64,000 nt of DNA from Oscillospiraceae bacterium. Lineage in GTDB: Bacteria; Bacillota; Clostridia; Oscillospirales; Oscillospiraceae. This document shows, one piece after another, positions 1-64,000 of this stretch (position 1 is the first letter of the stretch; every line of letters begins with the position of its first letter). The stretch covers positions 124,001 through 188,000 of the forward strand of contig JAFQFA010000002.1 in assembly GCA_017398725.1 (NCBI GenBank), written 5' to 3'. The notes beneath the pieces are model-generated. The model had not been told where the DNA came from. It did not search any database and saw only the letters and a list, made by a program, of their open reading frames with translations. The position numbers and the translations under genes are program-made.

Positions 1-1
1 C

Positions 2-337
2 AAAACGAATCGCCGTAGACTGACCGGCGCGTTCTCTGATAAGAGCCCGCTGAAAGCTGCCATGGCCATGGAAACCGATGCGCAGGTGGTTGTCTATACC
101 ACTGATGGGCGTGCGGCCATATTCTCCACTGCATTGCTGCTGCCGAAAACAACGCGTAATACCCAAGGCGTCAGTGTGGTCAGTCTTAAGAAAAAAGCTT
201 CGGTTGACCGTGTTTGTATTTTGGAAGAAAGCAGTATCGCCAATGCAGGCCGTTATCGCTGCCGCACCATTCCTACAGCCGGCGCGGTTTTAAAGGAAGA
301 GGATGCACTGGAGAAGCAGATCAGTTTCGATATGTAA
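2..337 (+). CDS. Type II topoisomerase subunit A (ParC/GyrA family), C-terminal fragment
   Basis: The frame is open from the first base of the window and ends at 337, giving the last 111 residues of a larger protein. The tail holds the repeat signature of the GyrA/ParC C-terminal DNA-wrapping propeller: a blade starting near TTDGRAAIFSTALL followed by LPKTTRNTQGV, a phrase common at the end of clostridial ParC-like subunits. The enzyme cuts and passes duplex DNA together with the ATPase subunit. The catalytic tyrosine domain lies outside the window, so GyrA cannot be strictly excluded; the ending fits ParC better. The YitT gene follows after 10 bases and may be co-transcribed. Confidence 0.72.
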   Translation, partial: KTNRRRLTGAFSDKSPLKAAMAMETDAQVVVYTTDGRAAIFSTALLLPKTTRNTQGVSVVSLKKKASVDRVCILEESSIANAGRYRCRTIPTAGAVLKEEDALEKQISFDM

Positions 338-347
338 CGGAGGATCT

Positions 348-1211
348 ATGAAAAAAGCTTGGAAGTATATCCCAATGGTTGCCAAAATCCTGTTGGGATG
401 CGCATTGTTTGGTTTGGGTTTTAATCTTTTTTTGGTGCCTAACGGGCTTAATGCCGGCGGTATTTCGGGCCTTTCCATGCTTTTTGTCAGATTGACCAAT
501 ATCGGCACGATCGGTTTGGTGACGGCAATCGTAAATTTGCCGCTGTTTGCGTTGGGTGGTCTGAAGATCGGGAAGAAGTTTTTCTTTGGATCTCTGTTTG
601 GCATGCTTTTGTCTTCCACATTTATTGATGTGTTTTCCGCACTTCCGATTCCTGAAACTGAACCGCTGGTGGGAGCTATCTATGGTGGTGTTCTGTGCGG
701 CCTAGGTGGGGGACTGGTGTTTTCTCAGGGTGCATCCACCGGTGGTTCGGATATTATTGTCAGGCTTCTGAAGCTGAAATGGCAGAATGTACCCATTGGC
801 ACGATTACCATGACCTTTGATCTTGCTGTGGTGGCCTTAACCGGTTTGGTTTTCCGGAATATCGGTGTGTCTTTGTACAGTGGCGTTGCTATTTATATTA
901 CCGGACAAATCATTGATGCGGTTGTATATCGCTTTGATTATTCCAAAGTTGCGTTGATTGTGAGCCGTGAGCACGACCGGATCGCAGCCTGCATTGCCCA
1001 TAAGTTAGAGCGCGGTGTTACCTTTCTGGAAGGAGAGGGATATTACACCGGCAACCAGACAAAAGTGGTTCTTACTGCGGTGAAAAAACAGCAGCTTGCA
1101 GAACTGAAGAAATTGGTTGCCGAAATCGATCCGGATGCCTTTATCATTGTGCAGGAGGCCCATCAAGTACTGGGAGACGGTTTTTCCAGATACTCCCGGG
1201 AGTCCTTGTGA
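348..1211 (+). CDS. YitT family membrane protein (DUF161 + DUF2179)
   Basis: A 287-residue protein with about five hydrophobic segments in the first 200 residues, including a glycine-rich stretch (GGVLCGLGGGLVFSQGASTGG) typical of the YitT/DUF161 fold. A soluble C-terminal DUF2179 domain (about residues 205-285) contains the family phrase EGEGYYTGNQTKVVL. Family members are inner-membrane proteins of poorly known function, possibly transporters. The ATG at 348 was chosen because GGAGG lies 5-9 bases upstream; an upstream in-frame ATG at 303 would overlap the topoisomerase gene and has no ribosome site. The lipoprotein gene follows 15 bases later. Confidence 0.88.
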   Translation: MKKAWKYIPMVAKILLGCALFGLGFNLFLVPNGLNAGGISGLSMLFVRLTNIGTIGLVTAIVNLPLFALGGLKIGKKFFFGSLFGMLLSSTFIDVFSALPIPETEPLVGAIYGGVLCGLGGGLVFSQGASTGGSDIIVRLLKLKWQNVPIGTITMTFDLAVVALTGLVFRNIGVSLYSGVAIYITGQIIDAVVYRFDYSKVALIVSREHDRIAACIAHKLERGVTFLEGEGYYTGNQTKVVLTAVKKQQLAELKKLVAEIDPDAFIIVQEAHQVLGDGFSRYSRESL

Positions 1212-1226
1212 AAAAGAGGTGTTAAT

Positions 1227-2285
1227 ATGCGGCGAAGTATATTTGTTGTCTTACTGCTGAGTGTGCTGATAGCAATTAGCGGTTGCAGCGGCGTATTTTC
1301 TGAAACATATGTTTCTAAGAAACCCCATGAGAGCGATACAACCGCCGCATCCACAAAACAGCAATATGCTGCTTCTTATCCGGAAATCTATACGGCGTTG
1401 ACGGTTTTGGTTGGAAAGATCGAGACAGATGGTGTTATTGTTCTTTCCAATATTAATGAGCAGGTCGGGCGTTCATACTTGGAGGCTGCATGTAAAAACC
1501 TGACTTCCATGGACCCGATGGGTGCATATGCGGTTGCGGATATTCGGTTTGATCTCGGTACGAATGCTGGTCGTCTTGCGGCGGCAGTGCACATTGATTA
1601 TTCAAAAAATATAACAGAGCTGTCTTCTGTTAAAACGGTACGAACGGTTAATCAGGCAGAAGAGATTATTGGGCAGGCGTTGGAGCGGGCGGCGGAATCC
1701 GTTGCTGTGCGCGTTGAGCAGTACGAACAAATCAATTTTGATGATTTGGTGCGGCGGTATGCGGATTTGAACCCTGCTTCTGTTATGGAAATACCGCAGG
1801 TTTCTGTGTCGGTTTATCCCAATAACGGCGTAAGCCGTTTGGTGGAATTAAGCTTTACATACGAAAATTCCGCTAAGGAACTCATGAAAATGAAATCCAA
1901 AGTGGAATCTGTGTTTACAGCTGCGGAGTTGTATGTAAAAGACAGCGCGTCTTCCCAAAATAAGCTTCAGCTGCTGTATGCGTTCTTAATGGAACGGTTT
2001 GATTATGAGCTGCGTAGCAGCAGCACGCCAACGTATGCTTTGCTTCACGAAGGTGTTGGTGACAGTCGGGCGTTTGCTTGCGTATTTGCTGCTATGTGTA
2101 AACAAGCGGAGCTTGAGTGTCGTGCGATCAGCGGCACAAAGGATGGAAAAGCGTGGTACTGGAATCGCGTTGTGATCAATAATCGGGTTTATTACATTGA
2201 TTTAATAGATGCGGAAAAGACCGGGAAATTACAGCTGCGCACGTCCTCCGAAATGGGTGGTTATCATTGGGATAAAAACCTGTGA
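1227..2285 (+). CDS. Lipoprotein with degenerate transglutaminase-like domain
   Basis: A 352-residue exported protein. Residues 1-20 are a lipoprotein signal peptide ending in the lipobox ISGC. The middle part is not recognised. Residues about 250-330 read as a transglutaminase-like core: a GVGDSRAFACVFAAMC helix, a strand with AISG, WYWNRVV, and YYIDL. In active members the helix carries a Cys, the next strand a His before A-W-N, and the last an Asp. Here the aligned positions are Ser280, Trp310 and Asp325, so Cys and His appear lost. I infer a binding or structural role at the cell surface. It lies downstream of the YitT gene in the same orientation. Confidence 0.6.
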   Translation: MRRSIFVVLLLSVLIAISGCSGVFSETYVSKKPHESDTTAASTKQQYAASYPEIYTALTVLVGKIETDGVIVLSNINEQVGRSYLEAACKNLTSMDPMGAYAVADIRFDLGTNAGRLAAAVHIDYSKNITELSSVKTVRTVNQAEEIIGQALERAAESVAVRVEQYEQINFDDLVRRYADLNPASVMEIPQVSVSVYPNNGVSRLVELSFTYENSAKELMKMKSKVESVFTAAELYVKDSASSQNKLQLLYAFLMERFDYELRSSSTPTYALLHEGVGDSRAFACVFAAMCKQAELECRAISGTKDGKAWYWNRVVINNRVYYIDLIDAEKTGKLQLRTSSEMGGYHWDKNL

Positions 2286-2324
2286 AATTATTGACAAGTG
2301 GCGAAAGTTTTTTCGTAAAACCTA

Positions 2325-2352
2325 TTGACATATCGAAAAAATCTGCTATAAT
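2325..2352 (+). promoter_or_regulatory. Promoter of tRNA-Gly
   Basis: A consensus TTGACA at 2325-2330, a 16-base spacer and a consensus TATAAT at 2347-2352, 12 bases before the tRNA 5' end. A second TTGACA lies at 2291 but has no good -10 at the right distance. Confidence 0.85.
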
Positions 2353-2364
2353 ACCACTTGTTCC

Positions 2365-2440
2365 GCGGGTGTAGCTCATCCGGTAGAGCGCCACCTTGCC
2401 AAGGTGGAGGTAGCGAGTTCGAGCCTCGTCACCCGCTCCA
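2365..2440 (+). tRNA. tRNA-Gly (anticodon GCC)
   Basis: A complete 76-base cloverleaf. The acceptor arm GCGGGTG pairs perfectly with CACCCGC. The D arm is GCTC/GAGC, and the anticodon arm CCACC/GGTGG encloses the loop TTGCCAA with anticodon GCC. A 5-bp T arm holds TTCGAGC, and the discriminator is T. The 3' CCA is encoded in the DNA (2438-2440). It has its own strong promoter and an intrinsic terminator just downstream, so it is a single-gene unit. Confidence 0.97.
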
Positions 2441-2445
2441 TAAGA

Positions 2446-2478
2446 AAGCCTTTGCTTAATGCAAAGGCTTTTCTTTTT
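2446..2478 (+). terminator. Intrinsic terminator of tRNA-Gly
   Basis: A 10-bp perfect stem (AAGCCTTTGC / GCAAAGGCTT) with a 5-base loop TTAAT, followed by TTCTTTTT. It starts 6 bases after the CCA end of the tRNA. Confidence 0.9.
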
Positions 2479-2490
2479 GCATTTAAAAGT

Positions 2491-2531
2491 TGAAAAATAA
2501 ACCAGCCTTTGCAGAAAACAAAGGCTGGTTT
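2491..2531 (-). terminator. Intrinsic terminator of the amino-acid ABC transporter operon
   Basis: A 13-bp perfect inverted repeat (arms 2499-2511 and 2519-2531). Read on the minus strand it is followed by a T-rich tail (ATTTTTC). It lies immediately after the stop of the ATPase gene at 2537. Confidence 0.85.
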
Positions 2532-2536
2532 GTATT

Positions 2537-3259
2537 TTATAAGACTTTGGAAAGAAATTCCTGCAGACGGGGATGTTGGGGATTGTTAAACAGGATATCC
2601 GGAGCGGCCTGTTCGACAATTTTGCCTTCGTCCATAAACAGGACCCGGTTACCAACTTCCCGCGCAAAACCCATTTCGTGGGTGACTACCACCATGGTCA
2701 TACCCTCGGAAGCCAGCTCCTTCATAACAGCAAGAACTTCGCCTACCATTTCGGGGTCCAGAGCGGACGTGGGCTCGTCGAAAAGCATTAGCTTGGGGTT
2801 CATGGCCAACGCACGAACAATGGCAATACGCTGCTTCTGACCGCCGGAAAGCTGGCTGGGATAAGCATCTGCTTTTTCTTCCAGACCAACTCGGCGAAGC
2901 AACTGGGTTGCAACATCATTTGCTTCTTCTTTGCTCATCAGCTTGGTGCGCACAGGCGCTAAGGTGATATTTTTCCGGATTGTCATATTCGGAAAGAGAT
3001 TAAAGTGCTGGAACACCATGCCCATCTTCCGCCGCATAAGGTCAATGTTGACCTTGGGATCTGTGATCTGCGCGCCGTCAAATGTGATTGTGCCGGCAGT
3101 GGGGATCTCCATCAGATTCAAACACCGGAGGAACGTGGACTTGCCGGAACCGGAGGGTCCAATGACAACTACTTTTTCTCCGGGGTAAATATGCTCAGAG
3201 ATATCATCCAGAACCAAATGGTTGCCAAAGGATTTTGAAAGATTTTTAACGTCTATCAC
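2537..3259 (-). CDS. Polar amino-acid ABC transporter, ATP-binding protein (GlnQ-like)
   Basis: A 240-residue ATPase of the PAAT importer family that powers uptake of a polar amino acid at the inner face of the membrane. It shows Walker A GPSGSGKS, a Q-loop with FQHFNLF, the signature LSGGQKQR, Walker [13 protein letters not shown] and the switch histidine in VVVTHEMGF. The length is normal for GlnQ/ArtP proteins. The GTG at 3259 is preferred: GGAGG lies 10 bases upstream and translation from there starts [12 protein letters not shown], the usual N terminus. The start overlaps the permease end by 14 bases. It is the last gene of the binding protein-permease-ATPase operon. Confidence 0.95.
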
Positions 3260-4025
3260 TTTGACGCAGCCTCCTTTCCAGAATACCCTGCAGCCAAGAG
3301 AATACCATAACAAGGATCAGGTAGATCACAGCGATACCGATCAGCGGAAGCATCTGCTCGTAGGTACGCGTGTAAATGCCTTGTGCTGCATGCAGCAATT
3401 CCTTGCCGCCGATGACGGTGATCAGTGAGGTATCCTTCAGAAGAATAATAAATTCGTTGCCCAAAGAGGGGAGAATCGCTTTAAATGCCTGCGGGATGAC
3501 CACGAACCACATTGTGTCGATGTAGTTCAGACCCAAGCTACGGCTGGCTTCTGCCTGACCGGGGTCAAGGGACATCAGTCCGCCACGGATGATCTCTGCC
3601 ACATAGGCGCCGGAGTTGATGCCAAGGGTCAGCGCACCGATGGTTGTAAAATCACGGCTGCTTTTGAAAATAACAAGACCCATGATGAGCATCTGCACCA
3701 TCATAGGTGTGCCGCGGATGATGGTCACATATACCTTGCAAATGAAGTTGGCAATACCGAGCACAAAACGGCTGATAAAACTACCGGAGCCGGGTCTGCG
3801 CTGGTCGTGGGCAGTGCGGATAATTGCAACAATAACACCCAGAACAACACCGATGGCCAGCGCCATTGCGGTTACCATCAGTGTGGTGCCGACACCTTCT
3901 AAATATTGTGACCAACGATCTTTTTCGATAAATGCTTGATAGAATTTGACAAAGAAAGATTGCCAAAAAGTGATGTGTTCACCATTTAGCATCATACTTT
4001 TCCATAATGCGTATGTTTCTGCCAC
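3246..4025 (-). CDS. Polar amino-acid ABC transporter permease
   Basis: A permease of about 259 residues with several membrane helices and the HisM/GlnP-type EAA loop: the region [24 protein letters not shown] is the clear family signature contacting the ATPase. The GTG at 4025 is favoured because GAGGTG lies five bases upstream; an ATG at 4046 would add seven residues and lacks a ribosome site. The first helix begins near [21 protein letters not shown]. It is the second gene of the importer operon, preceded by an intergenic hairpin after the binding-protein gene. Confidence 0.93.
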
Positions 4026-4053
4026 AGTAGCACCTCGCTTAATCATTACGGTA

Positions 4054-4078
4054 AAAGGGCGGCCTAAAGCCGCCCTTT
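4054..4078 (-). terminator. Intergenic hairpin between binding-protein and permease genes
   Basis: A 10-bp GC-rich inverted repeat AAAGGGCGGC / GCCGCCCTTT with a five-base loop. On the minus strand only TTTTACC follows, so it is a weak terminator or an mRNA-stabilising structure. Such hairpins often leave more binding-protein mRNA than permease/ATPase mRNA. Confidence 0.6.
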
Positions 4079-4098
4079 AGAATTGTGAGGGGGAAAAA

Positions 4099-4878
4099 TC
4101 AGGCTGCGATGTACTTGTCGAGGATGCCCTGCACAGTACCGTCAGCGGTCAGATCCTTCAGAGCTGCATTAATAGCATCCTTCAGAGCTACATTGTTCTT
4201 GGCAATGCCGATTGCATAATCCTCAACAACGTATTCAGTCTCGAGAATCTTCAGACCGGGGTTGGCCTTGACAAACTCTTCAGCGGGAGCGTTGTCGATG
4301 ATCACGCAGTCCATCTGGCCGTTGACCAGAGCCTGAACAGCGGTAGCGCCGTTGTCGTAGGCGGTAACATGATCTTCACCGTAGTCGTCGGTGGAGTAGA
4401 TGTTGCCGGTGGTGCCGCGCTGGGTGCCGATCATCTTCTCGCCCAGATTCTCCAAAGTCACATCGGAGCCTTCCTTGACGATGATAACCTGCTTGCCGGT
4501 GGCGTAGGTGTCGGAGAAGTTCATAACCAGCTTCCGCTCGTCGTTGACGGTCACGCCGGCCATAACGATGTCGGACTTGCCTTCCTGCACAGCCAGCAGA
4601 GCGGCGTCAAAAGCGACATCCATGATCTCCAGTTCCAGACCCAGCTTCTTGGCGATCGCGGTAGCGATCTCCACGTCAATGCCGATGTAGTTGCCGTCGT
4701 CATCAGTCATCTCGTAGGGGGGGAACTCAGCATTCGTAGCCATAATCAGCTTGCCGGCGGACAAAGTAGTCAGAGTGCCGTCGCCGTTGTTGCCGGCGGG
4801 AGCGGCGTCGTTACCACAAGCAGCGAACAAGCTCATGCAAAGCAGAGCGGCCAGTACAATAGAAACGATTTTTTTCAT
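4099..4878 (-). CDS. Polar amino-acid ABC transporter substrate-binding lipoprotein
   Basis: A 259-residue SBP of the bacterial extracellular solute-binding family 3. Residues 1-21 are a lipoprotein signal ending in FAAC, so it is anchored outside the membrane. The family signatures are ATNAEFPPYEM (first ligand strand), GIDVEIATAIAKKLG, DIVMAGVTVNDERK, GTQRGTTGN (contacts the amino-acid carboxylate) and VIIDNAPA. The exact substrate cannot be told from sequence. The ATG at 4878 has AAGGAG 10 bases upstream. It is the first gene of the operon, with a near-consensus promoter upstream, divergent from murC. Confidence 0.95.
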   Translation of the reverse strand: MKKIVSIVLAALLCMSLFAACGNDAAPAGNNGDGTLTTLSAGKLIMATNAEFPPYEMTDDDGNYIGIDVEIATAIAKKLGLELEIMDVAFDAALLAVQEGKSDIVMAGVTVNDERKLVMNFSDTYATGKQVIIVKEGSDVTLENLGEKMIGTQRGTTGNIYSTDDYGEDHVTAYDNGATAVQALVNGQMDCVIIDNAPAEEFVKANPGLKILETEYVVEDYAIGIAKNNVALKDAINAALKDLTADGTVQGILDKYIAA

Positions 4879-4915
4879 AATGGGTATCTCCTTTTCTTGT
4901 TTAATGGATGAATGT

Positions 4916-4944
4916 ATTATAACTCGTATAATATTCATCGTCAA
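4916..4944 (-). promoter_or_regulatory. Promoter of the amino-acid importer operon
   Basis: On the minus strand: TTGACG, a 17-base spacer and TATAAT, about 38 bases before the start of the binding-protein gene. Confidence 0.85.
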
Positions 4945-5083
4945 TTGTAAATTAAACCAAGTATTTAAAGGAATAATGCGGTTTTCTATATGTAATATCA
5001 ACAAAAGAATACGAATATTCGATGAATATATACATTTTAAGGTGGAAATTATGAATAGATAAACATTGGTTAATAAAAAGGTG

Positions 5084-5112
5084 TTGTAAATACAGTGATA
5101 ATCATATATAAT
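5084..5112 (+). promoter_or_regulatory. Promoter of murC-ddl
   Basis: TTGTAA at 5084, a 17-base spacer and TATAAT at 5107-5112, 43 bases before the murC start. It sits in an AT-rich divergent region. Confidence 0.8.
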
Positions 5113-5155
5113 AAGTAAGATATAGGAAATATAATTATTCTGTGAGGTAAACTTT

Positions 5156-6532
5156 ATGGTTAACCGCAGTGAAGAACTGAAAAAATATTTGGTGCCGGGA
5201 TCAAGAGTGCACTTGATCGGTATCGGTGGCGTTTCTATGCGCCCGTTAGGCCTTGTTTTGCAGGGAATGGGTATGGTGGTCAGTGGCTCGGATATGAACT
5301 CGTCTGTTTCCACCGACGAATTGATCGAAAAGGGAATATCCGTCCATATCGGTCATGCACCTTCCAATATCGATGGTGCAGACTGTATCATTCGTACGGC
5401 CGCTGCCCATAATGATAATCCGGAAGTTGCGGAAGCTCGGAGCAGGGGGATTCCTGTTTTTGAACGCGCACAGGCGTGGGGTGTTATTATGCAGGCGTAT
5501 AAAAATGCAGTCTGCATTTCTGGTACTCATGGCAAGACGACAACTACATCTATGGTCACCCATATTCTTATGGAGGCGCATGCGGACCCCACGGTTATGA
5601 TTGGCGGATACCTTCCTTTGTTGCGGGCAGGTCATAGAGTTGGAAAAGGTGATACGATCGTACTGGAAAGCTGTGAGTATTGTGACTCGTTTCTAAACTT
5701 TTTCCCGACATTAGCCGTGATTCTGAATGTTGAGGCAGACCATCTGGATTATTTCAAGGACCTTTCGGATGTTCAGAAATCTTTCCGGCAGTTTGCTATG
5801 CTTTCCACCGGCGGTATTTTGGCCAATGGTGATGAGCCCCATGTGAAGCAGGCGTTGCGTGGCTTGGATTACGTCAGCTTTGGTTTGAAGAAAGGCAATC
5901 GCGTTACTGCGGAGAATATTTGCCCCGATTGGCGTCATATGGATGTTATTTGCGACGGAGCATTTTACTGCCATTTAGACTTGCAGGTTTTGGGGCGGCA
6001 CAATGCGCTCAATGCGTTGGCTGCAGCGGCAACAGCATGGATGCTGGGTGTTCCCGGTGAAGCGGTTGCAGCCGGTTTGGCCACCTTCAGCGGTGCAGAA
6101 CGGCGTATGCAATTTAAGGGCAAATTCAACGGCGCAGATGTGTATGATGATTATGCTCATCATCCCGATGAGCTCGCGGCGACTATTTCTGCTGTTCGTA
6201 CGATGGACTATAAGCGACTGATCGTTGCGTTTCAACCTCATACTTATACACGCACAAAAGCCCTGTTTAGCGGCTTTGTCCGGGAGTTGAAGAAAGCAGA
6301 TCTAGTCGTTTTGGCTGAGATCTATGCTGCCAGAGAGCGAAATACCGTTGGCATTTCTTCTAAAGATATTGCTGCTAAGATCAGCGATAGCGTCTATTGC
6401 GAAACCCTTCCTGAGGTGACCGAATATTTACGGAAGAATCTGCGAGAAGGCGATGTTGTTCTGACGGTCGGCGCAGGTGATATTTATCGTGCCGGTGAAG
6501 CATTGCTTGACAATGCTGATGAATCTATCTGA
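5156..6532 (+). CDS. murC: UDP-N-acetylmuramate--L-alanine ligase
   Basis: A 458-residue cytoplasmic Mur ligase that joins L-alanine to UDP-MurNAc with ATP, the first peptide step of peptidoglycan precursor synthesis. It shows the UDP-binding N-terminal GIGGVSM loop, the ATP loop GTHGKTTTTSM (about residue 124), the central NVEADHLDYF stretch, and the C-terminal DDYAHHPDE and AFQPHTYTRT motifs that separate MurC from MurD/E/F. Length is typical. The ATG at 5156 follows GTGAGGTAAACTTT. ddl follows 15 bases after the stop, so two consecutive cell-wall enzymes share one transcript. Confidence 0.97.
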   Translation: MVNRSEELKKYLVPGSRVHLIGIGGVSMRPLGLVLQGMGMVVSGSDMNSSVSTDELIEKGISVHIGHAPSNIDGADCIIRTAAAHNDNPEVAEARSRGIPVFERAQAWGVIMQAYKNAVCISGTHGKTTTTSMVTHILMEAHADPTVMIGGYLPLLRAGHRVGKGDTIVLESCEYCDSFLNFFPTLAVILNVEADHLDYFKDLSDVQKSFRQFAMLSTGGILANGDEPHVKQALRGLDYVSFGLKKGNRVTAENICPDWRHMDVICDGAFYCHLDLQVLGRHNALNALAAAATAWMLGVPGEAVAAGLATFSGAERRMQFKGKFNGADVYDDYAHHPDELAATISAVRTMDYKRLIVAFQPHTYTRTKALFSGFVRELKKADLVVLAEIYAARERNTVGISSKDIAAKISDSVYCETLPEVTEYLRKNLREGDVVLTVGAGDIYRAGEALLDNADESI

Positions 6533-6547
6533 AATGAGGCGAATGGA

Positions 6548-7618
6548 TTGAAAAAGCTGAATGTATGTGTTTTGTTTGGCGGCATCAGCCCTGAGCACGC
6601 GGTTTCTTTGCGTTCTGCTGAGTTTGTTTTGAATAATTTAGATCCGGAAAAATACAATATTTTTCCCGTTGGAATTACACAAAAAGGCGATTGGATTCTC
6701 TATGGTGGCAATGATTATTCTGCGTTGCCAAAAGGCAGTTGGACAGAGCATCCCGATAACCGCAGAGCTGCAATTTCCCCGATCAGAGGGCAGGGCCTTT
6801 TGAGCTTTGAAGGCGATTGCGTCGTTCGGGAATGGATCGATGTCGTCTTTCCTGTTCTCCATGGAGAAAACGGCGAAGACGGAGCCATGCAGGGCTTGTT
6901 GCAGTTGGCAGGGATTCCGTTTGTCGGTCCCGGTGTGTCTGCTTCGGCTGTTGCGATGGATAAGACCCTGACCAAGCTTGTTGCAGACACGGAAGGTATT
7001 GTACAGGCGGATTGGATTTTAGTAAAACGGTCGCAAACAACCGCAAAGTTGGATGATGTGCTTGATCGGATTGAGAAGAAGTTCTCTTATCCGGTGTTCA
7101 TTAAGCCTGCCGGTACCGGTTCTTCTGTTGGCGTTTCCAAGGCATCTGACAGAGCCTCTGCGGCTGAGGCTCTTGTTTATGCAGCGCAGTATGATGATAA
7201 GGTGCTGGTTGAAGAATTTATCGACGGCTACGAGGTAGAAGTCGCTGTGATGGGTAATGAAGTGCCCGTGGCTTCCGTTTGTGGTGAAATTGATTCCGGC
7301 GCGGAATTTTACGACTATGATGCAAAGTATGTATCAGACACATCTGTTGCCTATATACCCGCAAGAATCTCCGACGAGATTTCGGAGCAGACACGGCAGA
7401 ATGCCATCCGAATTTATTCTGCCATGGGCTGTAAGGGCTTGAGCCGTGTGGATTTCTTTGTAACTCGTGCAGATAACCGGATCGTTTTTAATGAGATCAA
7501 CACATTGCCCGGCTTTACTTCTATTTCTATGTACCCGAAGCTGTTTATGGCCAGCGGCTTTACAGCAGGTGAACTGGTGGATTCGTTGATACGATTGGCA
7601 CTGGAGGCTTCAAAATGA
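6548..7618 (+). CDS. ddl: D-alanine--D-alanine ligase
   Basis: A 356-residue ATP-grasp ligase that makes the D-Ala-D-Ala dipeptide for peptidoglycan. The order of motifs is standard: FGGISPEH at the N terminus, LHGENGEDGAMQG, AMDKTLTK, KPAGTGSSVGV in the ATP-grasp fold, VEEFIDGYEVEVAV, and the metal-binding FNEINTLPGF. The omega loop YDYDAKY keeps the Lys-Tyr pair of D-Ala-D-Ala ligases, arguing against a vancomycin-resistance D-Ala-D-Lac ligase. The start is TTG at 6548, following GAGG; no in-frame ATG fits. The next gene overlaps its stop by four bases. Confidence 0.96.
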   Translation: MKKLNVCVLFGGISPEHAVSLRSAEFVLNNLDPEKYNIFPVGITQKGDWILYGGNDYSALPKGSWTEHPDNRRAAISPIRGQGLLSFEGDCVVREWIDVVFPVLHGENGEDGAMQGLLQLAGIPFVGPGVSASAVAMDKTLTKLVADTEGIVQADWILVKRSQTTAKLDDVLDRIEKKFSYPVFIKPAGTGSSVGVSKASDRASAAEALVYAAQYDDKVLVEEFIDGYEVEVAVMGNEVPVASVCGEIDSGAEFYDYDAKYVSDTSVAYIPARISDEISEQTRQNAIRIYSAMGCKGLSRVDFFVTRADNRIVFNEINTLPGFTSISMYPKLFMASGFTAGELVDSLIRLALEASK

Positions 7619-8037
7619 GTGTTCCTGTTATGCTCTCCATCAAGGGCCGTCAGAGCTATATGGATCAGGAGCCTGATTGTATTGAACTGGTGACGGAAGG
7701 AATGTTGGACTTTCACAATGGTGGCTGGGACCTTTCCTATGAAGAAAGCGCCCTAACAGGCTTAGAGGGCGTTAAAACCACATTTCGTGTGGAAAAGGAC
7801 CGCGTGCTATTGGAACGTACCGGAAAGCTTCGCTCGCAAATGGTGTTTCAAGAAGGCGTTCGCCATGATTCGTTATATCAAATGGAGTTTGGTGCATTGA
7901 TGATTTCTGTTTGTGCAGAACGAGTCTGGGCACAGATCGGCTACGATGGTGGCATGATTGACTTGATTTACAGTATCCAAGTAGAACAGGATACGGCCGG
8001 ACAGATCGATTATCATTTGGATATTTCACCGAAATAA
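7615..8037 (+). CDS. DUF1934 (YwiB-like) beta-barrel protein
   Basis: A 140-residue protein of the DUF1934/YwiB family, predicted to fold as a small calycin-like beta-barrel. Visible family features are an N-terminal strand VMLSIKGRQSY, the phrase YEESALTGLEGVKTTF in the middle and a closing IDLIYSIQV strand. The function is unknown. There is no signal peptide. The ATG at 7615 overlaps the ddl stop (ATGA), and an intrinsic terminator follows, so it is the last gene of the murC-ddl unit. Confidence 0.85.
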   Translation: MSVPVMLSIKGRQSYMDQEPDCIELVTEGMLDFHNGGWDLSYEESALTGLEGVKTTFRVEKDRVLLERTGKLRSQMVFQEGVRHDSLYQMEFGALMISVCAERVWAQIGYDGGMIDLIYSIQVEQDTAGQIDYHLDISPK

Positions 8038-8046
8038 TTGTTATAA

Positions 8047-8083
8047 AAGCACCCCGATCCGTGAAGATCGGGGTGCTTCTTAT
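8047..8083. terminator. Bidirectional intrinsic terminator
   Basis: Thirteen-bp stem AAGCACCCCGATC / GATCGGGGTGCTT around a 6-base loop, followed by CTTATTT on the plus strand and by AAAA-side T residues on the minus strand. It separates the convergent murC unit and the VanW gene. Confidence 0.9.
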
Positions 8084-9832
8084 TTATCCAATTTGGTCAA
8101 TCACATCGCTGCCGCTGGGACCGGTGGGTGTAGAAGGTTCAGCGGGGGCGGCAACTCTTGCAACAACTTTGTTTCTGTGCTTGTAGGAAGATTTCACCTC
8201 AAAGGTGCGGGAGATTTCCTTGTTGGTTGCCTTGTCATACTTTACTCTGTAGGAGTTGACGGTATAACCGGTGTAAGGCGTGGTGATTACTTGGCCGTTT
8301 TTGTAGCCTTCGGGGTTGTCTGCGGGGAAATCCTTATAGACAACACTGTAGGAGGACTTGCTCAGAACTTCATACTCCATCTTTACATAGTAATCACGGT
8401 CATCATAACTCATGATGGAAATGCTCACGTTGCCGCCGGTTGCTTTAGCAGAAATCTTGATAGGATGATTACTGTTATTGCGGAACCGGAATTCGGGACC
8501 GCCCCAGCTGACGGTTGCATCCATGCCCAGAGGGATGTAAGAAGAGGGATAACTATGGTTCTTGCGGGTAACAATTTCCATATCCGCCATCAGAGCACAA
8601 TAGTAAATGGTAGAAGAAACCTGACACACACCGCCGCCAATGGTTTTTACAGTCTCACCACTGACGTATGCATCGGCTGCTTTAAAGCCTCTTGCAGAGG
8701 TGCGCTCGCCGACAACAGCATTGTAGTCAAATACATCGCCGGGATTCATAATATACCCATCGATTGCTTGGCAAGCCAAACGAAGGTTGGTTTTTCTGGC
8801 GGAACTACTGGAACTCTTGGTTGTGTAAGTGGACAGGGTATCCCGGAACATCCGGTCTTTCAGCTCCTGCGTAGTCAGTTCCGGCTCGATCAAAACAAAG
8901 GGGATGGTGACTTGGCTGCCGGGCTCGGCAGTGTCCAAGGTGTTCTGTGCTTCTTCGGTAATAAAGCCAAAACCGTTATGGGATTCAACAGGCTGCCAAG
9001 TTTGCGGATCCAGATAGGCATCCTGTGCTTTGATCTGGTGTTTGGCGAGAACATCGTCCAGCTTTACGGCTTCGGGCTCTGTCTTGGTGCCCTTGGCGTC
9101 AATGCTAAAAACGCGCTTGCTGTAAGCGTCAACGATTTGGTTATAGACTTCTTTTATGCTGAATTTATACTCAGCAGAGCCCATTTTAACAACCAGTTTG
9201 AGATCCAGCTTACCGGAAGACAGGTCTTCCAAAGTGGGAGTAGTGCCTTCCACGGTCCAGCTGTGCTGCTTCAGTTCGGTGTTGTACTTTTCGTTGTAGG
9301 GTTCCAGAAGGTCGGTGATAGCGCCTTTGTCGATATCCATGCAGGATTCCAAATTAACATCGTAACCAGTGGTGGAGGCGATCAGCTTCTGCTGATTCAC
9401 GGTGCCGGGCAGACCCACTTGACCGTAGTTTCTTGCAGCACGAACCGCTTTTTTGACATTCAAACTGCCGCCGGACAGCTGTGCGGGGATGGTAAGGGTT
9501 TCGTCAAAGATCTGAATGGTTAGATCCTTGGTGGCGTAATCCTCACCGATGGCCTTAATAACGGCCTCTTCAGCCTGATCCACGGTCATGCCGCCAACAT
9601 TAACGCCGGCAACCTTTACGTTTTGCAGGATCGGGAGCTTTTCCAGCTGCTGATAAATTACAATTCCTGCAATAAGGCCGATAATAACCAGTGCTGAAGC
9701 GATGCAAATGCCGATGATTAGACCCTTGCGTTTCTTGGGAGCGGCATTTTCACTGACGGGGTAGCCGGTTATATCGGTATATGCGTTTTCCAGCTCCTGT
9801 GTTTCGGAAGCCGGCTGCTTCTTTTTTGCCAT
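8084..9832 (-). CDS. VanW family protein with membrane anchor and peptidoglycan-binding-like domains
   Basis: A 582-residue protein. Residues about 37-62 are one transmembrane helix after a lysine-rich cytoplasmic tail, so the bulk lies outside the cell. Residues about 75-330 hold repeated PG_binding_4-like segments (NVGGMTVDQAEEAV). Residues about 355-500 form the VanW domain with NPGDVFDYNAVVGERT and TIGGGVCQVSSTIY. VanW proteins are linked to cell-wall or glycopeptide contexts but their biochemistry is unsettled. The C-terminal 90 residues may form a further beta domain, ending in a Ser/Thr/Pro-rich tail. The ATG at 9832 has AAGGAGG upstream. Confidence 0.9.
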   Translation of the reverse strand: MAKKKQPASETQELENAYTDITGYPVSENAAPKKRKGLIIGICIASALVIIGLIAGIVIYQQLEKLPILQNVKVAGVNVGGMTVDQAEEAVIKAIGEDYATKDLTIQIFDETLTIPAQLSGGSLNVKKAVRAARNYGQVGLPGTVNQQKLIASTTGYDVNLESCMDIDKGAITDLLEPYNEKYNTELKQHSWTVEGTTPTLEDLSSGKLDLKLVVKMGSAEYKFSIKEVYNQIVDAYSKRVFSIDAKGTKTEPEAVKLDDVLAKHQIKAQDAYLDPQTWQPVESHNGFGFITEEAQNTLDTAEPGSQVTIPFVLIEPELTTQELKDRMFRDTLSTYTTKSSSSSARKTNLRLACQAIDGYIMNPGDVFDYNAVVGERTSARGFKAADAYVSGETVKTIGGGVCQVSSTIYYCALMADMEIVTRKNHSYPSSYIPLGMDATVSWGGPEFRFRNNSNHPIKISAKATGGNVSISIMSYDDRDYYVKMEYEVLSKSSYSVVYKDFPADNPEGYKNGQVITTPYTGYTVNSYRVKYDKATNKEISRTFEVKSSYKHRNKVVARVAAPAEPSTPTGPSGSDVIDQIG

Positions 9833-9862
9833 ATGAAGAACCTCCTTGGGGTTATTTAAGAT

Positions 9863-9890
9863 ATTGTATCACAATATTCTGAAAATGCAA
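9863..9890 (-). promoter_or_regulatory. Promoter of the VanW gene
   Basis: On the minus strand: TTGCAT, a 16-base spacer and TACAAT, about 30 bases before the ATG at 9832. Confidence 0.65.
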
Positions 9891-9918
9891 CTGTTTGCTT
9901 TTCAGTATAAATAAGGCA

Positions 9919-12900
9919 TTATTGGATACAATTTTGGAAATTTGCCACAAACACCTTGGATTGTTTTAAGCTATCCACTCCGGAAGCCAAACGCAACCGC
10001 AGTGTTGGCTGCTTCGCAGAGGCAATGAATTGCACTCTGCTTTTGTAGTCCGGGTTCTGGCAAAGAATGCTAATGGCTTCCAAATTTAAGTCGGATAAGG
10101 TGAATAGTACCTCGCCGGCTTTTTGCCGGATGTCCGTAATTCCCAATTTTCTTGCGTTTGCACGAAGCAGGGCAATGTCGATCAGGTTCAGTACACCCTT
10201 CGGCGGATCGCCGTAGCGGTCGATGATTTCATCCAGTAGATCATCGGCATCCTCTTGGCTTCGAATAGCAGCCATACGCCGGTACAGGTCCATTCGTTCC
10301 TCGCCTCTGGAAACATATTCCTTATCCACATTTGCGGTTACATTCAGATCGGCGGTGCAATCCGGTTCCTTCGGCTTTTCGCCCCGTTCCTCAAGAACGG
10401 CTTCGTCCAAAAGCTTTAAATACATATCATAGCCAACGGACATCATATGACCGGATTGTTCTGCGCCCAGTAGATTGCCTGCGCCCCGGATCTCCAGATC
10501 TCGCATAGCGATCTTAAAGCCGGAACCGAACTCCGCAAAGTCCCGAATGGCCGCCAGACGTTTTTCGGCGACCTCAGTCAAGGCTTTATCTGGCCTGTAT
10601 GTGAAATAGGCATAGGCGTGGCGGGTAGAACGGCCCACACGGCCACGAAGCTGGTGCAGCTGGGATAATCCGAAACGGTCTGCGTTTTCGATAATTAATG
10701 TGTTGGCATTGGGAATATCTAATCCGGTTTCAATAATGGTCGTACATACCAAAACTTGAATTTCTCCGTCTGCCATAGAATGCATCACATCGCTGAGGGC
10801 ATCTTCTCCCATCTTGCCGTGTGCCACAGCCACACTTAAACCGGGGATACGCTTTTTCAGGGCGGCAGCACACTGGTCAATGGTTTCTACTCGGTTGTGC
10901 AGGTAGTATACCTGACCGCCACGAAGGATCTCTCTGCGGATGGCATCGTCCAAAATCCCATTGCTGTGCTCCATCACATAGGTTTGCACAGGATATCGGT
11001 CGGCCGGGGGCTCCTCAATCGTGGACATATCCCGAATTCCTGAGAGAGCCATATTTAGCGTTCTTGGGATGGGGGTGGCGGATAAGGTAAGCACATCGAT
11101 GCCTGTAGAAAGCTCCTTTAGGCGCTCTTTGTGGCTGACACCGAAACGCTGCTCCTCATCTACGATCAAAAGCCCAAGATCTTTAAATTTTACTGTTTTT
11201 TGAAGAAGCTTATGGGTGCCCACGATAATATCCACAAGTCCGGCACTCAGATTCTGCAGTGTCTTTTTTTGCTGCGTGGGGGTTCTGAAACGGCTCAATA
11301 CATCAATATTGACGGGGAATCCCCGGAATCTGGACAGGATCGTTTGATAATGCTGTTGTGCAAGCACGGTAGTGGGTACTAACAAAGCAACCTGTTTTCC
11401 GTCCATGATCGCCTTCATAACGGCCCGCAGAGCGACTTCTGTTTTTCCGAAACCTACATCGCCGCAGAGCAATCGATCCATGGGCACAGGAGATTCCATG
11501 TCGTTTTTGATCTCACTGATACAACGCAATTGATCGTCGGTTTCCGGATAAGGGAAATTATCCTCAAACTCCTTCTGCCAAGGGGAATCGGCAGCAAAGG
11601 CAAAGCCTTCCTGATGCCTCCGTGCTGCATACAGCTGGATCAGCTCCGCGGCCATGTCTTTCGCGGCTTTTCTGGCACGGGTCTTTGTTTTTTGCCAAGT
11701 GTCCGTACCGATTTTATTCAGTTTAACATTTCCGTCTTCGCCGCCGCTACCGATATACTTGCTGACAAGATCTAATTGGGTGGCCGGCACAAATAATGTA
11801 TCTGTACCTTGGTAAGCGATCTTGACATAGTCTTTGACCGCTCCGTCGACACGAATCTGCTCCATTGCAACGAAACGGCCGATGCCGTAGTTTTCGTGCA
11901 CGACCAGATCTCCGGGGCTCAGGTCTGTAAAAGAGTTCAGTTTTTGCCGATTGGTGGCGGATTTCTTAGCTTTCTTTTTCGGTGTGGATCTTGCGGTCAA
12001 CTGACCCTCCGTAAGTACAGCCAGCTTTGCGTTGGGGTATTCCATACCGTAGGGCAAAGTGCCGTCTGTAAGCAAAATCTGACCGGGTTGCGGCATGTGG
12101 GTTAAGGGGATACACTGCATAGCCCCAATGCCTTTTTCTCCCAGAATTTGCTGGAGGATTTCCGCACGCCGCCTGCTCCCGCAAAGCACCAGTGTTGCAA
12201 ACTCAAGCTTTTGATAATGAGAAAGATCCGATGCGGCTGTATCCATGCTGCCTCCATAGCCGGGTAATTGCTTGGCAGACATGGGTAGCAGCAGCTTGGG
12301 CGGCTTTTGTTCAGGGTAAGCGGAACCAGCAAAAGTATCTAAATACAAGACAGTGTGATCTGACAAGCAGTCACAGAAGTCTTCCCACTGACAAACATAG
12401 TCGCATAACTCGCCAACAAGAAGGCCGCCTTGCAACAGACTGTCCAATTGTAAGCCGATCTCTTCCGTGCGGGTTTTGGCGGTGCGATGCAAACTGCTTT
12501 GATCGCACAAAATAACAATCGCATTCTCCGGAATATATTCCATTGCGGTAGCAAATTCCGGATAGATCAATGCCATATATCGGTCGGCTGCAGGGTTTGA
12601 CAGCCCGTTTTCAAATTTTTCTAAATCCTTTTGGAGAGTACCGATCAGTGCTTCGTTGGGGCTTTTTCTGCGCATTTGGCGGGCAATCAGCTGTTGCAGA
12701 TCCCTGCAAAGCCCAAGAATGCCTTCCGGGTGTAAACGCGGCTGGGTTTCACCCACAGGGAGGATCAGCAATTCATCGATATTCTCCGTACGCCGTTGGG
12801 TATCCGGATCGAAATGGCCCATAGTGTCCAGTTCGTCACCGAAAAATTCAAACCGTACAGGCTGATCAGCTGCAGGGGAGAAGATATCGATAATGCCGCC

Positions 12901-13425
12901 CCGGACGGCAAATTGACCGGGACCTTCCACCATGGGGCAGCGGGTATACCCGGCTTCGGTCAAACGGCGCAGCAGTGTTTCTGTGTCGTATTGATTACCG
13001 ATCTTCAATGTAAATGCACTGCTGTGAAGCCTTTGCGCCGGAATGGTGCGCTGGCTTAGTGCTTCCCATGAAAAAATTTGCAATTGAGTTTGGCCATGGG
13101 AAAGTTGATATAACTGGCGCATCCGTTTTTGTTCCCATGCTCTTGATACAACTGCTGTATCGTAAAGGGTTAATTCCCGGCTGGGTAAAACAGGAAAATC
13201 TGCGCCAAGGAAGGCTTTCAGATCTGCTTCTAAACGGCGGGCGGCCATATCATCCTGACAGACCACAACAATGGGCCGTCCGCTGTGCCGAAAGAGCCCG
13301 GCGATCAAGTGGCTGCGGTTGATTTGACCGATACCGCTGACGGCAGCGGTTTGATCTTGCAGCATTGCGTCGAGCACGGCAGCATATTCCGGGATGGATT
13401 TGAGTATTTGCAGCAATTGTTCCAT
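9919..13425 (-). CDS. mfd: Transcription-repair coupling factor
   Basis: A 1168-residue ATP-driven translocase that removes RNA polymerase stalled at DNA damage and recruits UvrA. The order is standard: a UvrB-like N-terminal region (GIIDIFSP, FEFFGDELD), the CarD-like polymerase-interacting domain around residue 490-560 (DLVVHENYGIGRF), then the RecG-like helicase with Walker A CGDVGFGKTEVALRA, DEEQRFGV, SATPIPRTL and QLRGRVGR, and the TRCF C-terminal domain. The ATG at 13425 has GCGAGG upstream; longer forms would run into pth. It works with uvrA and uvrB in this window and with pth/prs upstream on the same strand. Confidence 0.97.
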   Translation of the reverse strand: MEQLLQILKSIPEYAAVLDAMLQDQTAAVSGIGQINRSHLIAGLFRHSGRPIVVVCQDDMAARRLEADLKAFLGADFPVLPSRELTLYDTAVVSRAWEQKRMRQLYQLSHGQTQLQIFSWEALSQRTIPAQRLHSSAFTLKIGNQYDTETLLRRLTEAGYTRCPMVEGPGQFAVRGGIIDIFSPAADQPVRFEFFGDELDTMGHFDPDTQRRTENIDELLILPVGETQPRLHPEGILGLCRDLQQLIARQMRRKSPNEALIGTLQKDLEKFENGLSNPAADRYMALIYPEFATAMEYIPENAIVILCDQSSLHRTAKTRTEEIGLQLDSLLQGGLLVGELCDYVCQWEDFCDCLSDHTVLYLDTFAGSAYPEQKPPKLLLPMSAKQLPGYGGSMDTAASDLSHYQKLEFATLVLCGSRRRAEILQQILGEKGIGAMQCIPLTHMPQPGQILLTDGTLPYGMEYPNAKLAVLTEGQLTARSTPKKKAKKSATNRQKLNSFTDLSPGDLVVHENYGIGRFVAMEQIRVDGAVKDYVKIAYQGTDTLFVPATQLDLVSKYIGSGGEDGNVKLNKIGTDTWQKTKTRARKAAKDMAAELIQLYAARRHQEGFAFAADSPWQKEFEDNFPYPETDDQLRCISEIKNDMESPVPMDRLLCGDVGFGKTEVALRAVMKAIMDGKQVALLVPTTVLAQQHYQTILSRFRGFPVNIDVLSRFRTPTQQKKTLQNLSAGLVDIIVGTHKLLQKTVKFKDLGLLIVDEEQRFGVSHKERLKELSTGIDVLTLSATPIPRTLNMALSGIRDMSTIEEPPADRYPVQTYVMEHSNGILDDAIRREILRGGQVYYLHNRVETIDQCAAALKKRIPGLSVAVAHGKMGEDALSDVMHSMADGEIQVLVCTTIIETGLDIPNANTLIIENADRFGLSQLHQLRGRVGRSTRHAYAYFTYRPDKALTEVAEKRLAAIRDFAEFGSGFKIAMRDLEIRGAGNLLGAEQSGHMMSVGYDMYLKLLDEAVLEERGEKPKEPDCTADLNVTANVDKEYVSRGEERMDLYRRMAAIRSQEDADDLLDEIIDRYGDPPKGVLNLIDIALLRANARKLGITDIRQKAGEVLFTLSDLNLEAISILCQNPDYKSRVQFIASAKQPTLRLRLASGVDSLKQSKVFVANFQNCIQ

Positions 13426-13463
13426 AAAAACACCTCGCAGGAAATTTGCTCCACGCAGTAACG

Positions 13464-13490
13464 CGGAAAGGGGAAAATTTCCCCTTTCCG
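13464..13490. repeat. Perfect palindromic hairpin between pth and mfd
   Basis: Eleven-bp inverted repeat (CGGAAAGGGGA / TCCCCTTTCCG) with a short A/T loop. No T-tract follows on the minus strand, so it looks like an intercistronic stem or partial terminator rather than a full one. Confidence 0.55.
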
Positions 13491-13508
13491 TGAAAAAGTT
13501 ACAGTATT

Positions 13509-14114
13509 TTACGCTTCCGGTGTGACACCGTTGTAAAGACTGGATGCACGGGGGATTCCCTGATCCATTATACAAAGTGCAGCATCCGCAGCGTTTTTTA
13601 AGGAAACGGCCAAAAGCTTCTCTTCTTTGGCAGAGAAGGAGGAAAGAACCCAGTCAGCCAAATCCTGACCATCGTGCTCTTTGGCTCCCACACCGATTTT
13701 GATTCGGGGAAAATCCTGACTACCCAGTTCCTGAATGATAGACTTAATTCCGTTGTGACCGCCGGCAGAACCGTTTGCACGAATTCTTAGCCTTCCGGGT
13801 ACTAAAGAAATGTCATCGAACAAGACAATGATGCGCTGGGGAGGAATCCCGAAGTAAGCGGAAAGCTGCAATACCGATTTGCCGGACAGATTCATGTAGG
13901 TTTGGGGCTTCAGCAGGTACAGCTTCTTGCCGTTGTAGCTGCATTGACCGTAGAGGCCTTGGAATTTTCCTTTATCGATTTTGCATCCTAACATATCTGC
14001 TAAGATATCAATACAACGAAAACCGCAATTATGCCGGGTCTTTTCGTATTGCTTTCCGGGATTTCCCAAGCCGACGATCAGCCAGCTTTCACCGTTGCGA
14101 GTGTTACCGAACAC
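13509..14114 (-). CDS. pth: Peptidyl-tRNA hydrolase
   Basis: A 201-residue enzyme that cleaves peptidyl-tRNA released by drop-off. It has the N-terminal signature VGLGNPGKQYEKTRHNCGF with catalytic His, PQTYMNLSG, LFDDISLVPGRLRIR (catalytic Asp) and GSAGGHNGIKSI. The length matches the bacterial Pth family. It lies 3 bases after prs on the same strand, a common clostridial pair (prs-pth-mfd), so one transcript is likely. Confidence 0.97.
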   Translation of the reverse strand: MFGNTRNGESWLIVGLGNPGKQYEKTRHNCGFRCIDILADMLGCKIDKGKFQGLYGQCSYNGKKLYLLKPQTYMNLSGKSVLQLSAYFGIPPQRIIVLFDDISLVPGRLRIRANGSAGGHNGIKSIIQELGSQDFPRIKIGVGAKEHDGQDLADWVLSSFSAKEEKLLAVSLKNAADAALCIMDQGIPRASSLYNGVTPEA

Positions 14115-14117
14115 TGC

Positions 14118-15083
14118 TTAGAACAGATCAGCAATGGAGGTGCCACCGTGAATGTGCGCAATGGCTCTGGCAAACACAGGTGCAACGTCCAGCTGCTTGA
14201 TCTTCTTGCAGGGGCAATCCTCGGGCACAGGGATGGTGTTGTGAACAACCAGTTCCTTCAAAACGCTGGCTTCGATACGCTCAAAAGCAGGGCCGGACAG
14301 AACGCCGTGGGTAGCACAGGCATACACTTCCTTGGCGCCGCCCACTTCAACGAGGGCGTTGGCGGCATTGCACAGAGAGCCGGCAGTGTCAACCATATCG
14401 TCAAACAGAATGCAAGTCTTACCCTTTACATCACCGATGACATTCATAACTTCGCACTGATTGGCCTTTTGACGGCGCTTATCTACAATAGCAAGACCCA
14501 TGTGGACCTTGGTAGCAAAGGTACGGGCACGGGCGACGGAGCCGACGTCGGGGGAAACCACAACGAAGTCATCGTGATTATACTTGCCTTCGGGGAACTT
14601 ATCGAGGTAGTACTGGACGAAAGTAGGGTTGCCCAGCAGATGATCCACAGGGATATCGAAGAAGCCCTGAATCTGAGAAGCGTGCAGATCCATGGTCAGC
14701 ACACGGTCGGCACCGGCAGCGGTAAGCATGTTAGCTACCAGCTTGGCAGAAATGGGGTCACGGCTCTTAGCCTTGCGATCCTGACGGGCGTAGCCGAAAT
14801 AGGGGATCACGGCGGTGATGCGGCCGGCAGATGCACGGCGGCATGCATCGATCATGACCAACAGTTCCATCAGATTGTTGTTGACGGGTTTGCAGGTGGA
14901 CTGGATCAGGAACACATCCGCACCACGGACAGTCTCATAAAGAGAAACAGCCACTTCGCCGTCAGCAAAAGTCTTAACTTCGCCGTTGCCCAAAGCCAGA
15001 CCCAGTTCCTTGCAGACAGTCTGCGCAAAGGCAGGATTGGAGTTGCCGCAGAAAACCTTGATATTTTCTCCGTATGCAATCAT
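14118..15083 (-). CDS. prs: Ribose-phosphate pyrophosphokinase
   Basis: A 321-residue enzyme that makes PRPP from ribose-5-phosphate and ATP, for nucleotides, His and Trp. It shows GNSNPAFAQ, the flexible-loop segment YFGYARQDRKAKSRDPISAK, the divalent-cation site VLTMDLHASQIQGFFDIPVD and the PRPP-binding loop ILFDDMVDTAGSL. The length is that of class I enzymes. The ATG at 15083 has GCGAGG about 12 bases upstream. It is the first gene of the prs-pth-mfd series. Confidence 0.97.
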   Translation of the reverse strand: MIAYGENIKVFCGNSNPAFAQTVCKELGLALGNGEVKTFADGEVAVSLYETVRGADVFLIQSTCKPVNNNLMELLVMIDACRRASAGRITAVIPYFGYARQDRKAKSRDPISAKLVANMLTAAGADRVLTMDLHASQIQGFFDIPVDHLLGNPTFVQYYLDKFPEGKYNHDDFVVVSPDVGSVARARTFATKVHMGLAIVDKRRQKANQCEVMNVIGDVKGKTCILFDDMVDTAGSLCNAANALVEVGGAKEVYACATHGVLSGPAFERIEASVLKELVVHNTIPVPEDCPCKKIKQLDVAPVFARAIAHIHGGTSIADLF

Positions 15084-15149
15084 CTTTAGAATACCTCGCT
15101 TTAATCTTCTATTTCTGATCCCGACTTACGCCGGAAATACTTCCCGTCT

Positions 15150-15179
15150 ATTATAGCACTAATGTCAGTGAAAAAGCAA
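15150..15179 (-). promoter_or_regulatory. Promoter of prs-pth-mfd
   Basis: On the minus strand: TTGCTT, an 18-base spacer and a consensus TATAAT, 67 bases before the prs start. Confidence 0.65.
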
Positions 15180-15327
15180 CACCAAACTCGGGAAAAATAA
15201 CACGAAAAAACATAAATCTTTTTGGTGCTGCTGTTACTTTTCAACAACAAGCAAAGATGCAGTAGTCTACTCAGTAATGATTCCTGATTTTCCCTCCAAT
15301 GAAAGGATATTTCTTTGCAATTTCCGG
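15180..15327. other. Intergenic region between divergent prs and uvrA
   Basis: The whole gap 15084-15387 is 304 bases. Apart from the two promoters at its ends I see nothing convincing in it: no good open frame, no tRNA and no strong hairpin. I did not find a clear Gram-positive SOS box (CGAAC-N4-GTTCG type) upstream of uvrA. Confidence 0.5.
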
Positions 15328-15356
15328 TTGTACAGTGCTGCAGATTATGTTATAAT
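15328..15356 (+). promoter_or_regulatory. Promoter of uvrA
   Basis: TTGTAC, a 17-base spacer and consensus TATAAT at 15351-15356, 31 bases before the uvrA ATG. Confidence 0.8.
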
Positions 15357-15387
15357 ATAGGATAACACAGATGAATGGGAGTTTCTT

Positions 15388-18210
15388 ATGAACGATAAGA
15401 TTCAGATTCGCGGAGCCCGTGAAAACAATTTGAAAAATGTGGACCTAACCATTCCCAGAGATAAGCTTGTGGTATTTACAGGCCTTTCCGGATCCGGTAA
15501 ATCCAGCCTTGCTTTTGATACGATCTATGCAGAGGGGCAACGGCGCTATGTAGAGAGCCTTAGCTCTTATGCACGCCAGTTTTTGGGCCAAATGGACAAA
15601 CCGGATGTGGATGCCATTGACGGACTTTCTCCGGCAATCTCCATTGACCAGAAGACCACATCCAAGAATCCCCGCTCAACAGTTGGAACTGTAACGGAAA
15701 TCTATGACTATCTGCGTCTTTTGTGGGCAAGAGTCGGTATTCCCCATTGTCCAAAATGTGGCAGGGAAATCGCCCGCCAGACCATTGACCAAATCGTGGA
15801 TCGCATTGAAGCATTGGGGGAGGGGACGCGTTTTATTGTCTTGTCCCCGGTAATCCGCGGTAAAAAAGGTGAGCATGTAAAGGTTTTTGAGGATGCGAGA
15901 AAATCTGGCTTCGCCCGGGTGCGGGTGGATGGTATTTTGTACGATCTAAGTGAGCAGATTGTCTGCGAGAAGAATAAAAAGCATACCATTGAATTAGTGG
16001 TTGACCGCTTGGTGATCCGGGAGGGCCAGCGGCGCCGTATTACAGACTCCGTTGAAACGGCTTGCAGCCATTCCGGTGGGTTGGTAACGGTGCAGCTTCC
16101 GGATCGGGATGAGGAACTGTCTTTTTCCCAGAACTATGCTTGCGAGGATTGTGGCATCAGTTTGACAGAGCTGGAACCGAGAATGTTTTCCTTTAATAAT
16201 CCTGCCGGCGCTTGTCCTGCGTGTACCGGTCTGGGTTTCCAGTTGATTGCGGATGAAGATCTTGTGATTCCGGACAAAAGTAAATCGATTTTCGAGGGAG
16301 CTATTCAGGCCTCGGGATGGAGCAGTGCCCGTACAGATTCTATTTTTCGCATGTATTTTGAGGCTTTGGCCCAGAAATACCATTTTTCTTTGACAGATCC
16401 TGTTTCCACTTTGTCTAAGGAAGCAATGCAGGTGATCCTCTACGGTACCGGGGAAGAGAAACTGCGAATGACTTATAACCGCGGAAACGGTATGGGTGTG
16501 CTGGAGCAACCGTTTGAAGGTATTTTGAATAATATCAGCCGCCGTTTCCGGGAAACACAGTCTGATGCCGCCCGGAAGGAATTGGAAGAGTGCATGGCCA
16601 CGGCACCATGTTCCGATTGTCACGGCGACCGGCTTTCCGATATCGCTCGTGCGGTAACCGTTGGCGGTATCGGGATCATGGATTTCTGCCGTATGAGTAT
16701 CCGTCAGGAACTGGAATTTCTGGACAACCTGAATTTGGAAGGCAACATGGCGGTGGTTGCCGCGCAGGTAGTGAAAGAAATTAAAAGCCGCCTCCAATTT
16801 TTGATGGATGTTGGGCTGCAGTATCTGACGCTGTCCCGCAGCGCATCAACCCTTTCCGGCGGAGAAAGCCAGCGGATTCGTTTGGCGACTCAAATCGGCT
16901 CTTCTTTAATGGGTGTTTTGTATATTCTGGACGAGCCGTCTATTGGTTTGCACCAGCGGGACAATGACAAGCTGTTGGGAACTTTGCAGCGTTTGCGGGA
17001 TCTTGGTAATACGTTGATCGTTGTAGAACATGACGAAGACACCATGCGTGCTGCAGACTATATCGTAGATGTGGGACCCGGCGCGGGTAGCCATGGCGGT
17101 GAGATTGTGGCGGCAGGAAAACTGGAGGATATCCTTCAGGAGGAACGGTCTGTTACCGGTCAGTATCTGTCCGGTGCGAAGAAGATCCCTGTTCCTAAAA
17201 ACCGCAGAACCGGCAATGGGAAGCATCTTTTAATACAAGGTGCCACAGAGAACAATCTGAAGAATATCGATGTAGACATTCCTTTGGGTACGTTGACCTG
17301 TGTAACCGGTGTGTCCGGTTCCGGTAAATCCAGTTTGGTTGGAGAAGTGCTGAATAAGACGCTTCTTGCAAAATTGAATCATGCCCGCACCCGTCCCGGT
17401 GCTTGCCGTTGTGTTTGCGGCGTGGAGCATCTGGATAAGGTGATCGATATTGACCAAAGTCCGATCGGCAGAACGCCGCGATCTAATCCTGCTACCTACA
17501 CTGGATTATTTAACGACATTCGGGATCTTTTTGCCTCTACTGCAGATGCAAAAGTCCGGGGCTATGGACCGGGCCGGTTCTCTTTCAATGTGAAAGGTGG
17601 CCGGTGTGAGGCCTGTAATGGTGATGGATTGGTAAAGATCGAAATGCATTTCTTGGCAGATGTTTATATTCCCTGTGAGGTCTGCCGGGGTCAGCGATAT
17701 AACAGAGAGACCTTGGAGGTAAAATATAAAGGGAAAAACATTGCGCAGGTGCTGGACATGACTGCAGAAGAGGCTGTGGAGTTCTTTGAGAACCTTCCAA
17801 AGATACGCAGAAGAGCTCAGACCTTGGTGGAAGTAGGACTTGGGTATGTCAAGTTGGGACAATCCAGCACCACTTTATCCGGTGGCGAAGCGCAGCGAGT
17901 GAAGCTTGCAACGGAACTGGCGCGGATATCCACTGGCAAGACAATCTATATTCTGGACGAGCCTACCACTGGTTTGCACGCAGCCGATGTGCACAAGCTG
18001 ATTGATGTGTTGCAACAGTTGGTGGATGCAGGCAATACGGTTCTTGTTATCGAGCATAATCTGGATGTGATTAAAACAGCAGACCATATTATTGATCTTG
18101 GTCCTGAGGGGGGCGATGGCGGCGGCTATGTGGTGGCTTCCGGCACGCCGGAGAAGATTGCCGATACACCTGAAAGCTATACCGGACAGTATTTGAAGCG
18201 GTATTTGTAA
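15388..18210 (+). CDS. uvrA: Excinuclease ABC subunit A
   Basis: A 940-residue ABC-type ATPase that finds helix-distorting DNA damage and loads UvrB. Both nucleotide-binding halves are complete: Walker [14 protein letters not shown] and [11 protein letters not shown], signatures [12 protein letters not shown] and [12 protein letters not shown], and Walker [10 protein letters not shown] and ILDEPTTGL. Zinc-finger cysteine pairs are visible (CPKCGR, CEDCG, CPACTG, CSDCHG, CEACNG, CEVCRG). Length is normal. The ATG at 15388 follows GGGAG about 9 bases upstream. Unlike many bacteria, uvrB is 3 kb downstream with other genes between. Confidence 0.98.
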
Positions 18211-18220
18211 AAATGAATAT

Positions 18221-18241
18221 CCGGCCTGCAATGCAGGCCGG
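18221..18241. terminator. Convergent hairpin between uvrA and the kinase-like gene
   Basis: A 9-bp perfect stem CCGGCCTGC / GCAGGCCGG with loop AAT. The flanks are moderately T-rich on the minus strand (ATATTCATTTTT) and not on the plus, so it fits best as terminator of the minus-strand gene. Confidence 0.6.
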
Positions 18242-18249
18242 AATGCAAA

Positions 18250-19311
18250 TTATTCATATCGTTCCGATGGGAGTATGTCGGCAAGTTCGATCAGTCTGTG
18301 ATCATAGCCGCCGGCGTAGTCCGGACGAAGAATTGGGCTTCTCAAATTAGTACCGGATCCTGTACGAACCGGGATCGTCAGGCAGAACCGGACTTTTCCG
18401 GGTTCCGGTAATGTGAAAAGCAGCGAGCCCCGATGGGCAGCGGCTACAGCTTGGATCAGCGGGATTCCCAGACCCAATCCGGAATTGCCTTCGGTGACGG
18501 ATGGGGTTCTGCGGTAACGGAAGAAAAGCGTACCCATTTGCTCAGGAGAGAAGTCGGTGCATACATTTTCAACAGTGAGAATTACCTTGGCTTTGCTATG
18601 CTGCACACTGGCGGTTACGGTGCTTCCCTCCGGACTGTATCGGATGGCGTTTGAGATCAGGTTGTAAACGGCCCGTTCCAGTAATGTATCGTCTGCCAGA
18701 CCGTTGATGTTATCGTTACAGGGCTTGACTAGCAGCTGATGATTTTGACCGAGCAGGTCTTTGGTGTGCAAAAGAGCGTCATTTATAAGCGCCGTGATGT
18801 TTTGAACTTGCATGCCGCTGGTGCGGTTTGCGCAAACACCGGTATCAGACATATTACCAATGGTTCGCATCAGCTTGTGAAGATTTTGATTCAGCTGTGC
18901 CGAATAGAGCTTGTTCTTAGGCTTGGCGTTATCATCGAATGTCAGCATGGTATCGGTTAAAGCGATTACATTGCATAAGGGTTCGCGCAGATGTTGTGCA
19001 GCCAGTGCCAGTGCCTGCAATTCATTGTTTTCCGAACCGGTTAGGATATGGAATATATCAGATTGATCGCATTTGACGACCGCTGCAACGAAGCGGACAT
19101 CCCCAGCTTTTACAGAAAGGCTCATGGTGCCGCCGGTAAAATCACGGTACTCATCTTTCGCGGATTCTAAAATATCAAATACAGGAGTGTTTTCTTTGAT
19201 CTGCAGGTCAGCTGCTTGCCGGTTCACTGCTACGATCAAACCGTCTACTACTTGAAATACCGGATGGGTGAACATACTCAGCATCCCAACATGATTGATT
19301 GACGGCTCCAT
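18250..19311 (-). CDS. Histidine-kinase-like ATPase lacking the canonical phospho-acceptor
   Basis: A 353-residue soluble protein. Residues 1-90 look like a divergent PAS-type sensor. Residues 98-150 align with the dimerisation helices of histidine kinases, but the H-box reads AAQHLREPL: the normal His position is Gln106 and His107 is shifted by one. Residues 200-315 are a HATPase_c domain with N-box LLERAVYNLISNAIRYSP and a good G2 box GNSGLGLGIPLI; the G1 box lacks its glycines (DFSPEQMG). No response regulator is nearby. It may sense and bind ATP without autophosphorylation, or use His107. The start ATG at 19311 has AAAGGAG upstream, and two Spo0A-type boxes lie 58-74 bases upstream. Confidence 0.75.
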   Translation of the reverse strand: MEPSINHVGMLSMFTHPVFQVVDGLIVAVNRQAADLQIKENTPVFDILESAKDEYRDFTGGTMSLSVKAGDVRFVAAVVKCDQSDIFHILTGSENNELQALALAAQHLREPLCNVIALTDTMLTFDDNAKPKNKLYSAQLNQNLHKLMRTIGNMSDTGVCANRTSGMQVQNITALINDALLHTKDLLGQNHQLLVKPCNDNINGLADDTLLERAVYNLISNAIRYSPEGSTVTASVQHSKAKVILTVENVCTDFSPEQMGTLFFRYRRTPSVTEGNSGLGLGIPLIQAVAAAHRGSLLFTLPEPGKVRFCLTIPVRTGSGTNLRSPILRPDYAGGYDHRLIELADILPSERYE

Positions 19312-19368
19312 AACGACACTCCTTTCTGCTTATAGACAATAGCATGTGCAATTTTTTAAAAACCATTT

Positions 19369-19385
19369 TTCGACAATATTCGACA
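19369..19385 (-). promoter_or_regulatory. Tandem Spo0A boxes (0A boxes)
   Basis: On the minus strand the sequence TGTCGAATATTGTCGAA holds two perfect copies of the 0A box TGTCGAA (19379-19385 and 19369-19375) with a 3-base spacer, a 10-bp period. This is the same arrangement as the tandem site in the Bacillus subtilis abrB promoter. A candidate -35/-10 for the kinase-like gene (GGTTTT, 17 bases, TATTGT at 19336-19341) lies directly downstream. radC starts 62 bases away on the other side. Confidence 0.7.
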
Positions 19386-19447
19386 GTGTATTTTTATTTT
19401 AACGAACTTTTAATAAAATAGCAAGTAGAAATATATGGGGTGATCCT

Positions 19448-20149
19448 ATGGCGATTCATGATGGCCATCGAGACCGTATCAGACAGCGCTATCTCCGGGA
19501 CGGCTTGGATGGGTTTGAAGAACACGAAGCATTAGAAATGCTTCTTTATAATTGCATTCCAAGGAAAGACACCAACGACTTGGCGCATCGCCTGATCAAT
19601 GAATTTGGGAGTTTATCTTTGGTGATGTCTGCCACACCGGAGCAGTTGAAAAAGGTGCATGGTGTGGGGGATGTTGTTGCAAATTATTTGCCGTTTATCA
19701 ATGATTTTCAGCGTTTTCTCTTTACAAAGCGCAAAGAGGCAGATTGTAAGGCGCTGCTTTCACTGGAAGAGTGCGGAGAATATTTGCTGCCCCGTTTTCT
19801 CGGGCTGCGCAATGAAGCGGTGTATATGGTTTGTCTGGATTCTAAGTGTAAGATACTGGGCTGTAAATTTTTAGGAGAAGGTAGCGTGAATTCCGCATCC
19901 GTTCCAATACGCAGGATCGTTGAGCAGGCGCTTAATATGAATGCATCCACTGTTATTTTGGCGCATAATCATCCAAGCGGTGTTGCATTACCTTCCGGAG
20001 AGGATGTTCAAACGACCCGGGTGCTGGCAACGGCACTGCATGCGGTGGATATTTTACTGGCGGATCATTTTGTGTTCTCAGACACAGAGTTTATTTCCAT
20101 GCGGATTTCCAATTATTTTACAGATGAAGATATTTTGTCCGGGCTGTAG
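19448..20149 (+). CDS. radC: RadC family JAB-domain protein
   Basis: A 233-residue RadC protein. Residues 1-80 form a helix-hairpin-helix-like N terminus (the phrase EQLKKVHGVGDVVANYLP). Residues about 105-225 form the JAB/MPN metalloprotease-like domain with the metal motif AHNHPSG and downstream acidic Glu/Asp (SGEDVQTT). Its name comes from an old repair phenotype; its real role is unsettled, often tied to DNA uptake or recombination. The ATG at 19448 follows GGGGTG. It starts a plus-strand run with an unknown gene, a nuclease and uvrB. Confidence 0.93.
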   Translation: MAIHDGHRDRIRQRYLRDGLDGFEEHEALEMLLYNCIPRKDTNDLAHRLINEFGSLSLVMSATPEQLKKVHGVGDVVANYLPFINDFQRFLFTKRKEADCKALLSLEECGEYLLPRFLGLRNEAVYMVCLDSKCKILGCKFLGEGSVNSASVPIRRIVEQALNMNASTVILAHNHPSGVALPSGEDVQTTRVLATALHAVDILLADHFVFSDTEFISMRISNYFTDEDILSGL

Positions 20150-20157
20150 GAGGCAAT

Positions 20158-20562
20158 ATGACGGTAATTGTTTGTGTGGGAGATGGCGGAAGTCTGCTTT
20201 TTAACAACCGGCGTGTTAGCTCAGATCGGGTTGTGACGGAGCAGATTTTAGCGCAATATTCCCACAGAGAGATTCGCATGCGAGCATATTCTGCAAAACT
20301 CTTTGCGGATTCTGAGCACGTTCAGATCTGCGAAGATCTTTTGGCGGGCGATGATGAAGATGTTTGTTTTTTGGAGGAGGCCCTTTCCGCAGATTGGCTT
20401 GACCGGGTCAGTCGTGTGGTGGTATATCATTGGAACAGAGCGTACCCATCGGATGTAAAATTTCCTATAGAGCAACTGCGGAGCAGGGGAAGCATGGTAT
20501 CGTCAATGGAATTTCCGGGCTATTCCCATGACGTGATCACGAGGGAGGAATACTTGCTGTGA
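20158..20562 (+). CDS. Small conserved protein of unknown function
   Basis: A 134-residue soluble protein that I recognise only as a recurrent clostridial small protein. The N terminus (VIVCVGDGGSLLFNNRRVSSDR) and the middle phrase MRAYSAKLFADSE recall proteins sometimes labelled 'ribonuclease Z', but the metal-binding HxHxDH motif of true RNase Z is absent, so that label should not be used. It is acidic in its second half. The ATG at 20158 follows GGAGG, and the GTG of the nuclease overlaps its stop by four bases, so the two are translationally coupled. Context suggests a partner of the nuclease. Confidence 0.75.
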   Translation: MTVIVCVGDGGSLLFNNRRVSSDRVVTEQILAQYSHREIRMRAYSAKLFADSEHVQICEDLLAGDDEDVCFLEEALSADWLDRVSRVVVYHWNRAYPSDVKFPIEQLRSRGSMVSSMEFPGYSHDVITREEYLL

Positions 20563-21413
20563 AACGAAATCAATTGATTGCTACTGCGGCGATCCTACTG
20601 GCGATCCTTGTGTTTCTTTTTGTCTTCGATGGTACGCCTGCAGGTCCTGCACCGATGCCGCAGATTCTGGAATATTCCGGTGATTTATACACAGTTGTAA
20701 ATGCCAATGAGCCGAATTTTACACAGGAAGATCTTGAATCTGGCCCTTTTGAATATTACTCTGAGCTGGATGCTTTGGGGCGCTGCGGATACGCCATGGC
20801 GTGCTTGAGTAAAGAACTGATGCCTACGCAGGAGCGTTCTGCTATTGGGCATATTAAGCCTTCCGGGTGGCAAACCGTGAAGTACGAGTTTGTGGATGGA
20901 AAATATCTGTATAACCGCTGCCATTTGATTGGATTTCAGCTCGCCGGTGAAAATGATAACGAGAAGAATTTAATAACCGGCACACGCACATTCAATGTTT
21001 CCGGTATGCTACCTTTTGAAAATATGGTAGCAGACTATATAAAGGAAACGGGAAATCGGGTGCTTTACAGAGTGACACCTGTATACGATGGAAATGATCT
21101 TGTTGCCAAAGGTGTTACCATGGAAGCCAAATCTGTGGAAGATAACGGCGAGGGCATTTGTTTCCATGTATATGTGTTTAATGCTGAACCCGGCGTTGAG
21201 ATCAATTATGCCATCGGTGATAGTCATGCCCGAAAAGTAACGGGGGCGGATGATCAAGCAGACTTTGTACTGAACACAAGCTCCAAACGGATCCACAAGC
21301 CGGATTGTAAGGACGCCCAGACTATGAAAGCGGAAAACAGGGAAGAGGTTACCATTTCCCGAAAATTATTGATTGAACAGGGTTATCGGCCTTGCGGAAG
21401 CTGTAACCCCTAA
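20559..21413 (+). CDS. Membrane-anchored DNA/RNA non-specific endonuclease
   Basis: A 284-residue protein. One transmembrane segment (about residues 7-24) places the rest outside. Residues about 85-220 are a NUC (beta-beta-alpha metal) nuclease with YNRCHLIGFQLAGEN, which holds the catalytic His, and NLITGTRTFN with the metal-binding Asn, as in the Gram-positive EndA-like group. The C-terminal 45 residues hold a Cys cluster (KRIHKPDCKDA ... GYRPCGSCNP) like the small metal-binding module seen at the end of several clostridial surface proteins. It may degrade external DNA or help DNA uptake. The start is GTG at 20559 with GGGAGG upstream, overlapping the previous stop. Confidence 0.88.
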   Translation: MKRNQLIATAAILLAILVFLFVFDGTPAGPAPMPQILEYSGDLYTVVNANEPNFTQEDLESGPFEYYSELDALGRCGYAMACLSKELMPTQERSAIGHIKPSGWQTVKYEFVDGKYLYNRCHLIGFQLAGENDNEKNLITGTRTFNVSGMLPFENMVADYIKETGNRVLYRVTPVYDGNDLVAKGVTMEAKSVEDNGEGICFHVYVFNAEPGVEINYAIGDSHARKVTGADDQADFVLNTSSKRIHKPDCKDAQTMKAENREEVTISRKLLIEQGYRPCGSCNP

Positions 21414-21425
21414 AGGAGAGTTATC

Positions 21426-23390
21426 ATGGATCGGTTCCAACTTGTATCGGAATATAAACCTTCCGGAGATCAACCGGCAGCCATTGAAGCACTTTGCAAT
21501 GGCGTTAACATTGGTCTGCGGGAACAGTCGCTGATGGGCGTCACCGGTTCCGGTAAAACCTTTACCATGGCTTCCGTGATCGAGCGGATCAACCGACCTA
21601 CATTGGTGCTGGCGCATAACAAAACGTTGGCCGCGCAGCTGTGCTCTGAGTTCCGTGAGTTTTTTCCTAATAATGCGGTGGAATACTTCATTTCCTACTA
21701 TGACTATTACCAACCGGAAGCCTATATTGCCCATACGGACACCTACATTGAAAAGGATTCTGCTGTCAATGAGGAGATCGACCGGTTACGCCATAGTGCT
21801 ACTTCCGCGCTGTTTGAGCGGCGGGATGTGATCGTGGTGTCTTCTGTCAGCTGTCTTTACGGTCTAGGCGACCCGATTGATTACCGCAGCATGGTGATAT
21901 CACTGCGTGTTGGGCAGGAACGGTCCTTTGAGGAGATCCTGCACAAGTTGGCGGAGATTCGATATGAACGAAATGATATTGATTTTTCCCGGAATAAATT
22001 CCGTGTTCGGGGCGACACTTTGGAGGTGTACCCTGCATATTGGAATGGCCGCGCGATCCGCGTAGAGTTCTTTGGAGATGAGGTAGAGCGGATTTCTGAG
22101 ATCAACGCAGTTACCGGTATGGTGGAGCGGTTTGTAGACCATGTGGCGATCTATCCTGCCAGCCACTATGTGGCATCCCGGGAAAAATTGGAGAGGGCAA
22201 TGGCAGAAATCCGCAGAGAGTGTGATCAGCAGGTGGAGTTGTTCCGGGCACAGGATAAGCTGCTGGAGGCGCAGCGAATTGCCCAGCGTACCAACTATGA
22301 TCTGGAAATGCTGACCGAAATTGGTTTTTGCACCGGTATTGAAAATTATTCCCGGGTGATTCAGGGCCGCGCACCCGGCACGCCGCCTACTACATTGTTG
22401 GATTATTTTCCGGATGATTTTCTCCTTTTTGTGGATGAAAGTCATGTAACGCTACCCCAATGCAGAGCAATGTACGCAGGAGACCGCAGCCGTAAGGATG
22501 CGCTGGTCAATTATGGCTTCCGTTTACCTTCGGCATATGATAATCGGCCGTTGAATTTTACGGAATTTGATTCTAAGCTGAATCAGGTTGTCTATGTTTC
22601 TGCAACACCCGGTGAATATGAAAAAACCCGTTCCGGACAGACGGTGGAGCAGGTGATTCGTCCCACCGGATTGTTGGATCCGGTGGTAGAGGTACGACCG
22701 ATTGAAGGTCAGATTGACGATCTAATCGGTGAAATTAACCGGCGTACGGCCAGTGACGAACGGGTGCTTGTTACCACGCTTACCAAAAAAATGGCGGAAG
22801 ATCTCACTGCTTATCTCTTAAAAGCAGGGATTCGCGTCCGGTATATGCACTCGGATATTGGCGCTATGGAGCGCATGGAGATCATCCGGGATCTGCGTAT
22901 GGCGAAGTTCGATGTGCTCGTTGGAATTAACCTGCTCCGGGAGGGACTTGATTTGCCCGAGGTTAGCCTCGTTGCGATTCTGGATGCAGATAAGGAAGGC
23001 TTCCTCCGGTCTGAAACCAGCTTGATCCAAACCATCGGCCGTGCAGCCCGGAATGCTGAGGGACGGGTGATTATGTATGCCGACTCTGTTACCGCTTCTA
23101 TGCGTGCAGCGATTGATGAAACAGCCCGCCGCCGTCGCATACAGGACGAGTATAATAAAGCGAACGGAATCGTGCCAAAGACGGTAAAGAAATCGGTTCG
23201 TGATTTGATTGAAATCTCCTCCCCATCCGCAGAGCGGAAAGGAAGGAGCGGCGTGAAGATGACAAAGGCGGAAAAAGAAAAAGAAATCGCCCGTCTGGAA
23301 AAACAGATGAAAGAAGCAGCGAGAATGATGGAATACGAATATGCTGCTGTTTTGCGTGATCAAATTATCGAACTTCGGGGAAAAGAATAA
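21426..23390 (+). CDS. uvrB: Excinuclease ABC subunit B
   Basis: A 654-residue helicase-like subunit that verifies damage and brings UvrC. It shows Walker [13 protein letters not shown], the damage-probing beta-hairpin [11 protein letters not shown], the DEAD-type VDESH, the later helicase motifs ([35 protein letters not shown]) and a C-terminal UVR motif around [19 protein letters not shown] that binds UvrC. It is complete. GGAG lies 8 bases before the ATG and the nuclease gene is 12 bases upstream. A strong terminator closes the unit. Confidence 0.98.
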
Positions 23391-23395
23391 ATAAT

Positions 23396-23432
23396 CACCC
23401 ACCGGTAACAAATAACCGGTGGGTGTATTTTT
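23396..23432. terminator. Bidirectional terminator after uvrB
   Basis: An 11-bp stem CACCCACCGGT / ACCGGTGGGTG with an 8-base loop followed by TATTTTTG. It serves uvrB and the convergent deacetylase-like gene. Confidence 0.9.
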
Positions 23433-23434
23433 GC

Positions 23435-24856
23435 TTATCTTGCTTCCAGAAGCACTGTGGTAGGATCGAATATGTCTGTAAACCAGCTTTTATTCTTTGT
23501 AAGATTGTTGGCGGTTACATAGATCCGGCCTTGGCGTATATACTGATCATTCACACTGGCCCAAGGCTTGCCGTCTTTACAATATCCAAGGAAGTAGCGG
23601 AATCCATCCTCCTCTAACAGACGGTAGGCATCAGAATTATATGCCGTGTCTTTGTTGGCAATGTCACTGGATTTGGCAAAAACAAAGGTGTCGATCTGAC
23701 CTAAAATGGGAACAACTTCAGCAGTCCAGCCGGACATATCCGCTTGGATCTGTTTGAACGTCATTTTGCCATACTCTTTGTTTTCATATGTGTAGCATGC
23801 CAGTTCATAGCCGGTTTCCCGGAGGGTTCTTGCAATCAGCTTTGCCTGCTCGATTTGCTCACTGTAAGTTTGTGCATCCAGCTTTTGCTCTGCCTCTGCA
23901 TGAGTCCGGTAGCCAAACAAACCGTTATAGCCGGTTAGTGCAATCACTGCGCGTGCGCCGCAGTATGAGAAATCCGGATGGGTAGCGATGAAAGATTCCA
24001 AAATTGGGATCATGTCATATGCGCCAACATCCGTGCTGCCGTCACTGTTAACAATCTCGCAGGCGATGTTGCCATTTTCATCAATGACCAGCTTGCTGGC
24101 AAAACCTGCCCCGCCTTCGTCTGCGACCATATCATCGTCGCTGTCAACCATGTAAAGGTTGTAGTTAACATTCGTCTGGGTAAGAAGAATCGGCTTTTTA
24201 TCCATGGGCAGATATAGCTGCTTTTCCACGAAATAGGCCACACCGGATTCATTTGTTTTGTACTCATAAAGATCGTCGTGGCTGACAAGGATGTATCCGT
24301 TTTGGTAAAGTTGCTCCAGAATCAGCTTAAATTCTTCTGTGGTAATAAAATTCTTCTTATAGCTGCTGGCGTTCTTGCTGTCATTGAAAGCCCGCTGAGC
24401 ATCGGCGATCAGCAGTTCAAATGAGAGATTCGGAATAGAGTTAAAGTCCGTCCATTCAACCAGCGTGGCATTGCCTTGCTTATAAGCCTCGATCATAGTG
24501 TTGATCTGAGGGAATTTGGAGCGATCACCGGAGAAACTTTCCAGCAATGTGATAGCGCCGGTGTAATTGTATTGCTTTGCCAGTTCTTCTGATTTTGCCA
24601 GCAGATCGGCGGCTTCTTTTTCAATGCGCTCTTTTTCCTGTTGCGCGGCTACCGTAGCTTCGTGCTTAAGCTGCTTGTAAAGCGTCCTGTACTGAAAGCC
24701 GCGAATAATAGAGCCGAAGACAAAAATGAGGATCAACAGTATGGCAACGGCACCGATCAGTAGCGGCAGGTAGCTTTGAGAAAAACGCTCAAAAGGAGTA
24801 AGTTTTCTTCTGCGCCGATTGGTGGATGCGGGGTCCTTTGGTTGGATTTGTTCCAT
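23435..24856 (-). CDS. Degenerate polysaccharide-deacetylase-like membrane protein
   Basis: A 473-residue protein with a basic cytoplasmic N terminus, one transmembrane helix (about 30-52), a charged coiled stretch (60-110) and an extracellular NodB-like region (about 140-460). The fold is recognised by FELLIADAQRAFND, DGSTDVGAYDMIPILESFI and ALTGYNGLFGYRT, phrases of a clostridial deacetylase-like family. Active relatives keep Asp-Asp after the first strand and a His-rich SH-x3-H metal site; here they read TQTNVNYN (226-233) and CYTYENKEYG (354-363), so the metal ligands are gone. A non-catalytic envelope or carbohydrate-binding role is likely. The ATG at 24856 has AAGGTGG upstream. Confidence 0.65.
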   Translation of the reverse strand: MEQIQPKDPASTNRRRRKLTPFERFSQSYLPLLIGAVAILLILIFVFGSIIRGFQYRTLYKQLKHEATVAAQQEKERIEKEAADLLAKSEELAKQYNYTGAITLLESFSGDRSKFPQINTMIEAYKQGNATLVEWTDFNSIPNLSFELLIADAQRAFNDSKNASSYKKNFITTEEFKLILEQLYQNGYILVSHDDLYEYKTNESGVAYFVEKQLYLPMDKKPILLTQTNVNYNLYMVDSDDDMVADEGGAGFASKLVIDENGNIACEIVNSDGSTDVGAYDMIPILESFIATHPDFSYCGARAVIALTGYNGLFGYRTHAEAEQKLDAQTYSEQIEQAKLIARTLRETGYELACYTYENKEYGKMTFKQIQADMSGWTAEVVPILGQIDTFVFAKSSDIANKDTAYNSDAYRLLEEDGFRYFLGYCKDGKPWASVNDQYIRQGRIYVTANNLTKNKSWFTDIFDPTTVLLEAR

Positions 24857-25009
24857 ACATGTACCACCTTTCTCTCTGTTTTTAATAATTATAATCGAAA
24901 AATTTCTAAAAAGCAAGAACACAGTGCGAAATACGAAACCCGAAAGGGGAATAGGGTTGAAATTCGCCAAGAAATGCGATATGATATTAAAATAAGAGGA
25001 GGGGTCATT

Positions 25010-25486
25010 TTGGAGAAAATAACCAGCTTCACCATTGATCATATAAAGCTGTTACCGGGGCTCTATGTATCCCGCAAGGATGGAGTAGGGAATGAGACAG
25101 TTACAACCTTTGACCTGCGGATATGCCGTCCCAACGCAGAACCGGTGATGAATACCGCCGAGATCCACACTATAGAACACTTAGCAGCAACCTATCTTCG
25201 CAACGAGCCTCACTGGAAAGAACGGGTTCTGTATTTTGGCCCTATGGGCTGCCGTACCGGGTTTTACTTGCTGCTAAAAGGAGATCTCACATCCGGTGAG
25301 ATCCTGCAGCTTGTGAAGGATTGCTTTACTTTTGTCCGTGATTATCGGGATGAAGTCCCCGGTGCCTGCGCAAAGGATTGCGGCAATTATTTGGATATGA
25401 ATCTGCCAATGGCAAATTATTGGGCAGGTCGCTATCTAGCCGTGCTTGAAAATATTACACAAGAACAGCTTGTGTACCCCCAATGA
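25010..25486 (+). CDS. luxS: S-ribosylhomocysteine lyase (AI-2 synthase)
   Basis: A 158-residue metalloenzyme that splits S-ribosylhomocysteine into homocysteine and DPD, the precursor of the AI-2 signal. The iron site is visible: HTIEHLAAT (HxxEH) and a Cys in ACAKDCGNY, with GPMGCRTGFYL also conserved. Start: TTG at 25010 with AGGAGGGG upstream; the frame is open further 5' but has no better ribosome site. mtnN follows after 11 bases, so the two enzymes that take S-adenosylhomocysteine to homocysteine are adjacent, forming the detoxification branch of the activated methyl cycle. Confidence 0.96.
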   Translation: MEKITSFTIDHIKLLPGLYVSRKDGVGNETVTTFDLRICRPNAEPVMNTAEIHTIEHLAATYLRNEPHWKERVLYFGPMGCRTGFYLLLKGDLTSGEILQLVKDCFTFVRDYRDEVPGACAKDCGNYLDMNLPMANYWAGRYLAVLENITQEQLVYPQ

Positions 25487-25497
25487 GGAGGAAAAGA

Positions 25498-26202
25498 ATG
25501 GTTAAACTTGGAATTATCGGCGCCATGGCCATTGAGGTGGAATCTCTGAAGGCCCAAATGAAAGATTTGCAGACCGCAACACAGACCGGTATGGAGTTTT
25601 ACGAAGGCACACTAGACGGCCTTTCTTGCGTCGTAGTTGAATGCGGTGTCGGAAAAGTCAATGCGGCGTTGTGTGTTCAAATTCTTTGTGACCGCTATCA
25701 GGTCACCCATATCGTAAATACCGGCGTTGCGGGATCTTTGAGTAATGCCTTGGACATTGGAGATCTGGTGATCAGTAAGGATGTCATGTATCACGACTTC
25801 GACTGCTCTCCCATGGGTTACGCCATTGGTCAGGTGCCCAGACTATCCGTGCTGCGGTTTCCTGCAGATGAAACATTACAAAAGCTTGCCCTTGAGGCTG
25901 TGCAAGAGGTTTACCCCGGTCATTGCAGTACCGGTACGGTTGCCAGCGGTGACCAGTTTGTAAGCAACCCACAGGTGAAGGAACGGATCATTTCCAATAC
26001 CGGTGCTCTGTGTACGGAAATGGAGGGCGCAGCCATTGCCCATGCGGCGTGGCGTAACGGCGTTCCCTTTGTGGTGATTCGGGCAATTTCCGATAAGGCT
26101 GACGATTCTGCACAGATGGATTATCCCAGCTTTGAGGTGATGGCCGCAGATCGCTGCGCTGCCGTAACCCGCGCCATGGGTAGACGCCTGTGTGAAATGT
26201 AA
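25498..26202 (+). CDS. mtnN: 5'-methylthioadenosine/S-adenosylhomocysteine nucleosidase
   Basis: A 234-residue nucleosidase that removes adenine from MTA and SAH, giving the S-ribosylhomocysteine used by LuxS. Seen are GAMAIEVESL at the N terminus, the substrate loop VNTGVAGSL, ASGDQFV and TEMEGAAIAH with the catalytic Glu, and RAISDKADD with the catalytic Asp. The ATG at 25498 with GAGGAGG upstream was chosen over an ATG 15 bases earlier. The MFS gene follows within 15 bases of its end. Confidence 0.97.
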   Translation: MVKLGIIGAMAIEVESLKAQMKDLQTATQTGMEFYEGTLDGLSCVVVECGVGKVNAALCVQILCDRYQVTHIVNTGVAGSLSNALDIGDLVISKDVMYHDFDCSPMGYAIGQVPRLSVLRFPADETLQKLALEAVQEVYPGHCSTGTVASGDQFVSNPQVKERIISNTGALCTEMEGAAIAHAAWRNGVPFVVIRAISDKADDSAQMDYPSFEVMAADRCAAVTRAMGRRLCEM

Positions 26203-26216
26203 TGGGAGGTATATTT

Positions 26217-27776
26217 ATGAAGCTTAATTATAAACGGACCATTTTGGTCGGCTTTGCATTTTTCTTGATCAGCGCGTTTTGGCAGGCGTATGATGCAACG
26301 ATACCGGTCATTCTGACCAATAAATTCGGCATGAGCCAGACTTGGTCCGGCGTGATTATGGCGTTGGATAATATCTTGGCAGTATTTATGTTGCCGCTGT
26401 TTGGTGCGATTTCCGATAAATGCACCTCCAAGCGTGGCAAGCGTACCCCCTTTATTACAGTGGGTACCATTATTGCAGCGATTGCTATTTTGGGTCTTGC
26501 AGTGATCGACAATGTCCAGCTTAACAATATCTCCGCTGTTAAGGAATTTGATTCCGTTACTACTCTGGAAGCCATTTATGATACACAGGCGGAAATTAAG
26601 CTCCAGACTCCGGAGGGCGAAGCTTTTGTCCTGCAGGAAATCTTCGAAAAAGATGCGTTCCTGCAAATTACCAGCACTGTAGAAGATGCACAGACCGGTA
26701 AACAAATCACCAATCCCGATTATACCAACTATGTGATTCCTGCTCGGCAGGCATATGCTGCCCAGCAGACGGCAGCCAATCCCACGGCACTGATCTTGTT
26801 TATTGTTGTTTTGCTGGTAGTACTTGTGGCGATGGCAACATTCCGCAGCCCTGCGGTTGCGGTGATGCCGGATGTAACCGTTAAGCCCTTGCGCAGTAAA
26901 GCCAATGCAATTATCAATCTAATGGGCACAGCCGGTGGTATCTTGGTTCTGGTACTGGGCATTGTGTTTGCAACTTCTGCTGTCCGGAATCAGCTGATGA
27001 ATTATTATGTCTATTATGGTGTGATCGCTGCGATTATGCTGATTGCCCTTGGCATTTTCCTGTCTACGGTTCGTGAGCCGGAATGGTCCCGCCAGATGCG
27101 TGAGGACAGCATTCGTATGGGCTTTGAGGAAGAGGAAGCCCCCAGTGCAGAGGAAAGAAAGCTTTCCGCTTCGGAAAAGCGCTCACTGCTGTTCATTTTG
27201 GCATCCATCGCTTTGTGGTACTTTGGCTATAATGCGGTTACATCCAAATATGCTGTCTATGCCGGTAATATCTTGAATATGGACTATAACACTACCTTGC
27301 TGGTGGCACAGGGTGCTGCGATTGTTGCCTACCTGCCTGCAGGTATGGTTGCTTCGAAAATCGGTCGGAAGAAGACTATCATGGCTGGCGTTGTGATGTT
27401 AACAGGTGCATTCGGTGCGGCTTCCTTTATGCGTGCCGGCAGTCCTGTGCTGGTTATGAACATCCTCTTCGCACTGGCTGGTATTGGTTGGGCAACCATC
27501 AATGTAAACTCCTTCCCCATGGTGGTAGAGATGTGCAGCGGTGCGGATATTGGCAAGTATACCGGTTTTTACTACACGGCATCTATGTCCGCACAGATCG
27601 TAACGCCTATGCTTTCCGGTTTCTTTATGGATATGGACGGTGTGGGCATGACCGTTTTGTTCCCCTATGCTGCCATTTTTGCCGGTCTTGCTCTCCTGAC
27701 GATGGCCTTTGTGCGCCACGGTGATTCTAAGCCTGCTGCTAAGGAAGGGCTGGAAGCGCTGGATATTGACGATTGA
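26217..27776 (+). CDS. MFS transporter with a large external loop
   Basis: A 519-residue major facilitator with about 12 helices. N-terminal helices carry the family turn SDKCTSKRGKRTPFI between helices 2 and 3, similar to the SLC45/sugar-cation symporter group. Between helices 3 and 4 (about residues 100-185) there is an unusual hydrophilic insert of about 80 residues predicted outside the cell. A charged cytoplasmic loop (around residue 290-325) separates the halves. The substrate is unknown; the next gene, a phosphodiesterase, suggests a link to phosphodiester or sugar uptake, by position only. ATG 26217 has GGGAGG upstream; an ATG at 26202 overlaps the mtnN stop. Confidence 0.85.
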   Translation: MKLNYKRTILVGFAFFLISAFWQAYDATIPVILTNKFGMSQTWSGVIMALDNILAVFMLPLFGAISDKCTSKRGKRTPFITVGTIIAAIAILGLAVIDNVQLNNISAVKEFDSVTTLEAIYDTQAEIKLQTPEGEAFVLQEIFEKDAFLQITSTVEDAQTGKQITNPDYTNYVIPARQAYAAQQTAANPTALILFIVVLLVVLVAMATFRSPAVAVMPDVTVKPLRSKANAIINLMGTAGGILVLVLGIVFATSAVRNQLMNYYVYYGVIAAIMLIALGIFLSTVREPEWSRQMREDSIRMGFEEEEAPSAEERKLSASEKRSLLFILASIALWYFGYNAVTSKYAVYAGNILNMDYNTTLLVAQGAAIVAYLPAGMVASKIGRKKTIMAGVVMLTGAFGAASFMRAGSPVLVMNILFALAGIGWATINVNSFPMVVEMCSGADIGKYTGFYYTASMSAQIVTPMLSGFFMDMDGVGMTVLFPYAAIFAGLALLTMAFVRHGDSKPAAKEGLEALDIDD

Positions 27777-27778
27777 TT

Positions 27779-28591
27779 ATGATTTACATGCTGATTGCGA
27801 TTCTGATTGCCTGTGTTCTTTACGCCTTTTCCGTGATGGGACGGCGGGGGCAGCCGGGCTTTGATAAATTCCATCATTGGTATTACGCCCATCGGGGATT
27901 GCATGGAGAGGGCGTCCCGGAGAACTCCATGGCGGCATTCCGGAAAGCAAAAGATGCCGGCTTCGGAATCGAACTGGATATCCATCTTTTAAAAGACGGC
28001 TCTTTGGCAGTGATCCATGATGCTGCCCTGCGCCGGACCACGGGGCAGGAGGGGTTCGTGGAAGATCTGCGGGCGGAAGACCTTGTGAAATTTTACTTAG
28101 AGGGCACACAGGAAACGATCCCGCTGTTTTCTCAAGTGCTTGAACTGTATGATGGGGAAGCACCGCTGATCGTGGAACTCAAGTGTGAGCGTAATAACTA
28201 TGCCCAGCTGTGCCGTGCCACCTGCGAAATGTTGGACGGTTACAAAGGGCTGTACTGCTTGGAGTCCTTTGATCCTCGGTGCGTGCATTGGTTGCGTAAG
28301 AACCGGCCGGATCTGATCCGTGGTCAATTGACAGAAAATTATTTCCATTCTCCCCAAAGTAAATTGCCTTGGATTTTAAAGTTTATTCTTTCATGGCAAA
28401 TGATGAATTTTCTTACTATGCCGGACTTTGTGGCATACCGGTTCCGGGATCGTTCTCATCCGTCCAATTGGTTTGCCCGCAAGCTGTGGAAACTCCACGG
28501 TGTCAGCTGGACGCTGAAATCCCCCGAGGAGTTCAAGCTGGCCATAGACGATCATTGCTTAGCTATTTTTGAAGGATTTATCCCTGAATAA
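27779..28591 (+). CDS. Glycerophosphodiester phosphodiesterase (GDPD) family protein with N-terminal membrane anchor
   Basis: A protein of about 270 residues with one N-terminal hydrophobic segment, then a TIM-barrel GDPD domain. Catalytic signatures: YAHRGLHGEGVPENSMAAF (HR and the downstream E), GIELDIHLLKDG (E-x-D metal ligands), VIHDAALRRTTG (catalytic His) and LIVELK (Glu). Family members hydrolyse glycerophosphodiesters to glycerol-3-phosphate plus alcohol; exact substrate unknown. ATG 27779 lies 2 bases after the MFS stop; a TTG at 27773 or an ATG at 27788 are alternatives, and no clear ribosome site decides, so coupling to the upstream gene is likely. Confidence 0.88.
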   Translation: MIYMLIAILIACVLYAFSVMGRRGQPGFDKFHHWYYAHRGLHGEGVPENSMAAFRKAKDAGFGIELDIHLLKDGSLAVIHDAALRRTTGQEGFVEDLRAEDLVKFYLEGTQETIPLFSQVLELYDGEAPLIVELKCERNNYAQLCRATCEMLDGYKGLYCLESFDPRCVHWLRKNRPDLIRGQLTENYFHSPQSKLPWILKFILSWQMMNFLTMPDFVAYRFRDRSHPSNWFARKLWKLHGVSWTLKSPEEFKLAIDDHCLAIFEGFIPE

Positions 28592-28593
28592 AT

Positions 28594-28624
28594 AAAACCT
28601 CCGGCTCTGCCGGAGGTTTTATTC
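28594..28624. terminator. Bidirectional terminator between GDPD gene and dapA
   Basis: A 12-bp stem AAAACCTCCGGC / GCCGGAGGTTTT with a TCT loop, flanked by A-rich sequence on the left and ATTCATT on the right. Confidence 0.9.
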
Positions 28625-29492
28625 ATTGTAAATACTGCGCAAGCTTTTCCTTGAGTGCGTCACTTGGAGGTCCTAAGGGTAAGCGACACGCCCCACAATC
28701 GTATCCTACAAGACCCATTGCATATTTAATGGGAATGGGATTGACTTCGGTAAACAGCAGCCCAATTAAATCGCTCATGCCGCATTGTATCGCTGCGGCA
28801 ACGGGGCGGTCGCCTCTAAGTGCCGCTTTTGCCATCTGCTGCGTTTCAAAAGGACGCAAATTGGATAAAACAGAGATCACGCCAACTGCACCAACGGCAA
28901 TTGCAGGAACGATTTGATCGTCATTGCCGGACCAGATATAGAAGTCCTCCGGGCAGGCGTTGCGGATCTTTGCAATTTTGGTGATGTCGGAAGATGCCTC
29001 TTTCACGCCTACGATATTTTTAAGTTTACTGAGCCGTTGATAGAGGCTGACAGGCATATCCAAGCCGGTGCGGGAGGGAACATTATATAGGATCACCGGA
29101 ATATCCACAGCATTTGCGATTGCTGCAAAGTGCCTGTAAAGGCTCTCTTGATTGCCTTTGTTGTAATAAGGCGCAACCACCAATAACCCGTCTACGCCGC
29201 AGTTTTGTGCGGCACGGCTGAGGGCAACTGCGTGCTCTGTGGAATTAGAGCCGGTGCCTGCAATTACAAGCATTTCATCCTTTGCAAATTCTTTTCCCTT
29301 GCGAAAAAGCTCTAATTTTTCGGTATCACTCAGTACCGGAGATTCGCCGGTGGTGCCTGCAAGCACAATGGCTTTAATCCCGGCTGTCGATTGCTGCCGA
29401 ATCAGCGATTCCAGCATGGGATAGTTAATTTTGTCGTTGATAAAAGGCGTAACAAGCGCTGTGCATGCGCCTGTAAATAAAGGTTGCCGCAT
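28623..29492 (-). CDS. dapA: 4-hydroxy-tetrahydrodipicolinate synthase
   Basis: A 289-residue TIM-barrel aldolase that condenses pyruvate with aspartate semialdehyde, the first step towards lysine and diaminopimelate for the cell wall. It shows [14 protein letters not shown] (pyruvate pocket), [16 protein letters not shown], the catalytic Tyr in LYNVPSRTG and the Schiff-base Lys in VGVKEASSD. Length is normal. ATG 29492 has GGAGG eight bases upstream, better than the GTG at 29501. It stands alone here: no other lysine pathway gene is adjacent. Confidence 0.95.
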
Positions 29493-29540
29493 AAAATACA
29501 CCTCCAGAACAATCTATGCACCGGAGTATGTAATTGCTTA

Positions 29541-29569
29541 TTGCAAAATAACGAAAAATCAACTATACT
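29541..29569 (+). promoter_or_regulatory. Promoter of queA-tgt
   Basis: TTGCAA, a 17-base spacer and TATACT at 29564-29569, 33 bases before the queA TTG start. Confidence 0.75.
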
Positions 29570-29601
29570 GTACCAATAACAGTAACCTTGGAGGGAACAA
29601 T

Positions 29602-30630
29602 TTGAAGACCCACGATTTTTGGTATGATCTGCCGGAGGAATTGATCGCACAGACACCTCTTCAGGATAGAACTGCATCCAAATTATTGGTTTTGGATCGC
29701 AATAGCGGCAATGTAGATCACCGCCATTTCTATGATGTTGTTGATTATCTAAAACCCGGCGATTGCTTGGTGATGAATGATTCCCGTGTGTTACCTGCGC
29801 GCCTTCTTGGCAGTCGTCCTACAGGCGGAGCGGTTGAACTGTTGCTTTTAAAAGATTTGGGGGATCGGTGCTGGGAGTGCCTCGCAAAACCCGGCAGAAA
29901 GCTTCGTGAGGGACAGGAGGTTCTCTTTGGCGATGGACAGCTAAAGGCGGTGATCCGTCAGGTGCTGCCGGATGGAAATCGTGTAGTTGAATTTTTCTAT
30001 GAGGGAATCTTCTTGGAGGTTTTGGAGCGGTTGGGCAAAATGCCGCTGCCGCCTTATATCAAGGAAGAGTTGCAGGATAATGAACGGTACCAAACTGTTT
30101 ATTCCAAACAGGTTGGTTCTGCAGCTGCACCCACAGCGGGATTGCATTTCACGCAGGAACTGCTGGACCGGATTCGTGCCAAAGGTGTCAACACTGCTTT
30201 TGTGACCTTACATGTAGGCTTGGGTACATTTCGCCCGGTCAAGGCGGAGGATATTTCCCAGCATCATATGCACAGCGAACTGTGTATCATCAGTGAAGAA
30301 ACAGCTGCCCTGTTGAACACAACACGGCAACAGGGAGGACGGATCATTTGTGTCGGGACGACTTCCTGCCGAACCTTGGAATCTTTGGTGGGGGAGGATG
30401 GTACATTCGTGCCTTGCAGTAAATGGACGGATATTTTCATCTATCCCGGTTACCGGTTTAAAGCAATGAACGGACTGATAACCAATTTCCATCTGCCCGA
30501 AAGCACCTTGGTGATGTTGGTTTCCGCTTTTGCAGGCCGTGAACATGTTCTGGAAGCTTATCGTCAGGCAGTTGCGCACAGGTATCGTTTCTTCAGCTTT
30601 GGCGACGCCATGTTTATAGGAGATATGTAG
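29602..30630 (+). CDS. queA: tRNA preQ1(34) S-adenosylmethionine ribosyltransferase-isomerase
   Basis: A 342-residue enzyme that transfers the ribosyl part of S-adenosylmethionine to preQ1 in tRNA, forming epoxyqueuosine. Family phrases: [18 protein letters not shown] at the N terminus, [52 protein letters not shown] and [20 protein letters not shown]. Start: TTG 29602 with GGAGGG six bases upstream; earlier in-frame starts have no ribosome site and overlap the promoter. tgt follows after one base, so both act in queuosine synthesis and are co-transcribed. Confidence 0.97.
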
Positions 30631-30631
30631 T

Positions 30632-31762
30632 ATGTTTGAACTGAAAAAGACGGAAGGGAATGCCCGCCGGGGTGAATTCACCTGTGCCCATGGAACGGTC
30701 CAGACACCTGTTTTTATGAATGTGGGTACACAAGGCGCTATCAAGGGTGCGTTGAGTGCGGAGGATTTAAAAGCTATCCGCTGTCAAGTGGAACTGTCCA
30801 ATACCTATCATTTACATCTTCGCCCCGGCGATAAGTTGGTGAAAGAATGCGGCGGCTTGCACAAGTTTATGACTTGGGACGGACCGATCCTAACGGATTC
30901 CGGTGGATTTCAAGTGTTTAGTTTGGCTTCTTTGCGTAAGATCAAGGAAGAGGGGGTTACCTTTGCGTCCCATATTGACGGTCATAAGATTTTTATGGGG
31001 CCGGAGGAAAGTATGCAGATCCAATCCAATCTTGGCTCGGATATCTGCATGGCTTTTGATGAATGTATTGAAAACCCCGCGCCGAGGGACTATGTAAAGG
31101 AAAGTATTGGCCGCACATATCGCTGGCTTGTGCGCTGCAAGGAAGAAAATGCCCGTCTAAATGCATTACCTGACACGGTGAATCCCCAGCAGATGCTTTG
31201 GGGCATCAATCAGGGTGGCACTTACGCAGATCTGCGTGTAGATCATATGAAGCGTATTGCGGATCTGGACTTGCCCGGTTACGCCATCGGCGGTTTGGCT
31301 GTGGGTGAAACAGCGGAAGAAATGTACGATATTATTGAGGCAGTGGAACCCCATATGCCAAAAGATAAGACCCGTTATCTGATGGGCGTTGGTACACCGA
31401 CGAATATTATCGAAGCAGTGGCAAGAGGTGTAGATTTCTTCGATTGTGTGATGCCGGCACGAAATGCACGTCATGCCAAGCTCTTTACATGGCAGGGTGC
31501 TATCAATATGAAAAATGCCAAATACGCAACGGATCTGCAGCCGATTGATCCGGAATGTGATTGCCCGGTATGCCGTCGTTTCAGCAGAGCCTATATCCGC
31601 CACTTGTTTGTTGCGGACGAAATGCTGGCAATGCGTCTTGCGGTAATGCACAATCTATATTTCTATAACCGTTTAATGGAGCGGATTCGCGAAAGTCTGG
31701 ATAACGGTACTTTTGCTGCGTTTAGAAGTGAATATTCTGAGAAGCTTTCCAGAAGAATTTAA
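30632..31762 (+). CDS. tgt: tRNA-guanine transglycosylase
   Basis: A 376-residue TIM-barrel enzyme that exchanges guanine 34 for preQ1 in tRNAs for Asp, Asn, His and Tyr. Seen: ILTDSGGFQVFSL (catalytic Asp), the substrate region MAFDECIENP, QGGTYADLR, GYAIGGLAVGE, the second catalytic Asp in FFDCVMPARNARH, and the zinc site CDCPVCRRF followed by a His. Length matches the family. The ATG at 30632 follows AGGAGATATGTAGT. It is the second gene of the queA unit. Confidence 0.98.
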   Translation: MFELKKTEGNARRGEFTCAHGTVQTPVFMNVGTQGAIKGALSAEDLKAIRCQVELSNTYHLHLRPGDKLVKECGGLHKFMTWDGPILTDSGGFQVFSLASLRKIKEEGVTFASHIDGHKIFMGPEESMQIQSNLGSDICMAFDECIENPAPRDYVKESIGRTYRWLVRCKEENARLNALPDTVNPQQMLWGINQGGTYADLRVDHMKRIADLDLPGYAIGGLAVGETAEEMYDIIEAVEPHMPKDKTRYLMGVGTPTNIIEAVARGVDFFDCVMPARNARHAKLFTWQGAINMKNAKYATDLQPIDPECDCPVCRRFSRAYIRHLFVADEMLAMRLAVMHNLYFYNRLMERIRESLDNGTFAAFRSEYSEKLSRRI

Positions 31763-31769
31763 AAATCTC

Positions 31770-31797
31770 TTGCAATTTGTCCAATGAGTGGTATAAT
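31770..31797 (+). promoter_or_regulatory. Promoter of yajC
   Basis: TTGCAA, a 16-base spacer and TATAAT, 31 bases before the yajC ATG; AAAGGAG lies 8 bases before that ATG. Confidence 0.75.
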
Positions 31798-31828
31798 AGC
31801 TAAGAATTTACTTTAAAGGAGAATACCT

Positions 31829-32233
31829 ATGTTTCATTTTCTCGAAGCTGCCACTACCGGCGCGGAAGGCGTTGTTCCCGGCAGCAATCCCAGCTCAATG
31901 ATTATTATGCTGGTTTTGATGATCGGTGTGTTCTATTTCATGCTGATTCGTCCTGAGAACAAGCGCAAGAAGGAAGCAGAGCAGCTTCGTTCTAATGTAA
32001 AAACCGGCGACAACATTACTACGATCGGTGGCATTACCGGTACGGTTGTGGACGTGAAGGAAGATCGCTTTGTGATCGAGACCGGTGCCGACCGTGTCCG
32101 TCTGGAACTGATGAAGTGGGCGCTGTCTACGAATGATACTGCGACTAAGGCTGCTGCAGAGCAGGCTAAGAAGACACAGGAAGCAAAGGCAAAGGCCAAG
32201 GCTGAAAAGAAAGCAAAGAAAACTGCAGAGTAA
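31829..32233 (+). CDS. yajC: Preprotein translocase subunit YajC
   Basis: A 134-residue single-span membrane protein that associates with SecDF-SecYEG. The transmembrane helix (about residues 24-42, MIIMLVLMIGVFYFMLI) is followed by RPENKRKKEAEQLRSNVKTGDNITTIGGI, the hallmark phrase, and VTVKED-like strands. The C-terminal 35 residues are an unusually long Ala/Lys-rich tail (residues 100-134) that probably extends into the cytoplasm. The queA-tgt-yajC order is common in bacteria; secD and secF do not follow here. A strong terminator ends it. Confidence 0.95.
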   Translation: MFHFLEAATTGAEGVVPGSNPSSMIIMLVLMIGVFYFMLIRPENKRKKEAEQLRSNVKTGDNITTIGGITGTVVDVKEDRFVIETGADRVRLELMKWALSTNDTATKAAAEQAKKTQEAKAKAKAEKKAKKTAE

Positions 32234-32236
32234 CAA

Positions 32237-32270
32237 AAATGTCCGTCACATCGTGACGGACATTTTTTAT
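32237..32270 (+). terminator. Terminator of yajC
   Basis: An 11-bp stem AATGTCCGTCA / TGACGGACATT with a 5-base loop and a run of T. It also sits at the 3' end of the convergent thrE gene (stop at 32267). Confidence 0.9.
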
Positions 32271-33505
32271 ATATTGCGACTTCGCCGTTTGCTCAACCGA
32301 TCCGTTAGGATGCGAAAAGCGGTTGAAACCAGTAGAATACCAACAGCCATTGCGCCAGCAACACTACCTGTGTTGCCAAGCTTGATTGCAAAGTTTGCCA
32401 TATCGCCGCGGACAGCGTAGTTAACAGAGTAATATACGCCTGCACCGGGAATCAAGGGGAACAAAGAAATCACAAGATAGGTGATCGCCGGGTATTTTCT
32501 GATTCTGGCCATTAGCTCAGAGTACATGGATGCAACCATTGCGCCAATCAGGTTTGCTGTGACATCGCCGACACCATAGTGCTGGCTGACGCGATAGGTA
32601 AGCCATGTAAGCGTACCGCCTGCGGCGCAGACAAATACGCCTAAACCGTGAATATTAAATAGGATTGCAAAGCCAATGCAGGCAAGAAAGCATGCGATCA
32701 GTTCAAGCCAAAGGGGGTGGAGTAAGGCCGCTGTAATTCCGGATTCGCCAAAAATAGATGTAAATAAGTTCCAAGCCGCGCCGGTACCCAAAGCAATGGC
32801 GATCGCTACCAAAAACACCTGCACGATCCTGTGGATACCGGAGTTTGTATCTCCGTAGATAATATCGCGTATGCCGTTTGTGAATAACCATCCGGGCACA
32901 AGGATCATCAGTGCACCGATGATGACAGCATCTGTATTGACAGAAATGTTTACTACATTGAAAAGATATGCGAAACAGGCCATTAAAAAGGTTGCAGATA
33001 TGATTTTAAAGAAATTGTTTGCTTTGAGCTTGTCCATTAGATCACTGACGATGCCTATAACAATACCGCAAATGCCGCCCCATATGGCATCAAGATAGTG
33101 ACCGCCAAACAAAATGGAAAAGCCGGCACCTCCCAAGAAATTCCCCAGTAAATAACTTGGATAGCTATAGTGGCGCAGGGTACGCTCTGTATTTTTTAAC
33201 CACTGTTTCGCAACTTGCGGGTCGGGCTTCTCGGCACAGATGCGACGGCTCAGGTTATAGAATTGCTCCAAAGAGTCTATGTCGTTTCCGTGCATGCCAA
33301 TGCGGCGCATTCGTGTCATCGGTTTTCCTTCAGCAGTTTCAATGCTGACATGTAAACAGTTGGGAATGGCAAATGCCTCCGCATTGATGCCATAGGCTTG
33401 CATGATGCGGTTAGCACTTTCTTCGATTCGGTATGTTTCTGCGCCGCACATACCCAGCTGATAGCCAAGGTCTGTAACAAGCTCCAACAGTGCATTATAA
33501 TCCAT
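32267..33505 (-). CDS. Threonine/serine exporter family protein (ThrE, single chain)
   Basis: A 412-residue membrane protein that joins both parts of ThrE in one chain. The soluble N-terminal DUF1212 part (1-115) carries GYQLGMCGAETYRIEESANRI and the RIGMHGND phrase. Five helices follow, then a second five-helix part (DUF3815-like, about 275-405, with FNIHGLGVFVCAAGGTLTWL). In relatives ThrE exports threonine and serine; the substrate here is inferred. In many Firmicutes the two parts are separate genes, so the fused form is worth noting. RBS is AAAGGTTCACCGCC before the ATG at 33505. Confidence 0.85.
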   Translation of the reverse strand: MDYNALLELVTDLGYQLGMCGAETYRIEESANRIMQAYGINAEAFAIPNCLHVSIETAEGKPMTRMRRIGMHGNDIDSLEQFYNLSRRICAEKPDPQVAKQWLKNTERTLRHYSYPSYLLGNFLGGAGFSILFGGHYLDAIWGGICGIVIGIVSDLMDKLKANNFFKIISATFLMACFAYLFNVVNISVNTDAVIIGALMILVPGWLFTNGIRDIIYGDTNSGIHRIVQVFLVAIAIALGTGAAWNLFTSIFGESGITAALLHPLWLELIACFLACIGFAILFNIHGLGVFVCAAGGTLTWLTYRVSQHYGVGDVTANLIGAMVASMYSELMARIRKYPAITYLVISLFPLIPGAGVYYSVNYAVRGDMANFAIKLGNTGSVAGAMAVGILLVSTAFRILTDRLSKRRSRNI

Positions 33506-33536
33506 GGCGGTGAACCTTTCTTGTTTTCTTTGTTCA

Positions 33537-33563
33537 GTATAGCATACATAAAAGAAATTACAA
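33537..33563 (-). promoter_or_regulatory. Promoter of the ThrE gene
   Basis: On the minus strand: TTGTAA, a 16-base spacer and TATACT, 32 bases before the ATG. Its -35 touches the T-run of the upstream degV terminator. Confidence 0.7.
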
Positions 33564-33594
33564 GATAAAAAGCCTGCCGTTTAGGGCAGGCTTT
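33562..33594 (-). terminator. Terminator of the HxlR-degV unit
   Basis: An AAAGCCTGCC / GGCAGGCTTT stem with a short loop; on the minus strand it is followed by TTTTTATC. It begins just after the degV stop at 33598. Confidence 0.85.
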
Positions 33595-33597
33595 GAA

Positions 33598-34440
33598 TTA
33601 TTTGCGAACGAACAGAACACCCAATGTGCCGGGGCCGCAGTGACAGGAGATTGTGCAGCCGGCTTCGGTCCAGTAAATATTGTCGAAATTGCCGTATTGC
33701 GCTACCGCTTCCGCGACAGCACTTTCACATGCTTCGTCAATGGGCGTGTGGGTTACAAACAGTGTGGAGTGGTCCAAATCATCCCGGTCAGCAAGACGCT
33801 CTTTTACATAGCTGGCAAGACACTTAGAATATGCGCCTCGGTATTTCTTTACAACAGACATTTTTCCGCCCTTTACTTCGATGCAGGGCTTCAGGTTCAA
33901 AAGGTTCGCACCGAGGGCAGCGACCATGGAGCAACGGCCGCCCTTGACCATATACTGCAGTTGATCCAGCAGGAAGCTGGCTTCTACCTTTTCCGTATAT
34001 GCATCCAGCTCTGCTTTTAAAGCATCCGGATCTGTGCAGCTTTCAGCCAATTGACAGGCTTTCAGCACGACAAGTCCCTGACCGGTGGAAAGATTCTGAG
34101 AATCCACAACCCGGACATTGGGGAAATCTTCGGCGGCGAGAAGCGCATTTTGATAGCAGGAAGAGAAACCGGAGCCCAGATTGATATGAATCACGGCATC
34201 GTAATCGGATGCATATTTTTCAAACATTTCGGTATATTCACCGATGTTCAGCGCGGTCGTTGTGCACAAATCGCCGCCGGCTGCTACATGAGCAAAGATA
34301 TCCTCCGGGGTAATTGTGACACGGTCCTTATAAGCAACGCCGTCTTTGATTGTTGTCAGGGGCAAAACACCGATATCGTATTTTTCCAAAAGCGCGGGTG
34401 AAAGATCACATGTGCTGTCGGTGGTGATTTTGATTCTCAT
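33598..34440 (-). CDS. DegV family fatty-acid-binding protein
   Basis: A 280-residue DegV/FakB-like protein. The N-terminal ITTDSTCDLSPALLEKYDIGVLPL and the LGSGFSSCYQNALLAAEDFPNV stretch hold the residues that cradle the fatty-acid carboxylate in this family; VVDSQNLSTGQGLVVL and VKGGRCS are also typical. FakB proteins present fatty acids to the kinase FakA for phosphorylation and use in phospholipids; no fakA-like gene is nearby. ATG 34440 has GAGGAG upstream. The HxlR gene lies 13 bases upstream on the same strand and may be co-transcribed. Confidence 0.92.
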   Translation of the reverse strand: MRIKITTDSTCDLSPALLEKYDIGVLPLTTIKDGVAYKDRVTITPEDIFAHVAAGGDLCTTTALNIGEYTEMFEKYASDYDAVIHINLGSGFSSCYQNALLAAEDFPNVRVVDSQNLSTGQGLVVLKACQLAESCTDPDALKAELDAYTEKVEASFLLDQLQYMVKGGRCSMVAALGANLLNLKPCIEVKGGKMSVVKKYRGAYSKCLASYVKERLADRDDLDHSTLFVTHTPIDEACESAVAEAVAQYGNFDNIYWTEAGCTISCHCGPGTLGVLFVRK

Positions 34441-34453
34441 ATTGTTCTCCTCT

Positions 34454-34825
34454 TTAATTTTTGTTTGCAATTGCCGGGGTGCTGCCCATCATGAAGCAGC
34501 AGCTTTCCATATCCAGTGTACGCAGGTAATCAGCACCCCAATCCCGCATGGCGATCAGTACCGGGAGGACACTTTTTCCCAATTCCGTTAATGAATACTC
34601 TACTTTAGGGGGGATTACCGGAAAAACTTCCCGGTGGATCAGGGCGTTGGATTCCAATTCGCGAAGCTGCTGTGTTAACATTTTAGCGGTTGCACCGGAG
34701 ATTAGCTTTTTCAGTTCGGAAAAGCGCAGTGTGCCTTCGGACAAATGCCAAAGGATCAGGGCTTTATATTTGCCGCCAATCATCTCTAAAGTGATTCCCA
34801 CAGGGCAAAAATCAGTAAGTTTCAC
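34454..34825 (-). CDS. HxlR family transcriptional regulator
   Basis: A 123-residue winged-helix regulator. It has the family phrase CPVGITLEMIGGKYKALILWHLSEG, the recognition region RFSELKKLISGATAKMLTQQLRELE and the wing PPKVEYSLTELGKSVLPVL. Cys7 at the N terminus is the conserved cysteine that in some HxlR proteins senses reactive electrophiles, and a CC pair sits near the end. GTG 34825 is chosen because GGAGG lies six bases upstream; the ATG 21 bases earlier lacks one. It is divergent from copA with a repeat between them, so control of copA or of itself is possible but unproven. Confidence 0.9.
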   Translation of the reverse strand: MKLTDFCPVGITLEMIGGKYKALILWHLSEGTLRFSELKKLISGATAKMLTQQLRELESNALIHREVFPVIPPKVEYSLTELGKSVLPVLIAMRDWGADYLRTLDMESCCFMMGSTPAIANKN

Positions 34826-34836
34826 GGAACACCTCC

Positions 34837-34870
34837 ATGGTATCAAAAAAGATAGTATGGTACAAAAAGG
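34837..34870. repeat. Direct repeats in the HxlR-copA divergent region (possible operator)
   Basis: The sequence ATGGTATCAAAAAA at 34837 recurs as ATGGTACAAAAAGG at 34857, a 20-bp period (two helical turns). A TATC-AAAAAA-GATA inverted repeat is nested at 34841-34854. The location just 5' of the HxlR start and of the copA promoter is right for autoregulation. Confidence 0.45.
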
Positions 34871-34877
34871 TGCATAC

Positions 34878-34905
34878 TTGTCTTTTGCGCATCGGATGGT
34901 AAAAT
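34878..34905 (+). promoter_or_regulatory. Possible promoter of copA
   Basis: TTGTCT, a 16-base spacer and TAAAAT at 34900-34905, about 50 bases before the copA start. No clear copper-regulator (CopY or CsoR) operator was recognised. Confidence 0.5.
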
Positions 34906-34956
34906 GATATCATACAAGTGTCACTATGTCAATCTTTCCAAAAAAGGAGCGATCCT

Positions 34957-37425
34957 ATGAAAATTGATTTTAAAATAACCGGAATGACTTGTGCCGCCTG
35001 TTCGGCTCGGGTGGAGAAGGTGACCCGTCAACAGGCTGGTGTTATATCCGCTGATGTAAATCTACTGGCTGGCACTATGCAAGTAAATGCAGTGGATGAT
35101 ACCGTGGTGAGTGCCGTGATCAATGCAGTTTCGAAGGCGGGGTATGGTGCTGTGATTGCCGGTGAAACCGAGCCGCCGAAGGCCCAGCAGCCGGATGGTC
35201 ATCTGAAGGAAATGAAGATGCGCATCATAGTTTCGGTAATATTTCTTTTAATACTTATGTATTTTACCATGGGACATATGCTGAGCTTGCCCCTTCCCGA
35301 TTGGTATTGCGGGGATCAGAATGCCATGACGGCGGCTATTTTGCAGTTTTTGCTGATTTTGCCTCCGGTTTTTTTGAACAGAAGCTATTATACAAAGGGT
35401 TTAAAGGCACTGTGGCATCGCGCCCCTAATATGGATTCGCTGATCGCAGTTGGTTCCGGTGCCTCTTTAGTTTACGGCTTGATTGCCTTATTCAGGATCT
35501 CTTACGCAGTCGGTCACGGTCAGTGGCAGGTAGTTGCCCATTATCGGATGAATTTATATTTTGAATCCGCTGCAATGATTTTGACGCTGATTACACTTGG
35601 TAAATTTCTGGAGGCAAGGGCAAAGGGGAAGACCGGTGATGCTATTCGGCAATTGATGGACCTGAGTCCTAAAACGGCTGTATTGCTGAAAGATGGCGAT
35701 GAGATAACAGTACCGGTTGAAAAATTGGCAGTTGGAGATACGGTTTTGGTTCGGTCCGGTTTCAACATTCCGGTGGACGGAACGGTTATTGATGGCAGAG
35801 GCGCTGTGGATCAAAGTGCACTGACCGGTGAAAGTATCCCTGTTGAGAAAACGGTGGGGGATTGCGTTTCTGCAGCTACGATGAATACGGAGGGATTTCT
35901 GAAGATCCGTGTTGATCGGATTGGAGAAGATACGACCCTTTCTCAGATTATCAAGCTGGTAGAGCATGCGGGTGGTTCCAAAGCGCCGATTGCGCGTCTT
36001 GCCGACCGGATCGCCGGCGTGTTTGTTCCGGTGGTTATGGGGATCGCGGTGTTGGCGTTTGCTGTTTGGTTTCTTTCCGGTGAGGGTTTAGAGTTCGCAT
36101 TAACCACTGCAATTTCTGTTCTTGTGATCTCTTGTCCTTGTGCCTTGGGGCTTGCAACACCGGTTGCGATCATGGTTGGCACCGGTCGCGGTGCCCGTAT
36201 GGGAATTCTGTATAAAACAGCACAGGCGCTGGAACAGCTGCACCGGGTAAACACGGTTGTGCTGGACAAGACGGGCACAATTACACAGGGAAAGCCTATG
36301 GTAACGGATGTGATTCCCGCAAATACGACGAAGGTCGATCTTTTGAAGATTGCAGCCTCTCTGGAGGCAAAATCCGAGCATCCTTTTGCAAAAGCGATCA
36401 TGGCGCACTATGGTAGAGGTGAAATTCTTCAAACCAACGATTTCGAAACCTTGCCGGGGCGTGGCCTTTGTGCTATGATTAATGGTAAGAGGTACTATGC
36501 CGGCAATCGTCGGTTGATGGAGGAGCAGGGGATCTGTGTGCCTTCGGATACGGTGCTTTCCAACTCCGGAAAGACACCCTTGTATTTTGCATGTGAGGAT
36601 GGTACATTCTTAGGTACTGTTGCAGCGGCTGACACACCTCGTGAGGACTCTGCAGATGCGGTGAAGCAATTGAATAAGATGGGGCTTGCGGTTATCATGC
36701 TGACCGGCGATAATGAACAAACTGCCCGCGCAATTGCCCAAAATGCCGGAATCACTGAGGTGATTGCCCAAGTATTGCCGCAAGATAAGGCGCAGTATAT
36801 TCAAATGCTTCGCCAATCCGGAAAACGAGTGCTGATGGTAGGTGACGGCATTAATGATGCTCCTGCATTGGTTAGTGCTGACATCGGTATGGCCATCGGT
36901 GCCGGTACGGATATTGCAATGGAAGCTGCGGATATTGTTTTGATGAAGCAAGGCTTGTCGGGCGTATGTGATGCCATTGCCTTGAGTAAAGCTACGATTC
37001 GTAATATCCGCCAAAATCTTTTTTGGGCGTTCTTTTACAATGCGCTGGGCATTCCTGTTGCAGCGGGTGCACTTTACCCGGCGTTCGGCATTCAGCTCAG
37101 CCCCATGATCGGTGCGGCTGCTATGAGTTTAAGTTCTGTATTTGTTGTTACGAACGCGCTGCGTCTTCGTAGTTTTATGCCGCGAAAAAAAGAAAAAAAG
37201 CATATTGTTGTTAAGGAGGAATTACCCATGGAAACAATTATTAAGGTTGAAGGTATGATGTGTGTGCATTGTAAAGCCCGGGTTGAAAATGTATGTAAGG
37301 ACGTTCCCGGCACAGTGAATGCAGAGGTAGATCTTCAGAAAAAGCAGGTGACGGTGACAGGTACTGCAAATGTTGAGGCTTTAAAGAAGGCAATTACGGA
37401 GGCTGGCTACGAAGTGGTGGGGTGA
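34957..37425 (+). CDS. copA: Copper-translocating P1B-type ATPase with C-terminal CopZ-like domain
   Basis: An 822-residue copper exporter. Domains in order: N-terminal HMA domain with GMTCAACS (residues 7-14), about eight membrane helices, the actuator with TGES, the membrane metal site SCPCALGLATP, the phosphorylation site DKTGTI, SEHPFAKAI, the ATP-binding GDGINDAPAL, and the final helices with NAL and MS. A basic linker then leads to a second HMA domain (about 758-822) with MMCVHCKARVE. The CPC motif marks Cu+ specificity. ATG 34957 has AAAAAGGAG upstream. A strong ribosome site lies inside the linker (see the internal start). Confidence 0.95.
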   Translation: MKIDFKITGMTCAACSARVEKVTRQQAGVISADVNLLAGTMQVNAVDDTVVSAVINAVSKAGYGAVIAGETEPPKAQQPDGHLKEMKMRIIVSVIFLLILMYFTMGHMLSLPLPDWYCGDQNAMTAAILQFLLILPPVFLNRSYYTKGLKALWHRAPNMDSLIAVGSGASLVYGLIALFRISYAVGHGQWQVVAHYRMNLYFESAAMILTLITLGKFLEARAKGKTGDAIRQLMDLSPKTAVLLKDGDEITVPVEKLAVGDTVLVRSGFNIPVDGTVIDGRGAVDQSALTGESIPVEKTVGDCVSAATMNTEGFLKIRVDRIGEDTTLSQIIKLVEHAGGSKAPIARLADRIAGVFVPVVMGIAVLAFAVWFLSGEGLEFALTTAISVLVISCPCALGLATPVAIMVGTGRGARMGILYKTAQALEQLHRVNTVVLDKTGTITQGKPMVTDVIPANTTKVDLLKIAASLEAKSEHPFAKAIMAHYGRGEILQTNDFETLPGRGLCAMINGKRYYAGNRRLMEEQGICVPSDTVLSNSGKTPLYFACEDGTFLGTVAAADTPREDSADAVKQLNKMGLAVIMLTGDNEQTARAIAQNAGITEVIAQVLPQDKAQYIQMLRQSGKRVLMVGDGINDAPALVSADIGMAIGAGTDIAMEAADIVLMKQGLSGVCDAIALSKATIRNIRQNLFWAFFYNALGIPVAAGALYPAFGIQLSPMIGAAAMSLSSVFVVTNALRLRSFMPRKKEKKHIVVKEELPMETIIKVEGMMCVHCKARVENVCKDVPGTVNAEVDLQKKQVTVTGTANVEALKKAITEAGYEVVG
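37228..37425 (+). CDS. CopZ-like copper chaperone from an internal in-frame start
   Basis: The last 65 codons of copA, if read alone, are a complete CopZ-size HMA protein starting METIIKVEGMMCVHC. The sequence AAGGAGG at 37213-37219 is a perfect ribosome site eight bases before this ATG, and it is made of the codons for Lys-Glu-Glu in the linker. It may be the relic of a separate copZ gene after a fusion, and may still give a free chaperone from the same mRNA. A chance match to the ribosome site is less likely but possible; only protein evidence can decide. Confidence 0.5.
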   Translation: METIIKVEGMMCVHCKARVENVCKDVPGTVNAEVDLQKKQVTVTGTANVEALKKAITEAGYEVVG

Positions 37426-37429
37426 GCCT

Positions 37430-38356
37430 ATGAAAAAACAGTTTTCTTACGAATCGGCCGGCGGCGGTACGATTGTTGCAACCAGCTGGGAACCGGAAGG
37501 TAAGACCGTTGGTGTCGTGCAGATCATACATGGTATTGCTGAACATGTAGCCCGGTATGAAGATTTTGCGTCGTACTTAAATGGTTTGGGATACACGGTT
37601 GTTGCGGAAGATCATATGGGTCACGGTGCTTCCGTTGGGAAGAATGGGCAATTAGGATATTTTTCCGGTGGCTGGTGGGCAGCGGTGGAGGATACATGCT
37701 GCCTGATGCGTATGACAATGCAGAAGTATCCGGACATCCCGTATGTGCTGTTTGGGCATTCAATGGGATCTTTTATGGCAAGATCTATTCTTGCGAAATA
37801 TCCGGATAGTGGCATCAGCGGTTGCATTATATGCGGTACCGGCTGGCAGGAAAAAACGGTGCTGCGTGCAGGCAGGGTTTTGGCTAACATGATCTGCAAG
37901 CTGCAAGACCCTCAATTGCCCAGTGCTGTGTTGCACAATGTAGCATTTGGTGCTTATAACAAGCGTGTTGAGCGGCCGAGAACAGCATCGGATTGGTTGA
38001 CCCGTGATACGGCGGTGGTGGATGCTTATGTTGCAGATCCCCTGTGCGGATTCCAAGCCTCAGCAGGACTAATGCGGGATATGTTTGAAGGTATTGCCTA
38101 TATTCAAACACCGGAAGCCCTTTGCGGCATGAACAAAACCCTTCCTGTCTACTTTATTGCCGGCGGGGATGACCCTGTTGGCAATTACGGTAAAGGTGTT
38201 CGTAAAACTGCCCAAGCTTTTAGAGAAGCCGGCATGGAAAGGGTTCAGACTAAGATTTATCCTTTGGACCGCCACGAGATTCTAAATGAGATCAATAAAC
38301 TTGATGTCTATCGGGCTGTGGCAAATTGGTTGCAAACAGCTACTGAAAAGACCTAA
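37430..38356 (+). CDS. Alpha/beta hydrolase (serine aminopeptidase S33 / monoglyceride-lipase-like)
   Basis: A 308-residue hydrolase with no signal peptide. It shows the oxyanion stretch IIHGIAEHVARYEDFA, EDHMGHGAS, the nucleophile elbow FGHSMGS (Ser), the acidic GGDDPVG and the catalytic His in DRHEIL. The cap domain (about 150-230) includes an aromatic/basic stretch. Relatives are lysophospholipase- or monoglyceride-lipase-like; the substrate cannot be told. It begins 4 bases after copA, with GGTGAGCCT before its ATG, so it may share the transcript. Confidence 0.88.
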   Translation: MKKQFSYESAGGGTIVATSWEPEGKTVGVVQIIHGIAEHVARYEDFASYLNGLGYTVVAEDHMGHGASVGKNGQLGYFSGGWWAAVEDTCCLMRMTMQKYPDIPYVLFGHSMGSFMARSILAKYPDSGISGCIICGTGWQEKTVLRAGRVLANMICKLQDPQLPSAVLHNVAFGAYNKRVERPRTASDWLTRDTAVVDAYVADPLCGFQASAGLMRDMFEGIAYIQTPEALCGMNKTLPVYFIAGGDDPVGNYGKGVRKTAQAFREAGMERVQTKIYPLDRHEILNEINKLDVYRAVANWLQTATEKT

Positions 38357-38412
38357 ATATTGGACATATATCCCTATATACTGTTGCCAGATAAACCGAA
38401 AGGGTGATGGCA

Positions 38413-38541
38413 ATGTTTACGATCAAAAACGTTCAGGGGCATGTTCAGGTATATGACTATCGGGGTAACTTCCTGTTTTCTGCGGATAATGAAAGGGAAG
38501 CCAGAGAGGAACTAATAGACTATGCGCAATGTGCGTCTTGA
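38413..38541 (+). CDS. Conserved small protein upstream of truA
   Basis: A 42-residue protein, MFTIKNVQGHVQVYDYRG followed by an acidic helix rich in Glu. The strand-turn-strand N terminus and the helical end suggest a compact fold. I recall similar short proteins in clostridial genomes but cannot name a family. AAAGGG lies about 8 bases upstream of ATG 38413; an ATG at 38407 is an alternative. It overlaps the first 20 bases of truA in another frame, so translation coupling is likely. The frame is short, so chance cannot be wholly excluded. Confidence 0.55.
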   Translation: MFTIKNVQGHVQVYDYRGNFLFSADNEREAREELIDYAQCAS

Positions 38542-39256
38542 TATTTGCTATGACGGAACCCGCTACAAGGGCTGGCAGCGCTTGCAAGGTAATGACCAGA
38601 CGATTCAGGCAAAGTTGGAAATGATACTTTCCAGACTGTTGGATGAACCCATTGAGGTTAGCGCCAGTGGTCGTACGGATGCCGGGACGCATGCGTTAGG
38701 ACAAGTGGTAAGTTTCCGCTGCAACAACCCGATGCCTTGTGAAGAGATTTTGCAGGGACTAAGGCAATTTCTTCCGGAAGATATCGGCGTTTATCGGTGC
38801 AAAAATGTTTCTGAGCGCTTCCATGCACGATTAAATGCCAAATCGAAGACATATCGTTATCGCGTATGGAACAGCGAAACACCCTGCGTTTTCGATCGAA
38901 AATATGTCTATATGGATTGCAGGACTTTTGATTTAAATGCAATGGTATTTGGCGCGAAGCATTTTATTGGTACCCATGATTTTTCTGCCTTTTGTGGAAA
39001 TAAAAATATGAAAAAATCAACTGTTCGCACCATTGAGTCGTTCACTGTGGAACGGCAGGGGAATGAGATTGTATTTCTTGTGAAAGGTAATGGCTTTTTG
39101 CAGCACATGGTGCGCATTATGGTGGGCACGCTTTTAGAGATTGGTGTGGGTGAACGAAGTGCAGAAGATATTCCGAAACTCTTCGGCGGTTTGCGATCGG
39201 ATGCCGGCGTTATGGTTCCTGCTTGCGGTCTGTGCTTAATGGAGGTAATCTATTGA
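38522..39256 (+). CDS. truA: tRNA pseudouridine(38-40) synthase
   Basis: A 244-residue enzyme that modifies U38-U40 in tRNA anticodon arms. It shows the N-terminal YDGTRYKGWQRL, the catalytic motif ASGRTDAGTHALGQV with the essential Asp, and RYRVWN, GTHDFSAFCGN and FLQHMVRIMVGTLLEIG. Length is typical for truA. The ATG at 38522 lies inside the end of the upstream small gene. The next gene's TTG overlaps its stop. Confidence 0.97.
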   Translation: MRNVRLDICYDGTRYKGWQRLQGNDQTIQAKLEMILSRLLDEPIEVSASGRTDAGTHALGQVVSFRCNNPMPCEEILQGLRQFLPEDIGVYRCKNVSERFHARLNAKSKTYRYRVWNSETPCVFDRKYVYMDCRTFDLNAMVFGAKHFIGTHDFSAFCGNKNMKKSTVRTIESFTVERQGNEIVFLVKGNGFLQHMVRIMVGTLLEIGVGERSAEDIPKLFGGLRSDAGVMVPACGLCLMEVIY

Positions 39257-39594
39257 ACATTCAGATATTTGGCAAAAGTAAATGCTTCGACACAAAAAAA
39301 GCGGAGCGATATTTTAAAGAACGCCGCATAAAGTATCAGTATATAGATCTTCTGCGTTACGGACTTTCCGGTAAGGAGTTTGATGCGGTGCTGCGCGGTG
39401 TTGGCGGCATTGATAATCTGATCGATTGGAACGGAAGATCGGATGAGATCACATTGATGCGGTACATGGAAGATCTAGTAACGAAAGAAGATAAGGTCTT
39501 TGATGACCCATCCTTGATGCGAACGCCGATTGTTCGCAACGGGAAATTTGTAACAGTTGGTTATTGTCCGGAAGTCTGGGCGCAATGGGAATAA
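39253..39594 (+). CDS. ArsC/Spx-like thioredoxin-fold protein
   Basis: A 113-residue protein with an ArsC/Spx fold: IQIFGKSKCFDTKKAERYFKERRI, a YIDLLRYGLS strand-turn and the closing VRNGKFVTVGYCPEVWAQW. The N-terminal site has one Cys and no CxxC, as in YffB/ArsC-like members rather than classical Spx. Family members bind RNA polymerase or reduce arsenate; neither is shown. The start is TTG at 39253, inside the truA stop, with GGAGG upstream, so the two are coupled. Confidence 0.88.
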   Translation: MNIQIFGKSKCFDTKKAERYFKERRIKYQYIDLLRYGLSGKEFDAVLRGVGGIDNLIDWNGRSDEITLMRYMEDLVTKEDKVFDDPSLMRTPIVRNGKFVTVGYCPEVWAQWE

Positions 39595-39599
39595 TACAA

Positions 39600-39637
39600 A
39601 AGCAGTTCCTTCGTGGGAGGGACTGCTTTGTTTTTTG
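39600..39637 (+). terminator. Terminator of the truA unit
   Basis: An imperfect stem AAAGCAGTTCC / GGGACTGCTTT around a GC-containing loop, followed by GTTTTTT. It ends just before the ribosome site of the symporter gene. Confidence 0.8.
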
Positions 39638-39645
39638 GAGGGGCT

Positions 39646-41037
39646 ATGATCGCGTTTCTTGAAAGGATAAATGAACTGGTTTGGGGTCTGCCGGCCCTTT
39701 TGCTGATTCTTTGTGTCGGTACCTATTTAACGGTCAAAACAGGATTTGCACAGTTTCGGCTGTTTCCGGAGGCGCTACGGAGCTTTCTCAAACCTTTTTC
39801 AGGAAAAGCAAATAAAACTGACCGCTCCAAAAAACAGGCCTTGTGCACAGCCTTGGCGGCTACCGTGGGCACGGGGAATCTGGCCGGTGTCGCGGGGGCA
39901 ATTGCACTGGGCGGGCCGGGGGCGGTCTTCTGGATGTGGATCTGCGCTTTGCTTGGCATGATCACAAAGCTTGCAGAGGCAGCACTGGCGATTCTCTACA
40001 GAAAAAAGCTTCCGGATGGGCATTTTTTGGCTGGCCCAATGTATATGATTCAGGCAACTATGAAGAGAAAATGGCACTGGTTAGGATTCTGCTATGCCTT
40101 TTTCGGAGTAGTGGCGTCTTTTGGTGTGGGAAACAGCACACAGATCAACACGGTGGTAGATGGCATTGATTCGGCGTTGGAACTGTTTGGAGTGCCCCTT
40201 GGGACTGGTTTTCGATTGGGCATCGGAGTCTTTTTGGCGTTGATTGTGTATCGCATATTGTCAAAAGGAGTAAGCGGTATCGGTAAGGCTACTGAAAAAT
40301 TAGTTCCGGTTGCCGCAGCGTTTTATATCGTTTTAGCTGCAGTCGCGATCACAATGCGCTTTGAACAAATTCCATACGCACTTAATGCAATTGTTACAGG
40401 TGCTTTTTCACCGGGAGCGGTAACCGGGGGCGCAGTTGGTTCTGTTTTTATTGTTTTGCGGATTGGTGCCGCCAGAGGCGTATTTACCAACGAAGCCGGA
40501 ATGGGAACTGCATCCATGGCCCATGCGGAAGCAGATGTTTCAGATCCTGTCGAGCAAGGACTTATGGGCATCATCGAGGTGTTTATCGATACGATATTGA
40601 TTTGCACATTAACAGCGTTGGTGATCCTTTGCAGTGGGGTGCCAATTTCTTTTGGCGTGGATATAGGTATCCGTTTAACGACTCAGGCGTTTGTGGATAT
40701 ATTCGGCAGCTGGGTCAGCATATTTATTTCTGTTGCCCTATGCCTGTTTGCGTTTGCCACGGTTTTAGGGTGGGGATGTTATGGGTTGCAATGTGCCCGG
40801 TATCTTTTTGGAAAAGGTGCTGCAAAAAGATTCGTGTTATTGCAAGCGGTTACTGTTGCGTTGAGTGCTGTGTTAAACACATCTACATTGTGGCTATTAG
40901 CAGAAATTTTAAACGGTTTGATGGCAATTCCAAATCTGATCGTTCTGGCAGGGCTTTGTCCACAATTGTGTGACATGATTAAGTGCCACCTGTATAAACA
41001 GGTGGCACCGGATCAATCGTTCAGTGTGACGGTATGA
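39646..41037 (+). CDS. Sodium:alanine symporter family protein (AGCS)
   Basis: A 463-residue transporter with about 11 helices. The family signature is seen at GTGNLAGVAGAIALGGPGAVFWMW (glycine-rich re-entrant part) and in RGVFTNEAGMGTASMAHAEA. It takes up alanine or glycine with Na+. The start is ATG 39646 with GGAGG upstream; an earlier in-frame GTG lies inside the upstream hairpin. The last 18 codons lie over an inverted repeat that ends the facing lipoprotein gene. Confidence 0.93.
   Translation: MIAFLERINELVWGLPALLLILCVGTYLTVKTGFAQFRLFPEALRSFLKPFSGKANKTDRSKKQALCTALAATVGTGNLAGVAGAIALGGPGAVFWMWICALLGMITKLAEAALAILYRKKLPDGHFLAGPMYMIQATMKRKWHWLGFCYAFFGVVASFGVGNSTQINTVVDGIDSALELFGVPLGTGFRLGIGVFLALIVYRILSKGVSGIGKATEKLVPVAAAFYIVLAAVAITMRFEQIPYALNAIVTGAFSPGAVTGGAVGSVFIVLRIGAARGVFTNEAGMGTASMAHAEADVSDPVEQGLMGIIEVFIDTILICTLTALVILCSGVPISFGVDIGIRLTTQAFVDIFGSWVSIFISVALCLFAFATVLGWGCYGLQCARYLFGKGAAKRFVLLQAVTVALSAVLNTSTLWLLAEILNGLMAIPNLIVLAGLCPQLCDMIKCHLYKQVAPDQSFSVTV
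40983..41008 (-). terminator. Perfect inverted repeat inside the symporter 3' end
   Basis: GTGCCACCTG / CAGGTGGCAC with a 6-base loop. It lies within the symporter's last codons and immediately after the stop of the convergent lipoprotein gene, whose mRNA would fold it with the tail TTAATC. A terminator role for the minus gene is likely but the T-run is weak. Confidence 0.55.
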
Positions 41038-42206
41038 TTATCGTTTTGTAGGGTAAAATATGCATAATGGATCTTGCCGGAGCTGGTATACCGCAGACGC
41101 AGATTTTTAAGATCTTCGTTCGAGAACTCGATCTTTACTGCATCACCGGGAGTAAGGTGCGGGGCCGCAAAGATGGTGTATGAAGAATCCAATGAGGCGG
41201 AGTCTTGCGCTGATTCCAAGTATTCAATACGCACATCCGTAACAGACAGATCGGTATAAAGCAACATGTTCCGGTTGCCATAGGGTAATGTCAGTTCTGC
41301 GAACTGATTAAACCGGTTTGCATTTTCTGCAGAGAAATCAATGAGTGCGATATTACCCAAAGTTTGATCCTGTTCAGGCGGGAAGTAGGCGTCGTTCATT
41401 TTTCCGGCAAGGGCATGGTATGGGATTTGCGCAGTCACCGTGCCGGATGCATAGGGGGCAATCTCGTAGGGGGTAAAGAAGAAGCATAGACCGGTTTCGG
41501 TAAAATACCAATCCTTTTCGTCTGCAAGAGAGCCGGAAAAGCGATCACGGATGGTATCGGGAAAATCATCGAAAAGAGAAAGCGTATCTTTTTGCTGCGC
41601 TAGCTGTTCGGTCAGTAATTCGCAAAGTTCATCCCGTGATATATTCGTTAAAACGGTGGTGAGAGGGATCACATTGCCGGTTGTCATATCGTAGGTAACA
41701 GCGTCGTTGAAATTTTGGGACAGATTGATCCCCCCAAATTCCACATGGGTGCCATAAAGACTCAGAACAGCTTCATCAATGCGCATGGGTTCGTATGTTG
41801 CTTGGCATAGATATCGGATCCAATCCGGATAGTTTTCGTCATAATCTTCATTTGCCCAACCGCTGATTTTTTCCGCGGTTTCAGCTGTATCTGTCCGGTT
41901 GAGAAAATCGATGATGATTCGCTCGGCGATGTCCGGCTCAGGAAGAACCACATCCATCTCTTGATAAATGTGTTCAAAAAGTTTTACATTGCCGATTGCA
42001 TTCCGGAGAATATTTACAGGTAGTGAAAGAGCAACCATAGGGCGCTGGTCCGGCTGCGTGATTGGTTCTGTGGCGGGGGATTCTGTGGCGGTAATATCCG
42101 GCACGGTCGTTTGGATCGCTGTGCTTACGGTCGCATCTTTTTCACTGCAACCCATCAATGAAATAAGTGCCATTGCACAAAGAAATAGGGAAATGGTTTT
42201 CTTCAT
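41013..42206 (-). CDS. DUF3298 domain lipoprotein
   Basis: A 397-residue protein with a lipoprotein signal peptide (lipobox LMGC at about residue 20), a Thr-rich linker (about 25-55) and two parts. The region about 60-250 resembles DUF4163-like N-terminal parts. The region about 230-275 carries WYFTETGLCFFFTPYEIAPYASG, the signature of DUF3298, the domain found in the anti-sigma factor RsiV and in surface lipoproteins. No sigma factor gene is near, so an RsiV role is not supported; ligand binding at the surface is inferred. The ATG at 42206 has AGGAGG upstream. Confidence 0.8.
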   Translation of the reverse strand: MKKTISLFLCAMALISLMGCSEKDATVSTAIQTTVPDITATESPATEPITQPDQRPMVALSLPVNILRNAIGNVKLFEHIYQEMDVVLPEPDIAERIIIDFLNRTDTAETAEKISGWANEDYDENYPDWIRYLCQATYEPMRIDEAVLSLYGTHVEFGGINLSQNFNDAVTYDMTTGNVIPLTTVLTNISRDELCELLTEQLAQQKDTLSLFDDFPDTIRDRFSGSLADEKDWYFTETGLCFFFTPYEIAPYASGTVTAQIPYHALAGKMNDAYFPPEQDQTLGNIALIDFSAENANRFNQFAELTLPYGNRNMLLYTDLSVTDVRIEYLESAQDSASLDSSYTIFAAPHLTPGDAVKIEFSNEDLKNLRLRYTSSGKIHYAYFTLQNDNHTVTLND

Positions 42207-42291
42207 AGATACACCTCCTGCGTAACAATCCTATTATATGACAAATTCTCTCTTTTCGCAATGGAAAACTCCCGTTTTTGGAAGCCAATTC

Positions 42292-42321
42292 TTGACAAAC
42301 CTGCCACATTAATGGTACAAT
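42292..42321 (+). promoter_or_regulatory. Promoter of the cysS T-box transcript
   Basis: Consensus TTGACA at 42292-42297, an 18-base spacer and TACAAT at 42316-42321, 17 bases before the T-box stem I. Confidence 0.85.
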
Positions 42322-42337
42322 AACAAAAAATAAAATA

Positions 42338-42522
42338 GCGCTGTGAACGGAAAGAGTAACGGTCTTTATCCTACAGAGAGTTCAAGCCATTGGCTGTAAG
42401 CTTGAGCGGTGTCGGGCCGGGAAAGTGCATCCGGGAGCGCATTGGTTTTTGAGTTAGAAATGAGAGTGGAACCGCGAGTTGTTTGACCCGCCTCTTGTGC
42501 ATTGCGCAAGAGGTGTTTTTTA
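42338..42522 (+). ncRNA. T-box leader (tRNA-Cys-sensing riboswitch) upstream of cysS
   Basis: A complete T-box. Stem I opens with GCGCT (42338) and closes with AGCGC (42436-42440). The S-turn AGTA lies opposite a specifier loop GGAAAGTGCA whose triplet TGC (42426-42428) is a Cys codon. The apical GAGAG loop is present. The T-box sequence AGAGTGGAACCGCG (42463-42476) holds the TGGA bulge, which would pair with a tRNA whose discriminator is U, as in tRNA-Cys. The terminator is CCTCTTGTGC / GCGCAAGAGG with a run of T (to 42522). Uncharged tRNA-Cys would prevent termination. The leader occupies most of the 345-base gap. Confidence 0.95.
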
Positions 42523-42551
42523 TTTAAAATTCATACATGGAGGAAAATTTT

Positions 42552-43967
42552 ATGTATCTTTATAATTCTCTGTCACACAAAAAAGAACTGTTCCAACCCA
42601 ATTCTCCGGATGTTGTAAAAATGTATACATGTGGTCCGACTGTTTATCATTATGCGCATATTGGCAACCTGCGGACTTATATTATGGAGGACGTACTTGA
42701 AAAGTCCCTTCGTTACATGGGCTATCATGTTAAGCGCGTCATGAACATCACGGATGTGGGCCACTTAGCATCCGATGCCGATACCGGTGAGGATAAGATG
42801 CTCAAGGGTGCAAAGCGAGAGAATAAGTCTGTCATGGAAATTGCCCAGTATTACACAGATGCATTTTTTGCTGATTGCAAAAAGCTCAATATTACGAAGC
42901 CTGAGATCGTGCAGCCCGCTACCGGCTGCATCCCGGAGTTTATCCGCATGGTAGAAGGGCTTCTGGAGAAGGGCTTTGCCTATGTTGCGGGCGGAAATGT
43001 GTATTTTGACACTTCCAAGCTGGAAAAATATTATGTTTTCAACGACCATGACGAGGAAGATCTCGCCATTGGCGTCCGTGAGGGCGTAGAGGAAGATACG
43101 AATAAGCGTAATAAGAATGACTTCGTTCTTTGGTTCACAAAATCCAAGTTTGAGGATCAGGCTCTTAAGTGGGAATCCCCTTGGGGTATTGGATACCCCG
43201 GATGGCATATTGAGTGCTCCGGCATTTCTATGAAATATTTGGGTGAGGATCTGGATATCCATGCCGGCGGTATTGATAATGCGTTCCCGCATCATACCAA
43301 CGAAATTGCCCAGTCTGAAAGCTTTATCGGCCATAAGTGGTGCAATTACTGGTTCCATGTGCATCACCTGAACAATGAAAGCGGTAAGATGTCCAAGTCC
43401 AAGGGCGAATTTTTGACCGTAAGTCTTTTGGAAGAAAAGGGCTATGATCCCATGGCGTACCGTCTGTTCTGCCTGCAGAGCCACTATCGACGCAATCTTG
43501 TATTTAGTTGGGAGAATTTGGATAATGCCGCACAGGCTTATCAGAAGCTTGTAGCAAAGATTGCCACGCTGGAAGATAAGGGCGATGTGGATACTGCTGC
43601 GTTGGAGAGCTTGAAGGAGCGCTTTGCCGGCGCACTGAACGGCGACTTGAACACATCTCTGGCAGTGACTGCACTGTATGATGTGTTGAAGGCCAAAACG
43701 ACCGATGCAACAAAGCTTGCCGCCATTGCGGATTTTGAACAGGTGCTTTGCCTGAACCTTTTGCAGGCAGCCAAATTGCTGCGGGATAAGCAGGCCGAAG
43801 AAGCTGCTGCCTCTGCCGATCCGGAGATCGATGCATTGGTGGAAGCCAGAACGGTTGCCAAGAAAGCAAAGAATTATGCAGAAGCTGACCGTATTCGTGA
43901 TGAACTGAAAGCTCGGGGTATTGAGATCATTGATACACCCCAAGGTGCAAAGTGGAGAAAAGTATGA
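42552..43967 (+). CDS. cysS: Cysteinyl-tRNA synthetase
   Basis: A 471-residue class I synthetase that charges tRNA-Cys. It shows TCGPTVYHYAHIGNLRTYI (HIGH motif with zinc Cys), the KKL-containing body, zinc ligands in GWHIECSGISMKYLGEDLDIHAGG and PHHTNE, and KMSKSKG. The C-terminal helical part ends with the DALIA-like KAKNYAEADRIRDELKARGI. ATG 42552 has GGAGG eight bases upstream; an in-frame ATG 15 bases before is less fit. The upstream T-box controls it by tRNA-Cys charging. polA overlaps its stop by four bases. Confidence 0.98.
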   Translation: MYLYNSLSHKKELFQPNSPDVVKMYTCGPTVYHYAHIGNLRTYIMEDVLEKSLRYMGYHVKRVMNITDVGHLASDADTGEDKMLKGAKRENKSVMEIAQYYTDAFFADCKKLNITKPEIVQPATGCIPEFIRMVEGLLEKGFAYVAGGNVYFDTSKLEKYYVFNDHDEEDLAIGVREGVEEDTNKRNKNDFVLWFTKSKFEDQALKWESPWGIGYPGWHIECSGISMKYLGEDLDIHAGGIDNAFPHHTNEIAQSESFIGHKWCNYWFHVHHLNNESGKMSKSKGEFLTVSLLEEKGYDPMAYRLFCLQSHYRRNLVFSWENLDNAAQAYQKLVAKIATLEDKGDVDTAALESLKERFAGALNGDLNTSLAVTALYDVLKAKTTDATKLAAIADFEQVLCLNLLQAAKLLRDKQAEEAAASADPEIDALVEARTVAKKAKNYAEADRIRDELKARGIEIIDTPQGAKWRKV

Positions 43968-46495
43968 AACTTTTAATTCTGGATGGAAACAGTGTTATTA
44001 ACAGAGCCTATTACGGCGTGAAACCGCTGACCACCCGGGACGGGTTTTATACCCATGCGATTTACGGCTTTTTAAATATCCTTGAACGGATGGAAAAAGA
44101 AGAACAACCGGAGGCGGTTTGCGTCGCTTTTGATCTTCACGGACCAACATTCCGGCATGAGATGTACGATGGCTATAAGGCCACCCGTCACGCCATGGAT
44201 GAGGAACTTGCCATGCAGCTTCCTGTGATGAAGCAGGTTTTGCAGGCGATGAATATTCCGATTTATGAATGTCAGGGCTGGGAAGCAGATGATGTGATCG
44301 GTACCGTTGGGCGCATTTGCGGTCAGAAGGACTGGGATTGCGTTATCGTTACCGGCGACCGAGACAGTTTGCAGTTGATCGATGAACATGTACAGGTTAA
44401 GCTGGTGATATCCCGTCCGGGTAACACCACTGCCACATTGTACGATCAGGCAAAGTTTCGGGAGGAGTACGGCTTTGCGCCGCCCCACATGGTGGACCTG
44501 AAGGCATTGATGGGCGATTCTTCCGATAACATCCCCGGTGTGCCCGGTGTAGGACCGAAAACGGCTACGGATCTTCTTTTGAAATTTGGCTCATTGGACG
44601 GTGTATATGCCAATTTGGATGATGAATCCATTCGTCCCAAGCTTCGGGAAAAGCTGACCAATGAAAAAGAAAAAGCCTATCTTTCTTACGACTTAGCTAC
44701 CATCCGCACCAATGCGCCCATTGTATTTGAGCCGAAGGATGCCATTGTGCAGCCTTATAACCGTCAAGAGCTTTACAAGCTGTTTACCCGTTTGGAATTT
44801 GTGCGGCTGATCGATAAATACGGTCTGCGAGGCGTTCAGATCGAGGATGTTCCGCCTAAGGTGGAGGTGGTTCGCTTGGAAAAATCGGATACTCTGCCAG
44901 AAAAATGTCAACGCTATGCAATGTATATTGCACCGGACGGATCTGTCGGTATTGCGTGGTGTGGCGGTGTATATTCCATGACACCTATGGAATTAATGAT
45001 GCATGCGGATTTCTTCGGTCAGCAGGCACAGGTTATTTGCCATGACAGTAAAGCATCCATGCACCGCTTGGACGCTATGGGAATCCATTGTTCCGAGATT
45101 ACCTTTGATACGGCACTGGCAGCTTATGATTTGAATCCTTCTCAGTCAGACTACCCGGTTTCAAAACTGGCAACTACTTTTTTAGGTGTTTCTGTTGAGG
45201 ATGGAGATGCTGTTGGCTGTGCGCAGGCATTGTGGAATCTGGAACCGATTCTGACAGAGCAACTAAAGGCACAGGGCATGCTTGAACTGTACCGGAATAT
45301 TGAACTTCCTCTTTGCGCTGTGCTTTACCGAATGGAAAAAGAGGGCGTTGCGATTGATTCTGTCCAGCTGGAGCAATTCTCTCAAATGCTTACGCAACGA
45401 ATTGCTGATTGTGAATCGCTGATTTTCAGTTATTCCGGTGGACCTTTTAATATCAATTCCACCAAGCAGCTGGGAGAGCTACTCTTTGAAAAATTAGGTC
45501 TTCCGGTCCAGAAGAAGACGAAAACAGGATACTCAACCAATGCGGATGTCTTGGAAAAGCTGCGCCTGCACCATCCGATCATTCCGGCAATTATGGATTA
45601 CCGAATGCTTACAAAGCTCAAATCCACTTATGCGGATGGGCTTATGAAGGTCATCGGTGAGGATGGTAGGATCCGCACAACCTTTCAAAACTTGGTGACA
45701 GCTACCGGACGGCTGTCATCCTCTGAACCGAATTTGCAGAACATCCCTGTTCGCACTGATTTAGGCGCTGAGATCCGCAAAATGTTTATCCCAAAACCCG
45801 GCTGTGTGTTGGTAGATGCGGACTACAGCCAGATCGAATTGCGTGTTCTTGCCCATATTGCGGATGATGCAGTGATGCGGGATGCTTTTGCGCAGAATTT
45901 GGATATCCACACCGTTACGGCATCCCAAGTGTTTGGCGTGCCGGTGCAGGAGGTTACTGCGCTACAGCGCCGCCATGCAAAAGCGGTGAATTTTGGGATT
46001 GTTTATGGCATCTCAGAATTTTCCCTTTCGGAGGATATCGGTGTCAGCCGTTATGAGGCAAAGGCATATATTGATAATTACCTGTCTAAATACCGCGGCG
46101 TGAAAGCCTATATGAAGCAGGTGGTGGAAAATGCCAGAACAGCAGGATATACGCAAACGATTTATGGCAGGCGCAGATATATCCCGGAATTGAAAAGCAG
46201 TAATTTTAATGTCCGTCAGGGTGCAGAACGAATTGCTCTGAATACGCCGATACAGGGTTCTGCAGCGGATTTGATTAAGCTGGCTATGATCCGCGTGGAT
46301 GACGCGCTCCGCAGTCAATACCCGGAGGCAAAGCTGATTTTGCAGGTTCACGATGAATTGATCGTTGAATGCCCGGAGAAAATTGCACCGCAGGTTGCAG
46401 AGCTTGTCAGTAAACAGATGCAGCAGGTTGCCAGTCTCACCGTCCCGCTGATCGCGGAGGCAAAGTGGGGCAAAAGCTGGTATGAGGCAAAATAA
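43964..46495 (+). CDS. polA: DNA polymerase I
   Basis: An 843-residue polymerase. Order: 5' nuclease domain (residues 1-290, with GWEADDVIGT, VTGDRDSLQL, GDSSDNIPGVPGVGPKTA), a degenerate 3'-5' exonuclease (about 310-460; the usual first acidic pair is absent, though ICHDSKA remains), and the polymerase with DADYSQIELRVLAHI, RRHAKAVNFGIVYG and QVHDELIVE. The missing proofreading acid residues are common in Gram-positive polymerases. The ATG at 43964 overlaps the cysS stop (ATGA). It fills gaps after excision repair and Okazaki processing, and joins cysS in one transcript. Confidence 0.97.
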   Translation: MKLLILDGNSVINRAYYGVKPLTTRDGFYTHAIYGFLNILERMEKEEQPEAVCVAFDLHGPTFRHEMYDGYKATRHAMDEELAMQLPVMKQVLQAMNIPIYECQGWEADDVIGTVGRICGQKDWDCVIVTGDRDSLQLIDEHVQVKLVISRPGNTTATLYDQAKFREEYGFAPPHMVDLKALMGDSSDNIPGVPGVGPKTATDLLLKFGSLDGVYANLDDESIRPKLREKLTNEKEKAYLSYDLATIRTNAPIVFEPKDAIVQPYNRQELYKLFTRLEFVRLIDKYGLRGVQIEDVPPKVEVVRLEKSDTLPEKCQRYAMYIAPDGSVGIAWCGGVYSMTPMELMMHADFFGQQAQVICHDSKASMHRLDAMGIHCSEITFDTALAAYDLNPSQSDYPVSKLATTFLGVSVEDGDAVGCAQALWNLEPILTEQLKAQGMLELYRNIELPLCAVLYRMEKEGVAIDSVQLEQFSQMLTQRIADCESLIFSYSGGPFNINSTKQLGELLFEKLGLPVQKKTKTGYSTNADVLEKLRLHHPIIPAIMDYRMLTKLKSTYADGLMKVIGEDGRIRTTFQNLVTATGRLSSSEPNLQNIPVRTDLGAEIRKMFIPKPGCVLVDADYSQIELRVLAHIADDAVMRDAFAQNLDIHTVTASQVFGVPVQEVTALQRRHAKAVNFGIVYGISEFSLSEDIGVSRYEAKAYIDNYLSKYRGVKAYMKQVVENARTAGYTQTIYGRRRYIPELKSSNFNVRQGAERIALNTPIQGSAADLIKLAMIRVDDALRSQYPEAKLILQVHDELIVECPEKIAPQVAELVSKQMQQVASLTVPLIAEAKWGKSWYEAK

Positions 46496-46935
46496 TGGAA
46501 ATTGTTAAAATGGATCTATGCCACGCATCCCAAGTGGCGGAATTGGAAAAACAATGCTTTTCTGACCCTTGGAGTCTGAATGCTGTGACCGGTGAAATCA
46601 CAAATCCTTTGTCGTTGTGGCTGGTGGCGCTGAATGGCGAAAAGGTCATCGGCTATATTGGCAGCCAAAGTGTATTAGGGGAAGCGGATATGATGAACCT
46701 TGCTGTGTGCCCTGACGGCCGCAGTAACGGTGTTGGGCAAGCCCTTGTGCAGGCGCTCATAGATGCCCTTGTTGGCGCTGGTGTTTCCCGTCTAACCTTG
46801 GAGGTGCGCGTATCAAATACGCCTGCAATCCGTCTTTATGAAAAGCTGGGTTTTCAAACCATTGGGCGCAGACCGAATTATTATTATCATCCTAAAGAGG
46901 ATGCGTTGATCATGGGAAAGGAGCTGCCTGCATGA
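46495..46935 (+). CDS. rimI: Ribosomal-protein-alanine N-acetyltransferase (RimI)
   Basis: A 146-residue GNAT acetyltransferase. Acetyl-CoA binding is in DGRSNGVGQALVQALID, with the RimI-type LEVRVSNTPAIRLYEKLGFQ in the second half. RimI acetylates the N terminus of ribosomal protein S18, though Gram-positive homologues may differ. The ATG shares a base with the polA stop, and the next gene, tsaD, overlaps its end by 4 bases. The rimI-tsaD pair is widespread; tsaB and tsaE are not adjacent here. Confidence 0.93.
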   Translation: MEIVKMDLCHASQVAELEKQCFSDPWSLNAVTGEITNPLSLWLVALNGEKVIGYIGSQSVLGEADMMNLAVCPDGRSNGVGQALVQALIDALVGAGVSRLTLEVRVSNTPAIRLYEKLGFQTIGRRPNYYYHPKEDALIMGKELPA

Positions 46936-47948
46936 ACATCCTTGCAGTGGAATCATCCTGCGACGAAACGGCGGTGGCCGTTGTAAAAGACGGCAGAACT
47001 GTTTTATCGGACTGCATCGCTTCTCAGGTGGCACTTCACCGGGAGTATGGCGGTGTCGTTCCGGAGATCGCATCCAGAAAGCATATTGAAGCGATATACG
47101 GCTTGGCAGACGAAGCATTGGTTAAGGCTGGAATCCAAAGAGAGAATATTGATGCGGTTGCAGTGACTTATGCCCCGGGCTTGATCGGCGCTGTTCTGGT
47201 TGGGGTTAATTTTGCAAAGGCGGCTGCAATGGCGCTGAATAAACCTTTGATCCCAGTACATCACATCAAGGGACACATTGCTGCAAATTATTTGGCATAC
47301 TCGGAATTGGAACCTCCTTTTCTGTGCCTTGTGGTTTCCGGCGGACACACTATGCTGGTGGATGTGCAGGATTATACAAAAATGAAGATTTTGGGGACTA
47401 CTTTGGATGATGCGGCAGGGGAGTGCTTTGATAAAGTGGCACGAGTGCTGGGTATGCCTTATCCCGGTGGCGCAGCATTGGATCGCTGTGCAAAACTTGG
47501 GGACGAAGCAAAGTATGTTCTTCCGAGATCAAAACCCGGCGAAAACCCCTATGATATGAGTTTCTCCGGATTGAAGACAGCCTCTTTGAATTTGATTCAC
47601 CATGCACAGCAGGTGGGCGAGGAATTGGATGTTAACAGCCTTTGCGCCGGCTTTAGCGCGGCTGTATCGGATACGTTGCTTCCGAGAGTAAAGATGGCGT
47701 TGGATCAAACCGGTTATACCAAATTAGCGGTGGCCGGGGGTGTAGCTGCAAACAGTCGCATACGAGGCGATATTGAGACACTGGCACATGAAAAAAACAT
47801 TCTGGTTTACCTACCGCCCCTTCATCTTTGCGGTGACAATGCCGCAATGATTGGTGCGCAGGGATACTATGAATTTCTTGCCGGAAACGTGGCAGATATG
47901 TCGTTAAATGCCTATGCAACGAAGTCTATTATTGGGGAAGAAATGTAA
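46932..47948 (+). CDS. tsaD: tRNA N6-threonylcarbamoyladenosine transferase
   Basis: A 338-residue Kae1/TsaD protein that makes t6A37 in tRNAs reading ANN codons together with TsaB and TsaE. It shows VESSCDETAVAVV, the metal site HHIKGHIAANY, VVSGGHTMLV, FSGLKTASLN and GGVAANSRIRG. Length is normal. The ATG overlaps the rimI stop by four bases. It is the last gene of the cysS-polA-rimI-tsaD series, followed by a hairpin. Confidence 0.97.
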   Translation: MNILAVESSCDETAVAVVKDGRTVLSDCIASQVALHREYGGVVPEIASRKHIEAIYGLADEALVKAGIQRENIDAVAVTYAPGLIGAVLVGVNFAKAAAMALNKPLIPVHHIKGHIAANYLAYSELEPPFLCLVVSGGHTMLVDVQDYTKMKILGTTLDDAAGECFDKVARVLGMPYPGGAALDRCAKLGDEAKYVLPRSKPGENPYDMSFSGLKTASLNLIHHAQQVGEELDVNSLCAGFSAAVSDTLLPRVKMALDQTGYTKLAVAGGVAANSRIRGDIETLAHEKNILVYLPPLHLCGDNAAMIGAQGYYEFLAGNVADMSLNAYATKSIIGEEM

Positions 47949-47951
47949 AAT

Positions 47952-47975
47952 GAAGGAGGCCATACGGCCTCCTTC
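47952..47975 (+). terminator. Terminator-like hairpin after tsaD
   Basis: A 10-bp perfect stem GAAGGAGGCC / GGCCTCCTTC with loop ATAC. The following GTCCTTTGATT is only moderately T-rich. Confidence 0.7.
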
Positions 47976-48115
47976 GTCCTTTGATTAGATTGCAATATAC
48001 ACTGGATATTCCGTTTTTTAAATGCGATATATATGTTTTCTACGGCGAAAAGTTTGAACTTTAACTAATATTGGGATATTTGATCTATTTTAGGGTAGGT
48101 ACAGGGAAAAATATA

Positions 48116-48145
48116 TGTGGAAAAACCTGTGGAAACTGTGTATAA
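48116..48145 (+). other. Cluster of three DnaA-box-like sites
   Basis: TGTGGAAAA (48116-48124), TGTGGAAAC (48128-48136) and TGTGTATAA (48137-48145) lie in the same direction and each differs by one or two bases from the DnaA box TGTGGATAA. An AT-rich stretch (TATATGCATATTCTGGTTATTTTTTC) follows. The gap 47949-48275 is 327 bases; apart from the hairpin and this cluster it is AT-rich with no gene. No dnaA or rpmH is near, so an origin is not supported. Confidence 0.55.
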
Positions 48146-48275
48146 CTATATGCATATTCTGGTTATTTTTTCTGTTTGTTTCTGCCTTGCGTGTTATTGA
48201 AAAGAAAGAAAATTATTTTTTCTGTCATTTTTCTTGCATTTTTCGGTTAATGCATTGGACGGGAGGGTGCGCTGA

Positions 48276-48740
48276 ATGCTTTTGAAATTTCAAAAAATTC
48301 GTAAGGTGGATATTGCGCAAATTTTTCGTGTCTATCGAGAGTCTATTGATCGGGAATATCGTGATTCTAAAGATTGCAACTGTCCTGAAGAAGCGTTCTA
48401 TGAAGATTTGCGCCATTTCTTTTCTGTGTCTGGTGCCATCCTTGGAGTGTGGTGTGCGGACGGGGTGTACATGGCATCTTTGCGCTTAGAACCATACCGG
48501 GACGGATACTTAATTTCATGCCTTGAGACAGCGCCGAACTGCCGCAGAAGAGGCTATGCCAGCATGCTGTTGTCTCAACTGATGGAACAATTTCCCGGTT
48601 CCTATTATGCACATATTGATAAGAAAAATAGACCATCCTTATTGCTCCACGCAAAACTCGGGTTTGAGGTCATTTCTGATCATGCTGTTTATGTAGATGG
48701 ATCTGTGTTTACAAGCAGTTATACTTTGAAAAAATGTTAA
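48276..48740 (+). CDS. GNAT family N-acetyltransferase
   Basis: A 154-residue acetyltransferase. The acetyl-CoA site is TAPNCRRRGYASMLLSQLM (R-R-x-G-Y/A pattern), and the end has LHAKLGFEVISDHAVYVDGS. The substrate is unknown; the aromatic/basic N terminus is not diagnostic. The ATG at 48276 has GGGAGG about 12 bases upstream. It faces the aro operon end, with a strong bidirectional terminator between. Confidence 0.85.
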   Translation: MLLKFQKIRKVDIAQIFRVYRESIDREYRDSKDCNCPEEAFYEDLRHFFSVSGAILGVWCADGVYMASLRLEPYRDGYLISCLETAPNCRRRGYASMLLSQLMEQFPGSYYAHIDKKNRPSLLLHAKLGFEVISDHAVYVDGSVFTSSYTLKKC

Positions 48741-48773
48741 AACCGGTGCAGTTTGAACTGCACCGGTTTTTAT
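48739..48773. terminator. Bidirectional terminator between the acetyltransferase and the aro operon
   Basis: A long perfect inverted repeat AAAACCGGTGCAGT / ACTGCACCGGTTTT with a TTGA loop, flanked by T and A runs on the two strands. Confidence 0.92.
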
Positions 48774-49204
48774 TACGATTTATTATTTACTAAATATTCG
48801 ATTGCCTGTCTGTAGCCGTCCAAGCCTTGGCCTTTGATTGTGTGCGCGCAGGCAAGACCTGCATAGGAGATCTGGCGAAAGGCTTCCCGGGAATCCACAT
48901 CGGAAATATGCACCTCTACAGCCGGTATGGATACCGATTTTAAAGCATCCAGAATCGCGATGGATGTGTGTGTATATGCTGCCGGATTAATAACGATACC
49001 TTCATATACACCGTAGGCCTGTTGGATCTTGTCAACGATATAGCCTTCATGATTGGATTGATATTGATCGACCTGAATATTCAAATCAGCAGCCGTTTTA
49101 TCCAACAACGCCAGCAGGTCATGGAAGGTATTTGCTCCGTAAATGCCGGGTTCCCGTATGCCCAGCATATTGATGTTGGGACCGTTGATTACAAGGATCT
49201 TCAT
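48773..49204 (-). CDS. aroQ: 3-dehydroquinate dehydratase, type II
   Basis: A 143-residue type II dehydroquinase, third step of the shikimate pathway. Family signatures: LVINGPNINMLGIREPGIYG with the catalytic Tyr, QSNHEGYIVDKI, NPAAYTHTSIAI and VEVHISDVDSREAFR with the catalytic His. It is the last gene of the operon. Its ATG shares one base with the stop of the aroE-aroK gene, with AAAGGAG upstream. Confidence 0.97.
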   Translation of the reverse strand: MKILVINGPNINMLGIREPGIYGANTFHDLLALLDKTAADLNIQVDQYQSNHEGYIVDKIQQAYGVYEGIVINPAAYTHTSIAILDALKSVSIPAVEVHISDVDSREAFRQISYAGLACAHTIKGQGLDGYRQAIEYLVNNKS

Positions 49205-50430
49205 TATGTCTTCTCCTTTTCAAAATACCGGAGGATCTCCTGAACAGTGGACATCGGGTCGGTGTTATTGTCCACAGAACAATCGCTAAATTTCTGATAT
49301 AGCGGACGCCGGTGCATATACATGTCCTCCATGGTATTTACTTGAGACAATGGACGACCGTCAACAGCTAAATTGCGGATATTGCGTTGCAGCCAAATGA
49401 TTTTTCCGTTTTGGTGCAAAAGGGGGTAGTTTTCCGGACGGGTAACGCATCCACCACCGGTCGAGATCACAGCGCCGGATATCTTGCAGATCTCAGATAG
49501 AACCTGCGTTTCCAGTGACCGAAATCCGGGTTCTCCTTGTGTGGCAAAGATTTCGGGAATGGAGATTCCGGCTTTTTCTTCTATGATCCGGTCCGCATCC
49601 ATAAAGGGACGGTTTAATTTTTGAGCTAGCAGTGAACCAACGGTTGTTTTACCACAACCCGGCATGCCAATTAGAATAATGTTTTCCATCTCAAAACAGA
49701 TGCAGTGGTGAATCCTTTGAATGACTTGATATGGAATGTGTTTGCCGGTAAACCATTCGGAGCTTTCTTTGGCCTGTGCGACAAGCATCCACAAACCGTT
49801 TTCGCAGGGAATATTCCGCCGCTGGGCTTGCTGAAGCAGCTGCGTGTTTGCGGGATTGTAGATTAGATCAAGAACACAGGAAAGACTGTCAAATTTATCC
49901 AACGAAAGGATTGATTCCTCAGTCTCTGGATACATACCCACTGGGGTTGCATTCACAATAATCGCTGCATCAGAGTGGCGGTCCAAATTTTGATAGTTGT
50001 CAGGTCCGGATCTGGAAACGGTAACAACACGGGCCCCCATTTCTGTTAAAACAGCAACGGCAGTTGCTGATGCACCACCGCTACCAAGCACCAAGGCTTT
50101 CTTTCCGGTGACAGAGATACCACATTTTTCTATCATGGATTGAAAACCAAAGTAATCGGTATTGTGACCAATCAGTTTTCCGTTTTTCCGAACCAATGTA
50201 TTTACAGCGCCCAGCTGTTTTGCTCGTGGCGACAGTTCGTCACAATAATCGATCACGGCCTTTTTATAAGGGATCGTTACATTTAAGCCGTCAAAATCGC
50301 TTTTTGTTAAAAAGGATTCCAAATCTTCCGGTTCAACTTCATACAGGTTGTATCTGTAATCACCCAAGGAAGCATGAATTTGCGGAGAGTAACTGTGGGA
50401 CAGTTTTCTGCCTAGCAAACCGCATTGCAT
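49204..50430 (-). CDS. Fused shikimate dehydrogenase - shikimate kinase
   Basis: A 408-residue bifunctional protein. Residues 1-245 are AroE: GLLGRKLSHSYSPQIH, the catalytic VTIPYKKAVI (Lys), GAVNTLV, NTDYFGF and the nucleotide-binding LGSGGASATAVAV. From about residue 249 the chain restarts as AroK: MENIILIGMPGCGKTTVGSLL (Walker A), DADRIIEEKAGISIPEIF and STGGGCVTR, ending near 408. It thus reduces dehydroshikimate and phosphorylates shikimate in one chain. Fusions of this pair occur in some clostridia. I see no strong ribosome site at the internal Met. Start ATG 50430 directly follows the pheA stop. Confidence 0.95.
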   Translation of the reverse strand: MQCGLLGRKLSHSYSPQIHASLGDYRYNLYEVEPEDLESFLTKSDFDGLNVTIPYKKAVIDYCDELSPRAKQLGAVNTLVRKNGKLIGHNTDYFGFQSMIEKCGISVTGKKALVLGSGGASATAVAVLTEMGARVVTVSRSGPDNYQNLDRHSDAAIIVNATPVGMYPETEESILSLDKFDSLSCVLDLIYNPANTQLLQQAQRRNIPCENGLWMLVAQAKESSEWFTGKHIPYQVIQRIHHCICFEMENIILIGMPGCGKTTVGSLLAQKLNRPFMDADRIIEEKAGISIPEIFATQGEPGFRSLETQVLSEICKISGAVISTGGGCVTRPENYPLLHQNGKIIWLQRNIRNLAVDGRPLSQVNTMEDMYMHRRPLYQKFSDCSVDNNTDPMSTVQEILRYFEKEKT

Positions 50431-51573
50431 TTAAACCACCTCTGAGTAGCTTCCCAAATATTTGAACTCTTCGCACAGGTCATCGAGCTCACACATAAGC
50501 TGCACAAATTCTTCTGAATAGATAGAAGTCTCCAAATCAAAGTAGAACATGAATTCAAAATCCCGGTCGGGAAGCGGACGAGATTCCAGCTTGATCACAT
50601 TAATGCCCAATACATACATCCGCGCAAGAACTTTATACAACGCACCGGGCTTATGGGGGAGGATCATCATGATGCTTGTCTTATCGGCACCGGGGTAAAT
50701 CTCCAAATTTTTGCTGATGCAAATGAAACGGGTTCGGTTATTGCCTTCATCTTGAATGGAAACAGCGAGGCAGGAAAGACCGTATAACTCCTCGCAGGCA
50801 TGGCTGGAAATTGCAGCCACATCACTACGCAGAGATTTTGATACCATTTCAGCTGCAACAGCGGTATTCTCAACAGGGATAATTTTGGCGTTGGGCATTT
50901 TCTTGAGGAATTCGCCGCATTGATTGATTGCTTGCTCGTGGGAATAAATTTCGGTTATATTTTCCAGCTTTGTTCCGGGCTTTGCTAAAAGATTATGATC
51001 GATCTTTAAGCGGAATGTGCGGACAATGGAGAAATTATGGTGAATCATCAGGTCGTAGACCTTCTTAACAGAGCCGGCAGTCGAATTTTCGATTGGGAGA
51101 ATGCCGTATTGGCACAGCCCCTGCTCGATCGCATGAAACACACCGTCAAAATTCTTAAAATACATGATCATAGGCGCCTTGAATATTTTTTCGCATGCGA
51201 TCTGCGCGTAGGCACCTTCTACGCCCTGACAGGCAACCATTGGTGTTTGAGGAAACAGCTTTGGCGTATTTTCAATAGAGTCGGTAATCTTACTGTAAAG
51301 TTTGGTTGTTTCTGTGGTGCGCTTTTGCTGGTAACTTCTGCTTAACTCAAAGAGCATGGAATAGAGTACACGCGTATAATTTGCCATTTCCGGACCGGCT
51401 TTTTGCGCAACACTTTGCAGCACTTCCCGTTCTCTGGCGGGTACAAAAATCGGGAGATTGTTTTCTTTTTTGTAATCCGCGACTTGTGCGGCAATCTCCA
51501 TACGTGCGGTAAAAAGTTTAACAAGATCAGTGTCGATCTTGTCTATTTCTTTTCGCAATTCATTCAAATCCAT
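50431..51573 (-). CDS. pheA: Bifunctional chorismate mutase / prephenate dehydratase (P-protein)
   Basis: A 380-residue enzyme that turns chorismate to prephenate and then phenylpyruvate. Residues 1-85: chorismate mutase (AroQ fold, LRKEIDKIDTDLVKLFTAR). Residues about 113-290: dehydratase (ACQGVEGAYAQIAC, ILPIENSTAGSV, DEGNNRTRF with the TRF motif). Residues about 300-375: ACT domain with KLESRPLPDRDFEF, the ESRP motif that senses Phe in relatives, so feedback by Phe is expected. ATG 51573 with GGAG eight bases upstream is preferred to the GTG at 51582. Confidence 0.97.
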   Translation of the reverse strand: MDLNELRKEIDKIDTDLVKLFTARMEIAAQVADYKKENNLPIFVPAREREVLQSVAQKAGPEMANYTRVLYSMLFELSRSYQQKRTTETTKLYSKITDSIENTPKLFPQTPMVACQGVEGAYAQIACEKIFKAPMIMYFKNFDGVFHAIEQGLCQYGILPIENSTAGSVKKVYDLMIHHNFSIVRTFRLKIDHNLLAKPGTKLENITEIYSHEQAINQCGEFLKKMPNAKIIPVENTAVAAEMVSKSLRSDVAAISSHACEELYGLSCLAVSIQDEGNNRTRFICISKNLEIYPGADKTSIMMILPHKPGALYKVLARMYVLGINVIKLESRPLPDRDFEFMFYFDLETSIYSEEFVQLMCELDDLCEEFKYLGSYSEVV

Positions 51574-51585
51574 AGCTATCACTCC

Positions 51586-52656
51586 TTACTTTGCCTGCAG
51601 CAATGCATCATATACGGCAATCGCTGCAGCAGCCTCCACCACCGGAACGGCTCTGGGTACAATGCATGGATCGTGGCGACCTTTTACCTCAAGCATTCGA
51701 CTGCATTGGCCGGAAAGGGAAATGCTTTCCTGCGACTTTGCAATAGACGGTGTGGGCTTGACAGCTGCACGGAACAGGATCGGCATTCCGTTGCTGATGC
51801 CGCCAAGGATGCCGCCGGCATTGTTTGTTTTCGTTCGAACAGTTCCGTCCGTAATTGTAAATGGATCATTGTTTTGGCTGCCCATCATAGCGGCACTCTG
51901 AAAACCGGATCCAAATTCAACACCCTTAATGCCGGGAATCCCGAAAATGATCTTTGCAATGCGTCCTTCCATTCCATCGAACATGGGATCACCCACACCG
52001 GCAGATAATCCTGTAACAGCGCATTCGATGATGCCGCCAACACTGTCGCCGTTTTCCTTTGCTTCGAGGATGGCTTGGCGCATCTTATGTCCCATTTGGG
52101 TGTTTAGAACAGGGAAATCATGATGAACGTTATTGAGTTCAGGCGCAACAGGATCAAAGGCGTCATCTTTGATGTTCGCAATTTGTGCGATATGCGCACT
52201 GACAAAAATCCCTTGTTGTTCCAGCCATTGTTTACACATGCCGCCGGCAATACATAAAGGTGCCGTCAATCGCCCGGAAAAATGTCCGCCACCGGCAACA
52301 TCCTGATATCCGCCGTATTTTACGCTTGCCGTATAATCTGCATGTCCGGGACGTGGACAATCTTTTAATTGCATGTAGTCACCGGAACGGGTGTTTGTGT
52401 TGCGTATCAGCGCAGCAATGGGGGCACCACAGGTGTAGCCGTCAACAATGCCGGAAAGAATCTCCGGCCTGTCCTCTTCTTTTCTGGGGGTGGAAATATC
52501 TCCCTGACCCGGTGCCCGTCGGTTTAAAAAGACTTGCAACTGATTCATATCTACGGGCAGCCCCGCAGGAATGCCATCTAAAGTCATGCCGATTCCGGCA
52601 CCATGGGATTGCCCGAAAATGGAAAGACGCAGATTATCACCGTATGTACTGCTCAT
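51586..52656 (-). CDS. aroC: Chorismate synthase
   Basis: A 356-residue FMN enzyme that converts EPSP to chorismate. It shows IFGQSHGAGIGMTLDGIPAG, RRAPGQGDISTPRKEEDRPE, RPGHADYTASVKYGG, GGHFSGRLTAPLCIAGG and GGISNGMPILFRAAVKPTPSI. It starts at ATG 52656 with TAGGAGG five bases upstream, inside the last 20 bases of aroA. It is complete. Confidence 0.98.
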   Translation of the reverse strand: MSSTYGDNLRLSIFGQSHGAGIGMTLDGIPAGLPVDMNQLQVFLNRRAPGQGDISTPRKEEDRPEILSGIVDGYTCGAPIAALIRNTNTRSGDYMQLKDCPRPGHADYTASVKYGGYQDVAGGGHFSGRLTAPLCIAGGMCKQWLEQQGIFVSAHIAQIANIKDDAFDPVAPELNNVHHDFPVLNTQMGHKMRQAILEAKENGDSVGGIIECAVTGLSAGVGDPMFDGMEGRIAKIIFGIPGIKGVEFGSGFQSAAMMGSQNNDPFTITDGTVRTKTNNAGGILGGISNGMPILFRAAVKPTPSIAKSQESISLSGQCSRMLEVKGRHDPCIVPRAVPVVEAAAAIAVYDALLQAK

Positions 52657-53836
52657 AGTGACCTCCTAAGCGACGAAACTCATTCCAAAAGGATGGGTAG
52701 GATTTTTTGACGCAATCTGCGCCAAGAATCGTGACCGGATCAGATGCGACAGTTGCAGCGATCGCTGTGGCCATTGCAATTCTGTGATCGTTAGCCGAAT
52801 CAACGATACATCCGGAAAATCTCCCACCGGGGATATGCATAGAGTGCTCGGTTGCATCTGCATGTATACCCATTCCATGGAGCATGTCCAATACAGTCTG
52901 AACGCGGTCGGACTCTTTCAGCCGCAGTCGGCTGATTTGATGAAATGTTGCACCATGAAAGTGGGCAGCCACAACGCTAAGAATGGGTACAAGATCCGGA
53001 ATGTCTTTGCAATAAACTGTGGTATTTGTTTTCGTTAAAGAAGAAAATATTTCCTTACAAGCTATATCCCCTTGCAAGGAAGCGTGGTTCAAACCCTCAA
53101 CCTGCACTTGATTGCCAAGGCAACTTGCCGCAAGGAAAAATGCGGCGTTACTCCAGTCACCCTCAACGGTATATGAACCGGGGCTACTGAAAGGCAAACT
53201 ACCTTTTAGATTCAAATCTTGCGTGTTTACACCGAACTGCTGCATAACCTGCTGGGTCATACGAATGTAGGGAAGCGATTCAATATCACCGGTAATATGG
53301 ATCTGGGAGTCTCCGTGAATCAAAGGCAACGCGAGCAGTAATCCTGTAATGAACTGGCTGGATACACCACCGTCAATATAATATGTGCCGGCGGATAGTT
53401 TTCCTTGGCAACGGATCGTATTATCTGTCGGGCGGGAAAGACGGCAGCCCATTCGTTCCATTTCTTCCCATAAAGGGGATAGAGGACGGTTGGGAAGTCT
53501 GCCTGACAACTGAAATGTTACATCTATGCCGAGTGCGCCGGCAACCGGCAGCATAAAGCGTAGTGTAGAGCCGCTTTCCCGGCAATCCAGTTTGGCTGTT
53601 TGTGGGAATTGCTTGATTGGGTGCACAATGAAGCCGGCCTGTGTTCGCTGGATCGTGGCACCTAATTCCTGTAAACACAAGGCGGTTGCCTCGATGTCTT
53701 CATTCAGTTGGTTGCAGATAATCGTTGTATTACGATCTGCAAATGCGGCGCAGATCAGGGCGCGGTGGGCCTGTGACTTGGATGCAATGGCCTCGATTGT
53801 GCCTTTTAATAAACCCGGATATACGGTGATGTCCAT
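52637..53836 (-). CDS. aroA: 3-phosphoshikimate 1-carboxyvinyltransferase (EPSP synthase)
   Basis: A 399-residue enzyme that adds the enolpyruvyl group of PEP to shikimate-3-phosphate. It has SKSQAHRALI (PEP/S3P site), ESGSTLRFMLPVAGAL, GGVSSQFITGLLLALP, DIESLPYIRMTQQVM, VEGDWSNAAFFLAA, RLKESDRVQT and NDHRIAMATAIAA. It is somewhat short of the 430 residues of the E. coli enzyme but complete. It begins two bases after the aroB stop and overlaps aroC by 20 bases. Confidence 0.97.
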   Translation of the reverse strand: MDITVYPGLLKGTIEAIASKSQAHRALICAAFADRNTTIICNQLNEDIEATALCLQELGATIQRTQAGFIVHPIKQFPQTAKLDCRESGSTLRFMLPVAGALGIDVTFQLSGRLPNRPLSPLWEEMERMGCRLSRPTDNTIRCQGKLSAGTYYIDGGVSSQFITGLLLALPLIHGDSQIHITGDIESLPYIRMTQQVMQQFGVNTQDLNLKGSLPFSSPGSYTVEGDWSNAAFFLAASCLGNQVQVEGLNHASLQGDIACKEIFSSLTKTNTTVYCKDIPDLVPILSVVAAHFHGATFHQISRLRLKESDRVQTVLDMLHGMGIHADATEHSMHIPGGRFSGCIVDSANDHRIAMATAIAATVASDPVTILGADCVKKSYPSFWNEFRRLGGHYEQYIR

Positions 53837-53838
53837 AA

Positions 53839-54891
53839 TTATAGACCTGCTTCAATAATAGTTTCTAATTGGTTAATGGCAGTTGGGGAAATTATACAAT
53901 TTCCAATTTCTTTTGGAATAATGAGATTGACTGTGCTGCCGGCTCGTTTTTTGTCAGAAAGAGCACAGTTAAATAATTGTGATGCGGTGTAGTCTGTTGT
54001 GATTGGCAGCTTAAAGCGAGTAAGAAGATTTGTGATCCGCTGACATGTGTTGCTGCTGCAAATACCCATAGATTGGGCAGCTCTTGCAATAATCGCAATG
54101 CCGGTACTAACGGCTTGCCCGTGACTGATGGAAAAGCGACTGGAAGTCTCTATGCCGTGACCAATGGTGTGCCCCAAATTCAGCTTTTGCCGACTGCCGC
54201 GATCAAATTCATCCTCTGCAACGACATCCCGCTTCCATTCAACACATCGGGTAACGACAGACAAACGATCAAAGAGTAAGCCGTATGCTTCCAAATGAGA
54301 AAATAGTTTCTCATCATATAAAATACCGTATTTAATAACCTCGGCACAGCCATCACAAAAAATCGATTCGGGCAGAGTGGAGAGGGTGTTAATATCACAC
54401 AGCACCAAATCCGGCTGATAAAAAGCACCGACCAGATTTTTCCCGGTAGGAAGATCAATGGCTGTTTTCCCGCCCACAGAGGAATCTACCATAGCCAGCA
54501 GTGTGGTTGGTACTTGAATGAACGCAATGCCTCTTAAATATGTTGCAGCCACAAAGCCGGTCATATCACCGACTACACCGCCGCCGAGTGCGATCAGTAT
54601 ATCTGACCTTGTCATGCCGGAGGATGCTAAAAAATTTAGAATTTCTAAGTAAGTATTGCTGTTTTTACTTGCTTCACCTGCATTGAAAACGAAGTGAATC
54701 ACTTCAAAACCTGCTTTTTCCATACTCTCGACAACTGTTTGCCCATATAGCGGCCATACATTACTGTCACTAATAACTGCGGCTTTAACAGCAGGGTGAA
54801 TGGAGGCTGCGCGGCTGCCAATATCTTTTAAAAGATCCGGTGCGATTTCTACAGTATATGATTTTGAAGCGCTGACAGACACATAGCTCAT
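53839..54891 (-). CDS. aroB: 3-dehydroquinate synthase
   Basis: A 350-residue NAD- and metal-dependent enzyme that closes the ring of DAHP to 3-dehydroquinate. Signatures: GGGVVGDMTGFVAATYLRG, QVPTTLLAMVDSSVGGKTAID, PTGKNLVGAF and the metal-site NLGHTIGHGIE. Length is normal. ATG 54891 overlaps the stop of the prephenate dehydrogenase gene by four bases. Confidence 0.98.
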   Translation of the reverse strand: MSYVSVSASKSYTVEIAPDLLKDIGSRAASIHPAVKAAVISDSNVWPLYGQTVVESMEKAGFEVIHFVFNAGEASKNSNTYLEILNFLASSGMTRSDILIALGGGVVGDMTGFVAATYLRGIAFIQVPTTLLAMVDSSVGGKTAIDLPTGKNLVGAFYQPDLVLCDINTLSTLPESIFCDGCAEVIKYGILYDEKLFSHLEAYGLLFDRLSVVTRCVEWKRDVVAEDEFDRGSRQKLNLGHTIGHGIETSSRFSISHGQAVSTGIAIIARAAQSMGICSSNTCQRITNLLTRFKLPITTDYTASQLFNCALSDKKRAGSTVNLIIPKEIGNCIISPTAINQLETIIEAGL

Positions 54892-55718
54892 CCGTCCACT
54901 TCCTCCTTGCGTTTTCTTCCTTCGTCTAAAAGGGAAATAAGATAATCTTCATTAGAATTTTCAATCGCCTCTTTATATGTTGTAAGACTTTCGATCAGAA
55001 TATCTAATTCATTTAAGAGATTTTTCCGGTTAGATAGGAAAAGCTCTGCCCACATTTGCGGATTCAGCCAAGCCACTCTGGTCAGATCCTTGTAGCTACC
55101 TGCCGAAAAGCCTTTATGAGACAATGCGGTAGGGGATTTAATAAATGCATTACTGATAATGTGAGGCATTTGCGATGTGAAAGCAATCATTGCATCGTGT
55201 TCTGCTGCTGTTGTTACGGAAAAAGAACGGAAACCGCATGGCTCCAGATGATCTTTCACCCGCTCCAGTAGTTCCGGGTCATCAAAACGGGGAGGAACGA
55301 TCACCATTGGCGCTCCTTGGAACATATTGGAGCGACTGTATTTGAATCCGGAATGGTGGGAACCTGCCATGGGATGGCCGCCAACAAAAGTAAATCCGTA
55401 CTGTTCTGCGAGGGGAAAGCATCTGCGACAAATTTCTTCCTTGATGCCGCAACAGTCCATCACGAGGGTGTTTTTACTGATCAGATGTGCATGGGCTTCC
55501 AACCAGTTTGCGGACGCCTCAGCATACACAGAAAGAAGGATCAAATCGCATGTAGAAATGTTTTCGGTATTTAGTTCACCAGCAACTGCTCCGGCAAGTT
55601 GTGCAAACAAAAGCATGCTTTGGTCTTTTTCGCAAGCGAGCACTTGGTGACCGGCTTTTGTATAGGCACGTGCCAATGAGCCTCCAATCAAACCAAGGCC
55701 AAGGATACCGACCGTCAT
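54888..55718 (-). CDS. tyrA: Prephenate dehydrogenase
   Basis: A 276-residue NAD(P)-dependent enzyme that makes hydroxyphenylpyruvate (the tyrosine branch). It has the Rossmann start GILGLGLIGGSLARAYTKAGH, FVGGHPMAGSHHSG with the catalytic His, and DLTRVA in the helical part. No ACT domain is present at the C terminus, so Tyr feedback by that route is not expected. Its ATG overlaps the DAHP synthase stop by four bases, with GGGAGG upstream. Confidence 0.95.
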   Translation of the reverse strand: MTVGILGLGLIGGSLARAYTKAGHQVLACEKDQSMLLFAQLAGAVAGELNTENISTCDLILLSVYAEASANWLEAHAHLISKNTLVMDCCGIKEEICRRCFPLAEQYGFTFVGGHPMAGSHHSGFKYSRSNMFQGAPMVIVPPRFDDPELLERVKDHLEPCGFRSFSVTTAAEHDAMIAFTSQMPHIISNAFIKSPTALSHKGFSAGSYKDLTRVAWLNPQMWAELFLSNRKNLLNELDILIESLTTYKEAIENSNEDYLISLLDEGRKRKEEVDG

Positions 55719-56716
55719 TTTATTGCCTCCCGTACGGTTTGGACTTTTTTGTTTAATGTTGCAAATTGATCGGGTGTTATGGATTGTGCGCCGTCACATA
55801 GGGCACATGTGGGGTCATTATGCACTTCCACCATAATGCCGTCAGCACCGCATGCAGCTGCTGCCAATGCCATGGAAGGAACCAAAGATGCTTTTCCGGT
55901 TGCGTGACTGGGATCCACAATAACGGGCAGATGGGTCAGGTTATGCAGGACCGGCACTGCAGAAAGGTCTAGTGTATTGCGGGTATATGTTTCATATGTG
56001 CGAATGCCACGCTCACAAAGAATGATGTTTTCGTTTCCTTCGCTCATGATGTATTCCGCGCTCATCAGAAGCTCTTGCAGGGTGTTTGCAAGTCCTCGTT
56101 TCAAAAGGATGGGCTTTTGGGTTTTTCCAAGCTCTTGCAAAAGGTCAAAGTTTTGCATATTTCTTGCGCCCACCTGAATAATGTCAACATCCTCAAAGAG
56201 CTCCAGAGAGCGTACATTCATGATTTCTGTAATGATCGGCATGCCGCTGACTTTCTTTGCTTCCGTGAGCATACGGATGCCCTCGTCTTTCAGACCTTGG
56301 AATGCGTAAGGGGAAGTGCGGGGCTTGAATGCGCCACCCCGAAGGATATCTGCACCGCCTGCTTTTACATCTAAAGCAATTTGTGTGATCTGATCCTGCG
56401 ATTCCACAGAACAGGGACCTGCGATCATCGCAAAGTTACCACCACCAATTTTGATGTCACCGATTTTGACAACCGTATCCGCGGGATGGAATTTTCGATT
56501 TGCCTGCTTGAATGGTTCGGATACACGTTTGACACTTTCAACGATTTCCAAGCTTGTCAAAAGCTCTGTGTCTAAACGACTTGTATCACCAACCAGACCC
56601 AATACAGTGATCTCTTTACCGGAAGAGACATGTACGTCCAAGTTCATGTTTTTTAACCAACGGATCAAATGCTCCCGTTGCTCGATGGTTGTTCCGCGCT
56701 TTAAAACTGCGATCAT
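55715..56716 (-). CDS. aroF: DAHP synthase, type I-beta, with N-terminal regulatory domain
   Basis: A 333-residue enzyme that condenses PEP and erythrose-4-phosphate, the entry of the shikimate pathway. Residues 1-70 are a ferredoxin-like (FL) domain that gives allosteric control in Thermotoga-type enzymes. The barrel (about 85-333) has AGPCSVESQDQI, LRGGAFKPRTSPYAFQG, PIITEIMNV, KPILLKRGLANTLQEL and VDPSHATGKASLV. It is the first enzyme gene. ATG 56716 has GGAGG eight bases upstream, right after the leader terminator. Frames open further upstream are part of the leader and not coding. Confidence 0.96.
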   Translation of the reverse strand: MIAVLKRGTTIEQREHLIRWLKNMNLDVHVSSGKEITVLGLVGDTSRLDTELLTSLEIVESVKRVSEPFKQANRKFHPADTVVKIGDIKIGGGNFAMIAGPCSVESQDQITQIALDVKAGGADILRGGAFKPRTSPYAFQGLKDEGIRMLTEAKKVSGMPIITEIMNVRSLELFEDVDIIQVGARNMQNFDLLQELGKTQKPILLKRGLANTLQELLMSAEYIMSEGNENIILCERGIRTYETYTRNTLDLSAVPVLHNLTHLPVIVDPSHATGKASLVPSMALAAAACGADGIMVEVHNDPTCALCDGAQSITPDQFATLNKKVQTVREAIK

Positions 56717-56728
56717 ACGATTACCTCC

Positions 56729-56763
56729 AAAAAGAATACCGCACAGAAAAAGCTTCTGTGCGG
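56729..56763 (-). terminator. Attenuator terminator before DAHP synthase
   Basis: On the minus strand: stem CCGCACAGAA / TTCTGTGCGG with loop GCTTT, then TATTCTTTTT. It ends 13 bases before the DAHP synthase ATG, so transcription of the operon must pass it. The 5' arm can also pair with AGCTGTTTGTGC (56795-56806) upstream, an antiterminator. Confidence 0.9.
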
Positions 56764-56804
56764 CAAAAATAACGGTTACGAAACTCTGCGAGCAGCACAA
56801 ACAG

Positions 56805-56835
56805 CTATTACTTTTTGTCGTTAAAAAAGTAATAG
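56805..56835 (-). promoter_or_regulatory. Leader hairpin overlapping the Phe/Tyr codons
   Basis: On the minus strand: a perfect 12-bp stem CTATTACTTTTT / AAAAAGTAATAG with a 7-base loop. Its left arm lies in codons 10-14 of the leader peptide and its right arm at the end codons and stop. It shares bases with the antiterminator segment at 56795-56806, so only one of them can form. Confidence 0.85.
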
Positions 56836-56864
56836 TAGTTATAGAACATAGCTGTGCAGATCAT
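56808..56864 (-). CDS. Aromatic amino-acid operon leader peptide (Phe/Tyr-rich)
   Basis: An 18-codon open frame, MICTAMFYNYYYFFNDKK, with three Phe and four Tyr in residues 7-14. GGAGG lies eight bases before its ATG, so it should be translated. It sits about 22 bases after a probable transcription start and precedes hairpins and a terminator. By analogy with trp and phe leader peptides, ribosomes stalling on Phe or Tyr codons under shortage would block the first hairpin and let the antiterminator form; fast passage would cover the antiterminator and allow termination. Confidence 0.88.
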   Translation of the reverse strand: MICTAMFYNYYYFFNDKK

Positions 56865-56892
56865 GGTTCGTTCCTCCAAGGAGTTTTTACAT

Positions 56893-56921
56893 ATTATAAC
56901 AACACATTTCAGGTTTTGCAA
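56893..56921 (-). promoter_or_regulatory. Promoter of the aromatic amino-acid operon
   Basis: On the minus strand: TTGCAA, a 17-base spacer and TATAAT, 29 bases before the leader peptide ATG. Confidence 0.85.
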
Positions 56922-56931
56922 GTACTAATTG

Positions 56932-56963
56932 AAAAAAGTAAGGGACCGCATTTGCGGTCCCTT
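56932..56963 (-). terminator. Terminator of the kinase-like gene
   Basis: On the minus strand: stem TAAGGGACCGCA / TGCGGTCCCTTA with a very short A-rich loop, then CTTTTTT. It lies directly upstream of the aro promoter, insulating the operon. Confidence 0.88.
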
Positions 56964-56968
56964 AGGAT

Positions 56969-59863
56969 TTAGTTTTTGATCTTGAAGTTCTGTTGACCGG
57001 CAATCATATCGTTAAAGTATACACTTACGGTATAATTACCTGCGTCCTTAGGAAGCTCGGGAAGATCAAATTCGCCATAACCCTTGTTCCACATATTCTT
57101 CCACTTTGTTTCCTGTGTGGAGAAGTTAACAACATTACCTTGAGTATCCCGGATCACATAGGTGATGAAGATCTTATTGGAGGATACACCATAGGTCTTG
57201 TTGATCGAAACAAGGAAGGAGGCTTTTTGGATGGATTTGAAAGTGGTTGTGTAGTCATGAGAGCCCAGATCACTCTTCGTCCAGTTGGACTTAGAGGGAG
57301 TACGGACCATCTTAAAGTTCATGTTGCTGCGTTTAACGGTATAGCCGCTGAAATCGGATGCCTTTTTGGCTTCGTACGTCAGCTTGCCGCCCACAACATC
57401 CATAGAATCGCCTGTAAGCAGTGTAAATGAGTATGTGCAATCTGGAATATAAGGTGTCAACTGCACAGAGTCAGCACTGGTAGACTTCACTTCTTTAACA
57501 GCGGATCCGTCGATGCTATATTGGAGGATCCAGCCGTTGGCGGGGGGATTTGTGCCATTCTTCCATGTGAGGGTCATTCCGGTGCTGTTTACCTTGGTTA
57601 CGGCAAAATCACTAATTGTTACAGCATTTTCGGGAATGTACAAACGAGGGCCGGTGCTCATTCCTGCGGCAGTGATTTCCACTGTGTAAGGATCGCTCAT
57701 TACTACGTTTTCAAAGGTTGCAGTTAATGTGTTAACGGCTAAAGTTACGTCATATCCTTTTTCATTGAAGCAATGAACGGTCCAACTGTCAACAGTCGCA
57801 TCCTTAGGCGCGCCCCAAGTAACAGTAAGCTTACCGTCTATAAAACTGGTAACGGCCGCGTTTTCTGCGTTAACAACTTTGGCAGCGGTGTAGGTGATTT
57901 TTGTATTGCCGGCGATCTGCCGTTCTTCCCCGGGCAGAAGCTCAAAGGTGTATTCCTTACCCACTGTCAAGCCGGTCATAGTGTAGCTGTGACCGCTGAA
58001 TGTGAACTCAGCATTTTCCTCATCCTGCGCGGACCGGCGGATGATCCAGTTCTCTGCATCTGGCCCCTCAATGTTGAAATGAATGACAGCGCTGCCATCT
58101 TCTGTGCCGGTAACAGCGCTAAGCTGTGCAATCGTGGTTAGCTGGGGTGTGGCATAGGATGCAGCGATCTGACCGGTTAAATCGTGGAAGCCGGAAATCA
58201 ACACTTTCACTGTGTATGCACAGTCAGGAGCGAGATCTTCAAAATATGCCTTGCCAGCTACAACAGGTGATTGCAGAAGATTACCGTAGGTGTCGTAGCA
58301 AACCACATTCAAAAGTTCTTCGTTTGCCTTGGTGTTTACATGAACCGTTAAAGTAAAATCCTCACCGTACAGATTCAGGGAATCAATTTGCTGCAGATAA
58401 TACATTTTGTAGAAGAGGAAACCTCCGGCTGCTAAGCAAAGAGCAAGTAGAATCAAAAGGGTATTGCGGACCCAATGAGACTTTTTCTTGGGTTCATAAT
58501 CAATAATGCCGTAGTCTTCAGCTTCGTATTTTTCTTGCTCTTCGGCTTGTTCCTCGTCTTCACCGGACACGGTTGCAGCGATCTGCTGGAGCATCTCGGC
58601 TTCTTCCAGTTCTTCCTGCAAGTTTTCGGGCTCGGCTTCCGATTCGGATGCATCATCTGTTTCTGCACATTCAGTTTCTACTGTTTCTTCAATGTTTTCC
58701 GGTTCAGGCAACTGCACCTCAACAAACTCCGGCGGGACAACAGGATCGGGAGCTGTGTGTGCAATAAGCTCGTCAGCCTGATTGAGCATGTCCGATACTT
58801 CTAAGGAAAGTTGCGTATAGTCGCCATCAACATCAGTGTCAGCTTCGGGGAGGGTTTCATCCGGAAGTTCCTCCGAGACTGTTTCAGCTATCTCGACAGG
58901 TGCAACAACATCAGTACCCGTTTCTTCTTCGGCTTCGTCGATTGCGGACTCTTCCTCGTTAACGAAAACGGAAGGGGGCGTAACAGGTGTGTCATGGGCA
59001 CCGTTTCGCTGCATATAACCAACGAGCGCCTGACCCATTTCAGCAGGATCCTGATAGCGGTCCTCGGGGTTTTTGGCACAGGCCTTGAGAATGATCTCTG
59101 CCATTTCATAATCGGCAAACTCGGGAGCAGGCAATTCTGTGCTGGAAGGGTCAGGTAACTGGCCACCATTGAATATCTGATACAGGATCAGACCGACAGC
59201 ATATACATCTACTGTTGTATTCATAGAAGCCAGCGGATCGGAAAGTTCCGGTGCAGTATATGCGCTGCGGTAGCGGTCGGGAAGCGATGCCCATTTCAGC
59301 GAATCTAATGGTATAAATCCAATATCGCCGATTTTAAAGCCCTTTTCGTCGTCCATATAGATGTTTTCCGGCTTTGTTGCAACGTAAAGAAATCCGGAGC
59401 GGCGGCACACGGATAGGGCAGAGCAGAGGTCAAGACCGAGGTTCAGAGCTTCCAGATGGGTAGGGGCATTTTTACTCCAGTGCCGTTCAAGGGTCTTGCG
59501 GTAGGGGCTAAGCAGGTATACATCGTACCCGCTTAAATCTTCAGATTCAACAATCTGTTTGCCGCTGTATCCAACAAAACCATCCATAGAAGATAGCTTT
59601 TCCAAAATTTCCGCTTCGCGAATAATTTCATGTGCTACACTTTTATAGTATTCCAGAGCCTGAGCGCGGTCTGTATAGGCGCCGGTCAACAGTAGAGCAT
59701 CCAGCTGTGCGGGGCTGGCTGGAGTGGAAATAATCTTGACAATGTACTTGTCTTCATTTTCCTGATCCATGGCGGGACATGTGCGAACACCCTTGCGGTC
59801 ACTGATGGGGTCACCCATAGCGAAATGATCCAGCAGGGGTGAAATCAGCTTCGGTTCTGACAA
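56969..59863 (-). CDS. Membrane-spanning protein-kinase-like protein (probable pseudokinase) with extracellular Fn3-like repeats
   Basis: A 964-residue protein. Residues about 10-285 are a Ser/Thr kinase fold: Lys43 of the VAIK position, LDLCSALSVCRRSG, KPENIY and a DIG motif at Asp180. The catalytic HRD Asp is replaced: YVATKPEN puts Ala162 there. An acidic disordered linker (about 300-465) leads to one membrane helix (about 468-490), then about 470 extracellular residues with beta repeats of fibronectin type III look (KLTVTWGAPKDATVDSWTV, GMTLTWKNGTNPPANGWIL). The start is TTG at 59863 with AAGGAGG upstream. A sensor that binds ATP without phosphorylation is the favoured reading; weak activity cannot be excluded. 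Confidence 0.8.
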   Translation of the reverse strand: MSEPKLISPLLDHFAMGDPISDRKGVRTCPAMDQENEDKYIVKIISTPASPAQLDALLLTGAYTDRAQALEYYKSVAHEIIREAEILEKLSSMDGFVGYSGKQIVESEDLSGYDVYLLSPYRKTLERHWSKNAPTHLEALNLGLDLCSALSVCRRSGFLYVATKPENIYMDDEKGFKIGDIGFIPLDSLKWASLPDRYRSAYTAPELSDPLASMNTTVDVYAVGLILYQIFNGGQLPDPSSTELPAPEFADYEMAEIILKACAKNPEDRYQDPAEMGQALVGYMQRNGAHDTPVTPPSVFVNEEESAIDEAEEETGTDVVAPVEIAETVSEELPDETLPEADTDVDGDYTQLSLEVSDMLNQADELIAHTAPDPVVPPEFVEVQLPEPENIEETVETECAETDDASESEAEPENLQEELEEAEMLQQIAATVSGEDEEQAEEQEKYEAEDYGIIDYEPKKKSHWVRNTLLILLALCLAAGGFLFYKMYYLQQIDSLNLYGEDFTLTVHVNTKANEELLNVVCYDTYGNLLQSPVVAGKAYFEDLAPDCAYTVKVLISGFHDLTGQIAASYATPQLTTIAQLSAVTGTEDGSAVIHFNIEGPDAENWIIRRSAQDEENAEFTFSGHSYTMTGLTVGKEYTFELLPGEERQIAGNTKITYTAAKVVNAENAAVTSFIDGKLTVTWGAPKDATVDSWTVHCFNEKGYDVTLAVNTLTATFENVVMSDPYTVEITAAGMSTGPRLYIPENAVTISDFAVTKVNSTGMTLTWKNGTNPPANGWILQYSIDGSAVKEVKSTSADSVQLTPYIPDCTYSFTLLTGDSMDVVGGKLTYEAKKASDFSGYTVKRSNMNFKMVRTPSKSNWTKSDLGSHDYTTTFKSIQKASFLVSINKTYGVSSNKIFITYVIRDTQGNVVNFSTQETKWKNMWNKGYGEFDLPELPKDAGNYTVSVYFNDMIAGQQNFKIKN

Positions 59864-59932
59864 AATGATCGCCTCCTTCTTTATACTTCTATATGATAAA
59901 ATAAATTTACAAAAAAAGCAACATCTTTATAG

Positions 59933-59961
59933 TTGTTTTATTTGTCAAGAAATGATATAAT
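59933..59961 (+). promoter_or_regulatory. Promoter of the Ig-like-domain gene
   Basis: TTGTTT, a 17-base spacer and TATAAT, 50 bases before the ATG at 60011. It is divergent from the kinase-like gene, for which TTGCTT-17-TATCAT can be read on the minus strand. Confidence 0.65.
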
Positions 59962-60010
59962 CACTGCAACGGTATTTTTTATTGCCCAAAACATATCAGG
60001 AGGTTACATG

Positions 60011-61288
60011 ATGAGTAAAATTGTTTGCGATGTCTGCGGCACATCCTATCCTGAAACTGCGACCCAATGTCCTATTTGCGGTTGCGTGCATTCATTGGAT
60101 TCAAGGACCGCGCCCAGCGTTGAAACGGAAGAGATTAACCCTACCCCTGTTAGCAACTATACTTTTGTTAAAGGTGGCCGTTTCTCTAAGGCTAATGTAA
60201 AAAAACGCAATAATGCTAGAAAGGTTGAGCATCCTCAGCCGGTCGAGGAGCCGGAAGAGGAAGAGATTCCTGTAGAACCCGTTGAGAACAAAAAGCAAAA
60301 GACCGACAAAGGCTTGGTCGTTGCTTTTATCGTTCTGCTTTTTTCTGTTCTTGCGATGCTTACTTACATTTTGGCTCGGTTTATTACGCCTGCCGGATCG
60401 ACTCCCAATAATCCCAACCGCCCCGGTAACAATGGCGGCGAGCAGACTGTGGCAACCCAAGCAGAAGACGAAAATGTTTCCTGCGAGGATATCACTGTCT
60501 CCCAATCTGTAATTACCCTTTCTCAGTCCGGTGAGACATTCACCATTGAAGCAGAGCTTACCCCTGCTGATACGACTGATGAGATTTCTTTTGATTCCGC
60601 TGATGAATCGATTGCAACCGTGGATGAAGAAGGCGTTGTTACCGCTGTTGGAAATGGTCAAACGACGATTACTATTTCCTGTGGCGCCGTCGTAAAAACC
60701 ATTCAGGTCAATTGCACGATTTCCGGCGAGCAGACCGATCCTGTAGATCCCGCGTTGAAGCTGAATCGTACGGAATTTACAATGTCCACTAAGGGCGAAA
60801 CATGGGAATTGTATGACGGTACCCTTACCGCGGACAAGATCACATGGAAGTCCAGCGATGAAAAGGTCGCCACCGTTGATAACGGAAAAGTCGTTGCTGT
60901 ATCTACCGGCCGCACAGTGATTACTGCTGAGTATAACGGCAATAAGACAGAATGCGTTGTTTATTGTGCGGATTCTGTTGGCGCTTATGTAGAGTCTGAA
61001 GGTGACGAGACCGGTAATGAAGGTGAGGGTAAGACCTACAACCTTAACACCGGTGACCACAGACAAAATGATATTACTATTTATGTAGGCAACTCTTACA
61101 CCATCAAACTTCTTGACGAGGAAGATAATGTAATGGATGCCAAATTTACAACCAGCAACAAGAATGTCTGTAGCGTATCCTCTTCCGGTCGTGTAACCGG
61201 TAAGAGCCCCGGAAAGGTTACCATTACCGCTACTTATGATGGACAGACCTTTACCTGTATCGTTCGTGTGCGCGCGAAGCAAAGTTGA
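60011..61288 (+). CDS. Zinc-ribbon membrane protein with bacterial Ig-like (BIG2) domains
   Basis: A 425-residue protein. Residues 1-25 are a zinc ribbon with two CxxC pairs (CDVC and CPIC) inside the cell, then a Pro/Glu-rich linker, one transmembrane helix (about 100-122), a Gly/Asn/Pro linker, and two to three BIG2 repeats (about 157-235, 245-325 and 350-422) with the typical FDSADESIATVDEEGVVTAV and SSDEKVATVDNGKVVAV pattern. It probably joins the cell envelope to a cytoplasmic signal. AGGAGG lies seven bases before ATG 60011; the ATG at 60008 is too close. Its divergent neighbour, the kinase-like protein, has a similar inside-out layout. Confidence 0.85.
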   Translation: MSKIVCDVCGTSYPETATQCPICGCVHSLDSRTAPSVETEEINPTPVSNYTFVKGGRFSKANVKKRNNARKVEHPQPVEEPEEEEIPVEPVENKKQKTDKGLVVAFIVLLFSVLAMLTYILARFITPAGSTPNNPNRPGNNGGEQTVATQAEDENVSCEDITVSQSVITLSQSGETFTIEAELTPADTTDEISFDSADESIATVDEEGVVTAVGNGQTTITISCGAVVKTIQVNCTISGEQTDPVDPALKLNRTEFTMSTKGETWELYDGTLTADKITWKSSDEKVATVDNGKVVAVSTGRTVITAEYNGNKTECVVYCADSVGAYVESEGDETGNEGEGKTYNLNTGDHRQNDITIYVGNSYTIKLLDEEDNVMDAKFTTSNKNVCSVSSSGRVTGKSPGKVTITATYDGQTFTCIVRVRAKQS

Positions 61289-61298
61289 TTTGTGAAAT

Positions 61299-61336
61299 TT
61301 GCGGCAGCGTCCGGATGGGCGCTGCCGCAATTTCTT
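61299..61336. terminator. Bidirectional terminator
   Basis: An 11-bp stem TTGCGGCAGCG / CGCTGCCGCAA with a 10-base loop, followed by TTTCTT. It closes the Ig-like gene and the convergent DUF378 gene. Confidence 0.88.
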
Positions 61337-61541
61337 ATTCTGCATCGATCGCCTGACGGCCTCTACGGAACAAAAGTGTGATGCACCAAAGACCGGCCAG
61401 ACCAACCAGACCGTAGATGATTCTGCTGATCACAGCATCCTGACCGCCGAAAATCCATGCGACCAGATCAAACTTGAAAAGACCCACAAGGCCCCAGTTG
61501 ATGGAGCCGATAATGGAAAGGATCAGTGCGATTGTATCCAT
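61335..61541 (-). CDS. DUF378 small membrane protein
   Basis: A 68-residue membrane protein of the DUF378 family, with two hydrophobic segments and the family phrase IIGSINWGLVGLFKFDLVAWIFG. The function is unknown. It is complete, with GGAGG upstream of the ATG at 61541. Confidence 0.9.
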   Translation of the reverse strand: MDTIALILSIIGSINWGLVGLFKFDLVAWIFGGQDAVISRIIYGLVGLAGLWCITLLFRRGRQAIDAE

Positions 61542-61633
61542 TGTGTAACCTCCGTTTTTGTTGGGATAGACCTATTATTTCCCGGATAAAGACAAATATT
61601 CACAATACTGTAGATTGAAAGAAGGAATTTGCT

Positions 61634-62845
61634 ATGAAAAACTGTTTCATGAGCGCGGACATTATGCTTCCGGCTGATGGGTGCTTTGAAAAATGGGCAG
61701 TGATTGCCTGTGATCAGTTTACCTCTGATACCGCTTACTGGGATCGCGTCGAGGATTTTGTGGGGAATGACCGTTCTACGCTTCGGTTAGTTCTGCCGGA
61801 AATCTATTTAGAGCAGAATCCGAAAGAGCGCATTGCGAACATTTCGAAAAATATGGAGGAATACCTGAAAAGTGGTGTATTTACTACGCATGGATCCTCT
61901 TTTGTATACGTTGAACGGACTTTGCTGGATGGTTCTATTCGTCCCGGCATTGTGGGAAAAATCGATCTGGAACAATATCATTATGATCCTTCCCATAAGC
62001 CGGCTATCGGAGCTACGGAGCAAACAGTTTTAGAGCGCATTCCTCCCCGTATTGCTGTTCGCCGAGAGGCAAGTGTGGAATTTCCCCATGTGATTTTGTT
62101 CTGTAACGATGCACGCGACCGCGTTATTGAGCCTGTTCGGCGAAACAAGGATAATCTGCCCAAACTGTATGATTTTATGCTGATGGAAGACGGCGGACAT
62201 ATTGCCGGCTGGCTGGTAAGCGGTGGGGAGGCAGAAAAGCTGCAGCAGTCCATCAGTGCGTATTTGAATGATGCACAGGGTTCTGCACTTTTGGTTGCTG
62301 ACGGCAACCATTCTTTGGTAACTGCAAAATGCTGGTATGAGGAACTGAAGAAGAATCATCCCGGCGTAGATCTTTCAGAGCATCCTGCCCGCTATGCGCT
62401 TGTAGAGCTGGAAAACATTTTAGATCCTTCTGTGATGTTTGAACCGATCCACAGAGTGTTGTTTGAGATCGATCCGGGGAAATTGCTTGCTGATATTTCC
62501 GCTATTTCCAAGGAAGGTGGCGCACCGGTCCAATGGGTAATTGGCGAGCGCAAGGGTGTCGTTTATTTGGATGTGCCTAATGGAGAACTGACGGTGTCTG
62601 TTTTGCAGAAATTCTTGGATCAGTGGCTGAAAGAGAATGGCGGTAAGATCGATTATATTCATGATACCGATGCGGTGGAGGCTTTGGCTGCACAGGAAAA
62701 CACGATTGGACTGCTGTTGCCGGTGTTTGATAAATCCGAGTTGTTTGCCTTTGGCGCATCCGGTAAGATCCTTCCCAGAAAGACATTCTCTTTGGGTCAC
62801 GGAAGAGAGAAACGCTATTATTTGGAAGGCAGGATGATCAGATGA
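61634..62845 (+). CDS. DUF1015 family protein
   Basis: A 403-residue soluble protein of DUF1015. Recognised from DQFTSDTAYW, GSIRPGIVGKIDLEQY and the ADGNHSLVTAK phrase in the middle. Function is unknown; a hydrolase or kinase role has been suggested without proof. The ispE ATG overlaps its stop by four bases, so both are translated together. The ATG at 61634 has AAGGA upstream. Confidence 0.88.
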   Translation: MKNCFMSADIMLPADGCFEKWAVIACDQFTSDTAYWDRVEDFVGNDRSTLRLVLPEIYLEQNPKERIANISKNMEEYLKSGVFTTHGSSFVYVERTLLDGSIRPGIVGKIDLEQYHYDPSHKPAIGATEQTVLERIPPRIAVRREASVEFPHVILFCNDARDRVIEPVRRNKDNLPKLYDFMLMEDGGHIAGWLVSGGEAEKLQQSISAYLNDAQGSALLVADGNHSLVTAKCWYEELKKNHPGVDLSEHPARYALVELENILDPSVMFEPIHRVLFEIDPGKLLADISAISKEGGAPVQWVIGERKGVVYLDVPNGELTVSVLQKFLDQWLKENGGKIDYIHDTDAVEALAAQENTIGLLLPVFDKSELFAFGASGKILPRKTFSLGHGREKRYYLEGRMIR

Positions 62846-63699
62846 CCACAGTTTATGAAGGGGCATTTGCAAAACTAAATTTGACGTTGGATGTTCTCGG
62901 TAAGCGGGATGATGGGTATCACGATATCAAAAGTGTGATGCAGGCAATTTCTCTTAGAGATGATGTTCAGATCGATATCGATACAGGAAAACCTTGGGTT
63001 TTGGAATGTACGGATCCTGCGGTTCCTTGTGACGAAACCAATTTGGCTTGGAAGGCAGCGAAAGTGTTTTTGGATGCCACAAGCAAGACGGTAGATGGCT
63101 TGCGGATCCACATTACCAAGCGTATCCCTATGCAGGCTGGTTTGGGCGGTGGAAGTGCGGATGCAGCAGCTGTGTTGCGTGGATTGAATAAGCATTTTGG
63201 CAGCCCGCTTTCGATTCTTGCGTTGGCTGAGGTCGGCGCAAGTGTTGGCAGTGATGTGCCGTTTTGTGTGTTATGTGGTACAGCGGTGGCCGAGGGCAGG
63301 GGAGAGCGACTCAGAAAACTGCCGGACATGCCTGATTGCGTGTTTGTTATTTGCAAACCGGACTTTTCTGTTTCTACGCCAGAACTGTATCGTAAAATTG
63401 ACGAAGTGGCGATTGCCAAGCGGCCCGACCATCAAGCAATGGAGACGGCTTTGGTTACCGGTGACTTGGGCGCTGTAGCTGAAAATCTTTGTAATGTGTT
63501 CGATCCTGTGGTAACTTCTGAGCATTTGGAACTGAACTATATTAAATCTATTTTTAACAGTTACGGTTCTGTTGGTCAGCAAATGACGGGATCGGGGTCC
63601 GCCGTATTTGCAATTTTGCCGAATTTTGAATATGCGGCTGTTGTTTGCAATATGCTGCGGGATAATTACCCTCAGGTATATATTGCAAAACCTGTATAA
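62842..63699 (+). CDS. ispE: 4-diphosphocytidyl-2-C-methyl-D-erythritol kinase
   Basis: A 285-residue GHMP kinase of the MEP isoprenoid pathway. It shows AKLNLTLDVLGKRDDGYHD with the catalytic Lys and His region, the ATP loop PMQAGLGGGSADAAAVL, GSDVPFCVLCGTAVAEGRGE with the catalytic Asp, and MTGSGSAVFAI near the C terminus. Length fits. It shares a transcript with the DUF1015 gene. Confidence 0.97.
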   Translation: MTTVYEGAFAKLNLTLDVLGKRDDGYHDIKSVMQAISLRDDVQIDIDTGKPWVLECTDPAVPCDETNLAWKAAKVFLDATSKTVDGLRIHITKRIPMQAGLGGGSADAAAVLRGLNKHFGSPLSILALAEVGASVGSDVPFCVLCGTAVAEGRGERLRKLPDMPDCVFVICKPDFSVSTPELYRKIDEVAIAKRPDHQAMETALVTGDLGAVAENLCNVFDPVVTSEHLELNYIKSIFNSYGSVGQQMTGSGSAVFAILPNFEYAAVVCNMLRDNYPQVYIAKPV

Positions 63700-63704
63700 A
63701 ATTG

Positions 63705-63747
63705 AAAAATACCGCCCATGCTGGTTAAAAACAGCATGGGCGGTATT
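63705..63747 (+). terminator. Terminator of ispE
   Basis: A long stem AATACCGCCCATGCTG / CAGCATGGGCGGTATT with an A-rich loop and a following T-run. It is one of the strongest hairpins in the window. Confidence 0.92.
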
Positions 63748-63748
63748 T

Positions 63749-63940
63749 ATGAAAATTGTAATGAAGTTATTGGCTGCGGGAATATCCACAGTGACGATGT
63801 TTTTCCTTGGAACTTGGTTCGTTCAACCGAGGACGGTATCTGTCATGGTGCAGGATTTTTATGATGGCATATGTATGATCCTTCGTTGCTTGTTTTTGTT
63901 TGCACAGAATTTTCGCGATTTTTATCAAAATGTCCTGTAA
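63749..63940 (+). CDS. Possible small membrane protein (doubtful)
   Basis: A 63-residue hydrophobic frame (MKIVMKLLAAGISTVTMFF start, one helix) begins at the foot of the ispE terminator and ends at 63940. No ribosome site is visible before it, and its composition fits chance in a hydrophobic frame. I keep it at low confidence because it fills the gap before the next gene and has a plausible signal-like N terminus. Confidence 0.25.
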   Translation: MKIVMKLLAAGISTVTMFFLGTWFVQPRTVSVMVQDFYDGICMILRCLFLFAQNFRDFYQNVL

Positions 63941-63983
63941 TTTACGCAGATATTATGATATGATATATAAAAGGGGTGATTCT

Positions 63984-64000
63984 ATGCTGAAGCTGATCCT
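63984..64000 (+). CDS. Start of a further gene (5' fragment)
   Basis: AAAAGGGGTGATTCT precedes an ATG at 63984, then Leu-Lys-Leu-Ile-Leu before the window ends. An AT-rich upstream stretch holds a possible TATGAT -10 at 63958-63963. The product cannot be known. Confidence 0.5.

Follow-up and report, generated by a model that had tools for sequence, protein, structure and literature searches.

The eight genes for aromatic amino-acid synthesis on the minus strand of the window (by which we mean the whole 64,000-nucleotide stretch of Oscillospiraceae DNA analysed here) would be controlled by a ribosome-mediated transcription attenuator that senses charged tRNA-Phe and tRNA-Tyr, a reading to which we give a probability of about 93%. 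The anatomy of the leader, its conservation, its mutually exclusive pairings and the match between codon content and gene product all come directly out of the computation.

The operon and its leader

As the first-pass annotation had proposed, these genes form an aromatic amino-acid operon, all eight of them being contiguous and confirmed by Pfam. In the direction of transcription they encode a DAHP synthase of the Bacillus subtilis type with an N-terminal ferredoxin-like domain (55715-56716; TIGR01361, PF18152), prephenate dehydrogenase (tyrA, 54888-55718), 3-dehydroquinate synthase (aroB, 53839-54891), EPSP synthase (aroA, 52637-53836), chorismate synthase (aroC, 51586-52656), chorismate mutase - prephenate dehydratase (pheA, 50431-51582), a shikimate dehydrogenase - shikimate kinase fusion (aroE-aroK, 49204-50430) and, last in the operon, a type II 3-dehydroquinate dehydratase (aroQ, 48773-49204). 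Together they lead from PEP plus erythrose 4-phosphate as far as prephenate, and on to the first Phe and Tyr steps. The Pfam assignments include genes for Phe and for Tyr but none for Trp; a search of the window's genome for trpE (PF04715), which might have come with a Trp leader, gave no match, a weak negative because this genome is only 66% complete. Public-contig loci with a 5-in-8 frame (five aromatic residues in eight) that extend 8.5 kb or more downstream number 42, and 16 of them have all eight homologues within 9 kb. Oscillibacter valericigenes Sjm18-20 (L154) has the leader and all eight genes, and Angelakisella massiliensis (L139) has the leader and 7/8, tyrA not being found there.

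The gene upstream of the operon, whose ORF ends at 56969, is followed on the minus strand by an intrinsic-terminator-like hairpin (56964-56939), which suggests that a separate transcription unit begins here. Next comes a candidate sigma-70-type promoter, TTGCAA-17-TATAAT with a TG before the -10 (56921-56893); it matches the consensus at 10/12 positions, but a shuffled version of the 451-base region scanned contains, on average, 1.0 such sites, so that by itself the motif counts for little. A Shine-Dalgarno sequence, GGAGG (56877-56873), precedes a leader ORF of 18 codons (56864-56808) that reads ATG ATC TGC ACA GCT ATG TTC TAT AAC TAC TAT TAC TTT TTT AAC GAC AAA AAG TAA and encodes the peptide MICTAMFYNYYYFFNDKK. 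The putative sensor codons, Phe7 to Phe14 (56846-56823), are aromatic in 7/8 cases. Segment 1, CTATTACTTTTT (56835-56824), consists of Tyr and Phe codons and is the left arm of the 1:2 hairpin, which has 12 bp and lies over these codons; the right arm, AAAAAGTAATAG (56816-56805), includes the leader stop TAA (56810-56808). It runs into segment 2, the antiterminator strand AGCTGTTTGTGC (56806-56795), whose partner, segment 3 (GCACAGAAGCT, 56761-56751), lies in the 5' arm and loop of an intrinsic terminator of 13 pairs (56765-56737), which with its T tract (feature 56765-56729) stands just before DAHP synthase. The DAHP synthase start at 56716 is about 20 nt past the terminator stem. The promoter-like site, the GGAGG, the leader, the 12-bp hairpin, the antiterminator strand and the terminator had all been picked out in the first-pass annotation, and each was recovered base for base. 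The leader RNA as a whole (56892-56725, 168 nt) folds at -51.8 kcal/mol, as compared with -33.1 +/- 3.6 for its shuffles (z -5.3; 0/200 as low).

From this layout we infer a course of stalling, termination, read-through and response to Phe and Tyr. A ribosome would translate the 18-codon peptide behind the RNA polymerase that is transcribing the leader. Were charged tRNA-Tyr or tRNA-Phe scarce, the ribosome would stall on codons 7-14 and cover segment 1; segment 2, left free, would pair with segment 3 while segment 4 is still to be transcribed, no terminator would form and the eight genes would be transcribed. With both tRNAs charged, the ribosome would reach the UAA, where its footprint would mask segment 2, and the 3:4 terminator would end transcription about 20 nt before DAHP synthase. 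If there were no translation, 1:2 would form, leaving 3:4 free to do so, and termination would again be expected. The downstream footprint of a ribosome is 14 nt. Assuming this value, we predict that a ribosome with its A site at Tyr12 or Phe14 lets the nascent window RNA form 2:3, at -16.2 kcal/mol (the Phe14 position frees the strand from -95), and that 2:3 does not form with the A site on the stop. Since the full-length window RNA prefers the terminator even with segment 2 free, the switch would have to be kinetic, decided during transcription, as is usual for attenuators.

Conservation of the leader peptide in the family

DAHP synthase was sought in 200 genomes of the window's family and matched at 1e-40 in 160 of them; 110 loci were taken in rank order, which places the weakest DAHP synthase matches outside the sample. 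With L032 and L033 dropped (contig ends), there remain 108 upstream regions (28 plus 80, the window included), among which two poor ones were kept: L113, with 344 bases only, and L116, whose start is not at a start codon. The first-pass annotation had pointed to such regions as the place to look for short frames with clustered Phe/Tyr and for covarying stems, and both were found there. A leader with at least 5/8 aromatic residues is present in 86/108 regions, with at least 6/8 in 69 and with at least 7/8 in 30; the corresponding counts are 4, 0 and 0 in the reverse complements and 4.2, 0.6 and 0 on average in dinucleotide shuffles. When all pairs of residues were scored at 6 in 8 in the first 60 regions, Phe plus Tyr came out at 52 and the next pair at 12. 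The aromatic run is confined to one frame (at least 6/8 in 69 of the 86 leaders, and 0 in both of the other frames), and a 5/6 match to AGGAGG before an in-frame start accompanies 43 of the 86 leaders of the family set, which includes the window, as against 8 expected.

The other 22/108 family regions have no 5-in-8 leader; several of these possess weaker F/Y/W-rich frames, a few are blank, and two (L014 and L016) seem, by eye, to lie directly downstream of another coding sequence. A T-box scan of 20 of these 22 found none. In one family locus (L114), the 761 bases upstream of DAHP synthase contain a lysine riboswitch (518-691, plus strand, 103 bits), on the strand opposite to the gene. Five others in the family (L107, L110, L112, L115 and L118) share a conserved GWARF...GFFG-like stretch, with Trp besides Phe/Tyr; such leaders might sense Phe, Tyr and Trp together.

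Terminator and competing pairings

Between leader and gene, a hairpin of -15 kcal/mol or lower stands before a T tract in 85/86 loci, as opposed to 2.2 when those stretches are shuffled. If the energy limit is lifted, the rule is satisfied in 86/86 loci, but also in 69.8/86 shuffles, so that only the energy-limited count carries weight.

The two alternative helices were assessed by exchanging segments between loci. Over the 86 loci the best 1:2 duplex averages -17.5 kcal/mol with a locus's own partners and -13.0 with swapped ones; for 2:3 the values are -17.2 and -12.2, and in both cases 0/2000 permutations reach the own mean. Dinucleotide-shuffled segment 2 gives -10.4 (1:2) and -11.0 (2:3) kcal/mol. 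Measured against 50 shuffles of its own, a locus lies at or below the 5% mark in 67/86 cases for 1:2 and in 64/86 for 2:3; in the window itself, 2:3 (-16.4) beats 50/50 shuffles and 1:2 (-13.7) beats 96%.

An alignment of 20 loci tells much the same story for helices 1:2 and 3:4: standard pairs fill 96.8% of the cells, compared with 85.4% when partners are shuffled and 34-51% when the helices are slid, although the structure was derived from this same alignment and is therefore favoured over the slid versions. Both sides have changed in 11/22 pairs. One 1:2 pair is AU in 13/20 loci and UA in 7/20, the latter because a Tyr TAT there reads as Phe TTT and the facing base is altered to match. The 2:3 helix forms in 20/20 aligned loci (-12.8 to -23.9 kcal/mol) in spite of differing sequence; for example, AGCGCTTTGTGCTGCG pairs with AGCTGCACAGGGCGCG in L013, and AAGTGATTTCTGCTGCA with CGCAGTGAAATCACTG in L025. 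The swap, shuffle and alignment controls together support the first-pass view of overlapping, mutually exclusive 1:2, 2:3 and 3:4 pairings, which have been kept in evolution. Loss of either the leader or the stems from close relatives had been named there as the outcome that would speak against it; both are kept across the family, again with the swap and shuffle controls. The position of the leader stop is less constant. In the window it suits the masking of segment 2 by a terminating ribosome, but over the 86 loci it precedes segment 2 by up to 15 nt in 41, falls inside it in 13, follows it by up to 15 nt in 21 (75 in all near or within the segment) and lies further downstream in 11, so the details of the release step vary.

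These results bear on the possibility that the leader acts on translation, a stalled ribosome exposing the start site of DAHP synthase. Leader and first gene are indeed close, with 91 nt from the leader stop to the DAHP synthase ATG, but the strong hairpin before a T tract separates them in nearly every locus, and the DAHP synthase Shine-Dalgarno sequence of the window sits beyond the T tract, outside the terminator stem. We regard translational control as very improbable, if slightly less so than the other alternatives considered below, and return to attenuation of transcription.

Codon content and gene product

If the leader reports on charged tRNAs, its codons should reflect the product of the genes behind it, and separate pheA genes offer a comparison. 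Thirty prephenate dehydratase loci were collected from another family of the class, in one genus of which pheA is separate. A 4-in-8 frame occurs in 24/30; L304 and L305 were set aside as incidental (in L304 it is a 12-residue Trp/Tyr-rich upstream frame without Phe), leaving, by our reading, 22 leaders. These separate pheA leaders total 156 Phe, 13 Trp and 1 Tyr. As for the 8 remaining loci, six are of another sequence type or genus, and L303 and L304 lie inside an aroC-pheA-aroE cluster. In seven genomes both kinds of leader could be compared: their DAHP synthase leaders contain 21 Phe and 42 Tyr, whereas their pheA leaders contain 50 Phe and 0 Tyr. The Fisher value for this split is 2e-15, which overstates independence because the seven genomes are related. 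We consider this codon-to-product match the strongest support for the prediction that the window's leader senses Phe and Tyr, both of which depend there on the operon for their synthesis.

A leader with QAYYYLF precedes tyrS in two congeners only among 30 tyrosyl-tRNA synthetase loci, and the extension to tyrS rests on one genus, the motif being missing from the 28 other loci. In these two (L403 and L404, genus g450) the short leader ends in QAYYYLF plus one residue and lies about 170-270 nt upstream of tyrS. A hairpin comes after this leader, as seen in L265.

Spread beyond the family

Leaders of this sort are present in many relatives from the gut and the environment. A covariance model, R1, was built from the 20 aligned sequences. 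At an E value of 0.001 or better it matches 75/394 genomes of the order, 50/391 of the class and 7/398 of the phylum, in samples that overlap and that each contain the window's genome. Among the best 30 order loci, which include the window and several training sequences, 29 precede DAHP synthase and one, L227, precedes an ABC substrate-binding protein (PF04392). A further 19 class loci lead to DAHP synthase and then tyrA in 18 cases and to pheA in 1. Of 20 more, ten precede DAHP synthase, four pheA, one a PaaK-like ligase and one tyrS; L264, L271 and L274 look unrelated and L267 is without a clear target. Outside the class, the strong matches L307-L309 also have DAHP synthase and tyrA, while neither gene was found at the weak matches L310-L312; some weak R1 matches are probably due to chance.

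Two of these loci deserve a separate word. In L227 (G125:C1, around 1925360-1925532) a Phe/Tyr leader stands before the PF04392 substrate-binding protein, and its codons would predict a Phe/Tyr transporter. In L257 (G661:C158:10320-13500) a Phe/Tyr-rich leader at 495-590, with an attenuator, stands before the PaaK-like phenylacetate-CoA ligase, and by eye a protein resembling a tandem-ACT protein is also present; this leader might point to a pathway that makes Phe from phenylacetate. Aromatic leader frames were seen, too, on contigs titled Treponema (L175), Kiritimatiellae (L177) and Planctomycetaceae (L173), with DAHP synthases 60-70% identical to that of the window, a situation that reflects either transfer or wrong MAG labels.

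The leaders can also be read without R1. In the class sample, DAHP synthase has a match in 114/157 genomes and none in 43/157; 89 regions from 77 genomes were used (29 loci, plus 60 taken in rank order, the weakest matches being left out). A 5-in-8 aromatic leader is found in 53/89 regions (20/29 of the best-ranked and 33/60 of the others), a figure that is not a whole-class rate because the weakest matches are unsampled and 43/157 genomes have no match at all. Counted by genome, 53/77 have at least one leader. A controlled count over 350 nt finds 52/89 at 5 in 8 (shuffles 6.5, reverse complement 6) and 39/89 at 6 in 8 (1.2 and 0). Many distant class loci (L374, L381, L388, L398 and others) have a second type of leader with a conserved FSxGYFxC-like stretch; by eye, several of these have a TAATGAG-like strand that faces a CTCATTA in the terminator.

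T-boxes were sought at 20 of the 36 class loci without a 5-in-8 leader, L353 and L354, which have a 4-in-8 frame, being among them. In six of the 20 DAHP synthase loci a T-box was seen, oriented as the gene is; five of these pass the gathering score and the sixth narrowly misses it. The first-pass annotation had held that T-boxes or TRAP/TyrR-like systems usually govern this pathway in Clostridia; the rarity of a leader there was overstated, given the leaders in so many of the sampled DAHP synthase regions and the T-boxes in only some of the others.

A T-box, or another leader that binds tRNA or a metabolite, might nevertheless control the window's operon, with the short ORF there by accident. 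Besides the T-boxes upstream of DAHP synthase in those other genomes of the class, the window's own genome has 10 T-box matches, 5 of them above the Rfam cut-off, and one match in the window (42334-42498, plus strand, 59.4 bits with the gathering score at 93) lies ahead of cysS (42537-43967), so that this genome seems to use T-boxes and leader peptides side by side. Against such control of the aromatic operon, Rfam finds nothing in the window at gathering score except a tRNA, the T-box model (RF00230) has no match in 56600-57000 at E values up to 10, and conservation attaches to codons running in a single frame. Below threshold, the highest-scoring match in the correct orientation is the trpB motif RF04312 (27.1 bits, cut-off 59), which aligns end to end with 56858-56727 (E 0.045-0.09); we rejected it as a generic match to a hairpin plus terminator, because the genome has 22 such matches at E<=1 and this locus ranks sixth. 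We consider a T-box or similar leader very unlikely here. Equally so are constitutive hairpins next to a chance ORF or an unrelated small protein gene, with no regulation at all: short ORFs do arise often by chance and the regulation proposed here is a prediction from sequence, but the shuffle, reverse-complement and frame controls, the own-versus-swapped pairing, the way codon content tracks the product and the occurrence of leaders across the class all speak against them. The attenuator is thus left as the preferred reading.

Known leaders and what appears to be new

Attenuation by leader peptide is classical: pheA and pheST of E. coli have Phe leaders, and the trp attenuator is the prototype. 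The window resembles E. coli pheA and pheST in its clustered cognate codons, its three exclusive pairings and its terminator before the first gene; it differs from them in mixing Phe and Tyr codons and in having as its target eight genes that begin with DAHP synthase. The mechanism of leader attenuation in his operons is described in PMC9413887.

Some published leaders are closer to that of the window, as far as their descriptions allow a comparison. In Acholeplasma, uORFC-13-1 lies upstream of aroF, and its authors propose attenuation by a Phe uORF and a terminator (PMC8632094); as described there, it comprises 24 sequences, from Acholeplasma and environmental samples only, and at least one Phe is named and no Phe/Tyr run. 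In 2019 a pair of uORF candidates containing Phe and Tyr, close to shikimate genes, was shown (Fig. 6b of PMC6429828) among a set of five genomes, Clostridium novyi being one; going by their description they resemble the window in both respects and could overlap its family. Corynebacterium glutamicum, a member of the Actinobacteria, has an aroF leader with Phe-Tyr-Phe and a predicted attenuator (PMC4046766), which by its description is similar and belongs to one of two DAHP synthases.

Other Firmicutes leaders are reported to employ attenuation in place of T-boxes, for other amino acids or mixes of them and for other operons. His leaders are described from bacilli (PMC2965389) and also from certain Eubacteriales and Erysipelotrichales (PMC9413887); Lactococcus lactis has a Leu/phe leader (PMC2864571), and Staphylococcus aureus a Leu-rich attenuator peptide (PMC5794164). 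Tyrosine synthesis in the B. cereus group is described as being under T-box control (PMC2494555). The main text of PMC11109978 does not use the terms phenylalanine, tyrosine or leader peptide.

The first-pass statement that no Phe/Tyr leader of this kind had been described must consequently be toned down, as the shikimate uORFs and the Acholeplasma and C. glutamicum aroF leaders are in print. As to its narrower part, among the titles listed from open-licence PubMed Central papers we found no report of an entire shikimate operon under a Phe/Tyr leader, or of the spread of such leaders in Clostridia. The kind of mechanism is already known, and our reading of it here is, on the sequence, very probably right; what appears to be new, within the open-licence literature searched, is how widely it occurs in Clostridia, that its target is the full pathway and that its codons are tuned.

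Implications

It seems to us rather better than an even bet that Phe/Tyr leaders are the default aromatic regulator across Clostridia, where T-boxes have been assumed: a cis-only, codon-tuned regulon that alternates with T-boxes on the same gene. If this is true, the codon mix would follow the target, with Phe and Tyr for DAHP synthase operons and Phe alone for separate pheA genes, and the further targets would be served by Tyr codons for tyrS (in one genus) and by Phe/Tyr codons for the PaaK-like ligase and the ABC transporter (in single genomes). As the leader codons name the amino acid that would be sensed, they predict roles for the genes attached to them, such as the ABC transporter of L227 and the PaaK-like ligase of L257. 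The finding adds a leader family that has no Rfam model at threshold in the window and whose codon content shifts with the product. The alternation of T-box and leader on one gene invites the question of when a ribosome, and when a tRNA-binding RNA, senses the same shortage, and the whole would provide a testable account of how aromatic amino-acid synthesis is controlled in a large group of anaerobes.
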